Part shown: positions 1 to 64,000 of the stretch, piece after piece
How positions within the stretch are numbered: position 1 is the stretch's first letter
Layout of the letters: each line of letters opens with the position of its first letter
Source: Xenophilus sp. AP218F
GTDB taxonomy: Bacteria > Pseudomonadota > Gammaproteobacteria > Burkholderiales > Chromobacteriaceae
Length of the DNA stretch: 64,000 nt
Assembly: GCA_002213445.1 (NCBI GenBank)
Contig: NJIE01000003.1
Coordinates: 124,001 to 188,000, forward strand
Direction of reading: 5' to 3'
Position numbers and translations under genes: made by a program
Notes under the pieces: model-generated
What the model saw: only the letters and a program-made list of their open reading frames with translations
Database searches by the model: none
Told to the model about the DNA's origin: nothing

Positions 1-214
1 GGCCGCCCAAGCGCCGGAACCCGCGCCGACATCCGCGCCCATGGACTCGCCCTTGCTGGCCGCCATGGGCCACGAAGCGGCGGCGGCGGAGACGCTGGCC
101 GCGGCGCTTGGGTTGACTGTGGGGGAGGTTTACGCGATGCTGCTCGAGCTGGAGCTGGATGGCCAGGTGGCCAGCCTCCCCGGAGGCCGCTATCAACGCC
201 TGGCCAAACCCTGA
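1..214 (+). CDS. dprA: DprA (DNA processing protein), C-terminal fragment
   Basis: The gene enters from the left edge and only the last 70 codons are present, reading in frame from base 2 to a TGA at 212-214. The visible part is a proline/alanine-rich linker followed by a small winged-helix domain (LLAAMGHEAAAAETLAAALG, then a stretch ending GGRYQRLAKP), which matches the C-terminal DprA_WH domain of the RecA-loading, single-strand-DNA-binding protein used in transformation. The Rossmann-type core lies outside the window. Its position just before smg and topA is the usual betaproteobacterial order and supports the call. Confidence 0.85.
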   Translation, partial: AAQAPEPAPTSAPMDSPLLAAMGHEAAAAETLAAALGLTVGEVYAMLLELELDGQVASLPGGRYQRLAKP

Positions 215-245
215 TACGGAGCCTCGCTCCCACTGAAGATCCGAG

Positions 246-704
246 ATGTTTGACGTACTGACCTACCTATTTGAAGAATACAGCGACCCCAGCGCCTTCG
301 GGGACCGCAGCGCGCTGATGCGCCAACTGGAAGCCGCCGGCTTCGAGGACGACGAAATCAGCGACGCGCTCGACTGGCTCGACAGCGTCGGCAATACCGG
401 CATTTCCGCCTATGCCGGCGCCAACGACGGCGCGGGTTTGCGCATTTACGCCCAGAGCGAGCAGGAACACCTGCCGGTGGAAGTGCGCGGCCTGATCCAG
501 TTTCTGGAAGACAACGGCGCGCTCAACCCGGCGCAGCGCGAAATGCTGATCGACCGGCTGCTGGATCTGGACCCCGACGATCTGGACGTCGGCAGCGCCA
601 AACTGGTGGCGCTGATGGTGCTGTGGGCCCAGCAGGCGGAGTTGCCGATTCTGCTGGGCGAAGCCCTGCTCGAAGCGGTGCATGGCGAGCCGACCATGCA
701 ATAG
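246..704 (+). CDS. smg: Smg family protein (DUF494)
   Basis: This 152-residue acidic protein begins MFDVLTYLFEEY, the hallmark start of the Smg/DUF494 family, and has the family's usual length. No catalytic motif is visible and the molecular role of Smg is not established. It lies 31 bp after dprA and 149 bp before topA, and the dprA-smg-topA order is common in beta- and gammaproteobacteria. It probably shares a transcript with dprA. Confidence 0.9.
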   Translation: MFDVLTYLFEEYSDPSAFGDRSALMRQLEAAGFEDDEISDALDWLDSVGNTGISAYAGANDGAGLRIYAQSEQEHLPVEVRGLIQFLEDNGALNPAQREMLIDRLLDLDPDDLDVGSAKLVALMVLWAQQAELPILLGEALLEAVHGEPTMQ

Positions 705-853
705 CTTGTCAGCCGGAGCGGCCAGGCTTAACATGCCGCCGTCTGGCCAAGTGGCTGTCCGTGATCAAGAGCGCCCTTGCGCTCTTGTTTCGTTTGATGG
801 ATATAACAAGATGTATCCGCCGGCCCCGCCGGCTATTGAATTGAAAAGATAAT

Positions 854-3154
854 ATGCCCACCAGCCTCCTGATCGTCGAGTCGCCGTCGAAGGCGAAAAC
901 GCTGAAGAAATACCTGGGGCCGGACTTCGAAGTCCTGGCCTCCTACGGCCACGTGCGCGACCTGGTGCCGAAGAACGGCGCCGTCGATCCGGAAAAAGAC
1001 TTCGCCATGAAGTACCAGCTGATCGCGCGCAACAGCAAACACGTCGACGCCATCGTCGAGGCGGTTGCCAAGGTCGATCACGTCTATCTGGCGACTGACC
1101 CGGACCGCGAAGGCGAGGCCATCTCCTGGCATCTGGTCGAAATCCTCAACAAGAAAAAGCTGCTGAAGGACAAGACCGCCCAGCGCGTGGTGTTCCACGA
1201 AATCACCAAGAACGCGGTGCTGGAAGCGATCCAGAACCCGCGCGACATCGCCCAGGACCTGGTGGACGCGCAGCAGACCCGCCGCGCGCTGGACTATCTG
1301 GTGGGTTTCAACCTGTCGCCGCTGTTGTGGAAGAAGATCCGCCGCGGCCTGTCCGCCGGTCGCGTGCAAAGCCCGGCGCTGCGCCTGATTTGCGAGCGCG
1401 AGAACGAAATCAAGGCTTTCGTGCAACAGGAATACTGGTCCTTGCACCTGGACAGCCACAAGAGCCGCACCAAATTCTCGGCCAGGCTCACCACGCTCGA
1501 CGGCAAGAAGCTAGACCAGTTCGACATCGCCACCGAGGCCGACCAGAATGCGGCGCTGGCCAAGCTGGCCGGCCAGCCGGCCACCGTGGCTCACATCGAG
1601 AAGAAGAAGAAATCGCGCAGCCCGGCCGCGCCGTTCACCACCTCGACGCTGCAGCAGGAAGCCGTGCGCAAGCTGGGCATGACCACCGACCGCACCATGC
1701 GCACCGCGCAGCAGCTGTACGAAGGCATGGACACCGGCCACGGCACCGTCGGCCTGATCACCTATATGCGTACCGACTCGGTGGCGCTGGCCAATGAAGC
1801 CATCGAAGAAATCCGCGGCTACATCGGCGACAAGTTCGACGCCGATTTCCTGCCCAAGAACCCGGTGGCCTACAAGAACAAGTCCAAGAACGCGCAGGAA
1901 GCGCACGAGGCGATCCGCCCCACTTCCATCCTGCGCACGCCGGAATCGGTGAAGCCCTTCCTTACCACCGATCAGTTCAAGCTCTACGACATGATCTGGA
2001 AGCGGACGCTGGCCTGTCAGATGGCGCCGGCCAAGTTCGACACCACCAGCGTCGACATCCACGTCGGCCCGGGCGTGTTCCGCGCCAGCGGCCAGGTGCA
2101 GACTTTCGCCGGCTTCCTCGCCGTATACGAAGAGGATGTGGACGACGCCGAAGACGAAGACAACGCCAAGCTGCCGCTGCTGACCGAAGGCGAAGAGCTG
2201 CCGGTGGACAAGCTCTACGGCGAGCAACACTTCACCCAGCCGCCGCCGCGCTTCTCCGAAGCCAGCCTGGTGAAGGCGCTGGAAGAATTCGGCATCGGCC
2301 GGCCGTCCACTTACGCCAGCATCATCTCGACGCTGAAGGACCGCGAGTACGTGATCCTGGACAAGAAGCGCTTCTTGCCCACCGACACCGGCGACATCGT
2401 CAACAAGTTCCTGACCGAGCACTTCGCCCAGTACGTGGACTACAACTTCACCGCCAAGCTGGAAAACCAGTTGGACGAAATCGCCAGCGGCAGCCGCCAG
2501 TGGGTGCCGGTGATGGACAGCTTCTGGAAGGGGTTTTCCAAGCAGATCGCCGAAAAAGAAGGCATCAGCCGCGCGGAAGTCACCACCGAGAGCCTGGACG
2601 AAGCCTGCCCGAAATGCAGCAAGCCGCTGTCGATCAAGTTCGGCAAGCGCGGCCGCTTCATCGCCTGCACCGGCTACCCGGATTGCGACTACACCCGCAA
2701 TATCGGCGAAACCGCCGAACAGGCCGCCGCCGAGGCCGAAGCGCCGACGGTGATCGAGGATCGCACCTGCCCGGATTGCGGCGGCGAATTGCACATCAAG
2801 AAGGGCCGCTACGGCAAGTTCATCGGCTGCGCCAACTACCCGAAGTGCAAGCACATTGAGCCGCTGGAAAAGCCGCGCGACACCGGCGTGGAATGCCCGG
2901 AATGCAAGGCCGGCCACCTGATCGAACGCAAGAGCCGCTACGGCAAGCTGTTCTACAGCTGCAACACCTATCCGAAGTGCAAGTACGCCACCTGGAACCC
3001 GCCGGTGGCGGAAAAGTGCCCGCAGTGCGGCTGGCCGATCCTGACCATCAAGGTCACCAAGCGCCGTGGCACCGAGAAGGTATGCCCGCAGAAGGAATGC
3101 GGCTACGCCGAGCAGATCGCGCCGCCGGAAGGCAAGGAAGCCGAATCGGCCTGA
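854..3154 (+). CDS. topA: DNA topoisomerase I (type IA)
   Basis: The 766-residue protein relaxes negative supercoils by transient single-strand breakage. The N-terminal TOPRIM domain begins LLIVESPSKAKTLKKYLG and holds the acidic metal-binding motif TDPDREGEAISWHL near residue 80. The catalytic tyrosine is Tyr304 in LITYMRTDS. The C-terminus carries four cysteine-rich zinc-ribbon modules between about residues 585 and 755, each with CxxC pairs (CPKC/CTGYPDC, CPDC/CANYPKC, CPEC/CNTYPKC, CPQC/CPQKEC). Length and domain order are those of a full bacterial TopA. The ribosome-binding site is weak, but the start fits the conserved N-terminus. Confidence 0.98.
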   Translation: MPTSLLIVESPSKAKTLKKYLGPDFEVLASYGHVRDLVPKNGAVDPEKDFAMKYQLIARNSKHVDAIVEAVAKVDHVYLATDPDREGEAISWHLVEILNKKKLLKDKTAQRVVFHEITKNAVLEAIQNPRDIAQDLVDAQQTRRALDYLVGFNLSPLLWKKIRRGLSAGRVQSPALRLICERENEIKAFVQQEYWSLHLDSHKSRTKFSARLTTLDGKKLDQFDIATEADQNAALAKLAGQPATVAHIEKKKKSRSPAAPFTTSTLQQEAVRKLGMTTDRTMRTAQQLYEGMDTGHGTVGLITYMRTDSVALANEAIEEIRGYIGDKFDADFLPKNPVAYKNKSKNAQEAHEAIRPTSILRTPESVKPFLTTDQFKLYDMIWKRTLACQMAPAKFDTTSVDIHVGPGVFRASGQVQTFAGFLAVYEEDVDDAEDEDNAKLPLLTEGEELPVDKLYGEQHFTQPPPRFSEASLVKALEEFGIGRPSTYASIISTLKDREYVILDKKRFLPTDTGDIVNKFLTEHFAQYVDYNFTAKLENQLDEIASGSRQWVPVMDSFWKGFSKQIAEKEGISRAEVTTESLDEACPKCSKPLSIKFGKRGRFIACTGYPDCDYTRNIGETAEQAAAEAEAPTVIEDRTCPDCGGELHIKKGRYGKFIGCANYPKCKHIEPLEKPRDTGVECPECKAGHLIERKSRYGKLFYSCNTYPKCKYATWNPPVAEKCPQCGWPILTIKVTKRRGTEKVCPQKECGYAEQIAPPEGKEAESA

Positions 3155-3174
3155 GTGCCGTCCCGCTGATTCCG

Positions 3175-3197
3175 CCGCGCCCCCGGGCGCGGTTTTT
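3175..3197 (+). terminator. Rho-independent terminator of topA
   Basis: An 8-bp GC stem (CCGCGCCC paired with GGGCGCGG) is followed directly by five T residues, 20 bp after the topA stop codon. Confidence 0.8.
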
Positions 3198-3417
3198 CAT
3201 TGGCCGCCGCCGTTGCGTTTTTGGCCTGCGCCCGGCCGCGCGCCACCGCTGGATTCAAGCCGCCATCATGGCCAAGCCATTGATTTTATTGCCTGGCCGC
3301 CCGGGCAAGGGACTATCATGGCGGCAACCTTCGCGCCGGGCCCCTCCGGCGCCGCGCCGCCCGTCTCGCCGGACAGCCCGCTCCGGCCGGCGGCGTTTTG
3401 TTTTGAGAACGCAGCGC

Positions 3418-3795
3418 ATGAAAGTCAGCAGCCATTTCCTGTTTACCGGAGCCAGCACGCTCACCCTGATCGGCTTCGCCAGTCAGCAATACCTGCTGCT
3501 GGCCGCCGCCATCCTGATCAGCTTTTGCGCCATGGGCGTCGCCGATCGCGAGCAGCTGGGCGAGATGAACGCCTTCGCCGCCGCCGTCGCGCTGCCCGCC
3601 TCGCAGCGGCCGCTCTTGCCGCTGGACGCCTTTCGCGGCCAGGAGCTGATGTTCTATCACGCCGGCAGCCCGGTTTACCGGACGCTGATCGCCCGCGATT
3701 CGCGCTGGCAATGGCTGGGAGAGCAAGGCCAGGTGGCCGAGGAGCCGGGCTGCATCCGGGTCTACCCCGGCCATCTGTACCGCCACCAGGCCTGA
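3418..3795 (+). CDS. Small hypothetical membrane protein
   Basis: The protein has 125 residues. The first 40 form one or two hydrophobic segments (LTLIGFASQQYLLLAAAILI), followed by a soluble region with no motif I recognise. The ATG at 3418 is chosen because a GAGAA Shine-Dalgarno-like sequence lies about 9 nt upstream and the hydrophobic N-terminus starts there; upstream in-frame sequence is GC-rich and unlike coding sequence of this genome. It ends immediately before the stop codon of the convergent DUF1622 gene. Function is unknown. Confidence 0.6.
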   Translation: MKVSSHFLFTGASTLTLIGFASQQYLLLAAAILISFCAMGVADREQLGEMNAFAAAVALPASQRPLLPLDAFRGQELMFYHAGSPVYRTLIARDSRWQWLGEQGQVAEEPGCIRVYPGHLYRHQA

Positions 3796-4164
3796 TCAGC
3801 GCCGGGCGTCGCCCGATTCGGTTTCGCGGATTTCGTGCGCCAGGAAGTAGTTGAGCGCGGTGCGCAGCACGGCGATGGCGCCGAGCTTGCCGATCTGGTC
3901 CCAGCTCGGGGCCACCGCGGTGGAGAGGATGTCGGCCGCCAGTTGCAATTCCAGCGCCAGCGCCAGAAAGCGGGCGAAGGTCAGCCGCGCCTGCAGATAG
4001 CCGTAGCCGCCGCCCGCCGCGGCGCTTTTCAGATAACGCGCGGCCACCAGACAGATGCCGGCGCCGATGGCCAGCGCGCCCAGCGCCTCCACGCCCAGCT
4101 TCAGCCACAGCACCAGGTTGAGAATCAGTTCTTCGACGCCGGATTCGGCGGGGGAAATCATCAT
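3796..4164 (-). CDS. DUF1622 family membrane protein
   Basis: This 122-residue integral membrane protein has about three hydrophobic segments. Its text matches DUF1622: an early helix (LGALAIGAGICLVAARYL), a middle LEFQLAADIL-like stretch (here LALELQLAADIL), and an ending RTALNYFLAHEIRE. Family members are small inner-membrane proteins of unknown function. It is followed on the same strand, with a 67-bp gap, by dgkA and the glutathione operon upstream, so read-through from those genes is possible. Confidence 0.8.
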   Translation of the reverse strand: MMISPAESGVEELILNLVLWLKLGVEALGALAIGAGICLVAARYLKSAAAGGGYGYLQARLTFARFLALALELQLAADILSTAVAPSWDQIGKLGAIAVLRTALNYFLAHEIRETESGDARR

Positions 4165-4231
4165 GCGCAGCCTCCTTGCTTATGGTCAGAGTCGGCGGGC
4201 GCCGGCCGGTTCCGCGCCGGCTCAGGCGCGA

Positions 4232-4615
4232 TCACCCCAGCAGCACGATGCTCCACACCGCGGCCAGGTTGATCAGGCCCAAGAGCTGGGCGGCGCTGCC
4301 CATGTCCTTGGCGCGCTTGGCCAGCGGGTGGCGTTCCAGCGAAGTATGATCCACCGCCGCCTCGATGGCGGAATTGAGCAGCTCGATGATCAGCGTCGCC
4401 AGACTGGAGGCCACCAGCAAGGCCCGCTCCAGCGGGTGGGCGTGAATGATGAAGGCCAGCGGGATCAAAACGGCGGCCAGCAGCACCAGCTGGCGAAAGG
4501 CGTCTTCGTGGCGGAAGGCCGCCTTGAGGCCGTCCAGCGAATAGCCCAGCGCGTTGATCAGCCGGACCAGGCCGGTTTTGCCCTTGAACGGGCTTTCCTT
4601 GTTCGCGTCGCTCAT
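4232..4615 (-). CDS. dgkA: Diacylglycerol kinase DgkA
   Basis: A 127-residue, three-helix inner-membrane enzyme that phosphorylates diacylglycerol to phosphatidic acid. The family signature is clear: an N-terminal amphipathic region (GLVRLINALGYSLDGLKAAF), the acidic-site segment ELLNSAIEAAVDH, and a K-A-KDMGSAAQLL motif before the last helix. The reading frame is open far upstream, but the start at 4615 gives the family length and lies 2 bp after the apbE stop, so it is the last gene of the gshA-gshB-apbE-dgkA operon. DgkA recycles diacylglycerol released by osmoregulated glucan or lipopolysaccharide modification; its link to glutathione genes is positional only. Confidence 0.95.
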   Translation of the reverse strand: MSDANKESPFKGKTGLVRLINALGYSLDGLKAAFRHEDAFRQLVLLAAVLIPLAFIIHAHPLERALLVASSLATLIIELLNSAIEAAVDHTSLERHPLAKRAKDMGSAAQLLGLINLAAVWSIVLLG

Positions 4616-4617
4616 CT

Positions 4618-5694
4618 TCACTCCACGGTATGCGCGCGCGGCGCAGGCTGCAGCCACGCCAACCGCCGGGCCAGCGGCCCGCTGATCCAGACCTCGCCCG
4701 CCCCGTCCACCAGCAGCCACTGCCGCACGCCGAAACGCTGGGCATAATAGCCGGCTCGCGCCGGCCCCGCCAGATACAGGGGCTTGCTGGCCGCGTCGGA
4801 CAGCATGCCGGCTTCCGGCCCCGGCCCGGTCAGCACCGTGGCCGCCTGCATCTTGCAGTCGGCATTCCCGTCGCGCGGGTCCACCAAATGACAATGCCGC
4901 CTGCCCTGCGCGGAGAAATAGCGCTGGTAATCGCCGGAGGTGCCGATGGCTTCGCCGTCGTTGAGGGTCGCCACCGCCATCGCCCGGTTCTCGCGCGGGT
5001 GCTGGATGCCCACCTTCCAGGCGCTGCCGTCCGGCTTGACGCCGATGGCCAGCACATTGCCGCCGATATTGATCAGCCCGGACTTGACCCCGGCGCGCAG
5101 CAGCTCGCCGCGCACCCGGTCCAGCGCCCAGCCCTTGGCGATGCCGCCCAGGTCCACCGCCACCTCGCGGTTGGCCGAGCGCGCCGCGCCGTCCCGCAAG
5201 GTCAGATCGCTCATGCGCGGCCTGGCCGCCACCAGCGCCTGCAAGCGGGCCGGATCGGGCAGGACCGCGGCGTAATTGTCGGCGTGGAAGCCCCACAGCG
5301 CCACCAGCTTGCCGATGGCCGGCGAGAACAGGCCGTCGGACAGCGCCTCGTAGCGCTGCGAAGCCGCCAGCAGGCCCATCAGGTCGGGCGCGACGCGCTG
5401 CGGCCGGCCGGCGGCGATGGCGTCGTTGAGCGCCATCAGCTCGCTGCCCGGCTGCCAGGCGTGCAGACGCCGGTGCAGGCTGTCCAGATCGGCCAGCGCC
5501 CCGGCCACCGCTTGCCGCGCCCGATCCGGCGGCAGGCCGGCGACGGTGATCTCGACGCGGGTGCCGAACACATAGCTTTCCTGCTGGTAAGGCTGGGCCG
5601 CCGGCTGACAGCCGGCCAGCAGCGCAAAAGCAAAAGCCAACCCCGGGGTTGGCCATGCGGACGACGTCGCGGCCTGCCGCGTCAATGCTGGCAA
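4618..5694 (-). CDS. apbE: FAD:protein FMN transferase, ApbE lipoprotein
   Basis: This 358-residue ApbE-family protein covalently attaches FMN to threonines of membrane flavoproteins such as Nqr or Rnf subunits. A lipobox-like signal ([11 protein letters not shown]) places it as an outward-facing lipoprotein. Family motifs are present: GTRVEIT near the N-terminus, [21 protein letters not shown], and the metal-site region [15 protein letters not shown]. Translation appears to start at TTG 5694, with GGAG 5 nt upstream inside the 3' end of gshB, so the two genes overlap by 13 bp. The flavoprotein target is not encoded in this window. Confidence 0.93.
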
Positions 5695-6626
5695 TGCCGC
5701 TCCAGCGCGTCGATGTAGAGGCCGGCGACGTTGATCTCGGCCTGATCCATGATTTCGCGGAAGCAGGTGGGGCTGGTGACGTTGACTTCGGTGAGGTAAT
5801 GGCCGATCACGTCCAGCCCCGCCAGCAGGATGCCGCGCTTCTTCAGCTCCGGCGCCACCGCCCGCGCGATTTCTCGGTCGCGCTCGGTCAGCGGCCGCGC
5901 CTCGCCGCGGCCGCCGGCGGCCAGATTGCCGCGCGTCTCGCCCGCCGCCGGAATCCGCGCCAGGCAGTAGTCGACCGGCTCGCCGTCTATCACCAGGATG
6001 CGCTTGTCGCCGTCGCGGATTTCCGGAATGTAGCGCTGCGCCATGATGGTGCGCGCGCCGCGCAGGGTGATGGTTTCGATGATCACGCTCAGGTTGGCGT
6101 CATCCGGCCGCACCCGGAAAATGCTGTCGCCGCCCATGCTGTCCAGAGGCTTGAGGATCACGTCCTGGTGCTGGTTGACGAAGGCGCGCAGGCGCGCGGC
6201 CTCGCCGCTGATCAGCGTCGGCGAGATCAAGTCCGGGAAGTGGAGGATGGCCAGCTTCTCGTTGAAGTCGCGCAGCGCCTGGCCGCTGGTGAACACCTTG
6301 ACGCCCTGCGCCTCGGCCAGCGAGAACAGCTGCGAAGCGTACAGATACTCCATGTCGAACGGCGGGTCCTTGCGCATCACCACCGCGCTGAAGGCGGTAA
6401 GCGGCTGGCGCAGGGTCTGGCCCAGCTTGTACCAGACCGGCCGGTCCTCGGTCACCGCCAGATCGGCGGCGTCGACCAGCACCCGGCCGCCTTCCACCGA
6501 CAACTGCCGCGCCTCGGCGAAGCTGATGGCGTGGCCGCGACGATGCGCCTCCTCCATCATGGCGAAGGTGGTGTCCTTGTAAATCTTGAAGTGCTCCAGC
6601 GGGTCGGCGATGAATAGAATTCGCAT
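5682..6626 (-). CDS. gshB: Glutathione synthetase
   Basis: A 314-residue ATP-grasp ligase that adds glycine to gamma-glutamylcysteine. Recognisable GshB segments are [18 protein letters not shown] at the start, [33 protein letters not shown] (the ATP-grasp lysine and glycine-rich loop), and [20 protein letters not shown] near the C-terminus. The ATG at 6626 is preceded by AGGA that also codes for the end of the upstream gene, 2 bp away, so translation is probably coupled. It overlaps apbE by 13 bp. Confidence 0.97.
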
Positions 6627-6628
6627 GC

Positions 6629-7252
6629 TTATCGGTCCTCGGTTGACTGGCTGGCTTCGCGCATCATCTTCTCCATGCCGGCGCGCGCCTTTTTCATCCT
6701 GTCGCCGCTTTGCAAGGCTGCGGCGATAAATTCCTCTTCGCTGGCCACCGTGTAGGAGCAGCCGGCAAAGGGCAGCATCTTGGCCTGCTCGTCGTCGCCC
6801 AGCCATGCCGCCAAGGGGTTGGACGACATCCAGTAAGCCGACAGCATCGGCCCATCCTGGCCGACGAAGCGATAATACTGCTCCTGGCCCTGCGTCGGCG
6901 CGCGCGCCATGCCCTGCGAGGCGGCGAGGCCGGATACCGGCGCCTCTCCGGACAAAGGCACCGCCACGAATTGCTTATGCAAGGCCAGTTGCCGGAATTC
7001 GCGCCCGAACACCCGCAGCGGCTGGTCAAGATCGTACACATACAGGCCCAGAGCGCTGGCCTCTTCGTTCTTGCGCATCCAGCCAGGACCCTGGTCTATC
7101 GCCAAGTCGAACAGCGCCGGCTGCAAAGCCTGATAGCGCTCCCAGGACGCGCACTGCACCAGCTCCGCCACGTTTCGCGGGGTCAGCGCCTCATTCGCGG
7201 CGACCGATCCCGCAGCGGCGAGGCAGGCCAAGCCCAGCCAGACAGCCTTCAT
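6629..7252 (-). CDS. Uncharacterised secreted protein between gshA and gshB
   Basis: The 207-residue protein has a Sec signal peptide ([18 protein letters not shown], cleavage likely after ANA-like residues near position 19) and then a soluble domain I cannot assign to a family. Two cysteines are visible in the mature part (VQCASWERY and FAGCSYTV), which could form a disulfide in the periplasm. The C-terminus is lysine/glutamate-rich. It overlaps the gshA stop by 4 bp (ATGA) and ends 2 bp before gshB, so it is locked into the glutathione operon. Function is unknown; a periplasmic role tied to thiol chemistry is only a guess. Confidence 0.75.
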
Positions 7253-8538
7253 TCGTCTGCGTCCGGATCGGTGGCTTCCAGCTCCAGCGACGCGGCCAGC
7301 AGCGCCAGACGCGAGATCACGCCGTAAGCATAGAAGCGGTTGGGCGCACAGTCCGGCAGGCCCTTGCGGTCCGGCAGGCACGGCGTCTCGAACGACAAGG
7401 GCACGAAGTGCATGCCCGGCGCGTTGAGATTTTCGTCGATGCCGCGGCCGGTATGCACGCGATAGAAGCCGCCGATCACGTAGCGGTCCATCATGTAGAC
7501 CACCGGCTCGGCCACCGCCTCGTTCACCGTCTCGAAAGTGTAGACGCCTTCCTGCACGATCACCTCGGAGACTTCCAGCCCTTCCTTCACCACCGACATC
7601 TTGTTGCGCGCCTTGCGGTTGAGGCCGATCACCTCGTCCGGGCTCTTCACGCTCATCACGCCCATGCCGTAGGTGCCGGCGTCGGCCTTGACGATGACGA
7701 AGGGGTCGTTGTCGATGCCGTACTCGCGGTATTTGACGCGGATCTTGTCCAGCATCTGCGACACCGTCTCGGCCAGTTGCTCCTCGCCGGTGCGGGCGTG
7801 GAAGTCCAGGCCCCCGCAGCTGGCGAAATAGGGGTTGATGGTCCACGGGTCGATGGAGATCAGCTTGGCGAACTCATCGCACACCTTGTCGTAAGCGGCG
7901 AAGTGGTTGCTCTTGCGCCGCACCGCCCAACCGGCGTGCGCCGGCGGCAAGAGCGTCTGTTCCAGATTGGCCAGGATCTCCGGCACGCCGCCAGACAAAT
8001 CGTTGTTGAGCAGCACCACGCAGGGATTGAAGCCGTCGGCCAGCACCAGACGGTTGCCGCGACGCTGGATGGGCTCCAGCGTCACGCTGTCGCCGTTGGC
8101 GGTGGCCAGCGCGGTCGGCTCGGTGATTTCCGGATTGAGGCTGCCCAGGCGCACCTTGAGGCCGGCCTGCTCGAAGATGTGCACCAGGGTGGCGACGTTT
8201 TGCAGGTAAAAGGTGTTGCGGGTGTGGTTTTCCGGAATCAGCAGGATGCTGCGCGCTTCCGGGCAGACTTTTTCCACCGCGCTTTGCGCCGCCTGCACCG
8301 CCAGCGGCAGGAATTCGGGATTGAGATTGTTGTGGCCGCCGGGAAACAGATTCATGTCCACCGGCGCCAGCTTGAAGCCGCTGTTGCGCAGGTCCACCGA
8401 GCCGTAGAACGGCGTGGCGTGGGCATGCCACTGGCTACGGAACCAGTGTTCGATCTGTGGCTGGGCGGTCAGGATACGGCTTTCCAGCTCGTGAAGCGGG
8501 CCGGTGAGGGCGGTCGCCAGATGCGGAACGGGCGGCAT
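7249..8538 (-). CDS. gshA: Glutamate-cysteine ligase, ATP-grasp-like GshA family
   Basis: This 429-residue enzyme makes gamma-glutamylcysteine, the first step of glutathione synthesis. It resembles the Acidithiobacillus ferrooxidans/betaproteobacterial GshA type and not the E. coli type: conserved blocks include FYGSVDLRNSGFKLAPVDMN, FPGGHNNLN, LLNNDLSGG, VIVKADAGTYGMGVM and YVIGGFYRVHTGRGIDENLN. It is the first gene of the minus-strand operon gshA - unknown - gshB - apbE - dgkA and overlaps the next gene by 4 bp. No strong promoter is obvious in the 250-bp GC-rich gap upstream. Confidence 0.93.
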   Translation of the reverse strand: MPPVPHLATALTGPLHELESRILTAQPQIEHWFRSQWHAHATPFYGSVDLRNSGFKLAPVDMNLFPGGHNNLNPEFLPLAVQAAQSAVEKVCPEARSILLIPENHTRNTFYLQNVATLVHIFEQAGLKVRLGSLNPEITEPTALATANGDSVTLEPIQRRGNRLVLADGFNPCVVLLNNDLSGGVPEILANLEQTLLPPAHAGWAVRRKSNHFAAYDKVCDEFAKLISIDPWTINPYFASCGGLDFHARTGEEQLAETVSQMLDKIRVKYREYGIDNDPFVIVKADAGTYGMGVMSVKSPDEVIGLNRKARNKMSVVKEGLEVSEVIVQEGVYTFETVNEAVAEPVVYMMDRYVIGGFYRVHTGRGIDENLNAPGMHFVPLSFETPCLPDRKGLPDCAPNRFYAYGVISRLALLAASLELEATDPDADE

Positions 8539-8736
8539 GAAATCCCCTTGCTTGCTTGAAAGAATTGATAGATGGTGGGGACGCGGCGGCCCTTATTCAA
8601 GCCTGCCCGGCCTCATCCCGCCATTTGCCGGGCCCGGCCGGAGGCCGCGCCGCGCGGCCGGCAATGGTATTTCATGATACGCCCGGCCGCGCGCGCGCCC
8701 AAGCCGGCGAGCGCGAACGCGCTGTTTTGCCGCGAC

Positions 8737-8765
8737 AAACAAAACGCCCGGCGCAAGGCCGGGCG
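8737..8765 (-). terminator. Rho-independent terminator of the PfkB-family kinase gene
   Basis: Read on the minus strand this is a CGCCCGGC/GCCGGGCG stem with loop CTTGC-like bases and then TTTTGTTTG, 24 bp after the kinase stop. The rest of 8539-8789 is GC-rich, with no further gene that I can see. Confidence 0.8.
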
Positions 8766-8789
8766 GAGTCGGAACGGAAGGAGCGGCGC

Positions 8790-9734
8790 TTACAGCGGCC
8801 ACGCTTCGCCGTAGGCCTGCAGGTACAGATCCTTCAGCGAATCCCAGTCGAAATAGTGGTTCTGGCAACCCGGCGTGGTGACCTTGATCGCGCCGATGAC
8901 GTTGGCCAGGCGGCCGGTGACCTTCCAGTCCACGTTGCGGCTGATGCCCCACAGCAGGCCGGCGCGGAAGGCGTCGCCGCAGCCCATCGGGTCAACCGGC
9001 TTGATCGGCATCTGCACGCGCGGGATCAGGTGCACGGTGTCGTCGACATAGATCTCCGCGCCCTTGGAGCCGCGGGTGACGATCAGCGCCTTGACCTTGC
9101 TGGCCAGGTCCTCTACCGTCAGGCCGGCGCGTTCGCGCATCAATTCGCTCTCGTAGTCGTTGATCGCCACGTAGCTGGCCAGCTCGACGATTTCGTGGAT
9201 CTCGTCGCTGGACAGCAGCGGCAGCTCCTGGCCCGGGTCGAAGATGAACGGAATGCCGGCGGCGGCCAGTTCGCGCGAGTGCTGGATGAAGGCGGTGTAG
9301 CCGCCCGGCGACAGAATGGCCAGCTCCACCGGGTCGGCGATGTCGGCCACGTGGTTCTCGGTGGCGAAATCCATCGCGCCGGGGTGGAAGGCCATCAGCT
9401 GATTGCCGTCCTTGTCGGCAATGCCGAAGCATTGCGGCGTATACTGCTTGCGAATCAGGCGGATGTAGCGATCATCCACGCCCACACGTTTCAGGTGTTG
9501 CCGATACGGTTCGAAGTCCTCGCCGACCACCCCCATGACGATGGGCTTCTCGCCCAGCAGGCACAGGCTGTAGGCGATGTTGCCGGCCATGCCGCCAAAT
9601 TCGCGGCGCATGGTGGGCGCGAGAAAGGTGGTGGAAATCTTGTGCAGCTGATCCGGCAGGATCTGGCTGTCAAAACGGCCGTGAAACGAGAACAGGGTAT
9701 CGTATGCGAGCGCCCCGCAGACGAGGATAGACAT
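8790..9734 (-). CDS. PfkB-family carbohydrate/adenosine kinase
   Basis: A 314-residue ribokinase-fold kinase. It starts MSILVCGALAYDTLF, has the substrate-binding GGMAGNIAYSLCLLG block near residue 50, and the C-terminal PfkB signature PIKPVDPMGCGDAFRAGLLWG near residue 250, where the Asp is the catalytic base. The overall text resembles bacterial adenosine kinase-like members, but the sugar or nucleoside specificity cannot be fixed from sequence. The ATG at 9734 is preferred over the GTG six bases upstream because GGAG lies 5 nt before it. It diverges from the thioredoxin-like gene. Confidence 0.85.
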   Translation of the reverse strand: MSILVCGALAYDTLFSFHGRFDSQILPDQLHKISTTFLAPTMRREFGGMAGNIAYSLCLLGEKPIVMGVVGEDFEPYRQHLKRVGVDDRYIRLIRKQYTPQCFGIADKDGNQLMAFHPGAMDFATENHVADIADPVELAILSPGGYTAFIQHSRELAAAGIPFIFDPGQELPLLSSDEIHEIVELASYVAINDYESELMRERAGLTVEDLASKVKALIVTRGSKGAEIYVDDTVHLIPRVQMPIKPVDPMGCGDAFRAGLLWGISRNVDWKVTGRLANVIGAIKVTTPGCQNHYFDWDSLKDLYLQAYGEAWPL

Positions 9735-9854
9735 GCCCACTCCGCAAAAGAATCAATCGAACATTTTAACATAAAGTTTATTTGCGCAGCACTCCTGTCC
9801 GCGCGCAAGTGGCGGAAACGCAAGACAATTCAAACATCATCAAGAGGATAGCCG

Positions 9855-10331
9855 ATGCACCCGAAACACCTGTTCAGCGCCCTGTTGCTCTGCCTGCCGC
9901 TGGCCAGCCAGGCCGCCCCGACCCTGGAACAAAGCCGCTTCGCCGATCTCAACGCCAAGCCCGTGACCACCGCGGCCTACAAGGGCAAGGTGACCGTGCT
10001 GAACTTCTGGGCCACTTGGTGCGGCCCCTGCCGCGAGGAGATGCCGATGCTCAACAGCCTGCGCAAGAAGCTCGCGCCCAGGGGCGTGGAGGTGGTCGGC
10101 GTGGCTCTGGACCAGAAGGAACAGGTGGAACCCTTCATCAAGCAGCTGAAGATCGGCTATCCCATCCTGCTGGGCAACGACGACACGCTGGAGCTGATGC
10201 GCAGCCTGGGCAACAAGACCGGCGGCCTGCCGTACACGCTGGTGCTGGACCGCGGCGGCAAGGTGGCGGCCACGCTGACCGGCAAGCTGGACGAGAAAAA
10301 ACTGGAAGCGGCGGTCAAGCCCTACCTGTGA
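9855..10331 (+). CDS. TlpA-like thioredoxin-family protein, periplasmic
   Basis: This 158-residue protein has a Sec signal peptide (LFSALLLCLPLASQAAP) followed by a thioredoxin fold with the active site NFWATWCGPCREEMP near residues 50-64 and the conserved cis-proline in GGLPYTLVLD. These features fit TlpA/ResA-type thiol-disulfide oxidoreductases that reduce periplasmic disulfides, for example in cytochrome c maturation or antioxidant defence. The partner is not evident locally. The gene is monocistronic, with AGAGGA about 6 nt before the ATG and a terminator directly downstream. Confidence 0.9.
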   Translation: MHPKHLFSALLLCLPLASQAAPTLEQSRFADLNAKPVTTAAYKGKVTVLNFWATWCGPCREEMPMLNSLRKKLAPRGVEVVGVALDQKEQVEPFIKQLKIGYPILLGNDDTLELMRSLGNKTGGLPYTLVLDRGGKVAATLTGKLDEKKLEAAVKPYL

Positions 10332-10360
10332 CGCGGCCGGGCATCCGCCCCGCGATAGAC

Positions 10361-10392
10361 GAAAAAGCCCGGCGTCGCCGGGCTTTGGTTTT
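10361..10392. terminator. Bidirectional Rho-independent terminator
   Basis: The stem AGCCCGGCG/CGCCGGGCT is flanked by AAAAA on the left and TTTGGTTTT on the right, so it can end the plus-strand thioredoxin gene and the convergent minus-strand DUF2087 gene. It touches the last bases of the latter. Confidence 0.8.
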
Positions 10393-10918
10393 AAACGGCC
10401 GTCCTTCTCAGGCCGACCTGCTCCGCCAGTTCCGCCGCCTCCTGCGGCGTCGCCCGCTCGATCAGCCAATAGCGGCGGCAGCCGTCGGCGCGTCCTATCC
10501 AGCCGCCCTCCACCAGCTCGCGCCGGATCAGCACATGATCGCCGAAGGCTTCCAGCGCCCGGATCGCGGCGTTGATGTCCGCTTCGCGCCATTCCACGCC
10601 CCGCGGCAAGCCGGACCACAAGGCCCACAAGCAGGCGCGCTGCTCGCTGAATTTCTTGGGCCAGCGAATCAGGCGGCCTTGCGCGTCGAAATGGCGCAAC
10701 AAGCGCAGAGCGGGCGACGCCGCCGCCGGCTCGGCCGCCACGGGACGCTCATGTTCGGCGCGCAGGTGCTGGAAATTCTGGAAGCCGGCGGCGCGCGCCA
10801 GCATATTGAGCCATTGCAGATGGCTGGGCGCCTGGGTTTGCTGCGCCCATTGCCGCTTCAGGGAGCGGGCAAGCTCGGAGATGTCGCTGCTGTAAAACGG
10901 ATAAAGCGTGCGAGACAT
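10391..10918 (-). CDS. DUF2087-domain protein
   Basis: The 175-residue protein has an N-terminal helical part (SSDISELARSLKRQ and LNMLARAAGFQNFQHL) and a C-terminal DUF2087 block (GRLIRWPKKFSEQRACLWAL, then DINAAIRALEAFGDHVLIRRELVEGGW and CRRYWLIER). DUF2087 is thought to be a small winged-helix-like nucleic-acid-binding unit; its function is not established. The frame stays open upstream, but the ATG at 10918 follows an AGGA 8 nt away and begins the conserved text, so the longer version is rejected. The roughly 210 bases upstream contain no other gene I can support. Confidence 0.75.
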   Translation of the reverse strand: MSRTLYPFYSSDISELARSLKRQWAQQTQAPSHLQWLNMLARAAGFQNFQHLRAEHERPVAAEPAAASPALRLLRHFDAQGRLIRWPKKFSEQRACLWALWSGLPRGVEWREADINAAIRALEAFGDHVLIRRELVEGGWIGRADGCRRYWLIERATPQEAAELAEQVGLRRTAV

Positions 10919-11126
10919 GGTTCGAATCCTGTCTGCGTGCCAAGGTCGAGGGAGACTGCCGCGGTCGCCGTTGCGGCCTGGCACGGGGTTCGAGCCAAGC
11001 GGGATGAAACCAGAAGCCAAGTACAGGTTTAGCGTGGCGAATTCGCCGGCGACGCCTGGGTGAACTGCTGACCCGAACGTCATGCCAACACTCCCCCGCC
11101 GCCCCGGCCAAGCCCGCCGACGGACG

Positions 11127-11154
11127 CAAAAAAAGCCGACGCGACGCGTCGGCT
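11127..11154 (-). terminator. Rho-independent terminator of secA
   Basis: On the minus strand a perfect GCCGACGC/GCGTCGGC stem with a 3-nt loop is followed by seven T residues, about 20 bp after the secA stop. Confidence 0.88.
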
Positions 11155-11174
11155 GTTTGCAGGCGGTCATGCGA

Positions 11175-13883
11175 TCAAGCCAGACGGCCGTGGCATTGCT
11201 TGTACTTCATGCCGCTGCCGCACGGGCAGGGGTCGTTGCGGCCGATGCGCAGGCCTTGCGCCGCCAGCGCGTCCGGGGACAGCGGGTTATCCTCGTCGTC
11301 CAGCGCCGAGCCCGGCAGCGCGTGCTGCATTTCCATCTCGGCGGCCTCGTGCGGCGCGACGGCGTCCACGTCTTCCTGGCTGCGGATCTGCACGGTCATC
11401 AGCACCTGCACCACGCTGCGCTTGATGCGTTCCAGCATGTCGGCGAACAGCTCGAACGCTTCGCGCTTGTACTCCTGCTTCGGATTCTTCTGGGCGTAGC
11501 CGCGCAGATGGATGCCCTGGCGCAGGTGGTCCATGGCGGCGAGGTGTTCGCGCCAGTGGTTGTCCAGCATCTGCAGCACCAGGCTGCGCTCGAACTGGCG
11601 CATCACGCCTTCGCCGGCCAGGTCCACCTTGGCCTGGTAGGTTTCGGCGGCCAGTTCGATGATGCGTTCGCGAATCTGCTCGATGTCCAGCGTCGGCTCG
11701 GCCTTCAGCCATTCGGCCACCGGCGCGCGCAGCTGGAATTCGGCTTCCAGCACCTTGGCTAGGCCCGGCAGGTCCCATTGCTCTTCCATGGTTTCCGGCG
11801 GCAGGTGGGCGTCCACCAGGTCGGAAATCACGCCTTCGCGCATATTGGTCACCACGTCGGAAACGTCGCTTTCCTCCAGGATCTCGTTGCGCTGCTGGTA
11901 GATCACCTTGCGCTGATCGTTGGCGACGTCATCGTATTCCAGCAATTGCTTGCGGATGTCGAAGTTGCGGCCTTCCACCTTGCGCTGGGCGTTCTCGATG
12001 GAGCGGGTCACCCACGGGTGCTCGATGGCCTCGCCTTCCGGCATCTTCAGGCGATCCATGATCGAGGCGACGCGGTCGGAGGCGAAGATGCGCAGCAGCG
12101 GGTCTTCCAGGCACAGGTAGAAGCGGGAGGAGCCCGGGTCGCCCTGGCGGCCGGCGCGGCCGCGCAGCTGGTTGTCGATGCGGCGCGATTCGTGGCGTTC
12201 GGTGCCGACGATGTGCAGGCCGCCGGTGGCCAGCACCGCGTCGTGGCGCTGCTGCCATTCGGCGCGGATCTGTTCGATTTTGGCCTGTTTCTGCTCGGCG
12301 CTCAGCGAGGCGTCGGCTTCCACCGCCTTGATCTCCGGTTCCGGGTTGCCGCCCAGCACGATGTCGGTGCCGCGGCCGGCCATATTGGTGGCCACGGTGA
12401 TCATGCCCGGACGGCCGGCCTGCACCACGATGTCGGCTTCGCGCGCGTGCTCCTTGGCGTTGAGCACCACGTGCGGCAGCTTGGCGGCCTTCAGCAGTTC
12501 GGACACCAGCTCGGAGTTCTCGATGCTGGTGGTGCCCACCAGCACCGGCTGGCCGCGTTCCTGGCAATCCTTGATGTCGGCGAGGATGGCGTCGTACTTT
12601 TCCTTGGCGGAGCGGTACACCTTGTCCTGCGCGTCCTTGCGGATCATCGGCTTGTTGGTGGGGATGACCACGGTTTCCAGGTTGTAGATGCTCTGGAATT
12701 CGTAGGCTTCGGTGTCGGCGGTGCCGGTCATGCCGGACAGCTTGCCGTACAGGCGGAAGTAGTTCTGGAAGGTGATCGACGCCAGCGTCTGGTTCTCGCG
12801 GTTGATCTCCACGCCTTCCTTGGCTTCCACGGCCTGGTGCAGGCCTTCGCTCCAGCGGCGGCCGGCCATCAGGCGGCCGGTGAATTCGTCGACGATCACC
12901 ACTTCGCCGTCCTGCACCACGTAATGCTGGTCCAGGTGGAACAGCGCGTGGGCGCGCAGCGCCGCCATCAGGTGGTGCATCAGCGTGATGTTGGTGGCCG
13001 AGTACAGGCTGTCGCCTTCCTTGAGCATGCCGAGGCGGGTGAGGATTTCCTCGCTGTGCTCGTGGCCGGCTTCGGACAGCATCACGGTGTGGGCCTTCTC
13101 GTCCACCCAGTAATCGCCCTCGCCTTCTTCGGTTTCCTGGCGCTTGAGCAGCGGCGGCACCGCGTTCATGCGCTGGTACATGTCGATGTTGTCGTCGGCC
13201 GGGCCGGAGATGATCAGCGGGGTGCGCGCTTCGTCGATCAGGATCGAGTCCACTTCGTCGACCACGGCGAAAGCCAGCTTGCGCTGCACCTTCTCGTCGA
13301 CAGTGAACACCATGTTGTCGCGCAGGTAGTCGAAGCCGAATTCGTTGTTGGTGCCGTAGGTGATGTCGCAGGCGTAGGCGGCCTGCTTTTCGTCGTGCGG
13401 CATCTGCGACAGGTTCATGCCCACCGACAGGCCGAGGAAGTTGTACAGCTTGGACATCACGCCCGCGCCGTGGCTGACCAGGTAATCGTTGACGGTGACG
13501 ACGTGGACGCCCTCGCCGGTCAGCGCGTTCAGGTACACCGGCAGCGTGGCCACCAGGGTCTTGCCCTCGCCGGTGCGCATTTCGGCGATCTTGCCATAGT
13601 GCAGCACCATGCCGCCGATCAGCTGCACGTCGAAGTGACGCATGCCCAGCACGCGGCGCGAAGCCTCGCGGCAAACGGCGAAGGCTTCCGGCAGCAGCGC
13701 GTCCAGCGTTTCGCCGCCGGCGAGGCGCTGCTTGAATTCCGCGGTCTTGCCGGCCAGGGCTTCGTCCGACAAGGCTTGCAAGCCCTGTTCCAGGGCATTG
13801 ATACGTACCACCGTCTGGCGGAACTGCTTCAGCAAGCGGTCATTGCGGCTGCCGAATACCTTCTTGAGTAGCGAGGAGATCAT
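11175..13883 (-). CDS. secA: Preprotein translocase ATPase SecA
   Basis: A 902-residue motor ATPase that drives proteins through SecYEG. Domain order is standard: nucleotide-binding domain 1 with Walker A MRTGEGKT near residue 105 and Walker [15 protein letters not shown], the preprotein cross-linking domain, second nucleotide-binding domain ([15 protein letters not shown] and [18 protein letters not shown]), helical scaffold, and a C-terminal zinc-binding tail [14 protein letters not shown] for SecB and ribosome contact. The start lacks a good Shine-Dalgarno sequence; a short upstream frame ends in a 4-bp ATGA overlap with it, so coupling is possible. No secM homologue is recognisable. Confidence 0.98.
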
Positions 13884-13953
13884 GTAGTCGAATCCAGAAA
13901 CCAGCGGGCCGTGAAAGAGGTGTCCGCAAAAATGGCTGCAAAAAATGGCTCAA

Positions 13954-13962
13954 AGTGTAGCA
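13954..13962 (-). promoter_or_regulatory. Possible secA promoter, extended -10
   Basis: On the minus strand TGC-TACACT forms an extended -10 element about 71 bp before the secA start. No good -35 hexamer lies at the right distance. The same TGTGCTA context recurs in front of lpxC. Downstream, the leader contains a near-repeat of GCAAAAATGGCT (plus-strand reading). Confidence 0.4.
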
Positions 13963-14045
13963 CATTCGCTGACAAGGTTATGGGGGCAAACATGCGCCAC
14001 ATCAAGTAGCGCCGCCGACAAAGCGCGCTTTCCTTGCGCCGCCGG

Positions 14046-14087
14046 CTGCCGCGGCGCGGCGCGCGCGGCGGCGGCCGGCAGTTTTTT
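14046..14087 (+). terminator. Terminator-like hairpin without an upstream gene
   Basis: CTGCC at 14046-14050 pairs with GGCAG at 14077-14081, enclosing a very GC-rich self-complementary interior, and is followed by six T residues. It has the form of a plus-strand intrinsic terminator, yet no plus-strand gene precedes it closer than 9855-10331. Confidence 0.4.
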
Positions 14088-14442
14088 ACCGTATCCCTGC
14101 CTGAAAATAAGGAAAAATCGGGTTTTTCAAACATTTTGGCAACAAAACCGACGCCGGCCCCGCCTCGCCGGCCAGCCCGCCCCGCACCCGGGCCGCCCCG
14201 GCCCGCGAGCCTGCGCCGGCGGTACATTTCGTCACATAAGCCGCCGCCAATTTAACAATTGTTTTACGGCTTCTCTGTTAGCATCCATGCCCGACGCCAG
14301 CCTTGACCCTGGCCGCTGAACAACCGAATCCAGGCTCCCTGCCGCCAGCCGAAAAACGCCAGGCGACTTCCCCGCGCGCGGAGCCATAATGCAAGCGGGC
14401 CAGGCGGCCCGCCGGGCGAACCCAACACACCGGAGAGGCCAG

Positions 14443-16182
14443 ATGAACACCGCTGTCCGTCATTTCATGCCCGCCACGGCCAGGCGGCTGATTCCCAATC
14501 GCTGGGACCTGATCGCTTTCCCGCTGATACTGGGCTTTCTGCTGATGGCCACCACCGGCATCCGCGAAACCTGGGCGCCGCTGGCCGCGCTGCAAACCGC
14601 GCCGATCACGCTGGACCCGGGCAACCTCCCCGAATACGCGCTGCGCACCACGCTGCGCATGCTGGCGGCCATGGTGGCCGCGCTGGTCTTCACGCTGATC
14701 TACGGCACGCTGGCGGCCAAGAGCCGCCGCGCCGGCCTGTTGCTGGTGCCCATCCTCGACATCCTGCAATCGGTGCCGGTGCTGGGCTACATCTCCTTTA
14801 CCGTCACCTTCTTCCTGGCGCTGTTCCCCGGTCGGGTGCTGGGCGCGGAATTCGCCGCCATCTTCGCCATCTTCACCAGCCAGGCCTGGAACATGACCTT
14901 CAGCTTCTACCAGAGCCTGCGCACCGTGCCGCGCGATCTGGAGGAAGTGTCGATCAACCTGCGCCTGTCGCCGTGGCAGAAGTTCTGGAAGCTGGAAGTG
15001 CCGTTTTCCATGCCCGGCATGATCTGGAACATGATGATGAGCATGTCCGGCGGCTGGTTCTTCGTGGTGGCGTCCGAAGCCATCACCGTGGGCGACAAGA
15101 CCGTCACCCTGCCCGGCGTCGGCTCCTATCTCGCCATGGCCATCCAGCACAAGGACCTGGCGGCCGTCGGCTGGGTCATCCTCACCATGACCGTGGTCAT
15201 CATCGTTTACGACCAGTTCCTGTTCCGGCCCATGGTGGCCTGGGCCGACAAGTTCCGGCTGGAAGACACCATGAGCCAGGCCGCGCCGGAGTCGTGGGTG
15301 CTCAACCTGATCCAACGCACCCGCGCCATCCAGCAGCTGCTCAAGCCGCTGGGCAAGCTGACCCGCGCCATCGCCCACGCCCGCCTCAACTTCAGCCTGC
15401 CCAAGGGCATCCATTCCGACGACCACACCCCGGTGTCGCGCGGCATCGATCTGGTGTGGTGGATCGCGGTGGTGCTGCTGGCCGGCTTCTGCGCCGTCAA
15501 ACTGTTCAACTTCATCCATGGCGAAGTGGGCTTGTCCGAGGTGCTGCGCGTGCTGGGCCTGGGCCTGATCACGCTGGCGCGGGTGTCGGCGCTGATCCTG
15601 CTGGCCTCGCTGATCTGGGTGCCGCTGGGCGTGCACATCGGCCTGCGCCCGCGCTTGGCCGAGAAAATCCAGCCGCTGGCGCAATTCCTGGCCGCCTTCC
15701 CGGCCAACCTGCTGTTCCCGGTGTTCGTGGTCTTCATCGTCCACTTCAAGCTCAACCCGGACATCTGGCTGTCGCCGCTGATCGTGCTGGGCACCCAGTG
15801 GTACATCCTGTTCAACGTCATCGCCGGCGCCAGCGCCTTCCCCAACGACTTCCGGGAAGCCGCCGCCAACTTCCGCATCCGCGGCTGGCAATGGTGGCGC
15901 AAGGTGATGCTGCCGGGCATCTTCCCCTATTACGTCACCGGCGCGATCACCGCCTCGGGCGGGGCCTGGAACGCCAGCATCGTGTCCGAATTCGTCAGCT
16001 GGGGCGACGACAAGCTGGCCGCCCACGGCCTGGGCGCCTACATCGCCCAGACCACCGCCGCCGGCGACTACCCGAAGATCCTGCTCGGCATCTGCGTGAT
16101 GTCGCTGTTCGTGGTGCTGTTCAACCGCCTGCTGTGGCGACCGATGTACGCCATGGCCGAAAACAAACTCCGTCTCAACTAA
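14443..16182 (+). CDS. ABC importer permease, tandem-fused
   Basis: The 579-residue inner-membrane protein contains two complete binding-protein-dependent permease domains in one chain, roughly residues 20-285 and 345-575. Each has the cytoplasmic EAA loop that docks the ATPase (EVSINLRLSPWQKFWKLEVP and EAAANFRIRGWQWWRKVMLP). The closest recognised relatives are nitrate/sulfonate/bicarbonate-type (SsuC/NrtB-like) permeases. GGAGAGG precedes the ATG by a few bases. The ATPase gene follows after 10 bp. No solute-binding protein is encoded nearby, so the substrate is unknown. Confidence 0.88.
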   Translation: MNTAVRHFMPATARRLIPNRWDLIAFPLILGFLLMATTGIRETWAPLAALQTAPITLDPGNLPEYALRTTLRMLAAMVAALVFTLIYGTLAAKSRRAGLLLVPILDILQSVPVLGYISFTVTFFLALFPGRVLGAEFAAIFAIFTSQAWNMTFSFYQSLRTVPRDLEEVSINLRLSPWQKFWKLEVPFSMPGMIWNMMMSMSGGWFFVVASEAITVGDKTVTLPGVGSYLAMAIQHKDLAAVGWVILTMTVVIIVYDQFLFRPMVAWADKFRLEDTMSQAAPESWVLNLIQRTRAIQQLLKPLGKLTRAIAHARLNFSLPKGIHSDDHTPVSRGIDLVWWIAVVLLAGFCAVKLFNFIHGEVGLSEVLRVLGLGLITLARVSALILLASLIWVPLGVHIGLRPRLAEKIQPLAQFLAAFPANLLFPVFVVFIVHFKLNPDIWLSPLIVLGTQWYILFNVIAGASAFPNDFREAAANFRIRGWQWWRKVMLPGIFPYYVTGAITASGGAWNASIVSEFVSWGDDKLAAHGLGAYIAQTTAAGDYPKILLGICVMSLFVVLFNRLLWRPMYAMAENKLRLN

Positions 16183-16192
16183 GGGGGCAAGC

Positions 16193-17506
16193 ATGACCAC
16201 CGAAACCACCACCCTGGGACAAGAAATCTTCAAGCTGAAAAACGTCTGCCGCGGCTTCGCCAAGGGCAGCGACGAAATCCAGGTGCTGGACGACGTCAAC
16301 CTCACCCTGCGCGAGGGCGAAATCGTCGGCCTGCTCGGCCGCTCCGGCTCCGGCAAGTCCACGCTGCTGCGCATCATCGCCGGCCTGATCCAGCAAAGCA
16401 GCGGCGAGGTGAATTACCGCGGCCAGCCGCTTTCCGGCCCGGCCGAAGGCGTGGCCATGGTGTTCCAGACCTTCGCGCTGTTCCCGTGGCTGACCGTGCT
16501 GCAAAACGTGGAGGCCGGCCTGGAAGCGCTGGGCGTGGAGCCCAAGGAACGCCGCCGCCGCGCGCTGGCCGCCATCGACCTGATCGGCCTCGACGGCTTC
16601 GAAAACGCCTACCCGCGCGAGCTGTCCGGCGGCATGCGCCAGCGCGTCGGCTTCGCCCGCGCGCTGGTGGTCAACCCCACGCTGCTGCTGATGGACGAGC
16701 CGTTCTCGGCGCTGGACGTGCTCACCGCCGAGACGCTGCGCACCGACATGCTGGACCTGTGGAGCGAAGGACAATTGCCGATCCAGTCGGTGCTGATCGT
16801 CACCCACAACATCGAGGAAGCGGTGTTCATGTGCGACCGCATCCTGGTGCTGTCGTCCAACCCCGGCCGGGTGGTGGCGGAGATCAAGGTGCCCTTCCCG
16901 CACCGCCGCAACCGGCTGGACCCTGCCTTCCGCAAGATGGTGGACGACATCTACGCGCTGATGACCGCGCGCCGCAGCGCCCACACCCTGCACAAGCTGC
17001 CGCTGGAAATCGGCAGCCCCTTGACCGAGGTGTCCACCAACCTGATGGCCGGCCTGATCGAAGAAGTGGCGCAAGCGCCTTACTTCGGCAAGGCCGACAT
17101 GCCGGAAATCGCCGAGAAGCTTTTGCTCGAAGTGGACGACCTGTTCCCGGTGGCCGAGGTGCTGGAACACCTGGGTTTCGTCGAACTGAAAGACGGGGAC
17201 ATGCTGCTCACCGCCGCCGGCAAGCTGTTCGCCGACTACGGCACCCAGGAACGCAAGGTGCTGTTCGCCGAACACCTGTTGCGCAACGTGCCGATGGCGG
17301 CGCACATCCGCAAGGTGCTGCAGGAACGTCCCGGCCAACGCGCGCCGCGGCTGCGCTTCGCCCAGGAGCTGGAAGATTCGCTGTCCGACCAGGTGGCCGA
17401 GGAAACGCTGGACACGGTGATCAGCTGGGGCCGCTACGCCGAGATCTTCTCCTACAACGACCAGAGCGAAACCTTCAGCCTGGAAGACGTGGAAGGCGCG
17501 CAGTAA
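16193..17506 (+). CDS. ABC importer ATPase with C-terminal AAA-associated domain
   Basis: The 437-residue protein has an N-terminal ABC ATPase of the nitrate/sulfonate/bicarbonate class: Walker A GRSGSGKST near residue 50, Q-loop FQTFALFPW, signature LSGGMRQR, Walker B LLLMDEPFSALD and switch histidine in IVTHNIEEA. From about residue 265 it continues as an extra domain of roughly 150 residues resembling the AAA-associated C-terminal domain (ISTLTEVSTNLMAGLIE-like text, then VAEVLEHLGFVELKDGDMLL), which reads as winged-helix-like. It powers the fused permease just upstream. A strong terminator ends the pair. Confidence 0.9.
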   Translation: MTTETTTLGQEIFKLKNVCRGFAKGSDEIQVLDDVNLTLREGEIVGLLGRSGSGKSTLLRIIAGLIQQSSGEVNYRGQPLSGPAEGVAMVFQTFALFPWLTVLQNVEAGLEALGVEPKERRRRALAAIDLIGLDGFENAYPRELSGGMRQRVGFARALVVNPTLLLMDEPFSALDVLTAETLRTDMLDLWSEGQLPIQSVLIVTHNIEEAVFMCDRILVLSSNPGRVVAEIKVPFPHRRNRLDPAFRKMVDDIYALMTARRSAHTLHKLPLEIGSPLTEVSTNLMAGLIEEVAQAPYFGKADMPEIAEKLLLEVDDLFPVAEVLEHLGFVELKDGDMLLTAAGKLFADYGTQERKVLFAEHLLRNVPMAAHIRKVLQERPGQRAPRLRFAQELEDSLSDQVAEETLDTVISWGRYAEIFSYNDQSETFSLEDVEGAQ

Positions 17507-17521
17507 AGCGCCCGCCGCGCC

Positions 17522-17549
17522 GACGCCGCCCGCCGGGCGGCGTTTTCAT
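17522..17549 (+). terminator. Rho-independent terminator of the ABC importer operon
   Basis: A CGCCGCCCG/CGGGCGGCG stem is followed by TTTTCATTT, 16 bp after the ATPase stop. Confidence 0.85.
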
Positions 17550-17612
17550 TTGCGCTTGGGCCAGGCCGGGCGCCGGGCTACAATGCGGCATTGCCCGCAC
17601 AAGCCCGACACC

Positions 17613-18038
17613 ATGACCGGACGCCCCGTCAACGACATCGCCCGCCAGGACAGCCATCTGGCCCGCCTCACCGCCGCCGCCCGCGAACTGATGGCGCTGG
17701 ACCGCGCCTTCAAGAAGCTGATCCCGGAAGGCATGGCCGAAGCCTGCCGCGCGGTGCGCATCCGCGACGACGAGCTGGTGATCTACGCCGACAACGGCAT
17801 CGTCGCCGGCCGGCTGCGGATGACGGCCGCCGGCCTGCTGCCGCAACTGGCGCAGCTGGGCTACGTCGCCGGCAAGGTGAGGGTGAAGGTGGATCTCAAG
17901 CTGGCGCGCAAGCCGCGCGTCAAGACCATCGCCATCAGCGAACAGGCGCTGGACGGCATCGAAGAGGCGGCGGAATGCGTGCAGAACCAGGAAGTGCGCC
18001 AGGCGCTGGCCAGGCTCATCGCCCACCACCGCCGCTAA
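17613..18038 (+). CDS. DUF721 / DciA-like protein
   Basis: The 141-residue protein matches the DUF721 family, whose characterised members (DciA) load the replicative helicase DnaB in bacteria without DnaC or DnaI. Visible features are a helical N-terminus (LTAAARELMALDRAFKKLIP) and the folded core LVIYADNGIVAGRLRMTAAGLLPQL with KVRVKVDLK. The ATG at 17613 is chosen because it keeps the usual family length; the frame is open a further 63 bases upstream. Its stop lies 7 bp from the stop of the convergent CysA-like gene. Assignment to DciA function is by family only. Confidence 0.72.
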   Translation: MTGRPVNDIARQDSHLARLTAAARELMALDRAFKKLIPEGMAEACRAVRIRDDELVIYADNGIVAGRLRMTAAGLLPQLAQLGYVAGKVRVKVDLKLARKPRVKTIAISEQALDGIEEAAECVQNQEVRQALARLIAHHRR

Positions 18039-18045
18039 GAGCGGC

Positions 18046-19098
18046 TCAAGCCGGCGGCAGCAAGGCCGCCCGCGCCGGCCGCCAATACACCCGGCAGCCC
18101 GCCGCCAAAGCCATGCTTTCCGCCCGCTCCTGGCTGAGCGCCAGCTGCAACTCTCCCAACTCGGACGACAGCCGCAAGCGCGTCAGCGGCCCCAGCGCGT
18201 GCAGCGCCAGCACCTGGCCGGCCGCCCAGCCCGGCGCCGGCGCGCAGGCCAGCTCGATTTCATGCGGCCGCACGTAGGCGCTCACCGCCGCGCCCGGCGG
18301 CCAGCCGCCGCAATCGAGCGCGAAACGCAGGCCGCCGCACGCCAGCCCGCCCTCGTCCACCCGCGCCGCCAGGCAGTTGGTTTCGCCCAGGAACTCGGCC
18401 ACGAAACGCGTCGCAGGTTGCCGGTACAGCTGAGTCGGCGCGCCCAGCTGCTCGATGCGTCCGGCCTGCATCACCGCCACCTGGTCGGCCAGCGCCAGCG
18501 CTTCGTCCTGATCGTGGGTGACGAAAATGCTGGTGACGCCGATCTCGTCGTGCAGGCGGCGCAGCCAGGCGCGCATCTCCTGCCGCACCTTGGCGTCCAG
18601 CGCGCCGAAAGGCTCGTCCAGCAGCAGGATTTTCGGTTCCACCGCCAGCGCCCGCGCCAGCGCCACGCGCTGGCGTTGCCCGCCGGACAGTTGCGCCGGA
18701 TAGGCGTCGGCCAAATGCGGCAACTGCACCTGCTCCAGCAGGGCCAGCACCCGGCGGCGGATGGCCGCCTGCTCCGGGCGCAGCCGTCGCGGGCGCACCG
18801 CCAGGCCGAAAGCGATGTTGTCGAACACGTTCAGATGCCGGAACAGCGCGTAATGCTGAAACACCATGCCCACGCCGCGCTCGGCCGGCGCCAGCCCGGT
18901 GACGTCGCGCCCGCCCAACCGCACCGCGCCGCCGTCGGCCGGCTCCAGTCCGGCGATGATGCGCAGCAAGGTGCTCTTGCCGCAGCCGGACGGCCCAAGC
19001 AAGGCCAGCAGCCGGCCGGCGTCCAGCCGCAGGCTGACCTCGTCGAGAGCCTGGAAGGCGTCGAAGCGTTTGCTGATGCGGTCAAGCGCGATATCCAT
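18046..19098 (-). CDS. CysA-like sulfate/thiosulfate-type ABC ATPase, orphan
   Basis: A 350-residue ABC ATPase with Walker [10 protein letters not shown] near residue 35, Q-loop [20 protein letters not shown], signature [15 protein letters not shown], Walker [17 protein letters not shown] and H-loop [13 protein letters not shown]. The [15 protein letters not shown] text and the short regulatory TOBE-like C-terminal domain ([11 protein letters not shown]) are typical of CysA. No cysT, cysW or binding-protein gene adjoins it, so its partner permeases must be elsewhere. It stands alone between two plus-strand genes. Confidence 0.82.
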
Positions 19099-19213
19099 GG
19101 TCCTCGCGGCCGGCAGGGCCGCGTCCTGTTCGACGGGAAAGCGCTATTGTAGCCATGGCGGCCGCCGGCATGGCATGATTTGCCAATATCATTTCTTTCG
19201 CAGGGCCGCCTAG

Positions 19214-20830
19214 ATGAAAACGCTGCTTGCCCGCCTGTCGCTGTTGCTCGCCTGCTGCCTGGCCGGCGCGGCCTTCGCCGCCGAGCCGCACCCCACCCCC
19301 GACCTCGGCGACAACGCCCGCACCCTGACGCTGGATAACCGCCCCATCTTCCTGTTTCTGTCCCGCCAGGGCACGCTGACGCCGGAGCAACGCGCCAGCC
19401 GGGCGCTGGAACGCATCGCCGCGCTGGAAGACGCCGACCTCGACCACCCGGTGCAAACCCTCTCCTACCTCAGCGGCGGCCAGCGCAACGTGCAGCTGAG
19501 CCTGAACAAGAAGCCGCTGTTCACCCTCACCGAAGCCGACCTCGACCCTGCCGACGCGCTGACGCTGGACCAGGCGGCGCAAAAGGTGGTGGATCGCCTC
19601 AACGAAGTGCGGCTGGGAGCGCTGGAGCAGCGCTCGCCGCAGCAGATGGCCAAGGCCGCGGCGCTGGCGCTGCTGGCCAGCGCGCTGTTCGCCGTCGCGC
19701 TGGGGCTGATCCTGCGCGGCCGCCGGCTGTCGCGGCGACGGCTGGCGCAAAGGCCGGTCGCCCCGCTCAACTGGCTGCACAGCCGCTACGACCTGCGCGG
19801 CGTGCTGCGCGGCCTGGAATGCCGGCTGGTGGACCTCACCGCCCTGCTGTGCGCGCTGTTCGCCGGCTATCTGTGGCTGTCCTACGTGCTGGGCCGCTTC
19901 CCCTACACCCGCCCGCTGGGCAAGCGGCTGGGCGAGTCGCTGCTCGGCCTGGTGGGCGAACTGGCGCAAGACATGCTGGCGGCGCTGCCCGGCCTCGTCA
20001 CCGTCGCCCTGATCTTTTTGCTGACCCGGCTGATCTCGCGCGGGCTGGGCCTGCTGTTCGACGCCGTGGAACGCGGCCAGCTGGAGCTGCCCGGCCTGCA
20101 CGCCGAAACCGTCGGCGCCACGCGCCGGCTGACCTCGGTGGCCTTGTGGCTGTTCGCGCTGATCGTCGCCTATCCCTACTTCCCCGGCGCCGGCAGCGAC
20201 GCCTTCAAGGGCGTCAGCGTGTTCTTCGGCCTGATGGTGACGCTGGGCTCGGCCGGCATCATGAACCACGCGATGAGCGGGCTGGTGCTGATCTACTCGC
20301 GCGCGCTGCGCCCCGGCGACTTCGTGCAGATCGGCGACGTGGAAGGCTTCGTCAGCGAACTGTCCACGCTGTCCACCAAGATCGTCACCCGCCAGGATTA
20401 CGAAATCACCGTTCCCAACGCGGTGGCGGTGGGCGGCAAGGTGATCAACTGCAGCCGCCGCGCGCCGGGACTGGGGCCGATCGCCTGCACCTCGGTGACC
20501 ATCGGCTACGACACCCCGTGGCGGCAGGTGCACGCCATGCTGGAGCTGGCCGCCCGCCGCACCGCCGGCCTGGACGCCAGCCATCCCCCCAAGGTGCGCC
20601 AGACCGGCCTGCAGGATTATTACGTCGCCTACGAGCTGCAAGTGTGGCTGGCCGCCGGCCAGAAGCCGCCGGCGGTGAAAAACGAGCTGCACGGCCACAT
20701 CCAGGACGTGTTCAACGAATTCGGCGTGCAGATCATGTCTCCGCATTTCCGCGCCCAGCCGGAACAGGACGTGGTGGTGCCCAAAGCGCGCTGGTTCGCC
20801 GCTCCGGCCACGCCGCCGGAACCGGACTGA
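19214..20830 (+). CDS. Mechanosensitive ion channel, MscS family
   Basis: The 538-residue protein begins with a Sec signal peptide (LSLLLACCLAGAAFAAEP), a periplasmic region of about 150 residues, then several membrane segments from about residue 150. The MscS core follows: the pore-lining helix and beta domain (SGLVLIYSRALRPGDFVQIG, then GFVSELSTLSTKIVTRQDYE and ITVPNAVAVGGKVINCSRR). It is longer than E. coli MscS and belongs to the class with an added periplasmic module. It should open under hypo-osmotic membrane tension. It is divergent from the CysA-like gene and unlinked to an operon. Confidence 0.92.
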   Translation: MKTLLARLSLLLACCLAGAAFAAEPHPTPDLGDNARTLTLDNRPIFLFLSRQGTLTPEQRASRALERIAALEDADLDHPVQTLSYLSGGQRNVQLSLNKKPLFTLTEADLDPADALTLDQAAQKVVDRLNEVRLGALEQRSPQQMAKAAALALLASALFAVALGLILRGRRLSRRRLAQRPVAPLNWLHSRYDLRGVLRGLECRLVDLTALLCALFAGYLWLSYVLGRFPYTRPLGKRLGESLLGLVGELAQDMLAALPGLVTVALIFLLTRLISRGLGLLFDAVERGQLELPGLHAETVGATRRLTSVALWLFALIVAYPYFPGAGSDAFKGVSVFFGLMVTLGSAGIMNHAMSGLVLIYSRALRPGDFVQIGDVEGFVSELSTLSTKIVTRQDYEITVPNAVAVGGKVINCSRRAPGLGPIACTSVTIGYDTPWRQVHAMLELAARRTAGLDASHPPKVRQTGLQDYYVAYELQVWLAAGQKPPAVKNELHGHIQDVFNEFGVQIMSPHFRAQPEQDVVVPKARWFAAPATPPEPD

Positions 20831-20936
20831 TTGCCCCGCCGGGCTGGCTGCGGTCCGGGCTTTGGTTTAATCTGAAACGTCGGGGGCGCGCGGCGCCTCC
20901 AGGCACCAAAGCATTGGGAACACGGGACAGTCCGAA

Positions 20937-22196
20937 ATGAACGTCAAAGAATACATGCAGCAAACCGGCAAGGCGGCGCGCAAGGCCAGCCGCCTGCTGG
21001 CCCGCGCCGACAGCCAACAGAAAAACCAGGCGCTGCTCGCCATCGCCGCCGCCATCGTCCGCGACAAGGCCAGGCTGCTCGCCGCCAACGCCAAGGACGT
21101 GGACGCCGCCAGACAGTCCGGCCTCGACGCCGCCATGATCGACCGCCTGACCCTGAGCGCCAAGGGCGTGGAAGCGATGGCCGACGGCCTGCACCAGATC
21201 GCCGCGCTGCCGGACCCGGTGGGCGAGATCAGCGATATGAGCTACCGCCCGTCCGGCATCCAGCTGGGCAAGATGCGGGTGCCGCTGGGCGTAGTGGGCA
21301 TCATCTACGAAGCGCGCCCCAACGTCACCGCCGACGCCGCCGGCCTGTGCCTGAAATCCGGCAACGCCACCATCCTGCGCGGCGGCTCGGAAGCCTTCCA
21401 CAGCAACCAGGCCATCGCCGCCTGCGTCCACGAGGGCCTGCGCGTCGCCGGCCTGCCGGCCGAAGCGGTGCAGGTGCTGGAAACCACCGACCGCGCCGCG
21501 GTGGGCGAACTGATCGCCATGCCGCAGTACGTGGATGTGATCGTGCCGCGCGGCGGCAAGGGCCTGATCGCCCGCATCAGCGGCGAAGCCAAAGTGCCGG
21601 TGATCAAGCACCTGGACGGCAACTGCCATGTCTACATCGACGACACCGCCAACCCGGACAAGGCGTTCAACATCGCCCTCAACGCCAAGACCCACCGCTA
21701 CGGCACCTGCAACACCATGGAAACGCTGCTGGTGCACGCCGCCTTCGCCGAATTCATCCTGCCGCGCCTGGCCGAGGCCTACTGGGAAAAAGGCGTGGAG
21801 CTGCGCGGCTGCGAGCGCACCCGCGTCATCCTCGGCGACAAGGTCTGGCCGGCCAGCGACGAGGACTGGGCCAGCGAATACCTGGCGCCGGTGCTGGCGA
21901 TCAAGGTGGTCAAGGATATCGACGAGGCCATCGAGCACATCAACCACTGGGGCAGCCACCATACCGACGCCATCGTCACCGAGGACCTGGGCCGCGCCCG
22001 CCGCTTCTTGCGCGAGGTGGACTCGTCCAGCGTGATGGTCAACGCCTCCACCCGCTTCGCCGACGGCTTCGAGTACGGCCTGGGCGCCGAGATCGGCATC
22101 TCCACCGACAAGATCCACGCTCGCGGCCCGGTGGGGCTGATCGGCCTCACCAGCCAGAAGTGGATCGTGCTGGGCGACGGACAGATCCGCGAATAA
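20937..22196 (+). CDS. proA: Gamma-glutamyl phosphate reductase
   Basis: A 419-residue NADPH-dependent enzyme that makes glutamate-5-semialdehyde, the second step of proline synthesis. Conserved text includes [20 protein letters not shown], the nucleotide-binding region GGSEAFHSN, the catalytic cysteine in [15 protein letters not shown] near residue 260, and the C-terminal [19 protein letters not shown]. The family length is exact. proB is not adjacent. The gene ends with a good terminator and is monocistronic. Confidence 0.97.
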
Positions 22197-22220
22197 GCCG
22201 CCCCGCATCCGCGACGGAAC

Positions 22221-22250
22221 AGAGGCCGCGCCATCGCGGCCTCTTTCTTT
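22221..22250 (+). terminator. Rho-independent terminator of proA
   Basis: AGAGGCCGCG pairs with CGCGGCCTCT around a CCAT-like loop and is followed by TTCTTT, 24 bp after the proA stop. Confidence 0.85.
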
Positions 22251-22315
22251 GCCGGACCGCCCGCGCGCGCCGGTTTCGCGCGATAATCGCGCTTTCATCC
22301 GGATGCGGAACCCCC

Positions 22316-22792
22316 ATGCTGACCTTGAACAATCAGGACCTGGCCGCGATGTCGGCCAAGGCCGCCGCCGCGCCGCGCCTGCGCGCCCACCACAATTTCC
22401 ACGCCGAACTGAGCGACCCGATCCAGCGCCTGGCCATCGCCATGGAACCGGACACCTATGTGCGCCCGCATCGCCATCCGCACACCTGGGAGCTGCTGAC
22501 CGTGCTGTCCGGCAGCCTGGAGCTGATCGAACTGGACGAAGCCGGCGCGGTGCTGTCGCGCCATCGTCTGGGCCAGGGCGGCGCGCGCGTCTTCGAAATG
22601 CCGGCAGGCACCTGGCACTCGGTGATCTCGCTGGAGCCCGGCAGCGTGGTGTTCGAGGTCAAGCGCGGCCCCTATCTGCCGCTGACCGAAGCCGACCTCG
22701 CGCCGTGGTCGCCGGAGGAAGGCGACGCCGACGCCGCCAAGCTGCTGGCCTTTTTGCGCCGCGCCGCGGTCGGCGAGCGCTTCGTCCGCTAG
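22316..22792 (+). CDS. WbuC-family cupin
   Basis: The 158-residue protein has a single cupin fold with the metal-binding histidine pattern RPHRHPHTWELLTVLSG near residues 49-65 and the second motif FEMPAGTWHSV near residue 97. The text is typical of WbuC family cupins, known from some O-antigen loci but widely found as single genes of unknown activity. The ATG at 22316 begins the family-like MLTLNNQDL sequence. It stands alone after the proA terminator. Confidence 0.82.
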   Translation: MLTLNNQDLAAMSAKAAAAPRLRAHHNFHAELSDPIQRLAIAMEPDTYVRPHRHPHTWELLTVLSGSLELIELDEAGAVLSRHRLGQGGARVFEMPAGTWHSVISLEPGSVVFEVKRGPYLPLTEADLAPWSPEEGDADAAKLLAFLRRAAVGERFVR

Positions 22793-22910
22793 CCTTGCGG
22801 CATAACGCGGCGATTTTCAATATTCCTTAACAGCTGCGCCCGAAGCGGCCGGAACCCCCGCCTTCGCGCCGGCCTCGAACCCTGCGATTTTCATTCTCAG
22901 GGTTCGCCGC

Positions 22911-23279
22911 ATGTTGTTTCCCCCCGCCGTTTCGCGTCGCCTGCCAGGCTTGCTGGCAGGCGCGCTGCTGCTCGTTTCCGCCGCCGCCCAGGCCAAGGAC
23001 GCGCCCCAAACCACGCTGAACGCCCGCCGGCCGCCTTCAGCCGTGGCCGATTGCCTGGAGCAAAGCATCCAGCGCCTGAAGATTCCGGACAGCTTCATCA
23101 GCAGCGCGCCGCTGCCCGACGGCGGCCAGAGCGTAGGCCTGGTCAATCCGGTTTCCGGCCAGAACGGGCTGGAGCTAAGAGTGCTGCCCGACGGCGCCGG
23201 CAGCCGCATCGACGTGTTCACCCACGGGCTGGAATACAGCAAGGCCTGGCGAAAGCGGGTGGCGGTCTGCGCCCGCTGA
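22911..23279 (+). CDS. Small secreted hypothetical protein
   Basis: This 122-residue protein has a clear Sec signal peptide (LPGLLAGALLLVSAAAQAK, cleavage near residue 29). The mature part of about 93 residues includes a pair of cysteines (VADCLEQSIQ and the near-terminal VAVCAR) that could form a disulfide. I recognise no family. An AGGG lies 8 nt before the ATG. Its stop codon directly adjoins the first of the DnaA-box-like sequences that fill the next 200 bp. Confidence 0.7.
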   Translation: MLFPPAVSRRLPGLLAGALLLVSAAAQAKDAPQTTLNARRPPSAVADCLEQSIQRLKIPDSFISSAPLPDGGQSVGLVNPVSGQNGLELRVLPDGAGSRIDVFTHGLEYSKAWRKRVAVCAR

Positions 23280-23479
23280 TGTGGACAACCCGACCCGAGA
23301 GCGGGTCGCCTGTGGATAGTGTGCGCAAACTGTAGATAAGCCTGTGCATAAGACCGGCGGCGCGCCGCCAAGCGCATGAAAGACAAGGCGAACGACCGCG
23401 CACGGCCTGTGGATGAAGGGTGATGCTCCGCTCGCGTCTGTGCGAACTGTGGGGGAAATGTGCATAACCCTGTGAATAG
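23280..23479 (+). promoter_or_regulatory. Cluster of seven DnaA-box-like 9-mers
   Basis: Against the consensus TGTGNATAA (the complement of TTATNCACA) there are two exact matches, TGTGCATAA at 23343 and 23459, and five single-mismatch sites: TGTGGACAA at 23280, TGTGGATAG at 23311, TGTAGATAA at 23331, TGTGGATGA at 23408 and TGTGAATAG at 23471. All point the same way. The sites at 23331/23343 and 23459/23471 form two tandem pairs, each with a 3-bp spacer (GCC and CCC). Such clusters occur at origins, at DnaA-titration loci and in DnaA-controlled promoters. No dnaA or dnaN lies nearby and no obvious AT-rich unwinding element is seen. Confidence 0.7.
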
Positions 23480-23557
23480 TTTGCTTGCGCCGGCCATCCC
23501 CCTGTCTGGCATAAACCGTTACACTCAAACCGGTCCTATCGCATAGCAGGTATCCGC

Positions 23558-24964
23558 ATGTCCATGCCCGACGCACGCCATACCTTGTTCCAGCAACAAT
23601 ACGCCGCCGGCAAAGCCTTGCGCCAAGAGCACTCGCGCGCCGATCACGCCCGCTGCGCGCTCAGCGCCCATCGCGACATCGTCGCCATGGTGGAAGCCAC
23701 CTCCCACGGCCGGGTGCCGGCCCTGGTGCCGCTGCGTTACGGCCGCATGAGCGCGTCGCCGTTCGCCTTCTTCCGCGGCCTGGCCATGATCCAGGCCGCG
23801 GACCTCGCCGCCGCGCCGCATAGCGGCATCGCGCTGCAGATCTGCGGCGACGCGCATCTGATGAATTACGGCTTCTTCGCCTCGCCTGAGCGGCAGCTGA
23901 TCTTCGACATCAACGACTTCGACGAAACCCACCCCGGCCCCTGGGAATGGGACCTGAAGCGGCTGGCGGTCAGTCTGGTCCTGGCCGCCCGCGCCCGCGG
24001 CTTTTCCGACGCCGACGCCCGCGACATGGTGCTGCGCGCCGCCGGCACCTATCAGCGCCGCATCCACGATTACGCCCGCATGGGCCAGCTGGAAGTCTGG
24101 TACAGCAAGCTTGGCTTCGAGCAGTTGCTGTCGCACGCGCCCAGCGAAGACATCCGCCAGCAGATGCTGAAACTGGCGGCCAAGGCGCGCAACCAGACCC
24201 AGGAAAAACTGCTGCCCAAGATGACGGAGCGCGAGGATGGCAGCCTGCGGCTGCGCGACAATCCGCCGGTGATCTTCCACCTGGGCCAGGCCGAGGACAT
24301 GCTGGCCGGCGACGACAGCGGCCTGGCCTGCGAGGACATCCAGCAGCTGATCCAGCCCATGCTGCACCAGTACGGCGGCACGCTGAAGGAAGACCGCCGC
24401 GAGCTGCTAGGGCGCTTCCGGCCGGTGGACGCGGCCTTCAAGGTGGTGGGGGTGGGCAGCGTCGGCACCCGCTGCCTGGTGGTTCTGCTGCAGGACAACT
24501 ACGACCAGCCGCTGTTCCTGCAATTGAAAGAAGCGCGCTCTTCGGTGCTGGAGCCTTACACCCAGCGCTGCGCCCACGGCCATCAGGGCAAGCGGGTGGT
24601 GTTCGGCCAGCGGGTGATGCAAGCCGCCAGCGATCTGTTCCTGGGCTGGACCAGCGGGCCGGGCGGCCGCCACTTCTACGTGCGCCAGCTGCGCGACATG
24701 AAGGCCGCGCCGACGCTGGAGGCCTTCGCCGCCCCCGGCGCGCTGGGCGCTTACGGCCAGGCTTGCGCCTGGGCTCTGGCGCGCGCCCAGGCCAAGGCCG
24801 GCGGCTGCGCGGCGCGCATCGCCGGCTATCTTGGCCAATCCGACCGCTTCCAGCTGGCGCTGGGCGAATACGCGCTGCGCTACGCCGATCAGGTGGAAGC
24901 CGACTACGCCAGCTTCAAGGCCGCCATACGCGGCGGCCGCCTGAACGCCGCGACGCCGGACTGA
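23558..24964 (+). CDS. DUF2252 family protein
   Basis: The 468-residue protein matches DUF2252: an N-terminal RYGRMSASPFAFFRGLA block, ICGDAHLMNYGFF near residue 100, and DINDFDETHPGPWEWDLKRL near residue 125, with a C-terminal VRQLRDMK block. The GDAH-N and D-NDFD motifs resemble the catalytic and metal-binding loops of aminoglycoside-phosphotransferase-type kinases, so a small-molecule kinase fold is likely, but no substrate is known. It follows the DnaA-box cluster, which could influence its promoter. Confidence 0.88.
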   Translation: MSMPDARHTLFQQQYAAGKALRQEHSRADHARCALSAHRDIVAMVEATSHGRVPALVPLRYGRMSASPFAFFRGLAMIQAADLAAAPHSGIALQICGDAHLMNYGFFASPERQLIFDINDFDETHPGPWEWDLKRLAVSLVLAARARGFSDADARDMVLRAAGTYQRRIHDYARMGQLEVWYSKLGFEQLLSHAPSEDIRQQMLKLAAKARNQTQEKLLPKMTEREDGSLRLRDNPPVIFHLGQAEDMLAGDDSGLACEDIQQLIQPMLHQYGGTLKEDRRELLGRFRPVDAAFKVVGVGSVGTRCLVVLLQDNYDQPLFLQLKEARSSVLEPYTQRCAHGHQGKRVVFGQRVMQAASDLFLGWTSGPGGRHFYVRQLRDMKAAPTLEAFAAPGALGAYGQACAWALARAQAKAGGCAARIAGYLGQSDRFQLALGEYALRYADQVEADYASFKAAIRGGRLNAATPD

Positions 24965-24988
24965 ACCTCAGAGGCCATGGGTTTAATC

Positions 24989-25014
24989 TAAACTAGATCA
25001 ATAAGCAGCCTACC
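24989..25014 (+). promoter_or_regulatory. Possible sigma-28 (FliA) promoter of the chemoreceptor gene
   Basis: TAAACTAG, an 11-bp spacer, then GCCTACCC resembles TAAAGTTT-N11-GCCGATAA. The -35 TAAA, the spacing and the GCC agree, while the rest of the -10 does not. Chemoreceptor genes are commonly FliA-dependent, which is the reason for noting it. Confidence 0.35.
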
Positions 25015-25080
25015 CGGCCCATGCCGCCGCAGAGCGGCAGGCCCGGCAAAGGCCGAACCTTTTATCGGGAACCTTGTGAA

Positions 25081-26688
25081 ATGAAACTGAATACCAGACT
25101 CCTCGTCATTCTGGCCGCCAGCCTGCTGGCCCTGCTCGGCATCGCGCTCTCGGCGCTGTTCTCCACCCGCGACACCCTGCACCAGGAAAAGAACGAGCAA
25201 ATCGTCCACATGCTGAAGATGGCCGAGGGCACCCTCAACCACTTCTACCAGCTGGAGCAGAAGGGCATGCCGCGCGCCGAGGCGCAGCGCCAGGCCAAGG
25301 AAGCGCTGATGGCGCTGAAGGTGGACGACATCTACTTCTTCGGCCGCGACCCGAGCCATCTGGTGATCTTCCACCCCAATCCCAAGCGCATGGGCACGAT
25401 AGACATGGGCAGCCCGCTGCCGGACGGCCGCACCACGGTGGCCGCCTACGAGGAGGCGCTGCAAAAAGAGCATTACGGCCTGGTGGTGATCCAGACCAAG
25501 CGGCCCGGCGGCGACGAGGAATTCCCCAAGCTCAACGGCGTGGTGCGTTTCGCCCCCTGGAGCTGGACGGTGGGCACCGGCATCTTCATCGACGACATCG
25601 ACCAGCTGTTCTGGCGCGAAGCCAGAATGCTGCTGGCGCTGGCCATCGCCGCCATCGTGGTGCTGGGCGTGCTGGTGCGCACCATGTCGCGCAGCATCCT
25701 CAACTCGCTGGGCGGCGAACCCGCCTATGCCGCCGAAGTGGTCAACAGCATCGCCAGCGGCGATCTGAGCACCCGCATCGAAGTGAACGGCCCCAAGCAC
25801 AGCCTGCTGGCGGCGATGCAGACCATGCAGGAACAGCTGCGCGGCATGCTGGAGCAAATCCTGCAGGCCACCCGCAGCATAGGCGACGCCAGCCAGCAGC
25901 TGTCCGGCCAGATGGACAAGGTGCACGAAGTCTCCGGCGTCGCCAGCTCGTCCACCAGCTCGGCCGCTGCGGCCATCGAGGAGCTGTCGGTCAGCATCGA
26001 CCACGTCAAGGACAATACCCGCGACACCGAAAGCGGCTCGCGCCGCACCGCGGAACTGGCGCAGCAGGGCGAAGCGCTGGCCGCCGGCACCGCCGCCGAC
26101 ATCCGCGACATCGCCGGCAAGATCAGCGAAGTGACCGACCAGGTGGGCACGCTGGCCACCCGCACCCGCGACATCAGCGGCATCGCCGACACCATCCACG
26201 ACATCGCCAACCAGACCAACCTCCTGGCGCTCAACGCCGCCATCGAAGCGGCGCGCGCCGGCGAGATGGGCCGCGGCTTCGCCGTGGTGGCCGACGAGGT
26301 GCGCAAGCTGGCCGAACGCACCGCCAGCGCCACCGACGAGATTTCCAGCATCGTGCAGCTGGTGGTCGGCGAAACCGACCGCGCCTCGCAGCAGATGGCG
26401 GAAATCCGCCCGACCATGGAAGAAGGCGTCCAGCAGGTCAACCAGGCGGCGCAAACGCTGAACGAAATCAGCCAGCAGGCGCAGCAATCGCTGGCCAACG
26501 TCCACAACGTGGTGGAGGCGATGAGCGAGCAAAGCCAGGCCGGCACCAATATCGCCAGCAACGTCGAGCAGGTGGCCGGCGTGGTGGTGGAAACCCAGCA
26601 CGCCGTCACCCAGGCCGTCGCCGCGGTGCGCGACATCGACCAGCAGGCCGCGGCGCTGAAACAGGCGGTGTCGCGCTTCCGTCTGTAA
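25081..26688 (+). CDS. Methyl-accepting chemotaxis protein with periplasmic Cache-type sensor
   Basis: A 535-residue transmembrane chemoreceptor. The first membrane helix is at residues 8-28 ([20 protein letters not shown]). The periplasmic part of about 155 residues looks like a single Cache domain ([20 protein letters not shown], then [15 protein letters not shown]). A second helix near residues 190-205 is followed by a HAMP-like [20 protein letters not shown] segment and the signalling hairpin with tip [20 protein letters not shown] and [16 protein letters not shown]. The ATG at 25081 is preferred to one 60 bases upstream because it begins the membrane helix. No CheB/CheR-tethering pentapeptide is visible. 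Confidence 0.93.
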
Positions 26689-26707
26689 ATCCGCCGCGCC
26701 CGGAACC

Positions 26708-26735
26708 GACGCCGCCCGCGGGCGGCGTTTTGCTT
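26708..26735 (+). terminator. Rho-independent terminator of the chemoreceptor gene
   Basis: An ACGCCGCCCG/CGGGCGGCGT stem with almost no loop is followed by TTTTGCTT, about 20 bp after the stop. Confidence 0.8.
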
Positions 26736-26847
26736 GCCCTTCTTCGGCCCGGTGGCATAATGCTTTGGAGCAATCGCTCGACAAAATAAAAAATACAGCA
26801 GTGGACAGACGCAACACCCACCCGCGCAAGCGCATCGGGAGACCCCC

Positions 26848-28197
26848 ATGTCCCACGCCATTCTCTCGCCGGAACAAGCCGAATGGCTGACCCGGCACCA
26901 CGTCCGCGACGTCGAGCTGGTTTTCGCCGACGTTCACGGCTTCGCCCGCGGCAAGACCTTGCCGGCCAAGGCGCTGATCCAGGGCCAGGAGCTGCGCATC
27001 GCCCGCGCCGTGCCGCTGCAAAGCTGCATCGGCGAATTTCCCGACTACCGCTACTACGGCGAGCACGACCCCGACGTCGCGCTGCGGCCGGACGTCTCCA
27101 CCCTGCGGCTGATTCCATGGGCCGCCACCGCGCGCGCCATGGCGATCTGCGACTGCGTCGATCACGACGGCGCGCTCTCGCCGCTGTCGCCGCGCTCGGC
27201 GCTGCAAACCGTGCTGCGGCGCTACGCCCGCCACGGCCTGCGCCCCATCGTCGCCCCGGAGCTGGAGTTCTACGTTTTCGCCGCCCATCACGATCCGCAA
27301 CGGCCGTTCGAGCCGCCGCCGCTCAGAAGCGGCCGCCGCGAAACCGGCTTCGACGCCTTCGGCTTCTCCGCCCTTGGCGATCTGGAAGGGTTTTTCGACG
27401 AGCTGTACCGCGCCTGCGAGCGGCTGGAGATCGCCACCGACACCTGCGTGCACGAAATGGGACCCAGCCAGTTCGAGATCAATCTCAAGCACGGCGACGC
27501 GCTCAAACTGGCGGACCAGACTTTCCTGTTCAAGACCGCGCTCAAGGAGATAGGCCATCGCCACCAGCTGAGCGTGGTGTGCATGGCCAAGCCGCTGCCG
27601 GGCCAGCCGGGCAACTCGATGCACCTGCACCAGAGCCTGCTGAACGCCGAGGGCGGCAACGCCTTCAGCCTGCCCGACGGCGGACCCTCCCCGGCTTTCT
27701 TCGGCTTCATCGCCGGCCTGCAACGCTTCCTGCCGCAATTGATGCCCTTGCTGTGCCCCAATCCCAACTCCTACCGCCGCTTCGTCAAGGGCATGGCCGC
27801 GCCGGTCAACCTCAGCTGGGGGGTGGACAACCGCTCGGTGGGCCTCAGGGTGCCGGTGTCCGGCCCGGAAGCGCGGCGGGTGGAAAACCGCCTGCCCGGC
27901 TGCGACGCCAACCCCTACCTCGCTCTGGCCGCGAGCCTGGGCGCCGGGCTGCTGGGCATCGAGCTGGGCTGCTCGCCCAGCGAGCCGGCCGTCGGCAACG
28001 TCTTCAAGCAGGACAGCGCCAGCCTGCCGAACACCCTGGACGCCGCCTGCGCGGCGATGCGGGCGGGAGACGCGGCGGAGCAGCTGTTCGGCGCGGAATT
28101 CAGCCAGGCTTACCTGGCGGTGAAGGAAGTGGAGCTGGCGCATTACCACAGCCAGGTGACGCCGTGGGAGCGCCAGTATCTGGGCCTGCTGGCCTGA
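26848..28197 (+). CDS. Glutamine synthetase-family ligase (PuuA-like)
   Basis: This 449-residue protein has the glutamine-synthetase fold: the beta-grasp N-terminus (VELVFADVHGFARGK), metal-binding APELEFYVF near residue 138, GPSQFEIN near residue 210, the ATP-binding GNSMHLHQSL and the C-terminal arginine/glutamate motif RVENRLPGCDANPYLALAA. It lacks the adenylylation-site text of housekeeping GlnA, and its length suits gamma-glutamyl-polyamine synthetases. The amine substrate cannot be told from sequence. GGGAGA precedes the ATG, and a CATAAT-type -10 lies about 90 bp upstream. No other polyamine-catabolism gene adjoins it. Confidence 0.88.
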   Translation: MSHAILSPEQAEWLTRHHVRDVELVFADVHGFARGKTLPAKALIQGQELRIARAVPLQSCIGEFPDYRYYGEHDPDVALRPDVSTLRLIPWAATARAMAICDCVDHDGALSPLSPRSALQTVLRRYARHGLRPIVAPELEFYVFAAHHDPQRPFEPPPLRSGRRETGFDAFGFSALGDLEGFFDELYRACERLEIATDTCVHEMGPSQFEINLKHGDALKLADQTFLFKTALKEIGHRHQLSVVCMAKPLPGQPGNSMHLHQSLLNAEGGNAFSLPDGGPSPAFFGFIAGLQRFLPQLMPLLCPNPNSYRRFVKGMAAPVNLSWGVDNRSVGLRVPVSGPEARRVENRLPGCDANPYLALAASLGAGLLGIELGCSPSEPAVGNVFKQDSASLPNTLDAACAAMRAGDAAEQLFGAEFSQAYLAVKEVELAHYHSQVTPWERQYLGLLA

Positions 28198-28341
28198 ACG
28201 CGGCGGGCGGCGGCGCGCTTGTGCTGGGTCAACAGAGTGGCGGGCCCGGCTTCCGGGCCAGGGCGCTGCCGCGCTATGATCAACACTACGTCATATTCAA
28301 GACTGGGCCGGCCCCGGCCCGTTTTGCAAAGGAGCAGCAGC

Positions 28342-28818
28342 ATGTACCGCCACATCATGGCCGCCGTAGACGGTAGCAATAATTCCGACAAGGCCCTGTC
28401 CGAGGCCATTCGCCTCGCCAAGTTCGCCCAATCCCAGCTCACGCTGGTGCACATCGCCAGCCTGCGCGACCTGGCGGTGGACAGCGTCGGCGTGTTCGGC
28501 GGCCAGCAAACCCACGACCTGGCCTTGCAGCAGGGAGAGGACGCGCTCAAGCGCGCGCAACAGATGGCCCGCGGCGAAGGCATCCAGCAGGTTTACTGCC
28601 ATCTGGTGAAAAGCTGGGAAGGCGGCCACGAGATGGCCGATCAGCTGGTGGAATACGCGCAGGAGCAGAAAGCCGACCTGATCGTGCTGGGCACCCACGG
28701 CCGCACCGGCCTCGCCCATCTGTTCCTCGGCAGCTTCGCCCAGGACATGTTGCGCCGCAGCCACTGCCCGCTGCTGGTGGTGCGCAGCGACAGCGACGAC
28801 GACATCAGCGTGGCCTGA
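28342..28818 (+). CDS. Universal stress protein, UspA family
   Basis: A 158-residue single Usp domain. It starts YRHIMAAVDGSNNSDKAL, and the C-terminal ATP-binding loop GTHGRTGLAHLFLGSF followed by RSHCPLLVVR fits the G-2x-G-9x-G(S) pattern of ATP-binding members. AAAGGAG precedes the ATG by 8 nt. It is likely induced by stress or stationary phase, and ends at a shared bidirectional terminator. Confidence 0.95.
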   Translation: MYRHIMAAVDGSNNSDKALSEAIRLAKFAQSQLTLVHIASLRDLAVDSVGVFGGQQTHDLALQQGEDALKRAQQMARGEGIQQVYCHLVKSWEGGHEMADQLVEYAQEQKADLIVLGTHGRTGLAHLFLGSFAQDMLRRSHCPLLVVRSDSDDDISVA

Positions 28819-28837
28819 GGCCGCTCCCGCCAGCACA

Positions 28838-28864
28838 AACGCCCGGCAGCCGCCGGGCGTTTTC
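28838..28864. terminator. Bidirectional Rho-independent terminator
   Basis: AAACGCCCGGC pairs with GCCGGGCGTTT around a short loop, giving a T run in either direction between the convergent usp and tlyA genes. Confidence 0.85.
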
Positions 28865-28896
28865 GATTCGGCTTCCGTCCGGGCCGCGGCCCGCGC

Positions 28897-29643
28897 CTAG
28901 CGTCTGACGGCGAAGACGAAGAACTCGTGATTGCCGTCGCCGCCCTTGATCGGGCTGTCGAACCAGCGCAGCGTCCGCATGCCCTGCTCGTCCAGCACCC
29001 GGTTGATCTTGTCCCGCACGCCGGGATAGAGGCTGGCGTCGCGGACGATGCCGCCCTTGGACAGACCCTCGCGCCCCACTTCGAACTGCGGCTTGACCAG
29101 GCTGAGCAGATGGCCGCCCGGCTGCAGCAGCGGCAGCGCCGACGGCAGCACCAGGCTCAGCGAAATGAACGACACGTCGCAGACCATCAGGTCGAACGGC
29201 TCGCCGTCGTTGGCGGCCTGCAGTTGGGCGCGGTCCAGCGCGCGGGCGTTGACGCCCTCGAAATAGCGCACCCGCGCGTCCTCACGCAGCCGCGCATGCA
29301 GCTGGTCGTGACCGACATCCACCCCCACCACCCGGCGCGCGCCGGCTTGCAGCAGGCAGTCGGTAAAACCGCCGGTGGACTGGCCGACGTCCAGCGCCGC
29401 CAGGCCTTTGGCCGACAAGCCGGCCTCGTCGAGCGCGCCCTGCATTTTCAGGCCGCCGCGCGAGACGTAGCGGTCGGCGGGGTCGGCGGTCACGCTGAAT
29501 TCGGCGCTGGCCGGAAACTTCTGGCTGGGCTTGACCACCGCCACGCCGGCATGGCTGACGCGGCCGGCGGCGATCAGGTTTTGCGCCGCGGTGCGCGAGG
29601 CCGCCAGGCCCTGCTCCACCAGTAAAACATCAATGCGAATCAT
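28897..29643 (-). CDS. tlyA: TlyA-family rRNA methyltransferase / hemolysin A homologue
   Basis: The 248-residue protein has an N-terminal S4 RNA-binding domain (IRIDVLLVEQGLAASRTAAQ) and a C-terminal FtsJ-like methyltransferase. The SAM-binding loop is AALDVGQSTGGFTDCLLQAG near residue 85, followed by DLMVCDVSFISL and SLVKPQFEVGREG. TlyA proteins 2'-O-methylate rRNA in mycobacteria; the betaproteobacterial relatives are assigned by homology. The ATG at 29643 matches the conserved MIRIDVLL start, and the 21-codon upstream extension is rejected. Confidence 0.9.
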   Translation of the reverse strand: MIRIDVLLVEQGLAASRTAAQNLIAAGRVSHAGVAVVKPSQKFPASAEFSVTADPADRYVSRGGLKMQGALDEAGLSAKGLAALDVGQSTGGFTDCLLQAGARRVVGVDVGHDQLHARLREDARVRYFEGVNARALDRAQLQAANDGEPFDLMVCDVSFISLSLVLPSALPLLQPGGHLLSLVKPQFEVGREGLSKGGIVRDASLYPGVRDKINRVLDEQGMRTLRWFDSPIKGGDGNHEFFVFAVRR

Positions 29644-29753
29644 CAGGCCTCCCACGGCCGGATCTGGAATCCGCGACAGGGTGGCGAAGCGGACCGCCGC
29701 TGTCAAGTCGGCCGCAGACCGCCGCCGTCCGGCGCGCGCATTCGCAACAAGTG

Positions 29754-29783
29754 TTTACAAGATTTTGCTAATAATGCTACTCT
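29754..29783 (+). promoter_or_regulatory. Sigma-70 promoter of the BCCT transporter gene
   Basis: TTTACA at 29754-29759 and TACTCT at 29778-29783 are separated by 18 bp, with an extended -10 TGC directly before TACTCT, in a markedly AT-rich patch of an otherwise GC-rich gap. Confidence 0.6.
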
Positions 29784-30002
29784 AAAAAAAGCAATTTATT
29801 GATTTCATTGCGGATATCCAGAAGAAATCCGATCAGATTCATCCCAATTCATCGCCCGTGACACTCTGGCAATAACCGAGGAGCATCGGCCTCATGGCCG
29901 ACGCCCCCGGCTTCGGCTCTCCCCTTGAGTCGTCTCCGCCTCGACCCGATACGGCCCGCCGCCCGCTGCGCGCGCGCGTCGCCGCCACTCAAGGAGCACT
30001 GC
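29784..30002 (+). promoter_or_regulatory. Long 5' leader of the BCCT transporter gene
   Basis: The predicted transcript has a leader of about 210 nt. It includes an AT-rich first half and a hairpin-forming ATCGGCCTCATGGCCGAC segment near 29886-29902. It does not match a riboswitch class I recognise. The other part of the 359-bp gap, 29644-29753, is GC-rich, with nothing identifiable. Confidence 0.4.
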
Positions 30003-31535
30003 ATGGTTTTACGCTTGTCATTGTTGTTTACTGTCCTGTTCGCGCTGTGGGGCGTGATCGCCCCCGGCCAGATGGCGGTCGCCACCGGCGAGTGGCTGAG
30101 CTTCACCATCGCCCGCTTCGGCTGGTTTTACCTATTGTCGGTCTTCGGTTTTCTGGTGTTCGCGCTGTACCTGGCCTTCGGCCGCTTCGGCCACATCCGC
30201 CTGGGCAAGGAGGACGAGGAGCCGGAATTCTCGCGGATGAGCTGGTTCGCCATGCTGTTCTCCGCCGGCATGGGCATAGGCCTGGTGTTCTGGGGCGTGG
30301 CCGAGCCGATCTCGCACTTCGCCACCCCGTCGTCCGCCGCCACCGCGCCGCAATCGGCCGAGGCCGCGCGCGCGGCGATGCGCCACGCCTTCTTCCACTG
30401 GGGCCTGCACCCGTGGGCGGTATATAGCCTGGCCGCGCTGGTGCTGGCCTACTTCAAGTTCAACCGCGGCGAAAAAGGCCTGATCAGCGCCGCCTTCAAG
30501 CCGCTGCTGGGCGAGCGCGTCAACGGCCCGATCGGCGTCGCCATCGACGTGCTGGCGGTGCTGGCCACCGTGTTCGGCGTGGCCACCACGCTGGGCTTCG
30601 GCACGCTGCAGATCGAAAGCGGCCTGAAGATGCTGTTCGGCCTGCAACCTTCGTTTCTGCTGACCTGCGCCATCGTGGTGATCGCCACCGTGCTGTTTTT
30701 GCTGTCTTCGCTCACCGGCTTGTCCCGCGGCATCAAGTGGCTGTCCAACCTCAACATCGTGCTGGCGCTGGGCCTGTTCCTGCTGGTGGTGATCCTGGGC
30801 CCCACCGGCTTCATCTTCGATACCTTCACCACCACGCTGGGCGACTATCTGGGCAACCTGACCAGCAACAGCCTGCGCATGTCGCCGTTCACGCAGGGGA
30901 CATGGGTGGCCAACTGGACGCTGTTCTACTGGGCCTGGTGGGTGACCTGGGCCCCGTTCGTCGGCATGTTCATCGCCCGCGTCTCGCGCGGCCGCACCAT
31001 ACGCGAATTCATCGTCGGCGTGCTGCTGGTGCCGTCGCTGGCCAGCTTCGTCTGGTTCTCCGCCTTCGGCGGCGCGGCGCTGGACCTGCAGCTGTTCGGC
31101 GGCGCCGACATGGTGGCCGCGGTCAAGAGCGACGTCTCCACCGCGCTGTACGTGATGTTCCAGCACTTCCCCGGCGGGCAAGCGCTGTCGCTGATCGCGA
31201 TGACGCTGGTGATCTGCTTCTTCGTCACCTCCGCCGACTCCGCCACCTTCGTGCTGGGCATGTTCTCCAGCGGCGGCAGCCTCAACCCCAGCCACCGCGT
31301 CAAGCTGATCTGGGGCGTGCTGCTGGCGGCGGTGGCGCTGGTGCTGCTGCAAAGCGGCGGCCTCAAGGGCCTGCAGTCGATGCTGATCGTCAGCGCGCTG
31401 CCCTTCATGCTGATCATGATCGGCATGGCGGTGTCGCTGTACAAGGCGCTGAGCGAGGAAGAGCACGACAGCCGCCGCCGCGAAATCCGCCGCCTGCGCC
31501 AGCTGGAAGCGCTGGAGCGCCAGATACAGCGCTGA
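30003..31535 (+). CDS. BCCT-family betaine/choline/carnitine transporter
   Basis: A 510-residue membrane protein with about twelve hydrophobic segments. BCCT hallmarks are present: MGIGLVFWGVAEPISHF near residue 80, HWGLHPWAVYSLAALVLAYF, and the aromatic box and following loop FYWAWWVTWAPFVGMFIARV with SRGRTIREF near residue 310. It imports a quaternary ammonium solute such as glycine betaine by sodium or proton symport. The short, charged C-terminal tail (SEEEHDSRRREIRRLRQLEA) could be an osmosensory extension as in BetP. AAGGAG precedes the ATG. A long leader and its own promoter suggest separate regulation. Confidence 0.95.
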   Translation: MVLRLSLLFTVLFALWGVIAPGQMAVATGEWLSFTIARFGWFYLLSVFGFLVFALYLAFGRFGHIRLGKEDEEPEFSRMSWFAMLFSAGMGIGLVFWGVAEPISHFATPSSAATAPQSAEAARAAMRHAFFHWGLHPWAVYSLAALVLAYFKFNRGEKGLISAAFKPLLGERVNGPIGVAIDVLAVLATVFGVATTLGFGTLQIESGLKMLFGLQPSFLLTCAIVVIATVLFLLSSLTGLSRGIKWLSNLNIVLALGLFLLVVILGPTGFIFDTFTTTLGDYLGNLTSNSLRMSPFTQGTWVANWTLFYWAWWVTWAPFVGMFIARVSRGRTIREFIVGVLLVPSLASFVWFSAFGGAALDLQLFGGADMVAAVKSDVSTALYVMFQHFPGGQALSLIAMTLVICFFVTSADSATFVLGMFSSGGSLNPSHRVKLIWGVLLAAVALVLLQSGGLKGLQSMLIVSALPFMLIMIGMAVSLYKALSEEEHDSRRREIRRLRQLEALERQIQR

Positions 31536-31599
31536 CGGCGCTAGGCCGCGCCGCCGCTTGGTGAGATGATGTCGCCATTGCCTCGCAGTGGAGATTTTC

Positions 31600-32232
31600 A
31601 TGGATACCCATCAACTCGATCCGGTGGAAGCGCGCGTCCTGGGCGCGCTGGTGGAAAAACAGGCCCTGACCCCCGACGCCTACCCGTTGACGCTCAACAG
31701 TCTGGCCAGCGCCTGCAACCAGCTGACCAGCCGCGAGCCGGTGATGCAGCTGTCCGACGCCGACATCAGCGCCGCGCTGGACGCGCTGATCGCCAGAAAG
31801 CTGGTGGCCGAGCGCATGCCGGCCGGCAGCCGGGTCGCCAAGTACGAACACCGCCTCAACTACGAATGGAACATCGACGGCGCGCGCCTGGCCGCGCTGG
31901 CCCTGCTGCTGCTGCGCGGCCCGCAGACCAGCGCCGAAATCCGCACCCGCTCCGGCCGCATTTACGCCTTCAGCGGCGTGGAAGAAGTGGAAACCGCGCT
32001 GGCGGCGCTGGCCGACAAGTACCCGCCGCTGACGCTCAAGCTGGAACGCCAGCCGGGCGAGCGCGAAGCGCGCTGGGCCCATCTGCTGTGCGGCGAAGCG
32101 CCGCAGACGGCGGCGGCGGCGCCCTGCGAAATGATAGACGTGGGCCTCACCGGCCGGGTGGCGGCGCTGGAAGCGGAAGTGGCGGCGCTCAAGACGCGGT
32201 TGCTGTCGCTGGAAGAAAAACTGGCCGGCTGA
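31600..32232 (+). CDS. yceH: YceH family protein (DUF480)
   Basis: The 210-residue protein matches DUF480/YceH with two winged-helix domains: LDPVEARVLGALVEKQALTP and YPLTLNSLASACNQLTSREP at the N-terminus and RLAALALLLLRGPQTSAEIR in the second half, ending in a coiled-coil LEAEVAALKTRLLSLEEKL. Its function is unknown. The ATG at 31600 is preferred over 31588 because GGAG lies 7 nt upstream and the family start is close to LDPVE. Confidence 0.9.
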   Translation: MDTHQLDPVEARVLGALVEKQALTPDAYPLTLNSLASACNQLTSREPVMQLSDADISAALDALIARKLVAERMPAGSRVAKYEHRLNYEWNIDGARLAALALLLLRGPQTSAEIRTRSGRIYAFSGVEEVETALAALADKYPPLTLKLERQPGEREARWAHLLCGEAPQTAAAAPCEMIDVGLTGRVAALEAEVAALKTRLLSLEEKLAG

Positions 32233-32247
32233 GGCCGCGCGCTGAAC

Positions 32248-32275
32248 TTGTTTTTTCGGAAGCGGTCACTATCTA
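32248..32275 (+). promoter_or_regulatory. Possible promoter of the YfaZ-like gene
   Basis: TTGTTT at 32248-32253 and TATCTA at 32270-32275 are 16 bp apart, about 32 bp before the start codon. Confidence 0.45.
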
Positions 32276-32306
32276 GTCTGTTTATCCGCAATCGGGACGT
32301 GACCCC

Positions 32307-32837
32307 ATGAAAAACATCTGCATCGCGCTGGCGCTGGCCGGCATCGCCGCCGGCGCCCAAGCCGCCGATTACAGCCTGAGCGTCGGCGACGGCTTCCAGC
32401 AACTGACCCGCACCCCGCAAGGCGGCGGCATCGGCCTGACGCTGGACTACCTCAACACCGAACACAAGGGCAACGCCGGCGGCGCGGGCCTGGAATTCGC
32501 GCTGCCGCTCGGTTCTCTGACGCTGGCCGGCGGCGCCAAGGCGATGTGGCTGAGCCCGGACACCGGTTCCGCCACCGCCGCCATGCTGGGCGGCCGCGCC
32601 AACTTCGCCGTCACCCCCAAGGTCAGCCTATACGGCCAGGCCTATTATTCGCCGGACGGCCTGGTCAGCGGCAGCGTCAAGAACGTCAGCGACGTCTCCG
32701 CCGGCGTGCGCTGGAACGTGCTGGGCCCCTTCACCGTCGAAGCCGGCTATCGCTACTTCGACATCGAACGCAAGGACAGCAGCCGCAACCGCACCCTGGC
32801 CGACGGCCCCTTCGTCTCCGCCGGCTTCACCTTCTAA
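32307..32837 (+). CDS. YfaZ-like outer-membrane protein
   Basis: This 176-residue protein has a signal peptide (ICIALALAGIAAGAQAAD) and an alternating hydrophobic pattern ending in phenylalanine (VSAGFTF), as expected for a small outer-membrane beta-barrel. Text such as LSVGDGFQQL and GLTLDYLNTEHKGNAGG agrees with the YfaZ family. Its role is unknown. The gene overlaps the convergent cupin gene by 4 bp at their stops. Confidence 0.82.
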   Translation: MKNICIALALAGIAAGAQAADYSLSVGDGFQQLTRTPQGGGIGLTLDYLNTEHKGNAGGAGLEFALPLGSLTLAGGAKAMWLSPDTGSATAAMLGGRANFAVTPKVSLYGQAYYSPDGLVSGSVKNVSDVSAGVRWNVLGPFTVEAGYRYFDIERKDSSRNRTLADGPFVSAGFTF

Positions 32838-33202
32838 ACCGCCCGCGGTTCGAACACCGCGTAGGTTTTGCAGGCCGGCTCCAGCACCTGCCAGACGCCC
32901 TCGAAACCGGCCGGAATCACGAAATGGTCGCCCGGCGACAGCTCCACGCTGTCGCCGGCGGCGTCGCTGATCCGCACCCGCCCCTCCAGCAGCGTGCAGA
33001 ATTCATGCTCGCTGTACTTCACCCGCCAGCGCCCCGGCCCGCCGCGCCAGATGCCGGCGTGAAACTGGCCGCTGGGGTCGGAGTAATGATTGGCCACGCG
33101 CTGACGGCACTCGCCATCGATCCGCCGCTCCGCCGCCGTCTGGAACGCCTCCTCCACCGCCGGATGGCGCTGGAACACCACGATATCGCCGATCTGCTTC
33201 AT
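32834..33202 (-). CDS. Cupin-domain protein (Cupin_3 type)
   Basis: A 122-residue single-cupin protein of the Cupin_3/DUF861 kind. The pattern WRVKYSEHEFCTLLEGRVRI followed by LSPGDHFVIPAGFEGVWQVL is characteristic, and relatives include ureidoglycolate-type enzymes and many uncharacterised cupins. Metal ligands are less complete than in classical cupins. It lies 58 bp downstream of the M13 peptidase gene on the same strand and may be cotranscribed with it. Confidence 0.82.
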   Translation of the reverse strand: MKQIGDIVVFQRHPAVEEAFQTAAERRIDGECRQRVANHYSDPSGQFHAGIWRGGPGRWRVKYSEHEFCTLLEGRVRISDAAGDSVELSPGDHFVIPAGFEGVWQVLEPACKTYAVFEPRAV

Positions 33203-33260
33203 TTCCGCTCCTCATCTGCCTGTTCGGGCCGCCCAAGCGGCCAGACCGGTTGCCAAACGC

Positions 33261-35288
33261 TCACCACCACAAATGAAAACGCTGCTCCGGCGGCAGGTAC
33301 ATCTTGTCGCCGGGCTTGACGTCGAAAGCCTGGTAGAACGGCTCCATATTGCTGGCGGTGCCGATGGGCCGCCACAGGTCCGGCGTGTGCGGATCGGACA
33401 CCAGCTGGTTGAGCGTCGCCGCCTCGCGGCTCTTGCTGCGCCAAGATTGGGCGAAGGCGATGAAGAAGCGCTGGTCGCCGCTCAGGCCGTCCAGCATCGG
33501 CGCCGGCTGGCCGCCCAGCGCCAGCCGGTAGGCCTTGTACGCCACCTCCAGCCCGGCGTTGTCGGCGATGTTCTCGCCCAGCGTCAACTCGCCGTTGACG
33601 CGCTTGCCCTTCACCGGTTCGAAGCGGGCGTATTGCGCCACCAGCCTCTGCGTCTGCTGCTTGAAGTGCGCCTTGTCGCTCTCGCTCCACCAGTCGCGCA
33701 TATTGCCGTCGCCGTCGTACTGGCTGCCCTGGTCGTCGAAGCCGTGGCTGATTTCGTGGCCTATGGTGGCGCCGATGCTGCCGTAGTTGACCGCCGGATC
33801 GAAGCGCGCGTCGAAATACGGCGCTTGCAGGATGGCGGCCGGAAAGACGATTTCGTTGTTGGACGGGTTGTAGTAGGCGTTCACCGTCTGCGGCGTCATC
33901 TCCCACTCGTCGCGATCCACCGGCTGCCCCAGCCGGCCGGTTTGCCGCCGGTAGTTGAACTCGGCGATGCGGCGCGCGTTGCCGATCAGGTCGTCCGCCT
34001 GGATTCGCAGCGCGCCGTAATCGCGCCACACGTCGGGATAGCCGATTTTCAGCCGGTATTTGGACAGCTTCAGGTGCGCTTCGCGTTTGGTCTGCGGGCT
34101 CATCCACGTCAGCGTGTCTATGCTCTGGTCGTAGGCGGCCAGCAGGTTGCGCACCAGTTTCAGCGCCTCGGCCCGGGATTCGGCCGTGAAGTATTTGGCC
34201 ACATACAGCTTGCCCACCGCCTCGCCCAGCCCTTCGTTGACCAGGCCGACGCCGCGCTTCCAGCGCGGCCGGTCGGCGCGGCGGCCGTCCAGCGCCTTGC
34301 CGTAAAACTCGAAGCGGGCCTTGGCGAAGGCGCTGTCCAGATAGGGGGCGTAAGCGTCCAGCGTCCGGCCGATCAGGTAGTCGCGCTGGGTCGCCAGCGG
34401 CGTGGCCTGCAGCAGTCGGGAGAGCGCGGCCAGGTAGCTTGGCTGGTCCAGATTCACTTGCCGCGCGCGCGCGACGCCGGCGTCGGCAAGCAGCGCCGGC
34501 CAGTCGTAGCCGGGCAGCTTGCCGGGCAGATCGGCCGTCGCGGTCTTGTTGTAGGTTTTCTGGATGTCGCGGTTCTCGACGTTGCTCCACTGCATCCGGG
34601 CGATGGCGGTTTCAAACGCCAGCACCGCGCGCGCGCGCCGGGCGGCGTCGGGTTCGCCCGCCAGCCGCAACAGCCGGGTCAGGTAGGCAAGATACGCTTT
34701 GCGCGCGGAGACGAAGGCCGGGGCGTTTTCCAGATAATAATCGCGCTCCATGCTCAGCCCGGATTGGCCGACGCCGGCCAGATAGCTGGACGAATCCCTG
34801 GCGTCCGCCGCCACGTAGAAGCGGAACGGCGTGTCCACCGGCTGGTCTTGCAGGCGGCCCATATAGCGCAGCGCCTCGGCCGGGGTGGACAAGCCGGCGA
34901 TGGCCCGCAGCTGCGGGCGCAGCGGCGCGAGCCCCTGCCTGGCGATGCGGGTCTCGTCCATGAAGCTGCGGTACAGGTCGGCGATTTTCCGCGCGTCCGG
35001 CGCGGCGTCGGCCTCGCCCGCGGCGTGTTCGATGATGGCGCGGATGCGCTGTTGATTCTGCTCGAACAGCGTTTCGGCCACGCCAGTCGAAGAACGCTCG
35101 GGCGGAATGACCGCGCGCTTGAGCCACGCGCCGTTGGCGTACAGCGAGATGTTGTCCTGGATGCGCACCGAGTGGTCGATGCCCTTGAAGTCGATGCCGT
35201 AACGGCCGTAATCGACGGCGCCGTCGCCGGCCCAGGCCAGCGAAACGCTCAGCGCCAGCGCCGCCGGCAGCCATTTGCAACCTTGCAT
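33261..35288 (-). CDS. M13-family zinc metallopeptidase (PepO/neprilysin-like)
   Basis: The 675-residue protein has a signal peptide (LPAALALSVSLAWAGDG) and the full M13 architecture. The zinc site GATIGHEISHGFDDQG lies near residue 520, the third ligand is in TLGENIADNAG about 60 residues on, and the family-specific NAYYNPSNNEIVFPAAILQ precedes it. The C-terminus ends with the typical MYLPPEQRFHLWW. It should cleave peptides outside the cytoplasmic membrane. GGGGAGAGGG precedes the ATG, fixing the start. Confidence 0.95.
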   Translation of the reverse strand: MQGCKWLPAALALSVSLAWAGDGAVDYGRYGIDFKGIDHSVRIQDNISLYANGAWLKRAVIPPERSSTGVAETLFEQNQQRIRAIIEHAAGEADAAPDARKIADLYRSFMDETRIARQGLAPLRPQLRAIAGLSTPAEALRYMGRLQDQPVDTPFRFYVAADARDSSSYLAGVGQSGLSMERDYYLENAPAFVSARKAYLAYLTRLLRLAGEPDAARRARAVLAFETAIARMQWSNVENRDIQKTYNKTATADLPGKLPGYDWPALLADAGVARARQVNLDQPSYLAALSRLLQATPLATQRDYLIGRTLDAYAPYLDSAFAKARFEFYGKALDGRRADRPRWKRGVGLVNEGLGEAVGKLYVAKYFTAESRAEALKLVRNLLAAYDQSIDTLTWMSPQTKREAHLKLSKYRLKIGYPDVWRDYGALRIQADDLIGNARRIAEFNYRRQTGRLGQPVDRDEWEMTPQTVNAYYNPSNNEIVFPAAILQAPYFDARFDPAVNYGSIGATIGHEISHGFDDQGSQYDGDGNMRDWWSESDKAHFKQQTQRLVAQYARFEPVKGKRVNGELTLGENIADNAGLEVAYKAYRLALGGQPAPMLDGLSGDQRFFIAFAQSWRSKSREAATLNQLVSDPHTPDLWRPIGTASNMEPFYQAFDVKPGDKMYLPPEQRFHLWW

Positions 35289-35392
35289 GCCCTCTCCCCT
35301 TTTATGCCGACGGCTTGATTTGCGCCGCCTGCCGGCATGGTAGCGCCATGCCGACGCCGCTCACAAGCCGTCGGGGCAGAGGATTTGTGGGC

Positions 35393-36097
35393 TTATTGTG
35401 ACGGGTAATAGCGCGTTTGCAGCCGCTCGGCGTAGCCTTGCAGATTGGGGTGGCGCAGCATCAGGCGGCGCGCCGCGGTGTCGCCCAGCTCCGGCGTCAG
35501 CGCGCTGGAGACGAAAGCGTACACAGAGGCGTCTATCCAGCTGGGCCGCTCGCCCATGAAGAAGGATTTGTCGCCGAGCAAGGCCGCCAGGGCGGCCGCG
35601 TCTTCCGCCAGCAGCCTCTCCCGTTCCTCGGCGCTGAAACGCCCCGTGCCCTGCACATGCAGGGCGCGGCGCACCTTGCGCCGGATCAGGCAGCGCACCA
35701 GCGCCCGCAGCGGCCGGGGCACGCTCTGGAACCATTGCGCCGGCCCGCGCCGGAAGTGCTCGTCCACCGCCCAGCGCTCGTACACCAAACCCCAGTAGAA
35801 GTGCTCGCCCAGCATGCAGTCCACGCTCCAGGCCACCGCCCGCTGCGCTTGATCCAGCCCCTCGTCCAGCGAGATGGCGTACTTGTCGGCCAGATGCAGG
35901 CGGATCAGCGTGGAATCGGGAATAATCTGGCCATCGTCGTCGATGTAAGGCAGCTTGCCCCTGGGCGCGCGGCGGACATCGCCGCGCGCCAGCCGATACG
36001 GCAGGCCGGACAGCTTGAGCAGCATTTCGGCCTTGACCACGAAGGGGCTGGCGTCGGGCAGGCCCAGCGCCGGGCCGAATCGATAAAGGGTAATCAT
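35393..36097 (-). CDS. Glutathione S-transferase-family protein
   Basis: The 234-residue protein has a thioredoxin-like N-terminal domain (MITLYRFGPALGLPDASPFV, with VKAEMLLKLSGLPY) and KLPYIDDDGQIIPDSTLI, which contains the cis-proline and the usual Asp-Ser glutathione contact. The helical C-terminal domain includes FMGERPSWIDASVYAFVSSA. The text resembles the metaxin/FaxC-like branch. The ATG at 36097 has GGAG upstream and begins the domain; a 19-codon arginine-rich extension is rejected. Confidence 0.88.
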   Translation of the reverse strand: MITLYRFGPALGLPDASPFVVKAEMLLKLSGLPYRLARGDVRRAPRGKLPYIDDDGQIIPDSTLIRLHLADKYAISLDEGLDQAQRAVAWSVDCMLGEHFYWGLVYERWAVDEHFRRGPAQWFQSVPRPLRALVRCLIRRKVRRALHVQGTGRFSAEERERLLAEDAAALAALLGDKSFFMGERPSWIDASVYAFVSSALTPELGDTAARRLMLRHPNLQGYAERLQTRYYPSQ

Positions 36098-36211
36098 GGT
36101 TCTCCTCCGCGCGCGCAGCCGCCGGCCAAACGCCCGTACCCGCAGCTGGCTCAACGCGGCCGCATCGGCTTTAGCCTATTATGGAATACCTCGCACAAAC
36201 CATAAAACACC

Positions 36212-36991
36212 ATGTCATCGCGCTTGTCGCTGGCCCTGTTGCTGATGCTGGCCAGCCTGGGCACACCCGCCGCCCCGCCCGCCCTCGCCATCTATACCGA
36301 CGAGTGGCCGCCCATCACCTTCCTGGACGACGGCCAGCCGCACGGCATGGCGGTGGAGCTGGTCAAGCTCATCCAGCGCAAGCTGCGCCAGCCGCAGCCC
36401 ATCAAACTGCTGCCGTGGGCGCGCGCCTACAATTACCTGCTGACCCGCCCCAACGTGCTGCTGTTCACGCTGGGCCGCAGCCCGGAGCGGGAGAAGCAAA
36501 TGACCATGCTGGGGCCGGTGGCCGAGGCCAATATCAACCTCTACGCCCGCCGCGGCGAGGCGGCCAGGTTGCGCGCGCTGGGCGAAGCGCTGTATCGGCA
36601 GCCACTCACCGCCTTTCGCAGCAGCATTTTCCTGTCCGCCGCCAAGCGGCGCGGCTTCGTCAACATCTCGGAGAGCGTGGACCCGGAAGAGTCGGCGTCC
36701 ATGCTGTACGCCGGGCGGGTGGCGCTGTGGTCGGAAGGCGACTCGGTGGTGCCCTCGGTGCTGCGCAAGGCCCGGCTGCCGCCCAACGCCGTGGAAAAGG
36801 TGATGCTGCTGGAGCGGGTGGACCTGTACCTGGCCTTCTCCCGCCATACCGCGCCGGAAACGGTGCGCGGCTGGGAGCGCGCGCTGCGCGAGTTGAAGCA
36901 GGACGGCAGCTACCAGCGCCTGCACCAGCGCTGGCTGCCCGGCAGCCCGCCGCCGATGCGGGTGGAGTTGATCGGCCTGCCGCCGGGCTGA
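36212..36991 (+). CDS. Periplasmic solute-binding-like protein (SBP_bac_3 type)
   Basis: A 259-residue secreted protein with signal peptide (LALLLMLASLGTPAAP). The mature part starts LAIYTDEWPPITFLDDGQPH, the classic opening of family-3 amino-acid-type binding proteins, and has KLLPWARAYNYL and the C-terminal LRELKQDGSYQRLHQRW. No permease or ATPase gene is nearby, so it is an orphan. The ATG has no visible Shine-Dalgarno sequence; a TATTAT -10-like element lies at 36177-36182. Confidence 0.83.
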   Translation: MSSRLSLALLLMLASLGTPAAPPALAIYTDEWPPITFLDDGQPHGMAVELVKLIQRKLRQPQPIKLLPWARAYNYLLTRPNVLLFTLGRSPEREKQMTMLGPVAEANINLYARRGEAARLRALGEALYRQPLTAFRSSIFLSAAKRRGFVNISESVDPEESASMLYAGRVALWSEGDSVVPSVLRKARLPPNAVEKVMLLERVDLYLAFSRHTAPETVRGWERALRELKQDGSYQRLHQRWLPGSPPPMRVELIGLPPG

Positions 36992-37069
36992 GCCGCCACC
37001 CCGGGGGCATATTGCCAAACCGCCGCCGCTCGCCGAGACTGCGGTTTTCAATCGCCCGAGGACGCCGCC

Positions 37070-38017
37070 TTGCTCGCCCTGCTTACCCGCCTGTTTCCGC
37101 TCTGGGCCATCGCCCTGTCCGCCGTCGCCTATTTCCATCCCGCGCCGTTCACGCCGCTCTTGAACCATACCGCGCTGTTGCTGGCTGTGATCATGTTCTT
37201 CATGGGCCTGACCCTGACGCTGGACGACTTCAAGCGGGTGCTGACCCGGCCCGCGCCGGTGCTGGCCGGGCTGGGCCTGCACTATCTGGTGATGCCGCTG
37301 GCCGCCTGGCTGATCACCCGGCTGTTCCACTTTCCGCCGGAGCTGGCCGCCGGAGTGATCCTGGTGGGCAGCGTGGCCAGCGGCACCGCCTCCAACGTCA
37401 TCATCTACCTGTCCCGCGGCGACGTGGCGCTGTCGGTGACCATCTCCTCGCTCTCCACCGTGGTGGGCGTGGTGGCCACCCCGCTGCTGACCCGCTACCT
37501 GGTGGACGCCAGCATCCATGTGGACGTGATGGCCATGCTGCTGAGCATCGTGCAGATCGTGATCCTGCCGATCAGCCTGGGCCTGCTGGTCTTGCGCTTC
37601 TGCCGGCCGCTGGCGGCGCGGCTGGAGCCGTGGCTGCCGCTGCTGTCGATGATCGCCATCGTCGCGCTGATCGCCGCCATCGTCGCCGGCAGCCAAGCGC
37701 ATATCGCCAGCGTCGGCCTGCTCGCCATCCTGGCGGTGGTGCTGCACAACGCGCTGGGGCTATTGGGCGGCTACTGGGGCGGCCGGCTGCTGGGGTTCGA
37801 GGAATCGGTGTGCCGCACCCTGGCCATCGAGGTGGGGATGCAGAACTCCGGCCTGGCCGCGGCGCTGGGCAAGGCCTATTTCGGCCCGCTGGCGGCGCTG
37901 CCGGGCGCGCTGTTTTCGGTGTGGCACAATATTTCCGGCTCGCTGCTGGCCGGTTACTGGCGCGGCAAACCGGCCGACGCCGCCAAGGCCGCGCCGCCGC
38001 TCGCCACGCGCCGTTGA
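37070..38017 (+). CDS. Bile acid:sodium symporter-family transporter
   Basis: The 315-residue membrane protein has about nine or ten hydrophobic segments and BASS-family motifs: [16 protein letters not shown] near residue 45, [20 protein letters not shown] near residue 105, and [14 protein letters not shown] in the second repeat. It is probably a sodium-coupled organic-anion importer; pantoate, bile acid-like and keto-acid substrates occur in the family. The start is a TTG at 37070 with GAGGA 8 nt upstream. Confidence 0.9.
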
Positions 38018-38033
38018 GCCGGATGCGGCCAGC

Positions 38034-40067
38034 CTAATCCATCAAGCGCTGGTACAGGTACACCAGCACCCGCGCCAGCTCGGCGGCGGTGTCCTCCTGG
38101 CCGGCGTTGCCGGCGTGGCCGCCGCCGTCGGTTTCGTAAAACAACGCGGCGTGGCCCAGCGCCTGCAGCTTGGCCGCCATCTTGCGGGCATGGCCGGGGT
38201 GCACCCGGTCGTCGCTCCTGCTGGTGGTGAACAGGGCCAGCGGGTAGCGCGCCTCGGCGCTCAGGCGATGGTAGGGCGAATACGCCGCCAGCGCCGCGCG
38301 CTCGGCCGGGTCTTCCGGGTCGCCGTATTCGTCTATCCAGCTGGCGCCGGCCAACAATTCGGCGTAGCGCAGCATGTCAAGCAGCGGCACTTCGCACACC
38401 ACCGCGCCGTACAACTCCGGCCGCTGCGTCATGCACGCCCCCACCAGCAGGCCGCCGTTGCTGCCGCCCTCGATGGCGAGCTTGGGCGGCCGGGTCAGGC
38501 CGCGCCGCTGCATGTCCTCGGCCACCGCGTGGAAATCGTCGAAGCTGACCTGGCGCTTGACCCCCTGCGCCGCCTGGTGCCAGGCCGGGCCGAATTCGCC
38601 ACCGCCGCGGATGCAGGCCAGCGCGAACGCGCCGCCCTTCTCCAGCCAGTGCGGGCCGAAATTCTCGATGTAATACGGCAGCATCGGCACCTCGAAGCCG
38701 CCGTAGCCGTAGAGCAGCGTCGGCGTCGAGCCGTCCAGCGGCGCGTCGCGGCGGCGGATCACGAAATAGGGAATCGACTCGCCATCTGGCGCCGTCGCCT
38801 GCCACTGCTCGGCCGCGTAAGGCGAAGGATCGAAGGCTGCCGGCTGCCGGCGCAGGCACTCCTGCTCGCCGGTGGCCACATTCAGCCGGTAGAGGCCGTT
38901 GGGGGTGAGAAAATCGCTGAAGCTGTAGCACAGGATGTCGCTCTGCCACGGCTGGTCGGCGAATTCGATCACCCCGCCTTCCGGCACCGGCAACGGGCGG
39001 GCGGTCCAGACGCCGTCCTGTTTGTCGAAGGCCAGCAAACGGCTCTTGACCCGGTCCAGCAGGTTGACCACCACGCTGCCGCGCGTGGTTTCCACCGATT
39101 CCACCGCCAGCCGCGGCTCCGGCGCTTGCAGGCATTGCGGTTCGGCGTCGCCGGAGAGCAACCCCGCCACGTTCGCCGCCAGCAGGCTGCCGCTGGCGTA
39201 GCATCGATCGCGCCAGCGCCAGTCGTCGGCAAGCTTGACGATCAGGTCGCCGCACAGGAAAGCCTCGATCTCCGCCTTGGGCGGCAGCGGCAGGGGGCGC
39301 AGCTCCAGATCGGCGTCGATCAGGTAATAGGTCTTGCTGTAGAAGCTGTCGGAAGCCTCGATCAGGTCCAGCGCGCTGCCGTCGCCGTCCAGAAAACGCC
39401 AGGCGGCCACCATCATCGCGCTCTCCGGCGCGACGAACAGCTGGGTCCAGCCGTGCTCGCCCCCCGCGCCACGCTCCACCAGCCACACTTCGCGCGGATA
39501 ACCCGCGCGGGTCAGCGGCGCGCCCTTCCAGCCGGGGCAGGCGAAGGCGCTGTCCGGCGTGCGCCAGGCGACGTGGCTCTTGCCCTGCGGAAAACGGAAG
39601 CCGTCGTCCACCCAGCGGCGCGCCTCGATATCGTATTCGCGCACCGTCACCGCGTCGCCGCCGCCCAGGGTCAGGTGCACCAGCGCGCGGCGCGGCTCCA
39701 CCGTGCAGTGCGACACGCCGTCCAGATACCAGTCCTTGCCGTCGGCCTCGGCCAGCGCGTCGATGTCCAGCACCGCCTGCCAGTCGCTCTCCCCGGCGCG
39801 GTAGGCCGCCAGCGTGGCGCGGCGATAGAGGCCGCGCGGATGCGCGTCGTCCTGATGGAAGTTGTACAGCCAGCCGGCGTGCTCGCTGCAGAAAGGAATC
39901 TGCCGGGTATCGCGCAGGTGGGCGAGGATGTCGGCCTTGAGGCCGGCAAAGCGCGGGTCGGCGTCCAGCTGCGCCGCGGCGCGGGCGTTCTGTTCCGCCA
40001 CCCAGGCGGCGGCTTCGGGGGAGTCCAGGCTTTCCAGCCAGGCGTGCGGATCGTGTGTGGCGGTCAT
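38034..40067 (-). CDS. Prolyl oligopeptidase-family serine peptidase (S9A)
   Basis: A 677-residue cytoplasmic-looking peptidase. The N-terminus has the S9A pattern DPHAWLESLDSPEAAAWVAEQN, a beta-propeller follows, and the C-terminal alpha/beta-hydrolase holds the nucleophile motif IEGGSNGGLLVGACM near residue 535, an aspartate in a DDRVHPGHARKMAAKL segment near 625, and the final histidine in GGGHAGN. The ATG at 40067 begins the conserved text; the frame stays open upstream for 88 codons in arginine-rich non-coding-like sequence. No signal peptide is seen. Confidence 0.92.
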   Translation of the reverse strand: MTATHDPHAWLESLDSPEAAAWVAEQNARAAAQLDADPRFAGLKADILAHLRDTRQIPFCSEHAGWLYNFHQDDAHPRGLYRRATLAAYRAGESDWQAVLDIDALAEADGKDWYLDGVSHCTVEPRRALVHLTLGGGDAVTVREYDIEARRWVDDGFRFPQGKSHVAWRTPDSAFACPGWKGAPLTRAGYPREVWLVERGAGGEHGWTQLFVAPESAMMVAAWRFLDGDGSALDLIEASDSFYSKTYYLIDADLELRPLPLPPKAEIEAFLCGDLIVKLADDWRWRDRCYASGSLLAANVAGLLSGDAEPQCLQAPEPRLAVESVETTRGSVVVNLLDRVKSRLLAFDKQDGVWTARPLPVPEGGVIEFADQPWQSDILCYSFSDFLTPNGLYRLNVATGEQECLRRQPAAFDPSPYAAEQWQATAPDGESIPYFVIRRRDAPLDGSTPTLLYGYGGFEVPMLPYYIENFGPHWLEKGGAFALACIRGGGEFGPAWHQAAQGVKRQVSFDDFHAVAEDMQRRGLTRPPKLAIEGGSNGGLLVGACMTQRPELYGAVVCEVPLLDMLRYAELLAGASWIDEYGDPEDPAERAALAAYSPYHRLSAEARYPLALFTTSRSDDRVHPGHARKMAAKLQALGHAALFYETDGGGHAGNAGQEDTAAELARVLVYLYQRLMD

Positions 40068-40128
40068 GGCGCGGTCTTCAGGATAATGGCGGCGAGGGTA
40101 GCATTGTTCCGCCCATGCCCCAAGCCGT

Positions 40129-40893
40129 TCAGCGCGCGTGCGCCTTGATCCAGTCGGCCGCCTGCCGCACCACCTGCTCCTCGATCCCGTTGTAGCCGTG
40201 CCAGGCCCAGGGCTGGCACGGGTCGCCCTCGCTCTTGCCGCCGTCCACCGCCAGCAGCTGGCGCGCCGCGGCGGCGGAGAGACTATCCAGCACCGGCTGC
40301 AAGTTGTCGAAACGGCTGGCCCGGCACGCATCCCGACGATGGTGGATCAGCAATGCCGGCTGGCGCAGCGCGTCCAGCCGCAGGCCGGTCAGGCTGCCGC
40401 GGCCGCTGTCGATGCTGGAAGTGAGCACCACGCCGTCCACCTTGTCAGGCAGGCGGATGGCGATGGCCGCCGCCGAGGTGGTGCCGCGGCTGGTGCCCAC
40501 CAGCCAGACCGGCGCCGCGGCGCGGCCGCGCAGATAGTCGATGACGGCGGCGATGTCGGCGGCGTGCTCGGCGCTCTCGCGAAAATCGCCCGGCAAGCCC
40601 TGCGGATGGTCCGAGGGCGCATCCGCCACCGCCACGGCGAAGCCCTGCGCCATCCAGGCCTGGCGGGTGCGCACCAGAAAGTTGGCGTCGCGCCGCAGGC
40701 TGCCGTCGGCGGAGAGCCCCAGCGCGCCGTCGCCGCCGGCAAACAGGATCAGACTGGCCGCAGGCGGCGTGGCCGGCGTCAGCAGCAGGAAACGCTCGCT
40801 CACGCCCGGCCGGCCGCTGACCGTGATCGTTTCCTCCCCGGCCAGCGCTGGCAAAGCCAGCCACAGGCAACAGCTCCACAGCAGCGCGCGCAT
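40129..40893 (-). CDS. Secreted alpha/beta-hydrolase-like protein
   Basis: The 254-residue protein has a signal peptide (LLWSCCLWLALPALAGEE) and an alpha/beta-hydrolase core. The probable nucleophile elbow is LVGTSRGTTSAAAIAIRLPD near residue 135, with a C-terminal histidine in the AWHGYNGIEEQVV segment. Substrate is unknown. Either ATG 40893 (GGGGGAG close upstream) or ATG 40920 could be the start; the former fits the signal peptide better. It is 61 bp upstream of the S9 peptidase gene on the same strand. Confidence 0.75.
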   Translation of the reverse strand: MRALLWSCCLWLALPALAGEETITVSGRPGVSERFLLLTPATPPAASLILFAGGDGALGLSADGSLRRDANFLVRTRQAWMAQGFAVAVADAPSDHPQGLPGDFRESAEHAADIAAVIDYLRGRAAAPVWLVGTSRGTTSAAAIAIRLPDKVDGVVLTSSIDSGRGSLTGLRLDALRQPALLIHHRRDACRASRFDNLQPVLDSLSAAAARQLLAVDGGKSEGDPCQPWAWHGYNGIEEQVVRQAADWIKAHAR

Positions 40894-41054
40894 CGCTCCC
40901 CCTTTTCGCCCGGTCTGCATTGTTTATAGCCGGTCCCGAAACGCCGGCGGCGACCGCAAGGGTCGCCGCGTGGAACAGCCGAGTTGGCATCAGGCTTGGC
41001 CTGTATGGCCGGCGCGCTTGCCGGCGGGCTTAAGTCGGATTGTCAGGGCGCCGC

Positions 41055-41279
41055 TCAGTGCACCCGGTAGGACTGTCGGATGGCGTTGGCTTTCTGCTCC
41101 GCGCGCTGCACTTCGCTTCTTCCCATCGAGAGGTCGGCGCCGCAGCGGCAAGTAAGGGGGGTGTCGGGGATGATGGATTTCAGATGTTGCCTGGTTTCCC
41201 GCCCGCATTCTTCGCAGGCGATCACCACGGTGGCGTTGTAGTGCTTGTCCAGATCGATATCGAAACGTTGCTGCTTCAT
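41055..41279 (-). CDS. Small zinc-ribbon-like protein
   Basis: This 74-residue protein contains CEECGRETRQHL and a second pair, LTCRCGADL, near residues 23-50, giving a C-x2-C ... C-x-C arrangement that could bind one metal ion. The tail is charged. GGGAG lies before the ATG at 41279, which is preferred to upstream ATGs whose products would begin with an implausible peptide. I do not recognise a named family. Confidence 0.65.
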   Translation of the reverse strand: MKQQRFDIDLDKHYNATVVIACEECGRETRQHLKSIIPDTPLTCRCGADLSMGRSEVQRAEQKANAIRQSYRVH

Positions 41280-41444
41280 CGGAGTTTCTCCCTTGTTGGA
41301 GCAAAGGCCGGCCAGGCAGAGGAAGGGCAGGAAGCGCTTCATGCCAAGCCTAAGGAAGAAGATAAGAGAAAGCGGAAAAGGTTCCAACGAATCAGCCACT
41401 TGGTCGATAAAATTATTTTTTCAAGGGCCAGAATGGCGACAGCG

Positions 41445-42185
41445 CTAGCGCCCGATCGCGCCGACCGGCAGCGCGTCGAACCAGTTGATGAAGCGCATCA
41501 CGTCAGCGCCGCGATAGATGGCGCCGTGCTGCGGACAGAGCATGTCCAGCGGCAGCGCCGCCGCGCGCTGGCACCAGTCGCGCTTGGCTTCGGCCGAGCC
41601 CATCCAGCGGCGGTGAAAGGCTTCGGCGTGGCGGATATGGCGGTCGAAGTCGGCGACGAACAGCTCGTTCTGGTCCGCCGGCAGCAAGGCCGCGCCGACG
41701 TCGCCGGAAAACAGGATGCTCGCCGTCGGATCGTAAAGATGGAAATTGCCGGGCGAGTGCAGGTAGTGCGCCGGCATCGCCCGCAGCGGACGGCGGCCTA
41801 GGGGCAGGTCCATGCCCTGGTCCGGCAGGGCGATCAGCGATTGATCGCTGCCGCCGAAATGCGGAATGAAGTCGCTCCACAGCCAGCTGACGTAGCATTT
41901 GAGCTGCGGGTTGCAATCCAGCCATAGCCCCAGCGAAGAGATGACGTCCGGGTCTTGATGCGAGGCGAACAGCCGCCGGATGCGCAACGGATCGATCACC
42001 TCCGACAGCGCCGCGAACACCGCCGGGAACACTTCGCTGCCGCCGGGGTCGGCCAGCAAGGCCTCGTCGCCGTCGCTGATCAGGTATTCGTTGGTATCGA
42101 TGACGCAGGCGCGTTTGTCCGGATCGCGGGCGATGGCCACCCAGCGCCGCCCGTCTTGCTGGTAAATCACGTGGGCTTTTTTCAT
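41445..42185 (-). CDS. Stand-alone flavodiiron-type MBL-fold protein (ODP-like)
   Basis: The 246-residue protein is a metallo-beta-lactamase fold of the flavodiiron class but ends without a flavodoxin domain. Candidate diiron ligands are visible in order: His76, Asp78 and Asp80 (SHQDPDVISS), His143 (LHSPGNFHLYD), Asp162 (LFSGDVGA) and His220 (LCPQHGAIYRG). This is the H-x-E/D-x-D...H...D...H pattern of flavodiiron proteins. Diiron proteins of this kind without flavodoxin have been described as oxygen-binding partners of chemoreceptors (ODP). The gene starts inside the stop of the chemoreceptor-hairpin gene (ATGA), so the two are made together. Confidence 0.82.
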   Translation of the reverse strand: MKKAHVIYQQDGRRWVAIARDPDKRACVIDTNEYLISDGDEALLADPGGSEVFPAVFAALSEVIDPLRIRRLFASHQDPDVISSLGLWLDCNPQLKCYVSWLWSDFIPHFGGSDQSLIALPDQGMDLPLGRRPLRAMPAHYLHSPGNFHLYDPTASILFSGDVGAALLPADQNELFVADFDRHIRHAEAFHRRWMGSAEAKRDWCQRAAALPLDMLCPQHGAIYRGADVMRFINWFDALPVGAIGR

Positions 42186-42775
42186 CGCTCGTTCATCTCC
42201 AGGCGCAAGGCCTCGATGCAGGGCAGGATCTGCTCGGTTTTTTCGGCGAATTCGAGGCTGACTTCGGTCAGCGCGGCCTGGTAGCCCTGGCCGTAAGCCG
42301 CCTCGATCCGGGCGGAGCGCGACAGGGCCGCGCCGAACAGGCACAGATTGCGGGTTTCTTCCAGATTGGCCAGCAGGCGCAGACGCGCCTCCGCCACGCT
42401 CTGCAGCAGCTGGTCCCGCTCCTGCAAACGCCACGCCAGCACGGCGGCCAGCCCCGGTTGCGCGGCGGCGGCCTGCGCCGCCCCCAGCAGGCGGCAGCGC
42501 CGCTCCAGCCCCAGCAGGCTGGAAATCAGCCGCACCGCGTCGCGGGCGTCTTGCTGCAGCTGCCGCATCTGCCGGGCCAGCTCCGCCGACAGCGCGCGCA
42601 GCTCCTTGGAAATGACGCCGAACCCCAGCGCCAGCTCGCCGGCGCGTCGGGCCAGCAGCATGGCGTTGAGCGCCATCAGGTTGATCCGGAAAGCGATCAG
42701 CACCACGCCCTTGATGCCCTCGTGCAGGCGGACCACGGCGCTGAGCCTGGCGGCGGCGGACGGTGAAGAGGACAT
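42182..42775 (-). CDS. Minimal cytoplasmic chemoreceptor-hairpin protein
   Basis: The 197-residue all-helical protein has no membrane segment. Residues about 28-70 (FRINLMALNAMLLARRAGEL, then GFGVISKELRALSAEL) align with the tip of the chemoreceptor signalling hairpin (compare [16 protein letters not shown] and [14 protein letters not shown]). The arm before the tip is only about 25 residues, while about 125 residues of other helices follow. It overlaps the ODP-like gene by 4 bp and precedes it, so they form a two-gene unit. Whether the altered tip still contacts CheA/CheW is not known. Confidence 0.75.
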   Translation of the reverse strand: MSSSPSAAARLSAVVRLHEGIKGVVLIAFRINLMALNAMLLARRAGELALGFGVISKELRALSAELARQMRQLQQDARDAVRLISSLLGLERRCRLLGAAQAAAAQPGLAAVLAWRLQERDQLLQSVAEARLRLLANLEETRNLCLFGAALSRSARIEAAYGQGYQAALTEVSLEFAEKTEQILPCIEALRLEMNER

Positions 42776-42921
42776 CGGCGCGAACTCCGTTGCGGTGCAG
42801 CTACCAGTGTAGCCAAGCATTCGGCATAAGGACGGATTTCCGGCCCGCGCCGAGGGGCGATAAGCTGGCACTGCCGGCCAGCCTTGGTTATGCTTGGCCG
42901 TTTTTGTCAGAGTCCGCCCCC

Positions 42922-43707
42922 ATGTCCGCTACCGCCGATCTTAGCCGCCGCTTTGGCGGCATCGCCCGCCTTTACGGCGACGACGCCCTGCAACGCTTCC
43001 AGGCCGCCCACGTTTGCGTGGTCGGCGTCGGCGGCGTCGGCTCCTGGGTGGTGGAGGCGCTGGCGCGCAGCGCCATCGGCAAGCTCACGCTGATCGACCT
43101 CGACAACGTCGCCGAATCCAACACCAACCGCCAGCTGCCGGCGCTGGATCCGCTGTACGGCATGGCCAAGGTGACCGCGCTGGCCGAACGGGCGCGCGCC
43201 ATCAATCCGGCCTGCGAGATCGTGGAAATCGAAGACTTCGTCACCGAGGAGAATCTGGAGGCGATGCTGGGCCGGGGCTACGACTACATCGTCGACTGCA
43301 TCGACAGCCTGAAGGTGAAGACGGCAATGGCGGCCTGGTGCGCCAGGAAACGCCAGCGCTTCATCGTTTCCGGCGGCGCCGGCGGCCAGATGGACCCGAG
43401 CCGGATCAAGCTGGCGGACCTGTCGGAAGTCACCCAGGATCCGCTGCTGTCAAAATTGCGCTACAACCTGCGCCGCCATCACGGCTTCGCCCGCGACGGC
43501 AAGAAAATGGGCGTGCCCTGCGTCTACTCCACCGAACAGCTGGTCTACCCGCAAACCCAGGCCTGCGAGGCCGGCGAGGCGCGCGGCCCGCAAGGCCTGT
43601 CCTGCGCCGGCTTCGGCGCCGGCATGGTGGTGACGGCCAGCTTCGGCCTGTTCGCCGCCTCGCGGGTGCTCACCGACCTGGCCAAGCCGCCGCGCAAGGG
43701 CAAGTAG
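42922..43707 (+). CDS. tcdA: tRNA threonylcarbamoyladenosine dehydratase
   Basis: The 261-residue E1/ThiF-like enzyme cyclises t6A37 of tRNAs to ct6A using ATP. It begins LSRRFGGIARLYGDDAL, with the nucleotide-binding loop VVGVGGVGSWVVEALARS near residue 33, DLDNVAESNTNRQ and DCIDSLKVKTAM, and a C-terminal GLSCAGFGAGMVVTASFG block. These match TcdA/CsdL. The ATG at 42922 is chosen by family alignment. It is convergent with the VOC gene. Confidence 0.93.
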   Translation: MSATADLSRRFGGIARLYGDDALQRFQAAHVCVVGVGGVGSWVVEALARSAIGKLTLIDLDNVAESNTNRQLPALDPLYGMAKVTALAERARAINPACEIVEIEDFVTEENLEAMLGRGYDYIVDCIDSLKVKTAMAAWCARKRQRFIVSGGAGGQMDPSRIKLADLSEVTQDPLLSKLRYNLRRHHGFARDGKKMGVPCVYSTEQLVYPQTQACEAGEARGPQGLSCAGFGAGMVVTASFGLFAASRVLTDLAKPPRKGK

Positions 43708-43726
43708 GCGCGCTTGGCGGCGCGGC

Positions 43727-44131
43727 TCAGCCTGCCGCCGGCCGGCTCAGCTGCACCAGATCCCACAGATTGCCGTACAGGTCGCGGAATACCGCCACCG
43801 TGCCGTAGGGCTGCTCGGCCGGCTCGCGCGCGAACTCGACGCCGGCGGCGAGAAAGCGCCGGTAATCGCGCCAGAAGTCGTCGGTATAGAGGAACAGCCA
43901 CACCCGGCCGCCGGTCTGGTCGCCGACGCGCTGCGCCTGGCGCTCGTTGCCGGCGCGCGCCAGGAGCAGGCTGCAGCTCGAGCCCGGCGGCGTCACCACC
44001 ACCCAGCGTTTGTCCTGCTCCGGCTGATAGCTGTCCTCGGTCAGGGTAAAACCCAGCTTGTCGACGTAAAAAGCGATGGCCTCGTCGTAGTCGCTCACGA
44101 CCAGCGACACCAGCCCCAGTTGTTGTTGCAT
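43727..44131 (-). CDS. VOC/glyoxalase-superfamily protein
   Basis: A 134-residue protein with the paired beta-alpha-beta-beta-beta modules of the vicinal oxygen chelate fold: LGLVSLVVSDYDEAIAFYVD at the N-terminus and TDDFWRDYRRFLAAGVEF with VFRDLYGNLWDLVQL at the C-terminus. Enzymatic activity (dioxygenase, glyoxalase, or resistance-type binding) cannot be assigned. Confidence 0.88.
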   Translation of the reverse strand: MQQQLGLVSLVVSDYDEAIAFYVDKLGFTLTEDSYQPEQDKRWVVVTPPGSSCSLLLARAGNERQAQRVGDQTGGRVWLFLYTDDFWRDYRRFLAAGVEFAREPAEQPYGTVAVFRDLYGNLWDLVQLSRPAAG

Positions 44132-44228
44132 TGCCTGCTCTCCGCGAAAACGCCGGCTTTGGCCGGCGCGGGTTGATTCCTGCGACAGGATACGCTCCGC
44201 GGCGAGCCTGCGGGGCGGTTTGCGCGCA

Positions 44229-45017
44229 TTATCGCGCCGGAGGGTTGCCCAGCACCGCGCAATCGTGGTCCTGCAATTCCTCGGCCGAGGCGCGATTGAG
44301 CGAGAGCGGATCGGCGCGGGTGGCCAGCAGCACGAAGCCCGGCTCGCCGTCGCTGAAGGTGGTGGCCAACAGCGCCATGCCGTAGCGGCCCATTTCCTGC
44401 CCGGCGCCCGGCACGCCGTTGGCCAGCAGGCGGAACGGCTCCTCGGCCAGCTGGTCCCCGTCGCGGGCGTCCACCCGGCGCGCCAGATAGCCGTGGCCCT
44501 TCAATTCCACCGGCAGCGGCCGCCAGCTGCCGCCCAGGCTGTCCTTGAGGTCGTCCACCTCCTGCCGCACCGTCGGATCGATGCAGGAGATGTGGATGTG
44601 CAGCTGGTTCTGGGTGCGGCCGTACTGCGAATTGATGGCCAGGGACACCGCCTCGCGCGGAATCGGCTTGCCGTAGCGCGCCAGCATGAAACGGCGCGCC
44701 TGCCAGGCCTCGCCCCAGTAGTCGGGCACGCCGTCGCCCAGCAGGGCCGGGCTCTCGATGCCGCTGACGCGCGCGGTGGGAATCAGCAGATACTGCAGCG
44801 GGCCGTTGCGATCCTTCAGCACCGCCACGCCCTGCTGCGGCTTGACCTCGGCGCAGGGCGCGGGCTGGCCGCTGCTTTGCTGATTGGGGACGCATTGCTC
44901 GCCGACGATGTTCCACAGCGCGTCGGCGTCGGCCAGCACGTAGCCCGAGACGGAAACAGCCAGAAGGCCGCACGCGCCCAGCGCGACGGCGATGCCCTGC
45001 AATGCTCGTTTTTTCAT
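44229..45017 (-). CDS. cdh: CDP-diacylglycerol pyrophosphatase
   Basis: The 262-residue protein has an N-terminal membrane anchor (ALQGIAVALGACGLLAVSVS) and the HIT-like active site NQLHIHISCIDPTVRQEV near residue 130, characteristic of Cdh, which hydrolyses CDP-diacylglycerol to CMP and phosphatidic acid. Flanking blocks QYLLIPTARVSGIESPALL and INSQYGRTQNQ also fit. The ATG at 45017 is used; a GTG nine codons upstream is possible and neither has a strong ribosome-binding site. Confidence 0.88.
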   Translation of the reverse strand: MKKRALQGIAVALGACGLLAVSVSGYVLADADALWNIVGEQCVPNQQSSGQPAPCAEVKPQQGVAVLKDRNGPLQYLLIPTARVSGIESPALLGDGVPDYWGEAWQARRFMLARYGKPIPREAVSLAINSQYGRTQNQLHIHISCIDPTVRQEVDDLKDSLGGSWRPLPVELKGHGYLARRVDARDGDQLAEEPFRLLANGVPGAGQEMGRYGMALLATTFSDGEPGFVLLATRADPLSLNRASAEELQDHDCAVLGNPPAR

Positions 45018-45093
45018 GGCGGCGCGAAGAAGTGGAAAACGCACCGAGCTTACCGCAAAACCCGGGAGCGGTGAGCGCGCGTCGCGGCCGGCG

Positions 45094-45432
45094 TCAGTGC
45101 TCGACGGGCTCCACCCGCACCGCCGCGCCGTAGCACAGCACCTCGGTCAGCCCGGTCATCACCTCGGTGGCGTCGTAACGCATGGCGATCACCGCGTTGG
45201 CCCCCAGCGCCTGCGCGTGCTCGCACATCTGCGCGTAGGTCTCCGCCCGCGCCTGCTCGCACAGGCGGGTGTAGATGGTGATGTTGCCGCCGAGCAGCGA
45301 TTGCAGGCCGCCGAGAAAATTGCCGACGATGGAGCGCGAGCGCACGGTGATGCCGCGCGCCACGCCCAGATTGGCGACGATGCGATAGCCCGGCAACTCG
45401 AGCGCGGTGGTGATCATGTTGTCTGGCAGCAT
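45094..45432 (-). CDS. YbjQ family protein (DUF74)
   Basis: The 112-residue protein matches YbjQ/DUF74, a small beta-rich pentameric family once called heavy-metal-binding: LELPGYRIVANLGVARGITV, RSRSIVGNFLGGLQSLLGG and EHAQALGANAVIAMRYD. Its biochemical role is unproven. The ATG at 45432 follows AAGAGGA with a 5-nt gap and is preferred to the ATG at 45447, which has no ribosome-binding site. Confidence 0.9.
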   Translation of the reverse strand: MLPDNMITTALELPGYRIVANLGVARGITVRSRSIVGNFLGGLQSLLGGNITIYTRLCEQARAETYAQMCEHAQALGANAVIAMRYDATEVMTGLTEVLCYGAAVRVEPVEH

Positions 45433-45477
45433 GGTTGTCCTCTTCATGGTTGCAATCGCGCGGCCGGCGCGCGAACG

Positions 45478-45511
45478 AAAAACCGCCGCGGGCGCGCGGC
45501 CGACGGCGGTT
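45478..45511 (-). terminator. Rho-independent terminator of the opp operon
   Basis: On the minus strand ACCGCCG pairs with CGGCGGT and is followed by TTTTC, 21 bp after the oppF stop. Confidence 0.75.
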
Positions 45512-45531
45512 GGGGCGAACAGGCGCGGCGA

Positions 45532-46521
45532 TCAGGCCAGCAGGCAGGACGACTGGGTCGCTTCGCTCAGCTGGCGCAGCTGCGGTTTTTCCTTGCCGCA
45601 ACGCTCCTCGGCCTGCGGGCAGCGGGTGCGGAACACGCAGCCGGAGGGCGGGTTGATCGGGCTGGGCAAATCGCCCTGCAGGATCTGGATCACCTTGTTC
45701 TTCTCCAGCTTCGGGTCCGGGATCGGAATCGCCGACAACAGCGCGCGGGTGTACGGATGCGACGGCGCGTCGTACAGCGCGTGCTTCTGCGCCAGCTCCA
45801 TCTCGCGGCCCAGATACATCACCAGGATGCGGTCGGAGATGTGCTTGACCACGGCCAGGTCGTGGGCGATGAAGATCAGGGCCAGGCCCATTTCGCGCTG
45901 CAGCTGCTTGAGCAGGTTGATGATCTGCGCCTGGATCGACACGTCCAGCGCCGACACCGGCTCGTCGCAGATGATCAGCTTGGGCTCCAGGATCAGCGCG
46001 CGGGCGATGCCGATGCGCTGGCACTGGCCGCCGGAGAACTCGTGCGGGTAGCGGTTGATCATCTGCTCCCGGAGGCCCACCTTGGCCATCATCGCCTTGA
46101 CGCGTTTTTGCACCTCGTCGGCGGACAGCTCCGGCTTGTGCACGCGCAGCGGCTCGCCGATGATCTGGGCGATGGTCATGCGCGGGTTGAGCGAGGCCAG
46201 CGGGTCCTGGAAGATCATCTGGATATCCTTGCGGACGTTCAGCCAGTCGCGGGCGCCGCCCTTGCGCAAGTCCTTGCCCATCCACACGATCTCGCCGTCG
46301 GTGGCCGGAATCAGGTTGAGGATGGCGCGGCTCAGCGTGGACTTGCCGCAGCCGGATTCGCCCACCACGCCCAGCGTTTCGCCGGGGTAGAGGTCGAAAC
46401 TTATGCCGTCCACGGCCTTCAGCGTTTTCTTCGGGCTCCACGGCCAGGCGTCGCCGCCCTTGACCTGGAAATGCACCTTGACGTTGCGCACCGACAGCAA
46501 CGGTTGCTTGGCCTCAGACAT
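45532..46521 (-). CDS. oppF: Oligopeptide ABC transporter ATPase OppF
   Basis: A 329-residue ABC ATPase of the peptide class: Walker [15 protein letters not shown] near residue 53, Q-loop FQDPLASLNPRMTI, signature EFSGGQCQRIGIARAL, Walker B LIICDEPVSALDVSIQ, and the C-terminal extension with a cysteine cluster (CVFRTRCPQAEERC) that binds an iron-sulfur cluster in characterised OppD/F-type proteins. It overlaps oppD by 8 bp and is the last opp gene. Confidence 0.94.
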   Translation of the reverse strand: MSEAKQPLLSVRNVKVHFQVKGGDAWPWSPKKTLKAVDGISFDLYPGETLGVVGESGCGKSTLSRAILNLIPATDGEIVWMGKDLRKGGARDWLNVRKDIQMIFQDPLASLNPRMTIAQIIGEPLRVHKPELSADEVQKRVKAMMAKVGLREQMINRYPHEFSGGQCQRIGIARALILEPKLIICDEPVSALDVSIQAQIINLLKQLQREMGLALIFIAHDLAVVKHISDRILVMYLGREMELAQKHALYDAPSHPYTRALLSAIPIPDPKLEKNKVIQILQGDLPSPINPPSGCVFRTRCPQAEERCGKEKPQLRQLSEATQSSCLLA

Positions 46522-47515
46522 GGATCACCTCCTCGGCGGCTTTCGCCAGCTCTTCGGCCGGCTTGTGGCAGGCGCGCAGCACCTGCGGGTTGAGACTGCT
46601 GGCCGCCAGCGGCGGCAGTTCGCTCACGCAGCGCGCGCTGCTGTGCACGCAGCGCTCGGAGAACGGACAGCCTTTGGGCATATTGGCCATATTGGGCGGA
46701 TTGCCGGGGATGCTGATGAGCTCGGAGCCGTCATGGTCCAGCCGCGGCAGCGCGCCCAGTAGGCCGATGGTGTACGGGTGGCTGGGGTGGTAGAAGATGT
46801 TGTCGGCCTGGCCGTACTCCATCGCCCGGCCGCCGTACATCACCAGCACTTTTTCGCACAGTCCGGCCACCACGCCCAGGTCGTGGGTGATCATGATGAT
46901 GGCTGTGCCGAAATCGCGCTGCAGGTCTTTCAGCAGCGTCAGGATCTGCGCCTGCACCGTCACGTCCAGCGCGGTGGTCGGCTCGTCGGCGATCAGCACT
47001 TCCGGCTCGCACAGCAGCGCCATGGCGATCATCACCCGCTGGCGCATGCCGCCGGAGAACTCGTGCGGGTACATGTTCACCCGCCGCGCCGCTTCCGGGA
47101 TGCGCACCGCGTCCAGGAGCTCGATGGCGCGCTTCCTGGCGTCGCGCCGGCTCATGCCCTTGTGCAGCTCCAGCACCTCGGTCATCTGCCGCTCTACCGT
47201 CAGGTACGGGTTGAGCGAGGTCATCGGGTCCTGGAAGATCATCGACACGCGGTCGCCGCGGATCTGGTTCAGATCGCGGGCGCTCATGGTCAGCAGGTTC
47301 TTGCCGTGGTAGAGCGCTTCGCCGCTGGTGGCGCCGTTCTTGGCCAACAGGCCCATCATCGCCAGCACGGTCTGGCTCTTGCCGGAGCCGGATTCGCCGA
47401 CGATGCCCAGGGTCTGGCCCTTGGCCAGATCGAAGCTCACGCCGTTGACGGCGTTGACGATGCCGTCGTTGGTCTGGAACTGAACCCCCAGGTTCGTTAC
47501 TTTCAAGATGCTCAT
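46514..47515 (-). CDS. oppD: Oligopeptide ABC transporter ATPase OppD
   Basis: A 333-residue ABC ATPase with Walker A GIVGESGSGKSQTVLAMMGL near residue 37, signature EFSGGMRQRVMIAMALL, Walker B VLIADEPTTALDVTVQ and the C-terminal cysteine cluster (GCPFSERCVHSSARC). With OppF it powers peptide uptake through OppBC. It starts 23 bp after oppC and overlaps oppF by 8 bp. Confidence 0.94.
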   Translation of the reverse strand: MSILKVTNLGVQFQTNDGIVNAVNGVSFDLAKGQTLGIVGESGSGKSQTVLAMMGLLAKNGATSGEALYHGKNLLTMSARDLNQIRGDRVSMIFQDPMTSLNPYLTVERQMTEVLELHKGMSRRDARKRAIELLDAVRIPEAARRVNMYPHEFSGGMRQRVMIAMALLCEPEVLIADEPTTALDVTVQAQILTLLKDLQRDFGTAIIMITHDLGVVAGLCEKVLVMYGGRAMEYGQADNIFYHPSHPYTIGLLGALPRLDHDGSELISIPGNPPNMANMPKGCPFSERCVHSSARCVSELPPLAASSLNPQVLRACHKPAEELAKAAEEVIHV

Positions 47516-47538
47516 GGTTTACCTCACCTGTGTCGGGG

Positions 47539-48453
47539 TCAGCGGTCTTTCGGGTCCAGCGCGTCGCGCAGGCCGTCGCCGATATAGTTGGCGCAATACA
47601 GCGTCAACGACAGCATGCCGGCCGGGAACAGCAGCATCCAGGGATGGGTTTCCATCACCTTGGTGCCGTCGCCGATCAGCACGCCCCAGCTGGTCATCGG
47701 TTCCTGCACGCCAAGGCCCAGGAAGGACAGCACCGATTCGGTCAGAATCACGCCCGGCACGGTCACCGTGGTGTAGATCACGACGATGCCGAGCAGGTTG
47801 GGCACGATGTGGCGGAAGATGATTACCGGGGTGGATACGCCGATGGCGTGCGCCGCCTCGATGTACTCCTTGGACTTGATCGCCAGCGTCTGGCCGCGCA
47901 CCACGCGCGCCATGTCCATCCAGCCGAGGATGGTGATGGTCAGCACCACCAGATAGAACTCGCGGCCCAACAGCGTCACCATCAGGATGGCGATCAACAG
48001 GTAGGGCACGGCGTACATCATGTCCACCACGCGCATCATCAGGTTGTCGATCTTGCCGCCCAGGAAGCCGGCGGTGGCGCCCCAGATCACGCCGATGATC
48101 ACCGCCGCCAGCGTGGCCAGCGCGCCCACCATCAGCGAAATGCGGCCGCCGATCAGGGTGCGCACCAGGAGGTCGCGGCCCAGTTCGTCGGTGCCGAACA
48201 GGTGCCAGTTCTGCAGCGTGGGCGCCAGGCTGATGGCGTCCCAGTCGGTGTCTTCGTAGTGATGGGGCAGGAACATCGGCCCCAGGATACAGGCCAGCGC
48301 GATCAGGCTGAGTATCGCCAGACTGACCACGGCGGCCTTGTTGCGGAAGAAACGGACGCGGGCGTCGCGCCACAGGCTGCGGCCTTCGACCGCGGCGTCG
48401 GCCATGCCGTTTTCCAGCGCCGCGGCAACCGCGGCTTGTTTGCTTTTCAACAT
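47539..48453 (-). CDS. oppC: Oligopeptide ABC transporter permease OppC
   Basis: The 304-residue permease has an N-terminal cytoplasmic stretch, a first membrane helix near residue 38, the GTDELGRDLLVRTLIGGRIS hallmark of DppC/OppC proteins near residue 95, and the EAA-loop segment EAAHAIGVSTPVIIFRHIVP near residue 195. It pairs with OppB. It lies 10 bp after oppB. Confidence 0.95.
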   Translation of the reverse strand: MLKSKQAAVAAALENGMADAAVEGRSLWRDARVRFFRNKAAVVSLAILSLIALACILGPMFLPHHYEDTDWDAISLAPTLQNWHLFGTDELGRDLLVRTLIGGRISLMVGALATLAAVIIGVIWGATAGFLGGKIDNLMMRVVDMMYAVPYLLIAILMVTLLGREFYLVVLTITILGWMDMARVVRGQTLAIKSKEYIEAAHAIGVSTPVIIFRHIVPNLLGIVVIYTTVTVPGVILTESVLSFLGLGVQEPMTSWGVLIGDGTKVMETHPWMLLFPAGMLSLTLYCANYIGDGLRDALDPKDR

Positions 48454-48463
48454 CTTGGCCTCC

Positions 48464-49384
48464 TCAGTAACGGATCTTCGGATCGAGCGCGGCGTAAGCC
48501 AGGTCGACGAGGAGGTTGAATACCACGGTGATCACCGTCACCAGCACCACAAGGCCGAGCACCAGCGTGTAGTCGCGGTTGGCGGCGCCGTTGACGATCA
48601 GCTTGCCGAGGCCCGGCAGCGAGAAGATGGACTCGGTCACCACCGCGGAGGTGATGGACGAGATCGCCAGCGGCCCAAGCAGGGTCACCACCGGCATCAG
48701 CGCGGGCTTGAGGGCGTGGCGCAGCACGATGGTGCGCATCGGCAGGCCCTTGGCGCGCGCGGTGCGGATGAAGTTGCTGTTCATCACCTCGATCAGGCTG
48801 CCGCGCATCACCCGGCCGATGGTGGCCACGTTGATGAACACCAGCAACGCCACCGGCAGCACCATGTATTGCAGGGCGAACTCGTCCCAACCGCCGGACG
48901 GCAGCCAGTGCAGGGTGACGGCGAAGATCAGCACCAGCACCGGCCCGATGATGAAGGACGGGAAGGCGCTGCCCATGCTGCCCACCAGCATCACCAGATA
49001 GTCGACGATGCTGTTCTGGCGCAAGGCGGCGGTGATGCCGAGGATGACGCCGATCACCAGCGAAATCACGATGGCGCTGCCGCCGATGGCGGCGGAAACC
49101 GGCAAGGCGTGAGCCACCAGCTCGTTGACGCTCCAGTCGGCGTAACGGAAGGACGCGCCCAGATCGCCGTGCAACAGGCTCTTCAGGTAATAGAGATATT
49201 GCTGCCACAAAGGCAGGTCAAGATGGTACTTGGCCTGCAGATTGGCCAGCACCTCGGCGGAAACTTTGCGTTCGCCGTCGAACGGACCGCCGGGGGTCAT
49301 GTGCAACAGCAGGTAGCAGACCGTAATCACGGCCCATACGGTTGGAATGGTTACCAACACGCGGCGTAGAGTGTAAGACCACAT
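48464..49384 (-). CDS. oppB: Oligopeptide ABC transporter permease OppB
   Basis: The 306-residue permease begins with the DppB/OppB text LRRVLVTIPTVWAVITVCYL, has PGGPFDGERKV and DLGASFRYADWSVNELV in the first periplasmic loop, and the EAA-loop RTARAKGLPMRTIVLRHALK near residue 215. It is 150 bp downstream of oppA; two hairpins lie in that gap. Confidence 0.95.
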   Translation of the reverse strand: MWSYTLRRVLVTIPTVWAVITVCYLLLHMTPGGPFDGERKVSAEVLANLQAKYHLDLPLWQQYLYYLKSLLHGDLGASFRYADWSVNELVAHALPVSAAIGGSAIVISLVIGVILGITAALRQNSIVDYLVMLVGSMGSAFPSFIIGPVLVLIFAVTLHWLPSGGWDEFALQYMVLPVALLVFINVATIGRVMRGSLIEVMNSNFIRTARAKGLPMRTIVLRHALKPALMPVVTLLGPLAISSITSAVVTESIFSLPGLGKLIVNGAANRDYTLVLGLVVLVTVITVVFNLLVDLAYAALDPKIRY

Positions 49385-49440
49385 TGCAAGAAACTCCGGA
49401 TCATCGGCCAGCCGGAACCGCGGGCCTCGCGGATGCGCGG

Positions 49441-49525
49441 GGCCGGCGGCGATGATGTCACCACAATCATCGGCCGGCGCCCCAGCGAGTGGGAGGCCGG
49501 CCTCGGGGCGGGGGCCTGCGCCCCC
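49441..49525 (-). promoter_or_regulatory. Two hairpins between oppA and oppB
   Basis: Directly after oppA, GGGGGC (49510-49515) pairs with GCCCCC (49520-49525) around a 4-nt loop. Further along, GCCGGC...GATGAT pairs with ATCATC...GCCGGC across 49442-49478, with a small bulge. Neither is followed by a T run. They may protect the oppA 3' end or lessen read-through, giving more binding protein than permease. Confidence 0.55.
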
Positions 49526-49534
49526 GGTTACGGC

Positions 49535-51148
49535 TTAGTGCTGAATGATGTAGAAGTACTTGCTGCGATAACGGTCAGCCGTGTTCTTCACCGAGTAGCC
49601 GCCTACGTACGGTTTCACCAGACGCGGCAGCGTGTACTGCAGCACCGGGATCATCGGGTAGTCGTCCATCACCAGCTTGGTGGCCTGGGTCAGGAGCTGG
49701 GTGCGCTTGGCCTGATCGGTGGTGGCGTTGCCCTGGTCGATCAACTCGTCCGCTTTCTTGTTGCAGTTGAAGTTGTCGTTCTGGGTGTTGCCGCACTGCA
49801 CCAGCGCGAGGAAGGTGGTGGCGTCGTTGTAGTCGGCCAGCCAGCCGTTGCGTGCGACCTGGTAATCGCCGTCATGGCGCTTCTTCAGGAATACCTTGAA
49901 CTCGGAGTTGTCCATGGTGGTATTCAGGCCCAGCTTGGATTTCCACTCGGAAGCCATGAAGATGGCCATCTTCTTGTGGTAGTCGCTCGTGTTGTACGAC
50001 AGCTTGAGCGTGGCACCCGGCTTGACGCCGGCGGCGGCCAGCAGCTTCTTGGCCTCTTCCACGCGCTTGGCCATCGGCCACTTCACCCAGTCGTAAGTGG
50101 ACGGCTGCGCGCCCTTGACGCCCTTCACCACCACGCTGTAGGCCGGAGTCTGGCCGTCGGCGGTGATCTTGGCGGCCAACAGGTCGCGGTCAACCACCAT
50201 GGACAGCGCCTTGCGCACGCGCACGTCCTTGAGCAGCGGGTCCTTGTGGTTCAAACCGTAGTAACGCAGGCCCAGGATGGTGGACGTCTTCAGATCCTTG
50301 GGCATGGATTGCTTGAATTGCGCGAACACGCCCGGCGGCAGCTGGTAGGTCATGTCCACCTGGCCGGACTGGTACAGCTTGACTTCGGCGTTCTGGTCTT
50401 CGATCGGCAGGAAGCTGACGCGGGTCAGCTGCACGTTCTTGGCGTCCCAGTACTGCGGGTTCTTCTCGATCACCACCTTGCTGTTGACTTGCCAGTCTTT
50501 CAGCACGTACGGCCCGTTGGACACCATCTTGCCCGGCTTCACCCAATCCTTGCCGAACTTGTCGATGACGGCCTTGGGCGCGGGGCCGAGCTGGGCGTTG
50601 GACATCAGTTCCGGCAGGTAGGACACCGGGAAGGCGGTTTTCACTTCCAGGGTGTGCTTGTCCAGCGCCTTGACGCCGATTTCGGACGGCTGTTTCTTGC
50701 CGGCGACGATGGCTTCGCCGTTCTCGAAGAAAATGCCGAAGGTGCCGGCGTAGGGCGCGGCCAGCTTCGGGTCCACCAGGCGGCGGATGCCGTAGACGAA
50801 GTCGTCGGCGGTCAGCGCGCTGCCGTCGGACCATTTGGCGTTCTTGCGCAGCTTGAATTGCCAGGTGGTCGGGGAAGTCTGCTTCCAGGATTCGGCCACG
50901 CCCGGCACCAGCTTGCCGTCGTTGTCGGTGGCGGTCAGGCCTTCGAACAGATCGTGGGTGATGATGTTGGCCGGCACACCTTCCACTACCATCGGGTCCA
51001 GCGATTCCGGCTCGGAGCCGTTGGCGCGGATCAGTTCCTGCTTGGCCGCCAGCTTGGTGCCGGCGGGAACGTAGGCGGCGAACGCCGCGCTGGAAGCCAG
51101 GGCCATGGCGACTGCGCCAGCAATCACCTGAAGCGATTTCTTGCTCAT
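49535..51148 (-). CDS. oppA: Oligopeptide-binding protein OppA
   Basis: A 537-residue periplasmic peptide-binding protein of the SBP_bac_5 family. The signal peptide is VIAGAVAMALASSAAFAAYV. The mature start AAKQELIRANGSEPESLDPM, the signature WKQTSPTTWQFKLRKNAKWSDGSALTADDF-like region (about residues 87-117), and the C-terminal YPMIPVLQYTLPRLVKPYV are typical of OppA/MppA. GGAG lies about 9 nt before the ATG. It is the first gene of oppABCDF. Confidence 0.95.
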   Translation of the reverse strand: MSKKSLQVIAGAVAMALASSAAFAAYVPAGTKLAAKQELIRANGSEPESLDPMVVEGVPANIITHDLFEGLTATDNDGKLVPGVAESWKQTSPTTWQFKLRKNAKWSDGSALTADDFVYGIRRLVDPKLAAPYAGTFGIFFENGEAIVAGKKQPSEIGVKALDKHTLEVKTAFPVSYLPELMSNAQLGPAPKAVIDKFGKDWVKPGKMVSNGPYVLKDWQVNSKVVIEKNPQYWDAKNVQLTRVSFLPIEDQNAEVKLYQSGQVDMTYQLPPGVFAQFKQSMPKDLKTSTILGLRYYGLNHKDPLLKDVRVRKALSMVVDRDLLAAKITADGQTPAYSVVVKGVKGAQPSTYDWVKWPMAKRVEEAKKLLAAAGVKPGATLKLSYNTSDYHKKMAIFMASEWKSKLGLNTTMDNSEFKVFLKKRHDGDYQVARNGWLADYNDATTFLALVQCGNTQNDNFNCNKKADELIDQGNATTDQAKRTQLLTQATKLVMDDYPMIPVLQYTLPRLVKPYVGGYSVKNTADRYRSKYFYIIQH

Positions 51149-51235
51149 CTTCTAAATCTCCGTGCTTGTGTAGTATCCCGGGACGGGTTTTTTGGAATCT
51201 TGCGCTCTTCGATTGTATCCAGAGCGTGCTCGCAG

Positions 51236-51265
51236 ATTATGCGCAGAGGGTTTTGAATACTTCAA
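51236..51265 (-). promoter_or_regulatory. Sigma-70 promoter of oppA
   Basis: On the minus strand TTGAAG (51260-51265) and CATAAT (51236-51241) are 18 bp apart. The expected transcript has a leader of about 80 nt before oppA. Confidence 0.6.
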
Positions 51266-51275
51266 GCCCTGATTA

Positions 51276-51360
51276 GCCATATATGGCGTAAGTTTTGCCG
51301 AAAAACCTGATTTTTGTCCGACAATCAAAACCGGAATGGCATTAGCTGTTTGATATCAAA
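51276..51360. promoter_or_regulatory. Two perfect 12-bp palindromes upstream of the oppA promoter
   Basis: GCCATATATGGC at 51276-51287 and TTTGATATCAAA at 51349-51360 are perfect palindromes whose centres are 73 bp apart, about seven helical turns. The nearer one ends 11 bp upstream of the -35 box. They are candidate operator sites. The rest of the 461-bp gap (51149-51609) is AT-rich up to about 51410 and then GC-rich, with no gene that I can support. Confidence 0.5.
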
Positions 51361-51549
51361 GGATATTTGGCGGATTCAGGATTGCGCATGAGCTAAATTA
51401 TTGCCGGCTATCACCCTGGCTCATGGCGAAATGCGCGCCCGAATCCCGCGCCGGACAGCTGTGCCAGCGTCGGCTGATATGCGCGTCATGCCTTCGACCG
51501 GCCTTGCGCGTCGTCAAGGCCGGCCTGCCGCCAAAATATCGCGCCCAAA

Positions 51550-51581
51550 CGCAAAACCGCCTGTTTTTCAAGACAGGCGGC
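51550..51581 (-). terminator. Rho-independent terminator of pyrC
   Basis: On the minus strand CCGCCTGT pairs with ACAGGCGG around an 8-nt loop and is followed by TTTTGCGTTT, 29 bp after the pyrC stop. Confidence 0.8.
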
Positions 51582-51609
51582 AGGATTGGACGGCATGGCC
51601 CGGCTGGCG

Positions 51610-52644
51610 TCAGCCGCGCAGTCGCCAGGTTATCGTTTCGCCGGCGCGCAACGGCACCAGCTCGTCCGCGCCGTACGCCAGCGACGCCGGCCCGGTCCAG
51701 CTTTCCTTGGCCAGGACGACGCGATCGCCATTGACCGGCAAGCCATAGAAGGCCGGGCCGTTCAGGCTGGCGAAGGCCTCCAGCTGGTCCAGCGCGCCGG
51801 CGGCCTCGAAAGCTTCGGCGTAGAGTTCGATGGCGGCGTGGGCGGTATACATGCCGGCGCAGCCGCAGGCGGCCTCCTTGGCGCCCCTGGCGTGCGGCGC
51901 GCTGTCGGTGCCGAGGAAGAACTTGGCCGAGCCGGACGTCGCCGCCTTGAGCAGGGCCTGGCGGTGCAGCTCGCGCTTCAACACCGGCAGGCAGTAGTGA
52001 TGCGGGCGGATGCCGCCGACGAACAGGGCATTGCGATTCATCAACAGATGATGGGCGGTGATGGTGGCGGCGACGTTGGCGGGCGCGGCGGCGACGAACT
52101 CGGCCGCCTCGCGGGTGGTGATGTGCTCGAACACCACCTTCAGCGTCGGCAGCCGCGCCAGCAGCGGCTTCATCACCCGCTCGATGAAGGCCGCCTCGCG
52201 GTCGAACACGTCGATGTCGGCATCGGTGACTTCGCCGTGCACCAGCAGCGGCATGCCGGCCTCGGCCATCGCTTCCAGCGCTGGCATCGCGTGGCGGATA
52301 TCGGTGACGCCGTGATCGGAGTTGGTGGTGGCGCCGGCCGGATAGAGCTTGACCGCGTGCACGAAGCCGCTGGCTTTGGCCAGACGGATCTCGTCGGCGC
52401 TGGTCTTGTCGGTCAGGTACAGCGTCATCAGCGGCTCGAAATCGCTGCCCGCCGGGCGCGCCGCCAGGATGCGTTCGCGGTAGGCGGCGGCGGCGGCCAC
52501 CGTGGTGACCGGCGGCTTGAGGTTGGGCATGACGATGGCGCGGCCCATCTGGCGACAGGTGTCAGGCAATACGGCGGCCAGCGCCGCGCCGTCGCGCAGG
52601 TGCAAATGCCAGTCATCGGGACGGATCAGGGTGAGTGTCTGCAT
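51610..52644 (-). CDS. pyrC: Dihydroorotase
   Basis: A 344-residue class II dihydroorotase of pyrimidine synthesis. The binuclear zinc site is visible: [15 protein letters not shown] at residues 9-23, the carbamylated lysine in [20 protein letters not shown] near residue 104, HGE near 140, HITT near 180 and GTDSAPH near 255. The length is that of E. coli PyrC. It lies downstream of tusA on the same strand but is separated from it by a terminator. Confidence 0.97.
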
Positions 52645-52667
52645 GGTCGTCTTGCTGTGGATGGCTT

Positions 52668-52697
52668 GAAAAAAAGGCGACGGGGAAACCGTCGCCT
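52668..52697 (-). terminator. Rho-independent terminator of tusA
   Basis: On the minus strand GGCGACGG pairs with CCGTCGCC around a 5-nt loop and is followed by seven T residues, in the 66-bp gap between tusA and pyrC. Confidence 0.88.
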
Positions 52698-52710
52698 GGC
52701 ATGAATCTGT

Positions 52711-52941
52711 TTACTTGCGCTTGAGCACCATCCGGAACTTGCCTTCCTCGGTGGTGACCGATTCTAGCAGCGGGTTGCCGGTCTGGCGGCAGAAGGCCTC
52801 GAAATCCTTGGGCGCGCCGGGGTCGGTGGCGATCACTTCCAGCACGGCGCCGCTGGCCATGTCGGCCAGCGCCTTCTTGGCGCGCAAGATAGGCAGCGGA
52901 CAGTTCAGCCCGGAGAGGTCGATGTGTTTGTCTGGTGTCAT
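52711..52941 (-). CDS. tusA: Sulfurtransferase TusA
   Basis: The 76-residue protein has the SirA/TusA fold with the active cysteine Cys14 in SGLNCPLPILRAKKALADM and the C-terminal EGKFRMVLKRK. It relays sulfur as a persulfide in tRNA 2-thiouridine synthesis and related pathways. AGGA lies about 9 nt before the ATG. It is divergent from the NRDE gene. Confidence 0.93.
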   Translation of the reverse strand: MTPDKHIDLSGLNCPLPILRAKKALADMASGAVLEVIATDPGAPKDFEAFCRQTGNPLLESVTTEEGKFRMVLKRK

Positions 52942-53091
52942 GAGCCGGTATCCTGAGCCATATCACGTTACAATGAAGGCAGGCCTGAGCCGAAGCCAGG
53001 CCGCGGCCGATCATTTTACGCGAGTCGCCCCCGCTTGTCCCGGCGCAGGCCGTCCGGCAGCGGCAAGTCGCAATCCAGAACTGGCAATCCT

Positions 53092-53865
53092 ATGTGCATC
53101 ATCGCTTTCGCTTACAAGACGCCCGGCCTCGGCCAACTGGTGCTGCTGGCCAACCGGGACGAGTATTACGCCCGCCCCTGCGAGCCGCTGGACTGGTGGC
53201 CGGATCACCCGGAAACGCTGGGCGGCCGCGACTTGGCCGCAGGCGGCGGCTGGCTGATGATAGACAAGCGCGGCCGCTTCGCCGCCGTCACCAACTTCCG
53301 CGACGGTTTTCCGCCCAAGGCGGAGCGCTCGCGCGGCGAGCTGGTCAGCCGCTTCGTCACCGGCGACGAGGATCCGCTCGTTTTCGCCGACTGGCTGCGC
53401 GCCGAGCGGCATCGCTACGCGCCGTTCAACCTGCTGTTCGGCTATACCTCGGACCTGTTCCACTTTTACAGCCCCACCGCGCAGATCGCCCGCATCACGC
53501 CCGGCATCCACACGCTGTCCAACGCCACGCTGGACACCCCCTGGTTCAAGAGCCAGCGGCTGGCGGAGTATCTGGCCGAATTCGGCCGGGTGCCGACCGA
53601 AGACCAGGCGTTCACCGCGCTGTCCGACCCGACGCCGGCCGGCCCCGGCCAGTTGCCCAATACCCGCGTCGGCCTGGCGCTGGAAAAAACGCTGTCGCCG
53701 ATTTTCATCCGCGGCCGCGACTACGGCACCCGCGCCTCCAATCTCCTGGTGGTGTCCGCCCGCGGCGACATCGCCTTTTCCGAACTGAGCTGGGGACTGG
53801 CCGGCCGCGAAACCGGCCGTCGGCGCTACACGCTGCGACCAGGCCCCACTCCTACCCGACCCTGA
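53092..53865 (+). CDS. NRDE-family protein (TANGO2-like)
   Basis: A 257-residue NTN-hydrolase-like protein with Cys2 at the N-terminus (MCIIAFAYKTPG) and the family motif LLANRDEYYARPCEPLDWW near residue 19. Further blocks are GGRDLAAGGGWLMIDKRGRF and the near-terminal YGTRASNLLVV. The family (NRDE, TANGO2 in eukaryotes) is linked to heme or membrane-trafficking roles, but bacterial members are poorly characterised. The CNP1-like gene follows after 18 bp, so the two probably form an operon. Confidence 0.9.
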   Translation: MCIIAFAYKTPGLGQLVLLANRDEYYARPCEPLDWWPDHPETLGGRDLAAGGGWLMIDKRGRFAAVTNFRDGFPPKAERSRGELVSRFVTGDEDPLVFADWLRAERHRYAPFNLLFGYTSDLFHFYSPTAQIARITPGIHTLSNATLDTPWFKSQRLAEYLAEFGRVPTEDQAFTALSDPTPAGPGQLPNTRVGLALEKTLSPIFIRGRDYGTRASNLLVVSARGDIAFSELSWGLAGRETGRRRYTLRPGPTPTRP

Positions 53866-53883
53866 ATCCGCAAGGAGCCGATT

Positions 53884-54396
53884 TTGAAACACCGCATTCT
53901 GCTGCCCGCCCTGCTGGCCCTGGCGGCCAGCGCCGCCGCCCTGGCCGACGGCGGCAAACCCAATTTCAACAAGAACGTGGAATTCGCCGAAGAAGGCCCG
54001 TGGCAAGAGGGTGACTACCAGCTGCCCGCCTACCCGGCCGCGCCGCAATGGATCAACGTCAATCTCGACAATCTGCAGAAAAACCGCATCGCGGTGGACG
54101 CCGGCAGCCTGAGCGTGGGCCAGGACGGCGTGGTGCGCTTCATTCTTGACGTGGTCAGCCCCGGCGGGGTCAGCAATCTCAGCGTGGAAGGCATCCAGTG
54201 CAAGAACCGCGCCTACCGCGCCTACGCTTTCGGAGACAATGTCGGCAAGCGCTGGATCCGCTCCACCCGGGCCGAATGGCGGACCATTCCGCTGGAAGAC
54301 AGGCTGCGCCGCGAGCTGCGCGCCGCGCTGTGCCCGGACGGCGCCGCGCCGCGCGACGCCGGCGAAGCCCTCGCCTCGCTGCGCAAGAACGGCTGA
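53884..54396 (+). CDS. CNP1-like family secreted protein
   Basis: The 170-residue protein has a signal peptide (ILLPALLALAASAAALADG) and then text typical of the betaproteobacterial CNP1-like family: NVEFAEEGPWQEGDYQLPAY, VGQDGVVRFILDVVSPGGVS, GIQCKNRAYRAYAFG. Two cysteines (GIQC and AALCPDG) may form a disulfide. The start is a TTG or the following ATG region at 53884 after AAGGAG. Function is unknown. Confidence 0.82.
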   Translation: MKHRILLPALLALAASAAALADGGKPNFNKNVEFAEEGPWQEGDYQLPAYPAAPQWINVNLDNLQKNRIAVDAGSLSVGQDGVVRFILDVVSPGGVSNLSVEGIQCKNRAYRAYAFGDNVGKRWIRSTRAEWRTIPLEDRLRRELRAALCPDGAAPRDAGEALASLRKNG

Positions 54397-54489
54397 CGAG
54401 GTTGCGGGCGGGACGCGTCGCGCGCCCAACTGTATTGATTGTCACTTCAGCGGCGGCCGCCCCGGCCGCCGGGACCCTGCGAAACCCGT

Positions 54490-55362
54490 ATGCAGCTTTC
54501 CATCCTGGCGCCGCTGCTCTATCTGCTGCTGGGGCTTGCCCTTGGCCGCGCGCCCTTCGAAATCAAAAGCCGCGCCTCGGCCCTGCTGACCAAGGCGGTG
54601 ATTCCGCTGGTGATCATCTACAACATCGCCACTCACCGCCCCGGCGTATTCGCCATCATGACCGGCATGATGGCGATGATGATCGCCCTGCTGCTGCTCA
54701 GCCGGACCCAAAGCCGCGACCCGGTGCAGAACCTGTGTTTCAGCTATCTGAATATCGGCTGGCTGGGCATGCCGGTGGCCAGCACGCTTTACGGCGACGG
54801 CGCGGCGATGGTGTTCATCGCCGCCTACGTCGGCAGCTCCCTGCTGGGCAATTCCGTGGGCGTCGGCCTGATGGCGCAGGGGCGCGACCTGAAAACCCGC
54901 GCCTGGGAAACCTTGAAAGCGCCGCCGGTATGGGCCTTGCTGGCAGGGCTGGCCTGCATCCCGCTGGGGCCTGAGCTGGAAGCCCGCGCGCGGCCGATCT
55001 ACGAGGCGCTGAAATTCCTGATGAGCCTGCTTGGCATGTCCATCCTGGGCATCTGGCTATCGGCCACCCGGCTTCGCCTGTCCGACCTGGGCGCAGCGCT
55101 GCGCCTCTCCGCGCTGCGCGCCGTCGCCGTCGGCGCATTGCTCACCCTGTTCATCGCGCTGAGCCGGCAGCTGGACATCCGCCTGGTGCTGGAAAACCAG
55201 CAGGCGCTGTACCTGATGTGCCTGCTGCCGCCCGCCGCCAACATCATCGTGCTGGAAACCCACTATATGAAGAGCGGCCGCTCGGCCAGCCTGATCGCCT
55301 GCGGCACCTGCATCAGCATCGCCGCCATCGGCGTTTACGTCGCGCTCACGCAGCTGTCCTGA
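54490..55362 (+). CDS. AEC-family (auxin efflux carrier-like) transporter
   Basis: A 290-residue membrane protein with about eight to ten hydrophobic segments. The opening LSILAPLLYLLLGLALGRAP, the region NIGWLGMPVASTLYGDGAAM and the ending CLLPPAANIIVLETHYM fit the AEC family, which in bacteria includes malonate and malate carriers. The substrate is unknown. It is convergent with the solute-binding protein gene. Confidence 0.85.
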   Translation: MQLSILAPLLYLLLGLALGRAPFEIKSRASALLTKAVIPLVIIYNIATHRPGVFAIMTGMMAMMIALLLLSRTQSRDPVQNLCFSYLNIGWLGMPVASTLYGDGAAMVFIAAYVGSSLLGNSVGVGLMAQGRDLKTRAWETLKAPPVWALLAGLACIPLGPELEARARPIYEALKFLMSLLGMSILGIWLSATRLRLSDLGAALRLSALRAVAVGALLTLFIALSRQLDIRLVLENQQALYLMCLLPPAANIIVLETHYMKSGRSASLIACGTCISIAAIGVYVALTQLS

Positions 55363-55384
55363 GCAAGGGCGCGGCGGCCGCGCG

Positions 55385-55418
55385 CCCGCCTTCGCCCAGG
55401 CAAAGGCGGGTTCATTTC
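55385..55418 (+). terminator. Possible terminator of the AEC transporter gene
   Basis: CCCGCCTT pairs with AAGGCGGG and is followed by TTCATTT. The T run is poor, and the hairpin touches the stop codon of the convergent gene. Confidence 0.5.
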
Positions 55419-56164
55419 GCTTCTTGCAGATTGTACTTGTCGAGAATCTTCCGGATGCGGCCGTTTTTTCTCATTTCATCGATCTGCTGGCCGAACGCCT
55501 CCTGCGCGTCCTTGCTCCTGGAAGCCTTGGACAGCCCCATGACGTAATTGCAGATCTGGAAATCTCCGGCTGGTTTCAGATTGGCGATCCCTGCCCCCTT
55601 CGCCAGCAGCCGCTCGACATCCCGGTTCATCGCCAGCGTCACCTCGCCGGCGTAGCGGTTGGTTTTGAATTTCTTGAGTATGACGTCGTTGGAAAGCTCG
55701 ATGACGATCTTGGCGCCGTTGCTCCTGGCGAGATCGGACAAGTAATTGGACGCGCCGGACGGGCCGTAGACCACCACCGTCCTGCCTGCCAGATCTTTGA
55801 GAGTTGCGTAATGGAACCGCGACCTCGCCTCCACGAAAAAGCTGTTGGCGCTGAACACCACCGGCGAGGTGAAATTGAACGACAGGCCGCGTTCGGGCGA
55901 CGGCAGCATCAGCAACACCCCGTCGGCCTCTCCGTTCAGGGCCATATTGAAGGACCTTCGCCAGGGAAACAGGTCGAACCTGCAGGTCGCCTGCATGTTT
56001 TCGCAGGCCTCGCGGGCGATGTCCACGATGGGGCCGATCGCCGATTCCGGATTTTCAGCGGCGGCGTAAGTGAATGGCGGGAAGCTTTCGGCGACGAAGC
56101 GCAGCTCTTTCGCCTGCGCCGTCGACGCCAAAAGCAGTAAGGCTAAAACCCCGAAGCGCTTCAT
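55412..56164 (-). CDS. Periplasmic solute-binding-like protein (SBP_bac_3 type)
   Basis: The 250-residue protein has a signal peptide (FGVLALLLLASTAQAKEL) and a family-3 binding-protein fold: LRFVAESFPPFTYAAAENPE, FPWRRSFNMALNGEADGVLL, and a C-terminal EMRKNGRIRKILDKYNL. Like the protein at 36212-36991 it has no transporter partner nearby. The 242-bp gap upstream to moaC contains nothing identifiable. Confidence 0.85.
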   Translation of the reverse strand: MKRFGVLALLLLASTAQAKELRFVAESFPPFTYAAAENPESAIGPIVDIAREACENMQATCRFDLFPWRRSFNMALNGEADGVLLMLPSPERGLSFNFTSPVVFSANSFFVEARSRFHYATLKDLAGRTVVVYGPSGASNYLSDLARSNGAKIVIELSNDVILKKFKTNRYAGEVTLAMNRDVERLLAKGAGIANLKPAGDFQICNYVMGLSKASRSKDAQEAFGQQIDEMRKNGRIRKILDKYNLQEAK

Positions 56165-56406
56165 CTCTATTCCCGTATGCAATCCGCCGCCCGCTCTCTT
56201 GGCGCGGCGCAAATGAAAAGAAAGGGCCTGGACGGCAGGTCGGACCAGAAGGGGAAAGACGCATTTGAATGATAGTTCGCGCCGGAATGAATTCAAAACC
56301 GGCGCGGATGGCCGCTCAGGCGTCTGGAACGCGCCGGCTGGCGGCAGGCGCGCTGTCGGGAGATGGCGCGGTTTGCGGAGCGAGAACGCCGGCCTGCCCG
56401 GGGCGA

Positions 56407-56886
56407 TCAAGCCTGGTTGCGCCAGCCGCCGCTCTTGCCGCCGTCCTTCTCCAACAGACGCACGCCGCTGATTTCCATGCCGCGGTCCACCGCCTTGCAC
56501 ATATCGTAGATGGTCAACAGGCCGATATTGGCGGCGGTCAGCGCCTCCATCTCCACCCCGGTCTGGCCATGGCATTCCGCTGTCGTGAGAATCCGCACCG
56601 CCGACTCGCTCTCCAGCAGTTCGAACTCCACCGCCAGCCGGGTCAGCGCGATGGGGTGGCAGAGCGGAATCAGCTCCCAGGTTTTCTTGGCGGCCATGAT
56701 GGCGGCGACGCGGGCGATGCCGAGCACGTCGCCCTTCTTGTGGCCGCCGCCGCGCACCAGCTCGAAAGTCGCCGGCAGCATGCGGATTCGGCCTTCCGCC
56801 ACCGCGCGGCGGGCAGTGGCGGCCTTGCCGCCGACATCGACCATATGCGCCTGGCCGCTGGCGTCGAAATGAGTGAGTTCGGACAT
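56407..56886 (-). CDS. moaC: Cyclic pyranopterin monophosphate synthase MoaC
   Basis: A 159-residue enzyme of molybdenum-cofactor synthesis acting after MoaA. It begins [20 protein letters not shown] and has the conserved [39 protein letters not shown] and the catalytic C-terminal DKGG-like stretch [11 protein letters not shown]. Usual length. It lies 30 bp after a small membrane-protein gene that itself follows lpxC by 2 bp, so it may be cotranscribed with lpxC. Confidence 0.95.
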
Positions 56887-56916
56887 GAGGAAACTCTCCG
56901 CGAGAAACGGGGCGGG

Positions 56917-57099
56917 CTAGCGCAGCAAGCGCCAGGCCAGCCAGAAGACGCTGACCAGCAGCACCAGGCCGCCGCTCCAGCGGACGATGGCGGCCAGATA
57001 GCGCAGATAGAGGCGATTGCGGGTCAGGGCGTAGCAAGCCAGCGCCCAGCCCAGGGCCAGAATGGTTGCCAGCAGCCACAGGCGCCAGAAACCGAACAT
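56917..57099 (-). CDS. Small membrane protein between lpxC and moaC
   Basis: This 60-residue protein is almost entirely made of two hydrophobic helices (LWLLATILALGWALACYALT and GGLVLLVSVFWLAWRLL) joined by an arginine/tyrosine-rich loop NRLYLRYLAAIVRW, which suggests a helical hairpin with the loop in the cytoplasm. It starts 2 bp after the lpxC stop. I do not recognise a named family; the tight placement supports a real gene. Confidence 0.65.
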   Translation of the reverse strand: MFGFWRLWLLATILALGWALACYALTRNRLYLRYLAAIVRWSGGLVLLVSVFWLAWRLLR

Positions 57100-57101
57100 G
57101 G

Positions 57102-58016
57102 CTAGACCACGCTGGGCAGCAGATGGAAGCTGGACGGCGCGTCCAGCGGATCGTCAAAGCTGACGAACTCCCAGGCCTCCGGCGTCTCCAGCAGCTTGCG
57201 CAGCAGCTTGTTGTTCATCGCGTGGCCGGATTTGAAGCCGGAGAAGGCGGCGATCAGCGGATGGCCCACGATGTAGAGATCGCCGATGGCGTCCAGGATC
57301 TTGTGGCGGACGAACTCGTCCGGGAAGCGCAGGCCTTCCGGGTTGAGCACGTACTCGTCGTCGATCACCACCGCGTTGTCCAGGCTGCCGCCGCGGCCGA
57401 GGCCATGGTTGCGCATGTATTCCACCTCGTGCATGAAGCCGAAGGTGCGCGCGCGGCTGATCTCGTCGATATAGGAATGCCGGGCGAAATCCACCTCCAC
57501 CGTCTGCGGAGCGAGGTTGAACGCCGGGTGATTGAATTCGATGGCCAGGGTGACCTTGAAGCCGTCGTGCGGCTCGAGTTTCACCCACACGCCGCGCTCC
57601 TCCACCATCACCGTCTCCTTGACGCGGATGAAGCGCTTTTTCGCGGTCTGCTCGACCACGCCTACCGTTTGCAGCAGGTAGACAAAAGGGGCGGCGGACC
57701 CATCCATGATGGGAATTTCCGCCGCCGTGACCTCGACCACCAGATTGTCGATGCCGAAGCCGGCCAGGGCCGACATCAAATGCTCGATCGTGCCGACACG
57801 CACGCCGGTGTCCGTCACCAGCGTGGAGGAGAGGCGCGTGTCGTTGACGAGCGAAGGATCCGCCTTCACGTCTACCGGCTCGGGCAAGTCGGTGCGACGA
57901 AAGACGATCCCGGTGTCGGGCGGCGCCGGCAACAGGGTCAGCTTGACCCGTTCGCCGGAGTGCAAACCGACACCCGTGGCGCTTATCGCTTGTTTCAGCG
58001 TGCGCTGTAATATCAT
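57102..58016 (-). CDS. lpxC: UDP-3-O-acyl-N-acetylglucosamine deacetylase LpxC
   Basis: A 304-residue zinc deacetylase, the committed step of lipid A synthesis. Landmarks are [19 protein letters not shown] at the start, the zinc ligand [15 protein letters not shown] near residue 78, [13 protein letters not shown], the [14 protein letters not shown] zinc motif near residue 235 and the [13 protein letters not shown] histidine near 260. It has its own promoter-like element and follows ftsZ, the standard end of the division cluster. Confidence 0.97.
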
Positions 58017-58047
58017 TTGAGGCTTCTCAACCAGACGGGAAAACCCG

Positions 58048-58056
58048 ATTCTAGCA
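58048..58056 (-). promoter_or_regulatory. Possible lpxC promoter, extended -10
   Basis: On the minus strand TGC-TAGAAT lies 32 bp before the lpxC start, within the 110-bp ftsZ-lpxC gap. The -35 region is weak, as expected for an extended -10 promoter. Confidence 0.5.
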
Positions 58057-58126
58057 CAGCGACTGCCTGCGCTTTATTGATTGATTCGCTCTACCGGATA
58101 GCGTTTATCTATCTGCGTCCTTTGCC

Positions 58127-59317
58127 TCAATCGGCCTGCTTGCGCAGGAAAGCCGGGATATCGTAGCTCTCGCTGACTTCCGGATTGGAGAAGTCCAGCG
58201 ACTGGCTGGGACGACGGCGGCCGCCCTGGCGCATGATGGCCGGGGTATCCAGATCGTCGTAGCCCATCACTTCCACCACGCGGTCGTCGGTGCCGGTCTT
58301 CACCACCTTGATGTAGTCGGGACGCTCTTCGCCGCGGGTCTGCTTCTTCTGGCCAAGGCCGGTGGCGATTAGGGTCACGCGGATGGTGTCTTCCGGCATG
58401 TCTTCCACTTCGGCGGTGCCGAACTTGATCTGCGCGTCTTCGTCCGCGTACTGGCGGATGATGCCCATGATTTCGCGGTACTCGCTCATCTTCAGGCAAC
58501 CCGGCGCGGTGGAGATGTTCACCAGCACGCCGCGCGCGCCTTCCAGGGTGATGTTGTCGAGCAGCGGGCTGGCCACGGCCTGTTCGGCGGCCACGCGGGC
58601 GCGGTCGATGCCGGAGGCGTAAGCGGAGCCCATCATCGCCAGGCCCATTTCGCTCATCACCGTGCGCACGTCGGCGAAGTCGACGTTGATCAGGCCCGGG
58701 CAGGTGATCACCTCGGCGATGCCGGCCACCGCGCCCTTGAGCACGTCGTCGGCGGCGCGGAACGCTTCGCGCATGGTGACGTCTTCGCCCAGCACTTCCA
58801 TCAGCTTCTCGTTGGGGATCACGATCAGCGAGTCGACGTGCTTCTTCAGATCCTCGATGCCGTTTTGCGCCACCTTCATGCGCTTGCCTTCGTGCTCGAA
58901 CGGACGGGTGACCACGCCCACGGTCAGGATGCCCATTTCCTTGGCCACTTCGGCCACCACCGGGGCGGCGCCGGTGCCGGTGCCGCCGCCCATGCCGGCG
59001 GTGACGAACACCATATTGGCGCCGCGCAGCATCTCGGCGATGCGTTCGCGGTCTTCCAGCGCCGCGCTGCGGCCCACTTCCGGATTGGCGCCGGCGCCCA
59101 GGCCGCGGGTCAGGCTGCCGCCCAGCTGCAGCTTCTGCGGCGCGCGGTTGCGCTGCAGCGATTGCGCGTCGGTGTTGGCGCAGATGAATTCCACGCCATG
59201 GACGTTGTTGCTGATCATGTTGTCGATGGCGTTGCAACCGCCGCCGCCCACGCCGATCACCTTGATCACCGCCATGCTGGCCGTTTCTTGCATCACTTCA
59301 AAAACCATTCCGCTCAT
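58127..59317 (-). CDS. ftsZ: Cell division protein FtsZ
   Basis: The 396-residue tubulin-like GTPase forms the division ring. The tubulin signature GMGGGTGTGAAPVVAEVAKE lies near residue 108, the N-terminal loop IKVIGVGGGGCNAIDNMI at residue 19, and the T7 loop FADVRTVMSEMGLAMMGS near residue 210. The C-terminal conserved peptide YDIPAFLRKQAD for FtsA/ZipA/MinC binding is intact. It is 103 bp after ftsA. Confidence 0.98.
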   Translation of the reverse strand: MSGMVFEVMQETASMAVIKVIGVGGGGCNAIDNMISNNVHGVEFICANTDAQSLQRNRAPQKLQLGGSLTRGLGAGANPEVGRSAALEDRERIAEMLRGANMVFVTAGMGGGTGTGAAPVVAEVAKEMGILTVGVVTRPFEHEGKRMKVAQNGIEDLKKHVDSLIVIPNEKLMEVLGEDVTMREAFRAADDVLKGAVAGIAEVITCPGLINVDFADVRTVMSEMGLAMMGSAYASGIDRARVAAEQAVASPLLDNITLEGARGVLVNISTAPGCLKMSEYREIMGIIRQYADEDAQIKFGTAEVEDMPEDTIRVTLIATGLGQKKQTRGEERPDYIKVVKTGTDDRVVEVMGYDDLDTPAIMRQGGRRRPSQSLDFSNPEVSESYDIPAFLRKQAD

Positions 59318-59420
59318 TTCCCTCTCCTCAAATAAAGATGAGCTTGCGTGAAAACTTCCGTACTACGCCCGAACTGCCTTGTTTTGCCGCCGGGCGTGCC
59401 GCCCGGCGACGAATGCCTGC

Positions 59421-60662
59421 CTAGAAATTGCTGCCGAACCACGCCTTCATGCGCGAGAACATCTGTCCCACGCCGCCGGTTTCGGCCTTGACCGGCCCGG
59501 CGAAACCCTGGATCTGATCCTTGCCGTACAAGAGCAGGCCCACGCCGGTGGAGAAGCGCGGGGTCTTCACCACCTCGGCCAGGCCACCCACGTACTTGGG
59601 CACGCCCACGCGCACCGGCAGGTGGAACACCTCTTCGGCCAGCTCCACCATGCCCGGCATCAGGCTGGCGCCGCCGGTCAACACCATGCCGGAGGACAGC
59701 ATTTCTTCAAAGCCGCTGCGGCGCAGCTCCTGCTGCACCAGCTGGAACAGCTCTTCCACCCGCGGCTCGATCACTTCGGCCAGCGTGGCGCGCGACATCT
59801 GGCGCGGACCGCGTTCGCCCACGCCCGGCACTTCTATCATCTGCGCCGGATCGGCCATGCCCACCAGGGCCACGCCGTGCTGGATCTTGATGTCCTCGGC
59901 TTCCTTGGTCGGGGTGCGCAAGGCCATGGCGATGTCGTTGGTGATCTGGTCGCCGGCGATCGGGATCACCGCGGTGTGGCGGATGGCGCCGTTGGCGTAC
60001 ACCGCGATGTCGGTGGTGCCGCCGCCGATGTCGATCAGGCACACGCCCAGGTCCTTTTCATCCTCCGACAGCACGGCGATGGCCGAGGCCATCGGCTGCA
60101 GCACCAGGTCGGATACCTCCAGACCGCAGCGACGCACGCACTTGGTCACGTTCTGGGCGGCGGACACCGCGCCGGTGACGATGTGCACCTTGGCTTCCAG
60201 CCGCACGCCGCTCATGCCCAAAGGCTCGCGCACGCCTTCCTGGCCGTCGATGCTGTACTCCTGAGTCAGGATGTGCAGCACCTGGTGGTCCGGAGGAATG
60301 GTCACCGCGCGCGCGGTTTCGATCACGCGGTCGATGTCCATCTTGGTGACTTCGCGATCCTTGATCGCCACCATCCCGTGCGAGTTCACGCTCTTGATGT
60401 GGCTGCCGGCGATGCCGACAAACACCTCGTGAATCTTGCAGTCGGCCATCAGCTCGGCTTCCTCCAGCGCGCGCTGGATGGCCTGCACCGTGGATTCGAT
60501 GTTCACCACCATGCCGCGCTTCAGTCCGCGCGAAGGCGTATGGCCCATGCCTACGATATTGAGTTGGCCGTCATCCAGCACTTCCGCGACGATCGCCACG
60601 ATCTTCGAGGTGCCGATATCCAGGCCAACCAGCATGTTCTTGCTTTCCTTTGGTTTGCTCAC
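59421..60662 (-). CDS. ftsA: Cell division protein FtsA
   Basis: A 413-residue actin-like protein that tethers FtsZ to the membrane. It has the phosphate-1 loop VGLDIGTSKIVAIVAEV, GIAGSHIKSVNSHGMVAI in the 1C domain, the phosphate-2 motif LIDIGGGTTDIAVYANGAI, and a C-terminal amphipathic helix QMFSRMKAWFGSNF. The start is set at GTG 60662 because GGAG lies 7 nt upstream; a TTG four codons earlier has no ribosome-binding site. Confidence 0.96.
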   Translation of the reverse strand: MSKPKESKNMLVGLDIGTSKIVAIVAEVLDDGQLNIVGMGHTPSRGLKRGMVVNIESTVQAIQRALEEAELMADCKIHEVFVGIAGSHIKSVNSHGMVAIKDREVTKMDIDRVIETARAVTIPPDHQVLHILTQEYSIDGQEGVREPLGMSGVRLEAKVHIVTGAVSAAQNVTKCVRRCGLEVSDLVLQPMASAIAVLSEDEKDLGVCLIDIGGGTTDIAVYANGAIRHTAVIPIAGDQITNDIAMALRTPTKEAEDIKIQHGVALVGMADPAQMIEVPGVGERGPRQMSRATLAEVIEPRVEELFQLVQQELRRSGFEEMLSSGMVLTGGASLMPGMVELAEEVFHLPVRVGVPKYVGGLAEVVKTPRFSTGVGLLLYGKDQIQGFAGPVKAETGGVGQMFSRMKAWFGSNF

Positions 60663-60681
60663 CTGTCGCTCCAACGCCTAA

Positions 60682-61407
60682 TTACTTGTTTCCCTGGGCC
60701 GGCGGCGCCTTGTAATCCGGCATCCGCACGGCAAATCCATTCGGATAGCGCATATCGACGTATTCGATGTGATACGGCAATACCGCCAGCGTGCTTTTCC
60801 AATACGTGGCGAAGCGCTCCGCGCGCGCCGCCACATCGTTTCTTCCCAACTCCAGCTGCAACTGGTTGTCCAGCGCCACCTTCCAGGCGCGGCGCGAAGA
60901 CAGCCACAACTCGCGCGGCGCGAGGCCCGACGGCTGCAAGGCCTGGCGCAATTGCGTCAGCATCGCCGTCATGTCCTTCTCTGCCCCCGCCGGCCCGTAA
61001 AACACCGGCAGCTGCTGATCGCTGGCAGCGTCGAAACGCTCGCCGCGGGTATTGACCAGCCCGTTCTCGCCCCAGCGCGCCAGGGCCACATGCTCCTCCA
61101 CCGTGATGTCCAGCGCGTCCGGCCAGCGCCGCCGCACCTGGGCGTCGCGCACCCACGGCAACTTGCCGAAGGCCGCCCGCGTCTTGTCGATGTCGAGCGT
61201 GAAGAACGTACCGGCCAGTTCGTGTTCGGCGATGAACTTCAACTGCTCCGCCGTCACCCGGTTCATGTCGCCCTGAATCCGGATCTTCTTCACCGGAAAC
61301 ACCGGCGCATGCGTCAACCAGAACCCACCCGCGTACAGCAACATCAGCGCCGCAGCGCCCAGCAACAGATTGGCCAGGCTCTTCAGCAGCTGATGGTTAT
61401 CCCACAT
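60682..61407 (-). CDS. ftsQ: Cell division protein FtsQ
   Basis: A 241-residue bitopic divisome protein: short cytoplasmic N-terminus, one membrane helix ([20 protein letters not shown]), a POTRA domain ([20 protein letters not shown] near residue 38) and the FtsQ beta domain ending at [16 protein letters not shown]. It links FtsBL to the rest of the divisome. It overlaps ddl by 11 bp and is 19 bp before ftsA. Confidence 0.94.
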
Positions 61408-62308
61408 GAGCCGCCGCCAGCACCTTCACGCACAGCTCCTCGTAGCTCAGGCCTTCCGCCCGCGCCGCCATCGGCACCAGGCTGTGGCTGGTCATGCCGG
61501 GGCTGGTATTCGCTTCCAGCAGATAGATTTCGCCGGCTTCGTCCATCAGGAAATCGATGCGGCTCCAGCCGGAACAGCCCAGCACCTTGAACGCCTGCAA
61601 GGCCAGCTCGCGCGCCCGGGCTTCCACTTCCGGCGCGAGGCCGGACGGGCAGCGGTAGACGGTGTCGTCGCGGAAGTACTTGGCGTCGTAGTCGTAGTAC
61701 TCGGTGGCCGGCTCGATCTTGATGGTCGGGTAGGCCTTGTCTTCGATCACCGCGCAGGTGTACTCGCCGCCGCCGATGAATTGCTCGGCGATGACGATGC
61801 TGTCGTACTTGCGCGCTTCCTGGTACGCCGCTTTCAGTTCGCCCGCCCGCTTCACCTTGGTGACGCCGATGCTGGAGCCTTCGTTGGATGGCTTGACGAA
61901 AATCGGCAGGCCGAGCCGGACTTCGACGGCGTCGAAATCGCTGTCGTCGGCGAGCAGCTCGAAGGCCGGGATCGGCAGGCCGGCCCCTTTCCACAACAGC
62001 TTGGTGCGCCACTTGTCCATGCTGATGGCCGACGCCATCACGCCGCAACCGGTATACGGGATGCCCAGCGCTTCCAGCGCGCCCTGCAGCGTGCCGTCTT
62101 CGCCGAAGGGGCCGTGCAGAATGTTGAACACGCGGGCGAAGCCCTCTTCCTTCAGCGCCGACAGCGGCTTTTCCGCCGGGTCGAACTTGTGGGCGTCCAC
62201 GCCCCGGGAGAGCAGGGCCTTCAAGACGCCCTCGCCGCTCATCAGCGACACCTCGCGCTCCGAGGAGTTGCCGCCCATCAACACTGCCACCTTGCCGTAC
62301 TGCTTCAT
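61397..62308 (-). CDS. ddl: D-alanine--D-alanine ligase
   Basis: The 303-residue ATP-grasp enzyme makes the D-Ala-D-Ala dipeptide for peptidoglycan. Key text: [20 protein letters not shown] at the start, [20 protein letters not shown] near residue 65, the ATP-grasp lysines in [18 protein letters not shown], and the metal site [20 protein letters not shown] near residue 255. It is of the DdlB type found in division clusters. Confidence 0.96.
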
Positions 62309-62357
62309 TCTCTTGATCCTTGTACTGGCCCGCCTGCGGCGAGCCGTCGAAATCGCA

Positions 62358-63749
62358 TCAAACCCGCGCCGCCACCTTGGCCGGCACCGCGCCTATCGAA
62401 CCTGCGCCCATGGTCACCACCACGTCGCCGTCGCGGGCGGCGTCGAAGATGGCCTGCGGCATGTCGGCGATGTCCTCGACGAACAGCGGCTCCACCTTGC
62501 CGCTCACGCGCAGCGCGCGGCTCAGCGCGCGGCCGTCGGCCGCCACGATCGGCGCTTCGCCGGCGGCGTACACCTCGGAGAGCAGCAGCGCGTCCACGCC
62601 GGACAACACCTTGACGAAATCCTCGAACAGATCGCGGGTGCGGCTGTAGCGGTGCGGCTGGAAAGCCAACAGCAGCCGCTTGTCCGGAAACGCGCCGCGC
62701 ACCGCGGACAAGGTGGCGGCCATCTCTACCGGATGGTGGCCGTAGTCGTCGATCAGGGTGAAGAAACCGCCATCCTTGGCGGCCACTTCGCCGTAACGCT
62801 GGAAGCGGCGGCCGACGCCGGCGAACTCGGCCAGGCCCTGCTGGATGGCTTCGATGCCGGCGCCGCATTCCAGACCGATGGCGATGGCCGACAGCGCGTT
62901 GAGCACGTTGTGGCGGCCCGGCAGGTTGAGCACCACCGGGAAGCTCGTAGTCTGGCCGTTTTGCGCCACCACGTCGAAATGCATCTGGCTGCCCACCGCG
63001 CGCACGTTTTCGGCGTAAATGTCGGCGCTGGCGTCGAGGCCGTAGGTGGTCACCGGCCTGGTGACGCGTTCCTTGATTTCGCGCACGTTGGGATCGTCCA
63101 CGCACAGCACCGCGCGGCCGTAGAACGGCATGCGCTGCAGGAAGTCGACGAAAGCCTGCTTGAGCTTGTCGAAGTCGTGGCCGTAGGTATCCATGTGGTC
63201 GGCGTCGATATTGGTCACCACCGCCATCACCGGCGTCAGGTGCAGGAAGGACGCGTCCGACTCGTCGGCTTCGGCCACCAGAAACTCGCCCGAGCCCAGC
63301 CGGGCGTTGGTGCCGGCGGCGGTCAGCTTGCCGCCGATGACGAAGGTCGGGTCCAGACCGGCCGCGCCCAGCACCGAGGCCGTCAGGCTGGTGGTGGTGG
63401 TCTTGCCGTGAGTGCCGGCGATGGCGATGCCCTGCTTGAAGCGCATCAGTTCGGCCAGCATCATCGCGCGCGGAATCACCGGGATGCGCTTGTCGCGCGC
63501 CGCCAGCACTTCCGGGTTGTCCGCCTTCACCGCGGTGGAAGTCACCACCACGTCGGCGCCGTCGATGTGGGCGGCGTCATGGCCAAAGAACACGCGCACG
63601 CCCTGGCTGGCCAGGCGCTTGGTCGCCGCGCCGTCGGCCATGTCCGAGCCGGATACGGTGTAGCCCAGCCCCTGCAGCACCTCGGCGATGCCGCACATGC
63701 CGACGCCGCCGATGCCGACAAAGTGTATGTGTTTGACCCTGTGTTTCAT
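62358..63749 (-). CDS. murC: UDP-N-acetylmuramate--L-alanine ligase
   Basis: A 463-residue Mur ligase that adds L-Ala to UDP-MurNAc. It has an N-terminal Rossmann loop ([17 protein letters not shown]), the ATP-binding loop [18 protein letters not shown] near residue 110, [12 protein letters not shown] near residue 188, and [14 protein letters not shown] in the C-terminal domain. It lies 49 bp before ddl; no murB is present between them. Confidence 0.97.
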
Positions 63750-63794
63750 TGCTTTCTCGTTTCATGCGGTCGCGGCTTGACGCCGCGGCCCGGT

Positions 63795-64000
63795 TTATTC
63801 TTCCGCCAGTTTCTGGCACAGGTCGGCCACGCGGGCCGCGGCCCCCGGCCGAGCCAGCGCGCGCGCCTTGTTCGCCATCTCCAGCAACGGCTCCCGGCTG
63901 AGCCCGGACAGCAGGCCGGCCAGTTTTTCCGCATTCATTTCGCCCTGCGGCAGGTGGATCGCCGCGCCTTCCGCCGCCATCCACGCCGCGTTGTCGCGCT
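63795..64000 (-). CDS. murG: MurG (UDP-GlcNAc transferase), C-terminal fragment
   Basis: The reading frame enters from the right edge and ends at 63795; about 68 codons are seen. Text such as DNAAWMAAEGAAIHLPQG followed by helices ending CQKLAEE fits the C-terminus of MurG, which makes lipid II. Its position 45 bp upstream of murC is the standard cluster order. The catalytic region lies outside the window. Confidence 0.85.
   Translation of the reverse strand, partial: RDNAAWMAAEGAAIHLPQGEMNAEKLAGLLSGLSREPLLEMANKARALARPGAAARVADLCQKLAEE

Follow-up and report, generated by a model that had tools for sequence, protein, structure and literature searches.

A conserved, origin-proximal array of two five-box DnaA-box units in Xenophilus sp. 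AP218F and its relatives

Why should so many DnaA-box-like sites be gathered in one intergenic gap away from dnaA, and what could they do there? This question is raised by a short, GC-rich stretch in the genome of Xenophilus sp. AP218F. It was addressed here within a window of 64,000 nucleotides, the whole stretch of DNA that was analysed, and in related genomes. The original prediction offered three readings: a datA-like titration locus, an origin unlinked to dnaA, or a DnaA-regulated promoter of the DUF2252 gene. The array is real, conserved, non-coding and of a new design, and it is of the same general kind as E. coli datA and the DnaA-box clusters of B. subtilis.

Seven boxes with at most one mismatch to the DnaA-box consensus lie at 23280-23479, as had been predicted. 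Two of them are exact (E1 and D2), five carry one mismatch, and all seven are on one strand (Table 1). Both tandem pairs of the form 9-3-9 (23331-23351 and 23459-23479) are likewise real and correspond to the definition of a double DnaA box, namely, same-strand boxes 2-3 bp apart. Three weaker boxes that were missing from the first list (C1, B2 and C2) complete a 2 x 5 design. The ten boxes thus form a direct repeat of the five-box unit A-31-B-9-C-11-D-12-E (bp, start to start), with identical spacing in both copies. The second unit is weak, with B2 and C2 being degenerate. The array sits in a gap of 278 bp between the 122-aa ORF and the DUF2252 gene. No Rfam match was obtained at the gathering threshold between 22000 and 25000, and no promoter or terminator was found by a scan of 23100-23700.

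Table 1. Predicted boxes of the array and neighbouring genes (positions in the window; mismatches against the DnaA-box consensus).
Feature	Position	Strand	Remarks
proA (gamma-glutamyl phosphate reductase)	20937..22196	+	Aldedh domain; name by eye; upstream marker in relatives examined
122-aa ORF	22911..23279	+	start resembles a signal peptide (by eye); without Pfam match; ends just before box A1
Whole array, two direct five-box units	23280..23479	.	A1-A2 pitch 128 bp; E1-A2 65 bp
DnaA box A1	23280..23288	-	TTGTCCACA, 1 mismatch
DnaA box B1	23311..23319	-	CTATCCACA, 1 mismatch; A1-B1 31 bp
Weak DnaA box C1	23320..23328	-	2 mismatches; abuts B1; assigned by position in unit
DnaA box D1	23331..23339	-	TTATCTACA, 1 mismatch
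DnaA box E1	23343..23351	-	TTATGCACA, exact; 3-bp gap to D1 (double DnaA box)
DnaA box A2	23408..23416	-	TCATCCACA, 1 mismatch
Degenerate DnaA box B2	23439..23447	-	assigned by position
Degenerate DnaA box C2	23448..23456	-	assigned by position
DnaA box D2	23459..23467	-	TTATGCACA, exact
DnaA box E2	23471..23479	-	CTATTCACA, 1 mismatch; 3-bp gap to D2
DUF2252 gene	23558..24964	+	downstream neighbour in window; undetected in three array-bearing genomes
S4/FtsJ methyltransferase, tlyA-like (name by eye)	28897..29706	-	far-side marker of locus

Far fewer than one such site had been expected by chance in this length, and this estimate held. The source genome contains 708 boxes of at most one mismatch in 3,978,285 bases, i.e. 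about 0.04 (0.036) per 200 bp. At this genome-wide rate, the probability of seven or more boxes in 200 bp is approx. 1e-14. Dinucleotide shuffles of the 278-bp gap contained 0.19 boxes on average and 3 at maximum, and none of the 2000 reached seven. The whole 64-kb window holds 11 boxes, which is an ordinary number (shuffle mean 10.1), and therefore only their clustering is unusual. A scan with the five-box unit gave no further unit scoring 30 or more in the window, and none scoring 31 or more in 971 kb of the genome G018. When three TGTGNAY boxes on one strand were required, each 9-mer being followed by a gap of 0-30 bp, the genome gave two matches: the array and a site upstream of a priA-like ORF (by eye). 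The triple-box sequence of 32 bp upstream of the priA-like ORF (L145:1200-1231; G000:C24:98199-98230) is near-identical in 17 of the 19 genomes of the genus, with the neighbours examined in the source genome (G000) only.

The homologous clusters of relatives repeat the geometry. Two units were found in all of the 21 clusters aligned first, with spacings of 29-31, 9, 10-11 and 11-12; the script permitted 29-32, 9-10, 10-12 and 11-12, a set learned from the same loci before its trial on others. The near-fixed two-unit spacing was found again in 13 out of 13 later loci, ten of them from further genomes and three probably repeats of the 21 clusters. Column identity in the 21 related sequences was 83% for the boxes vs 52% for the spacers (Mann-Whitney p 3e-19). 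Slot strength was counted in 31 clusters, the 21 together with ten further genomes. At least seven of eight consensus bases were present in 25, 13, 9, 6 and 29 clusters for slots A to E of unit 1 and in 23, 19, 27, 8 and 28 for those of unit 2, with slot E being the strongest and slot D the weakest. The distance between E1 and A2 falls into classes of 22-24, 41-42, 54-55 and 65-67 bp, which are near 2, 4, 5 and 6 helical turns; with an approximate p of 0.08 and five length classes, helical phasing of the unit spacing is only suggestive.

The boxes common to all 21 clusters are arranged head to tail. A reverse-oriented ATCCACA was present in the A2-B2 gap of 12 out of 21 aligned clusters, that of the window not being among them, and the single orientation is therefore not universal. 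This motif bears on a DARS-like role, in which the array would promote the release of ADP from DnaA-ADP and raise DnaA-ATP. DARS1 and DARS2 are also DnaA-box clusters outside oriC, and their boxes I and II are opposed (PMC8682772, in excerpt). The reverse motif would provide such opposed boxes, so that a DARS-like role is conceivable for those 12 clusters. However, the motif is missing in the window and in eight others of the 21 clusters, and with all shared boxes running head to tail, this role is very improbable for the array.

Conservation among relatives, which had been proposed as a check, was found in the close relatives and not throughout the family. By DNA comparison, the region is present in 18 of the 19 genomes of the genus (own included), and each of the 18 loci (3-4 kb) has between five and eight boxes of at most one mismatch when both strands are counted, all of them close to the array. 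A sequence-only model of the unit was built from 42 units, with the genomes of the groups g7 and g8 outside the model. It detected adjacent unit pairs in 32 out of 61 family genomes, namely, 18 of 19 in the genus (g1), 10 of 10 in g2, three of six in g7 and the single genome of g8. The best E-values outside the training set were 5.2e-11 (G043), 1.8e-10 (G044), 1.1e-9 (G040) and 3.1e-8 (G038). In this family search, which used stricter filters, the double unit was absent from 29 of the 61 genomes, including G013 of the source genus; 12 of these gave weak partial matches only and 17 none at E<=0.01. Thus, the array is dispensable over evolution.

Downstream of proA, a remnant of two or three boxes was observed in G039, G041 and G042 of g7 as well as in G048, G051, G052 and G053 of g10, and the g10 remnants suggest that the array arose or decayed within the family. 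Box sites of the g10 remnants are L309:2571, L310, L278 and L279. The other proA loci examined, including that of G013, contained at most two scattered boxes and those of G030 and G029 none; the G050 locus ends 128 bp after proA, and G046 gave no proA match at the threshold. Among named relatives, the cluster was found at seven of 80 DUF2252 loci kept from 585 (four Chromobacterium, three Aquitalea) and was absent at the named DUF2252 loci of Crenobacter, Jeongeupia, a Laribacter MAG and the rest of the 80. An order-wide search with the unit model, with 12 candidates per genome scored under strict filters, gave matches at E<=1e-4 in at least 11 out of 399 genomes. Among those scored, seven belonged to the own family (G051 with a weak partial match only) and four lay outside. 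Of the latter, the G355 and G152 matches are origin-like regions as judged by eye from ORF translations; the other two are in G267 and G394. In G355, from another family of the order, the origin-like region is flanked by dnaA-like and dnaN-like ORFs (by eye), and its eight perfect boxes form two rows of four with a spacing of 11 bp (L300:7314-7421).

While the position of the array after proA is constant, the next gene varies and can be DUF2252, a hydrolase-like ORF, glutamine synthetase or the tlyA-like gene. No DUF2252 gene was detected in G038, G040 and G044, and all three keep the array. It is located next to glutamine synthetase in G044 and between convergent proA and tlyA-like genes in G038 and G040 (ORFs of at least 100 aa), so that in the latter two the promoter of a flanking gene would not be expected at the array. 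Since G040 consists of 240 contigs and G044 is 80% complete, the absence of DUF2252 is firmest in the single-contig genome G038. In the Aquitalea genome L036, a hydrolase-like ORF (by eye) is placed between the array and DUF2252, and a similarly long distance was seen in six of nine g2 loci examined. A DnaA-regulated DUF2252 promoter as the main role, as put forward by the original prediction, is thus not supported by the comparison of relatives and was rejected.

An effect of array-bound DnaA on the right-hand gene, here DUF2252, by repression or activation would be consistent with the order of genes in the window and the genus loci, where DUF2252 follows the array. The heptamer TTACACT (16 of 18) or TTAAACT (2 of 18) is present between the array and the start codon in the genus loci, and DnaA is a known transcription factor (PMC11317965, in excerpt). 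However, the three array-bearing genomes with no detected DUF2252 gene, the convergent flanks in two of them, the additional ORF in L036 and the long distances in g2 argue against this effect, which is considered very unlikely. In the window, TTACACT (23519-23525) precedes the start codon of DUF2252 by about 30 bp and is perhaps the -10 region of this gene. Since many relatives keep the array although its neighbours change, its probable role is that of a control element which takes up or organises DnaA, and not that of an ordinary gene switch.

The array was correctly described as lying away from dnaA, which is found on the same contig at a distance of about 121 kb. In G018, dnaA is positioned at 0.3 kb and the array at -115.6 kb. 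The GC skew of this genome reverses its sign from the 220-240 kb bin to the 240-260 kb bin, which coincides with a group of exact boxes near 236.5 kb, and shows no switch at the array. The array is about 352 kb (7.4%) away from this origin region. The homologous origin region of the source genome, near 127 kb of G000:C22, contains six exact boxes, and the skew along this one contig changes sign between the stretches of 100-120 kb and 120-140 kb. In ten genomes (nine single-contig and G008 with two contigs), the distance between array and origin region was 5.4-9.9% of the chromosome, with positions rounded by hand and origins outside G018 placed by homology and box counts, in G000 with the skew along one contig. 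E. coli datA is 10.1% away from oriC by the same calculation. An origin unlinked to dnaA, the second reading offered, therefore seems to exist in the source genome, but it is located elsewhere than the array. The GC skew and the separate origin-like region rule out the array as the main chromosomal origin; it is ori-proximal and not the chromosomal origin itself. The likely origin (L141:3094-3484; near 236.5 kb in G018) neighbours a heptosyltransferase-like gene (name by eye) and contains exact boxes 89 bp apart; in G018, its distance from dnaA is 236 kb. Similar box groups occur at the origin region in genomes of g2, g4, g7, g8 and g10.

The array could still act as an accessory or second origin or as a helicase-loading site. 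Tandem boxes at 11-bp spacing are present in the origin-like region of G355 as mentioned above. Against this reading, the array is free of a skew switch in G018, no conserved AT-rich stretch was seen by eye in the cluster alignment, and a separate region of six exact boxes lies at the skew switch; an accessory origin is considered extremely unlikely. Among known systems, the left DnaA-oligomerisation region of E. coli oriC resembles the array in its same-strand boxes, on which a head-to-tail DnaA pentamer is formed (PMC10380432, in excerpt); it differs from the array, which shows neither the skew switch nor the AT-rich stretch, and the unit scan gave no match in E. coli oriC at the threshold used. 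DnaA at the array might also organise the origin domain or its segregation and leave initiation unaffected; the conserved place near the origin is consistent with such a structural role, which is scarcely probable.

Out of the three readings offered, the datA-like titration locus is best supported. The array is ori-proximal, non-coding and conserved in position, and its same-strand boxes include 3-bp doublets; the resemblance ends at the IHF site, which is lacking, and at the chromosomal place, which is different. E. coli datA is also a non-coding, intergenic, ori-proximal cluster of strong and weak DnaA boxes that lies near but outside oriC, and its position is conserved within the species (PMC4585315, in excerpt). 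However, datA needs an IHF site between its boxes 2 and 3, is flanked by glyVXY/queG and not by proA/tlyA-like genes, and contains no five-box unit at the scan threshold. The IHF consensus (WATCAANNNNTTR) was matched with one mismatch in four of the 21 clusters with flanks, each time overlapping a DnaA box. Six matches were found in five of the 13 later loci (three of the 13 probably being repeats, as above), and five of these matches overlap a DnaA box; the sole exact one, in G040, falls on box E2, and that in G028 lies just past E2. As positive control, the scan recovered the E. coli datA site exactly. An IHF-dependent datA was rejected, as no IHF site is conserved.

A mechanism of the datA type, in which array-bound DnaA-ATP would be hydrolysed to DnaA-ADP, would have to proceed via a non-IHF bending protein or a sub-consensus IHF site. 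The ori-proximal, intergenic placement of the array, comparable to the distance of datA from oriC, and its boxes of mixed strength speak for it, as datA combines consensus and weak boxes as well (PMC5835720, in excerpt). Given the missing conserved IHF site and the failure to find the five-box unit in datA, hydrolysis at the array is rather doubtful. Since no IHF site is conserved and the window has no opposed pair of boxes, titration is a better candidate than hydrolysis or reactivation.

Pairs of boxes also recur outside the array. In the source genome, 35 exact boxes lie outside the origin region and the array; 11 of them are accompanied by a same-strand partner of at most one mismatch at a distance of exactly 29 or 30 bp, and just two others have any such partner within 150 bp (one box in two overlapping stretches was counted once). 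Of 14 same-strand pairs within 120 bp in 971 kb of G018, nine have a spacing of 29-30 bp, and all of these fall in the range from -11 kb to 804 kb; this sample is denser near the origin, and an enrichment of the doublets there is thus not proven. No long shared motif was seen by eye in the gap sequence. Examples with 29-30 bp from start to start are L143:1253, L144:1327 and L178:6649. The A-B step of the array has nearly the same spacing. The recurring doublet suggests a DnaA-binding geometry that is invisible to single-box scans.

DnaA is directed into head-to-tail oligomers by boxes on the same strand, and in E. coli oriC one DnaA pentamer is found on the left part and another on the right (PMC10380432, in excerpt); the two five-box units can therefore be read as two DnaA assembly sites. 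The D-E pair of both units fits the preference of E. coli DnaA for double boxes 2-3 bp apart (PMC11317965, in excerpt). With a lone box, a gap of 20-22 bp and four close boxes ending in a strong one, the predicted unit would allow DnaA to assemble head to tail with up to five monomers, and the tandem units might carry up to ten. Being close to the origin, at 5-10% of the chromosome, the array would be copied soon after initiation and its capacity would double. The doubled array could then withdraw DnaA from the newly made origins and hinder immediate re-initiation. The withdrawn form would probably be DnaA-ATP because several boxes are weak. DnaA is presumed to bind here, cooperatively and in its ATP form, and to be titrated rather than chemically converted at its nucleotide.

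Taken as a whole, the array is best read as an ori-proximal DnaA sink or scaffold that is datA-like in its role and not a datA homologue. With a probability of roughly 0.58, it is a stand-alone non-coding DnaA-binding element of the family that acts as an ori-proximal sink and withdraws DnaA after initiation. Experiments support the titration of DnaA on the chromosome of E. coli (PMC12371093, in excerpt). In B. subtilis, deletion of DnaA-box clusters outside oriC leads to early initiation (Okumura et al. 2012, via the review PMC13220808, in excerpt). There as here, several DnaA boxes lie outside and close to the origin, and B. subtilis is, according to the excerpted text, also devoid of SeqA and datA; it differs by its six clusters, compared to one tandem array and scattered doublets. 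SeqA was found in none of the 61 family genomes and, among 14 control genomes, in E. coli only. It is tentatively proposed that re-initiation would be braked purely by titration and without SeqA, through two tandem head-to-tail DnaA pentamers without IHF at a family-specific locus, together with genome-wide 29-30-bp doublets, many of which lie around the origin.

No description of the array was found in a literature search that was thin on subscription papers and in which 'datA' also matched 'data'; the excerpted texts of PMC3135505 and PMC4948915 do not describe it. Judged from the sequence, a role in replication timing is the most likely reading. Whether initiator titration alone times chromosome replication is an old question, and in E. 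coli the combined action of SeqA, datA and the DARS loci makes it difficult to test. With a compact and removable array of fixed design, natural losses in G013 and in other genera and no SeqA found in the family, a direct test of titration would be possible in these bacteria.
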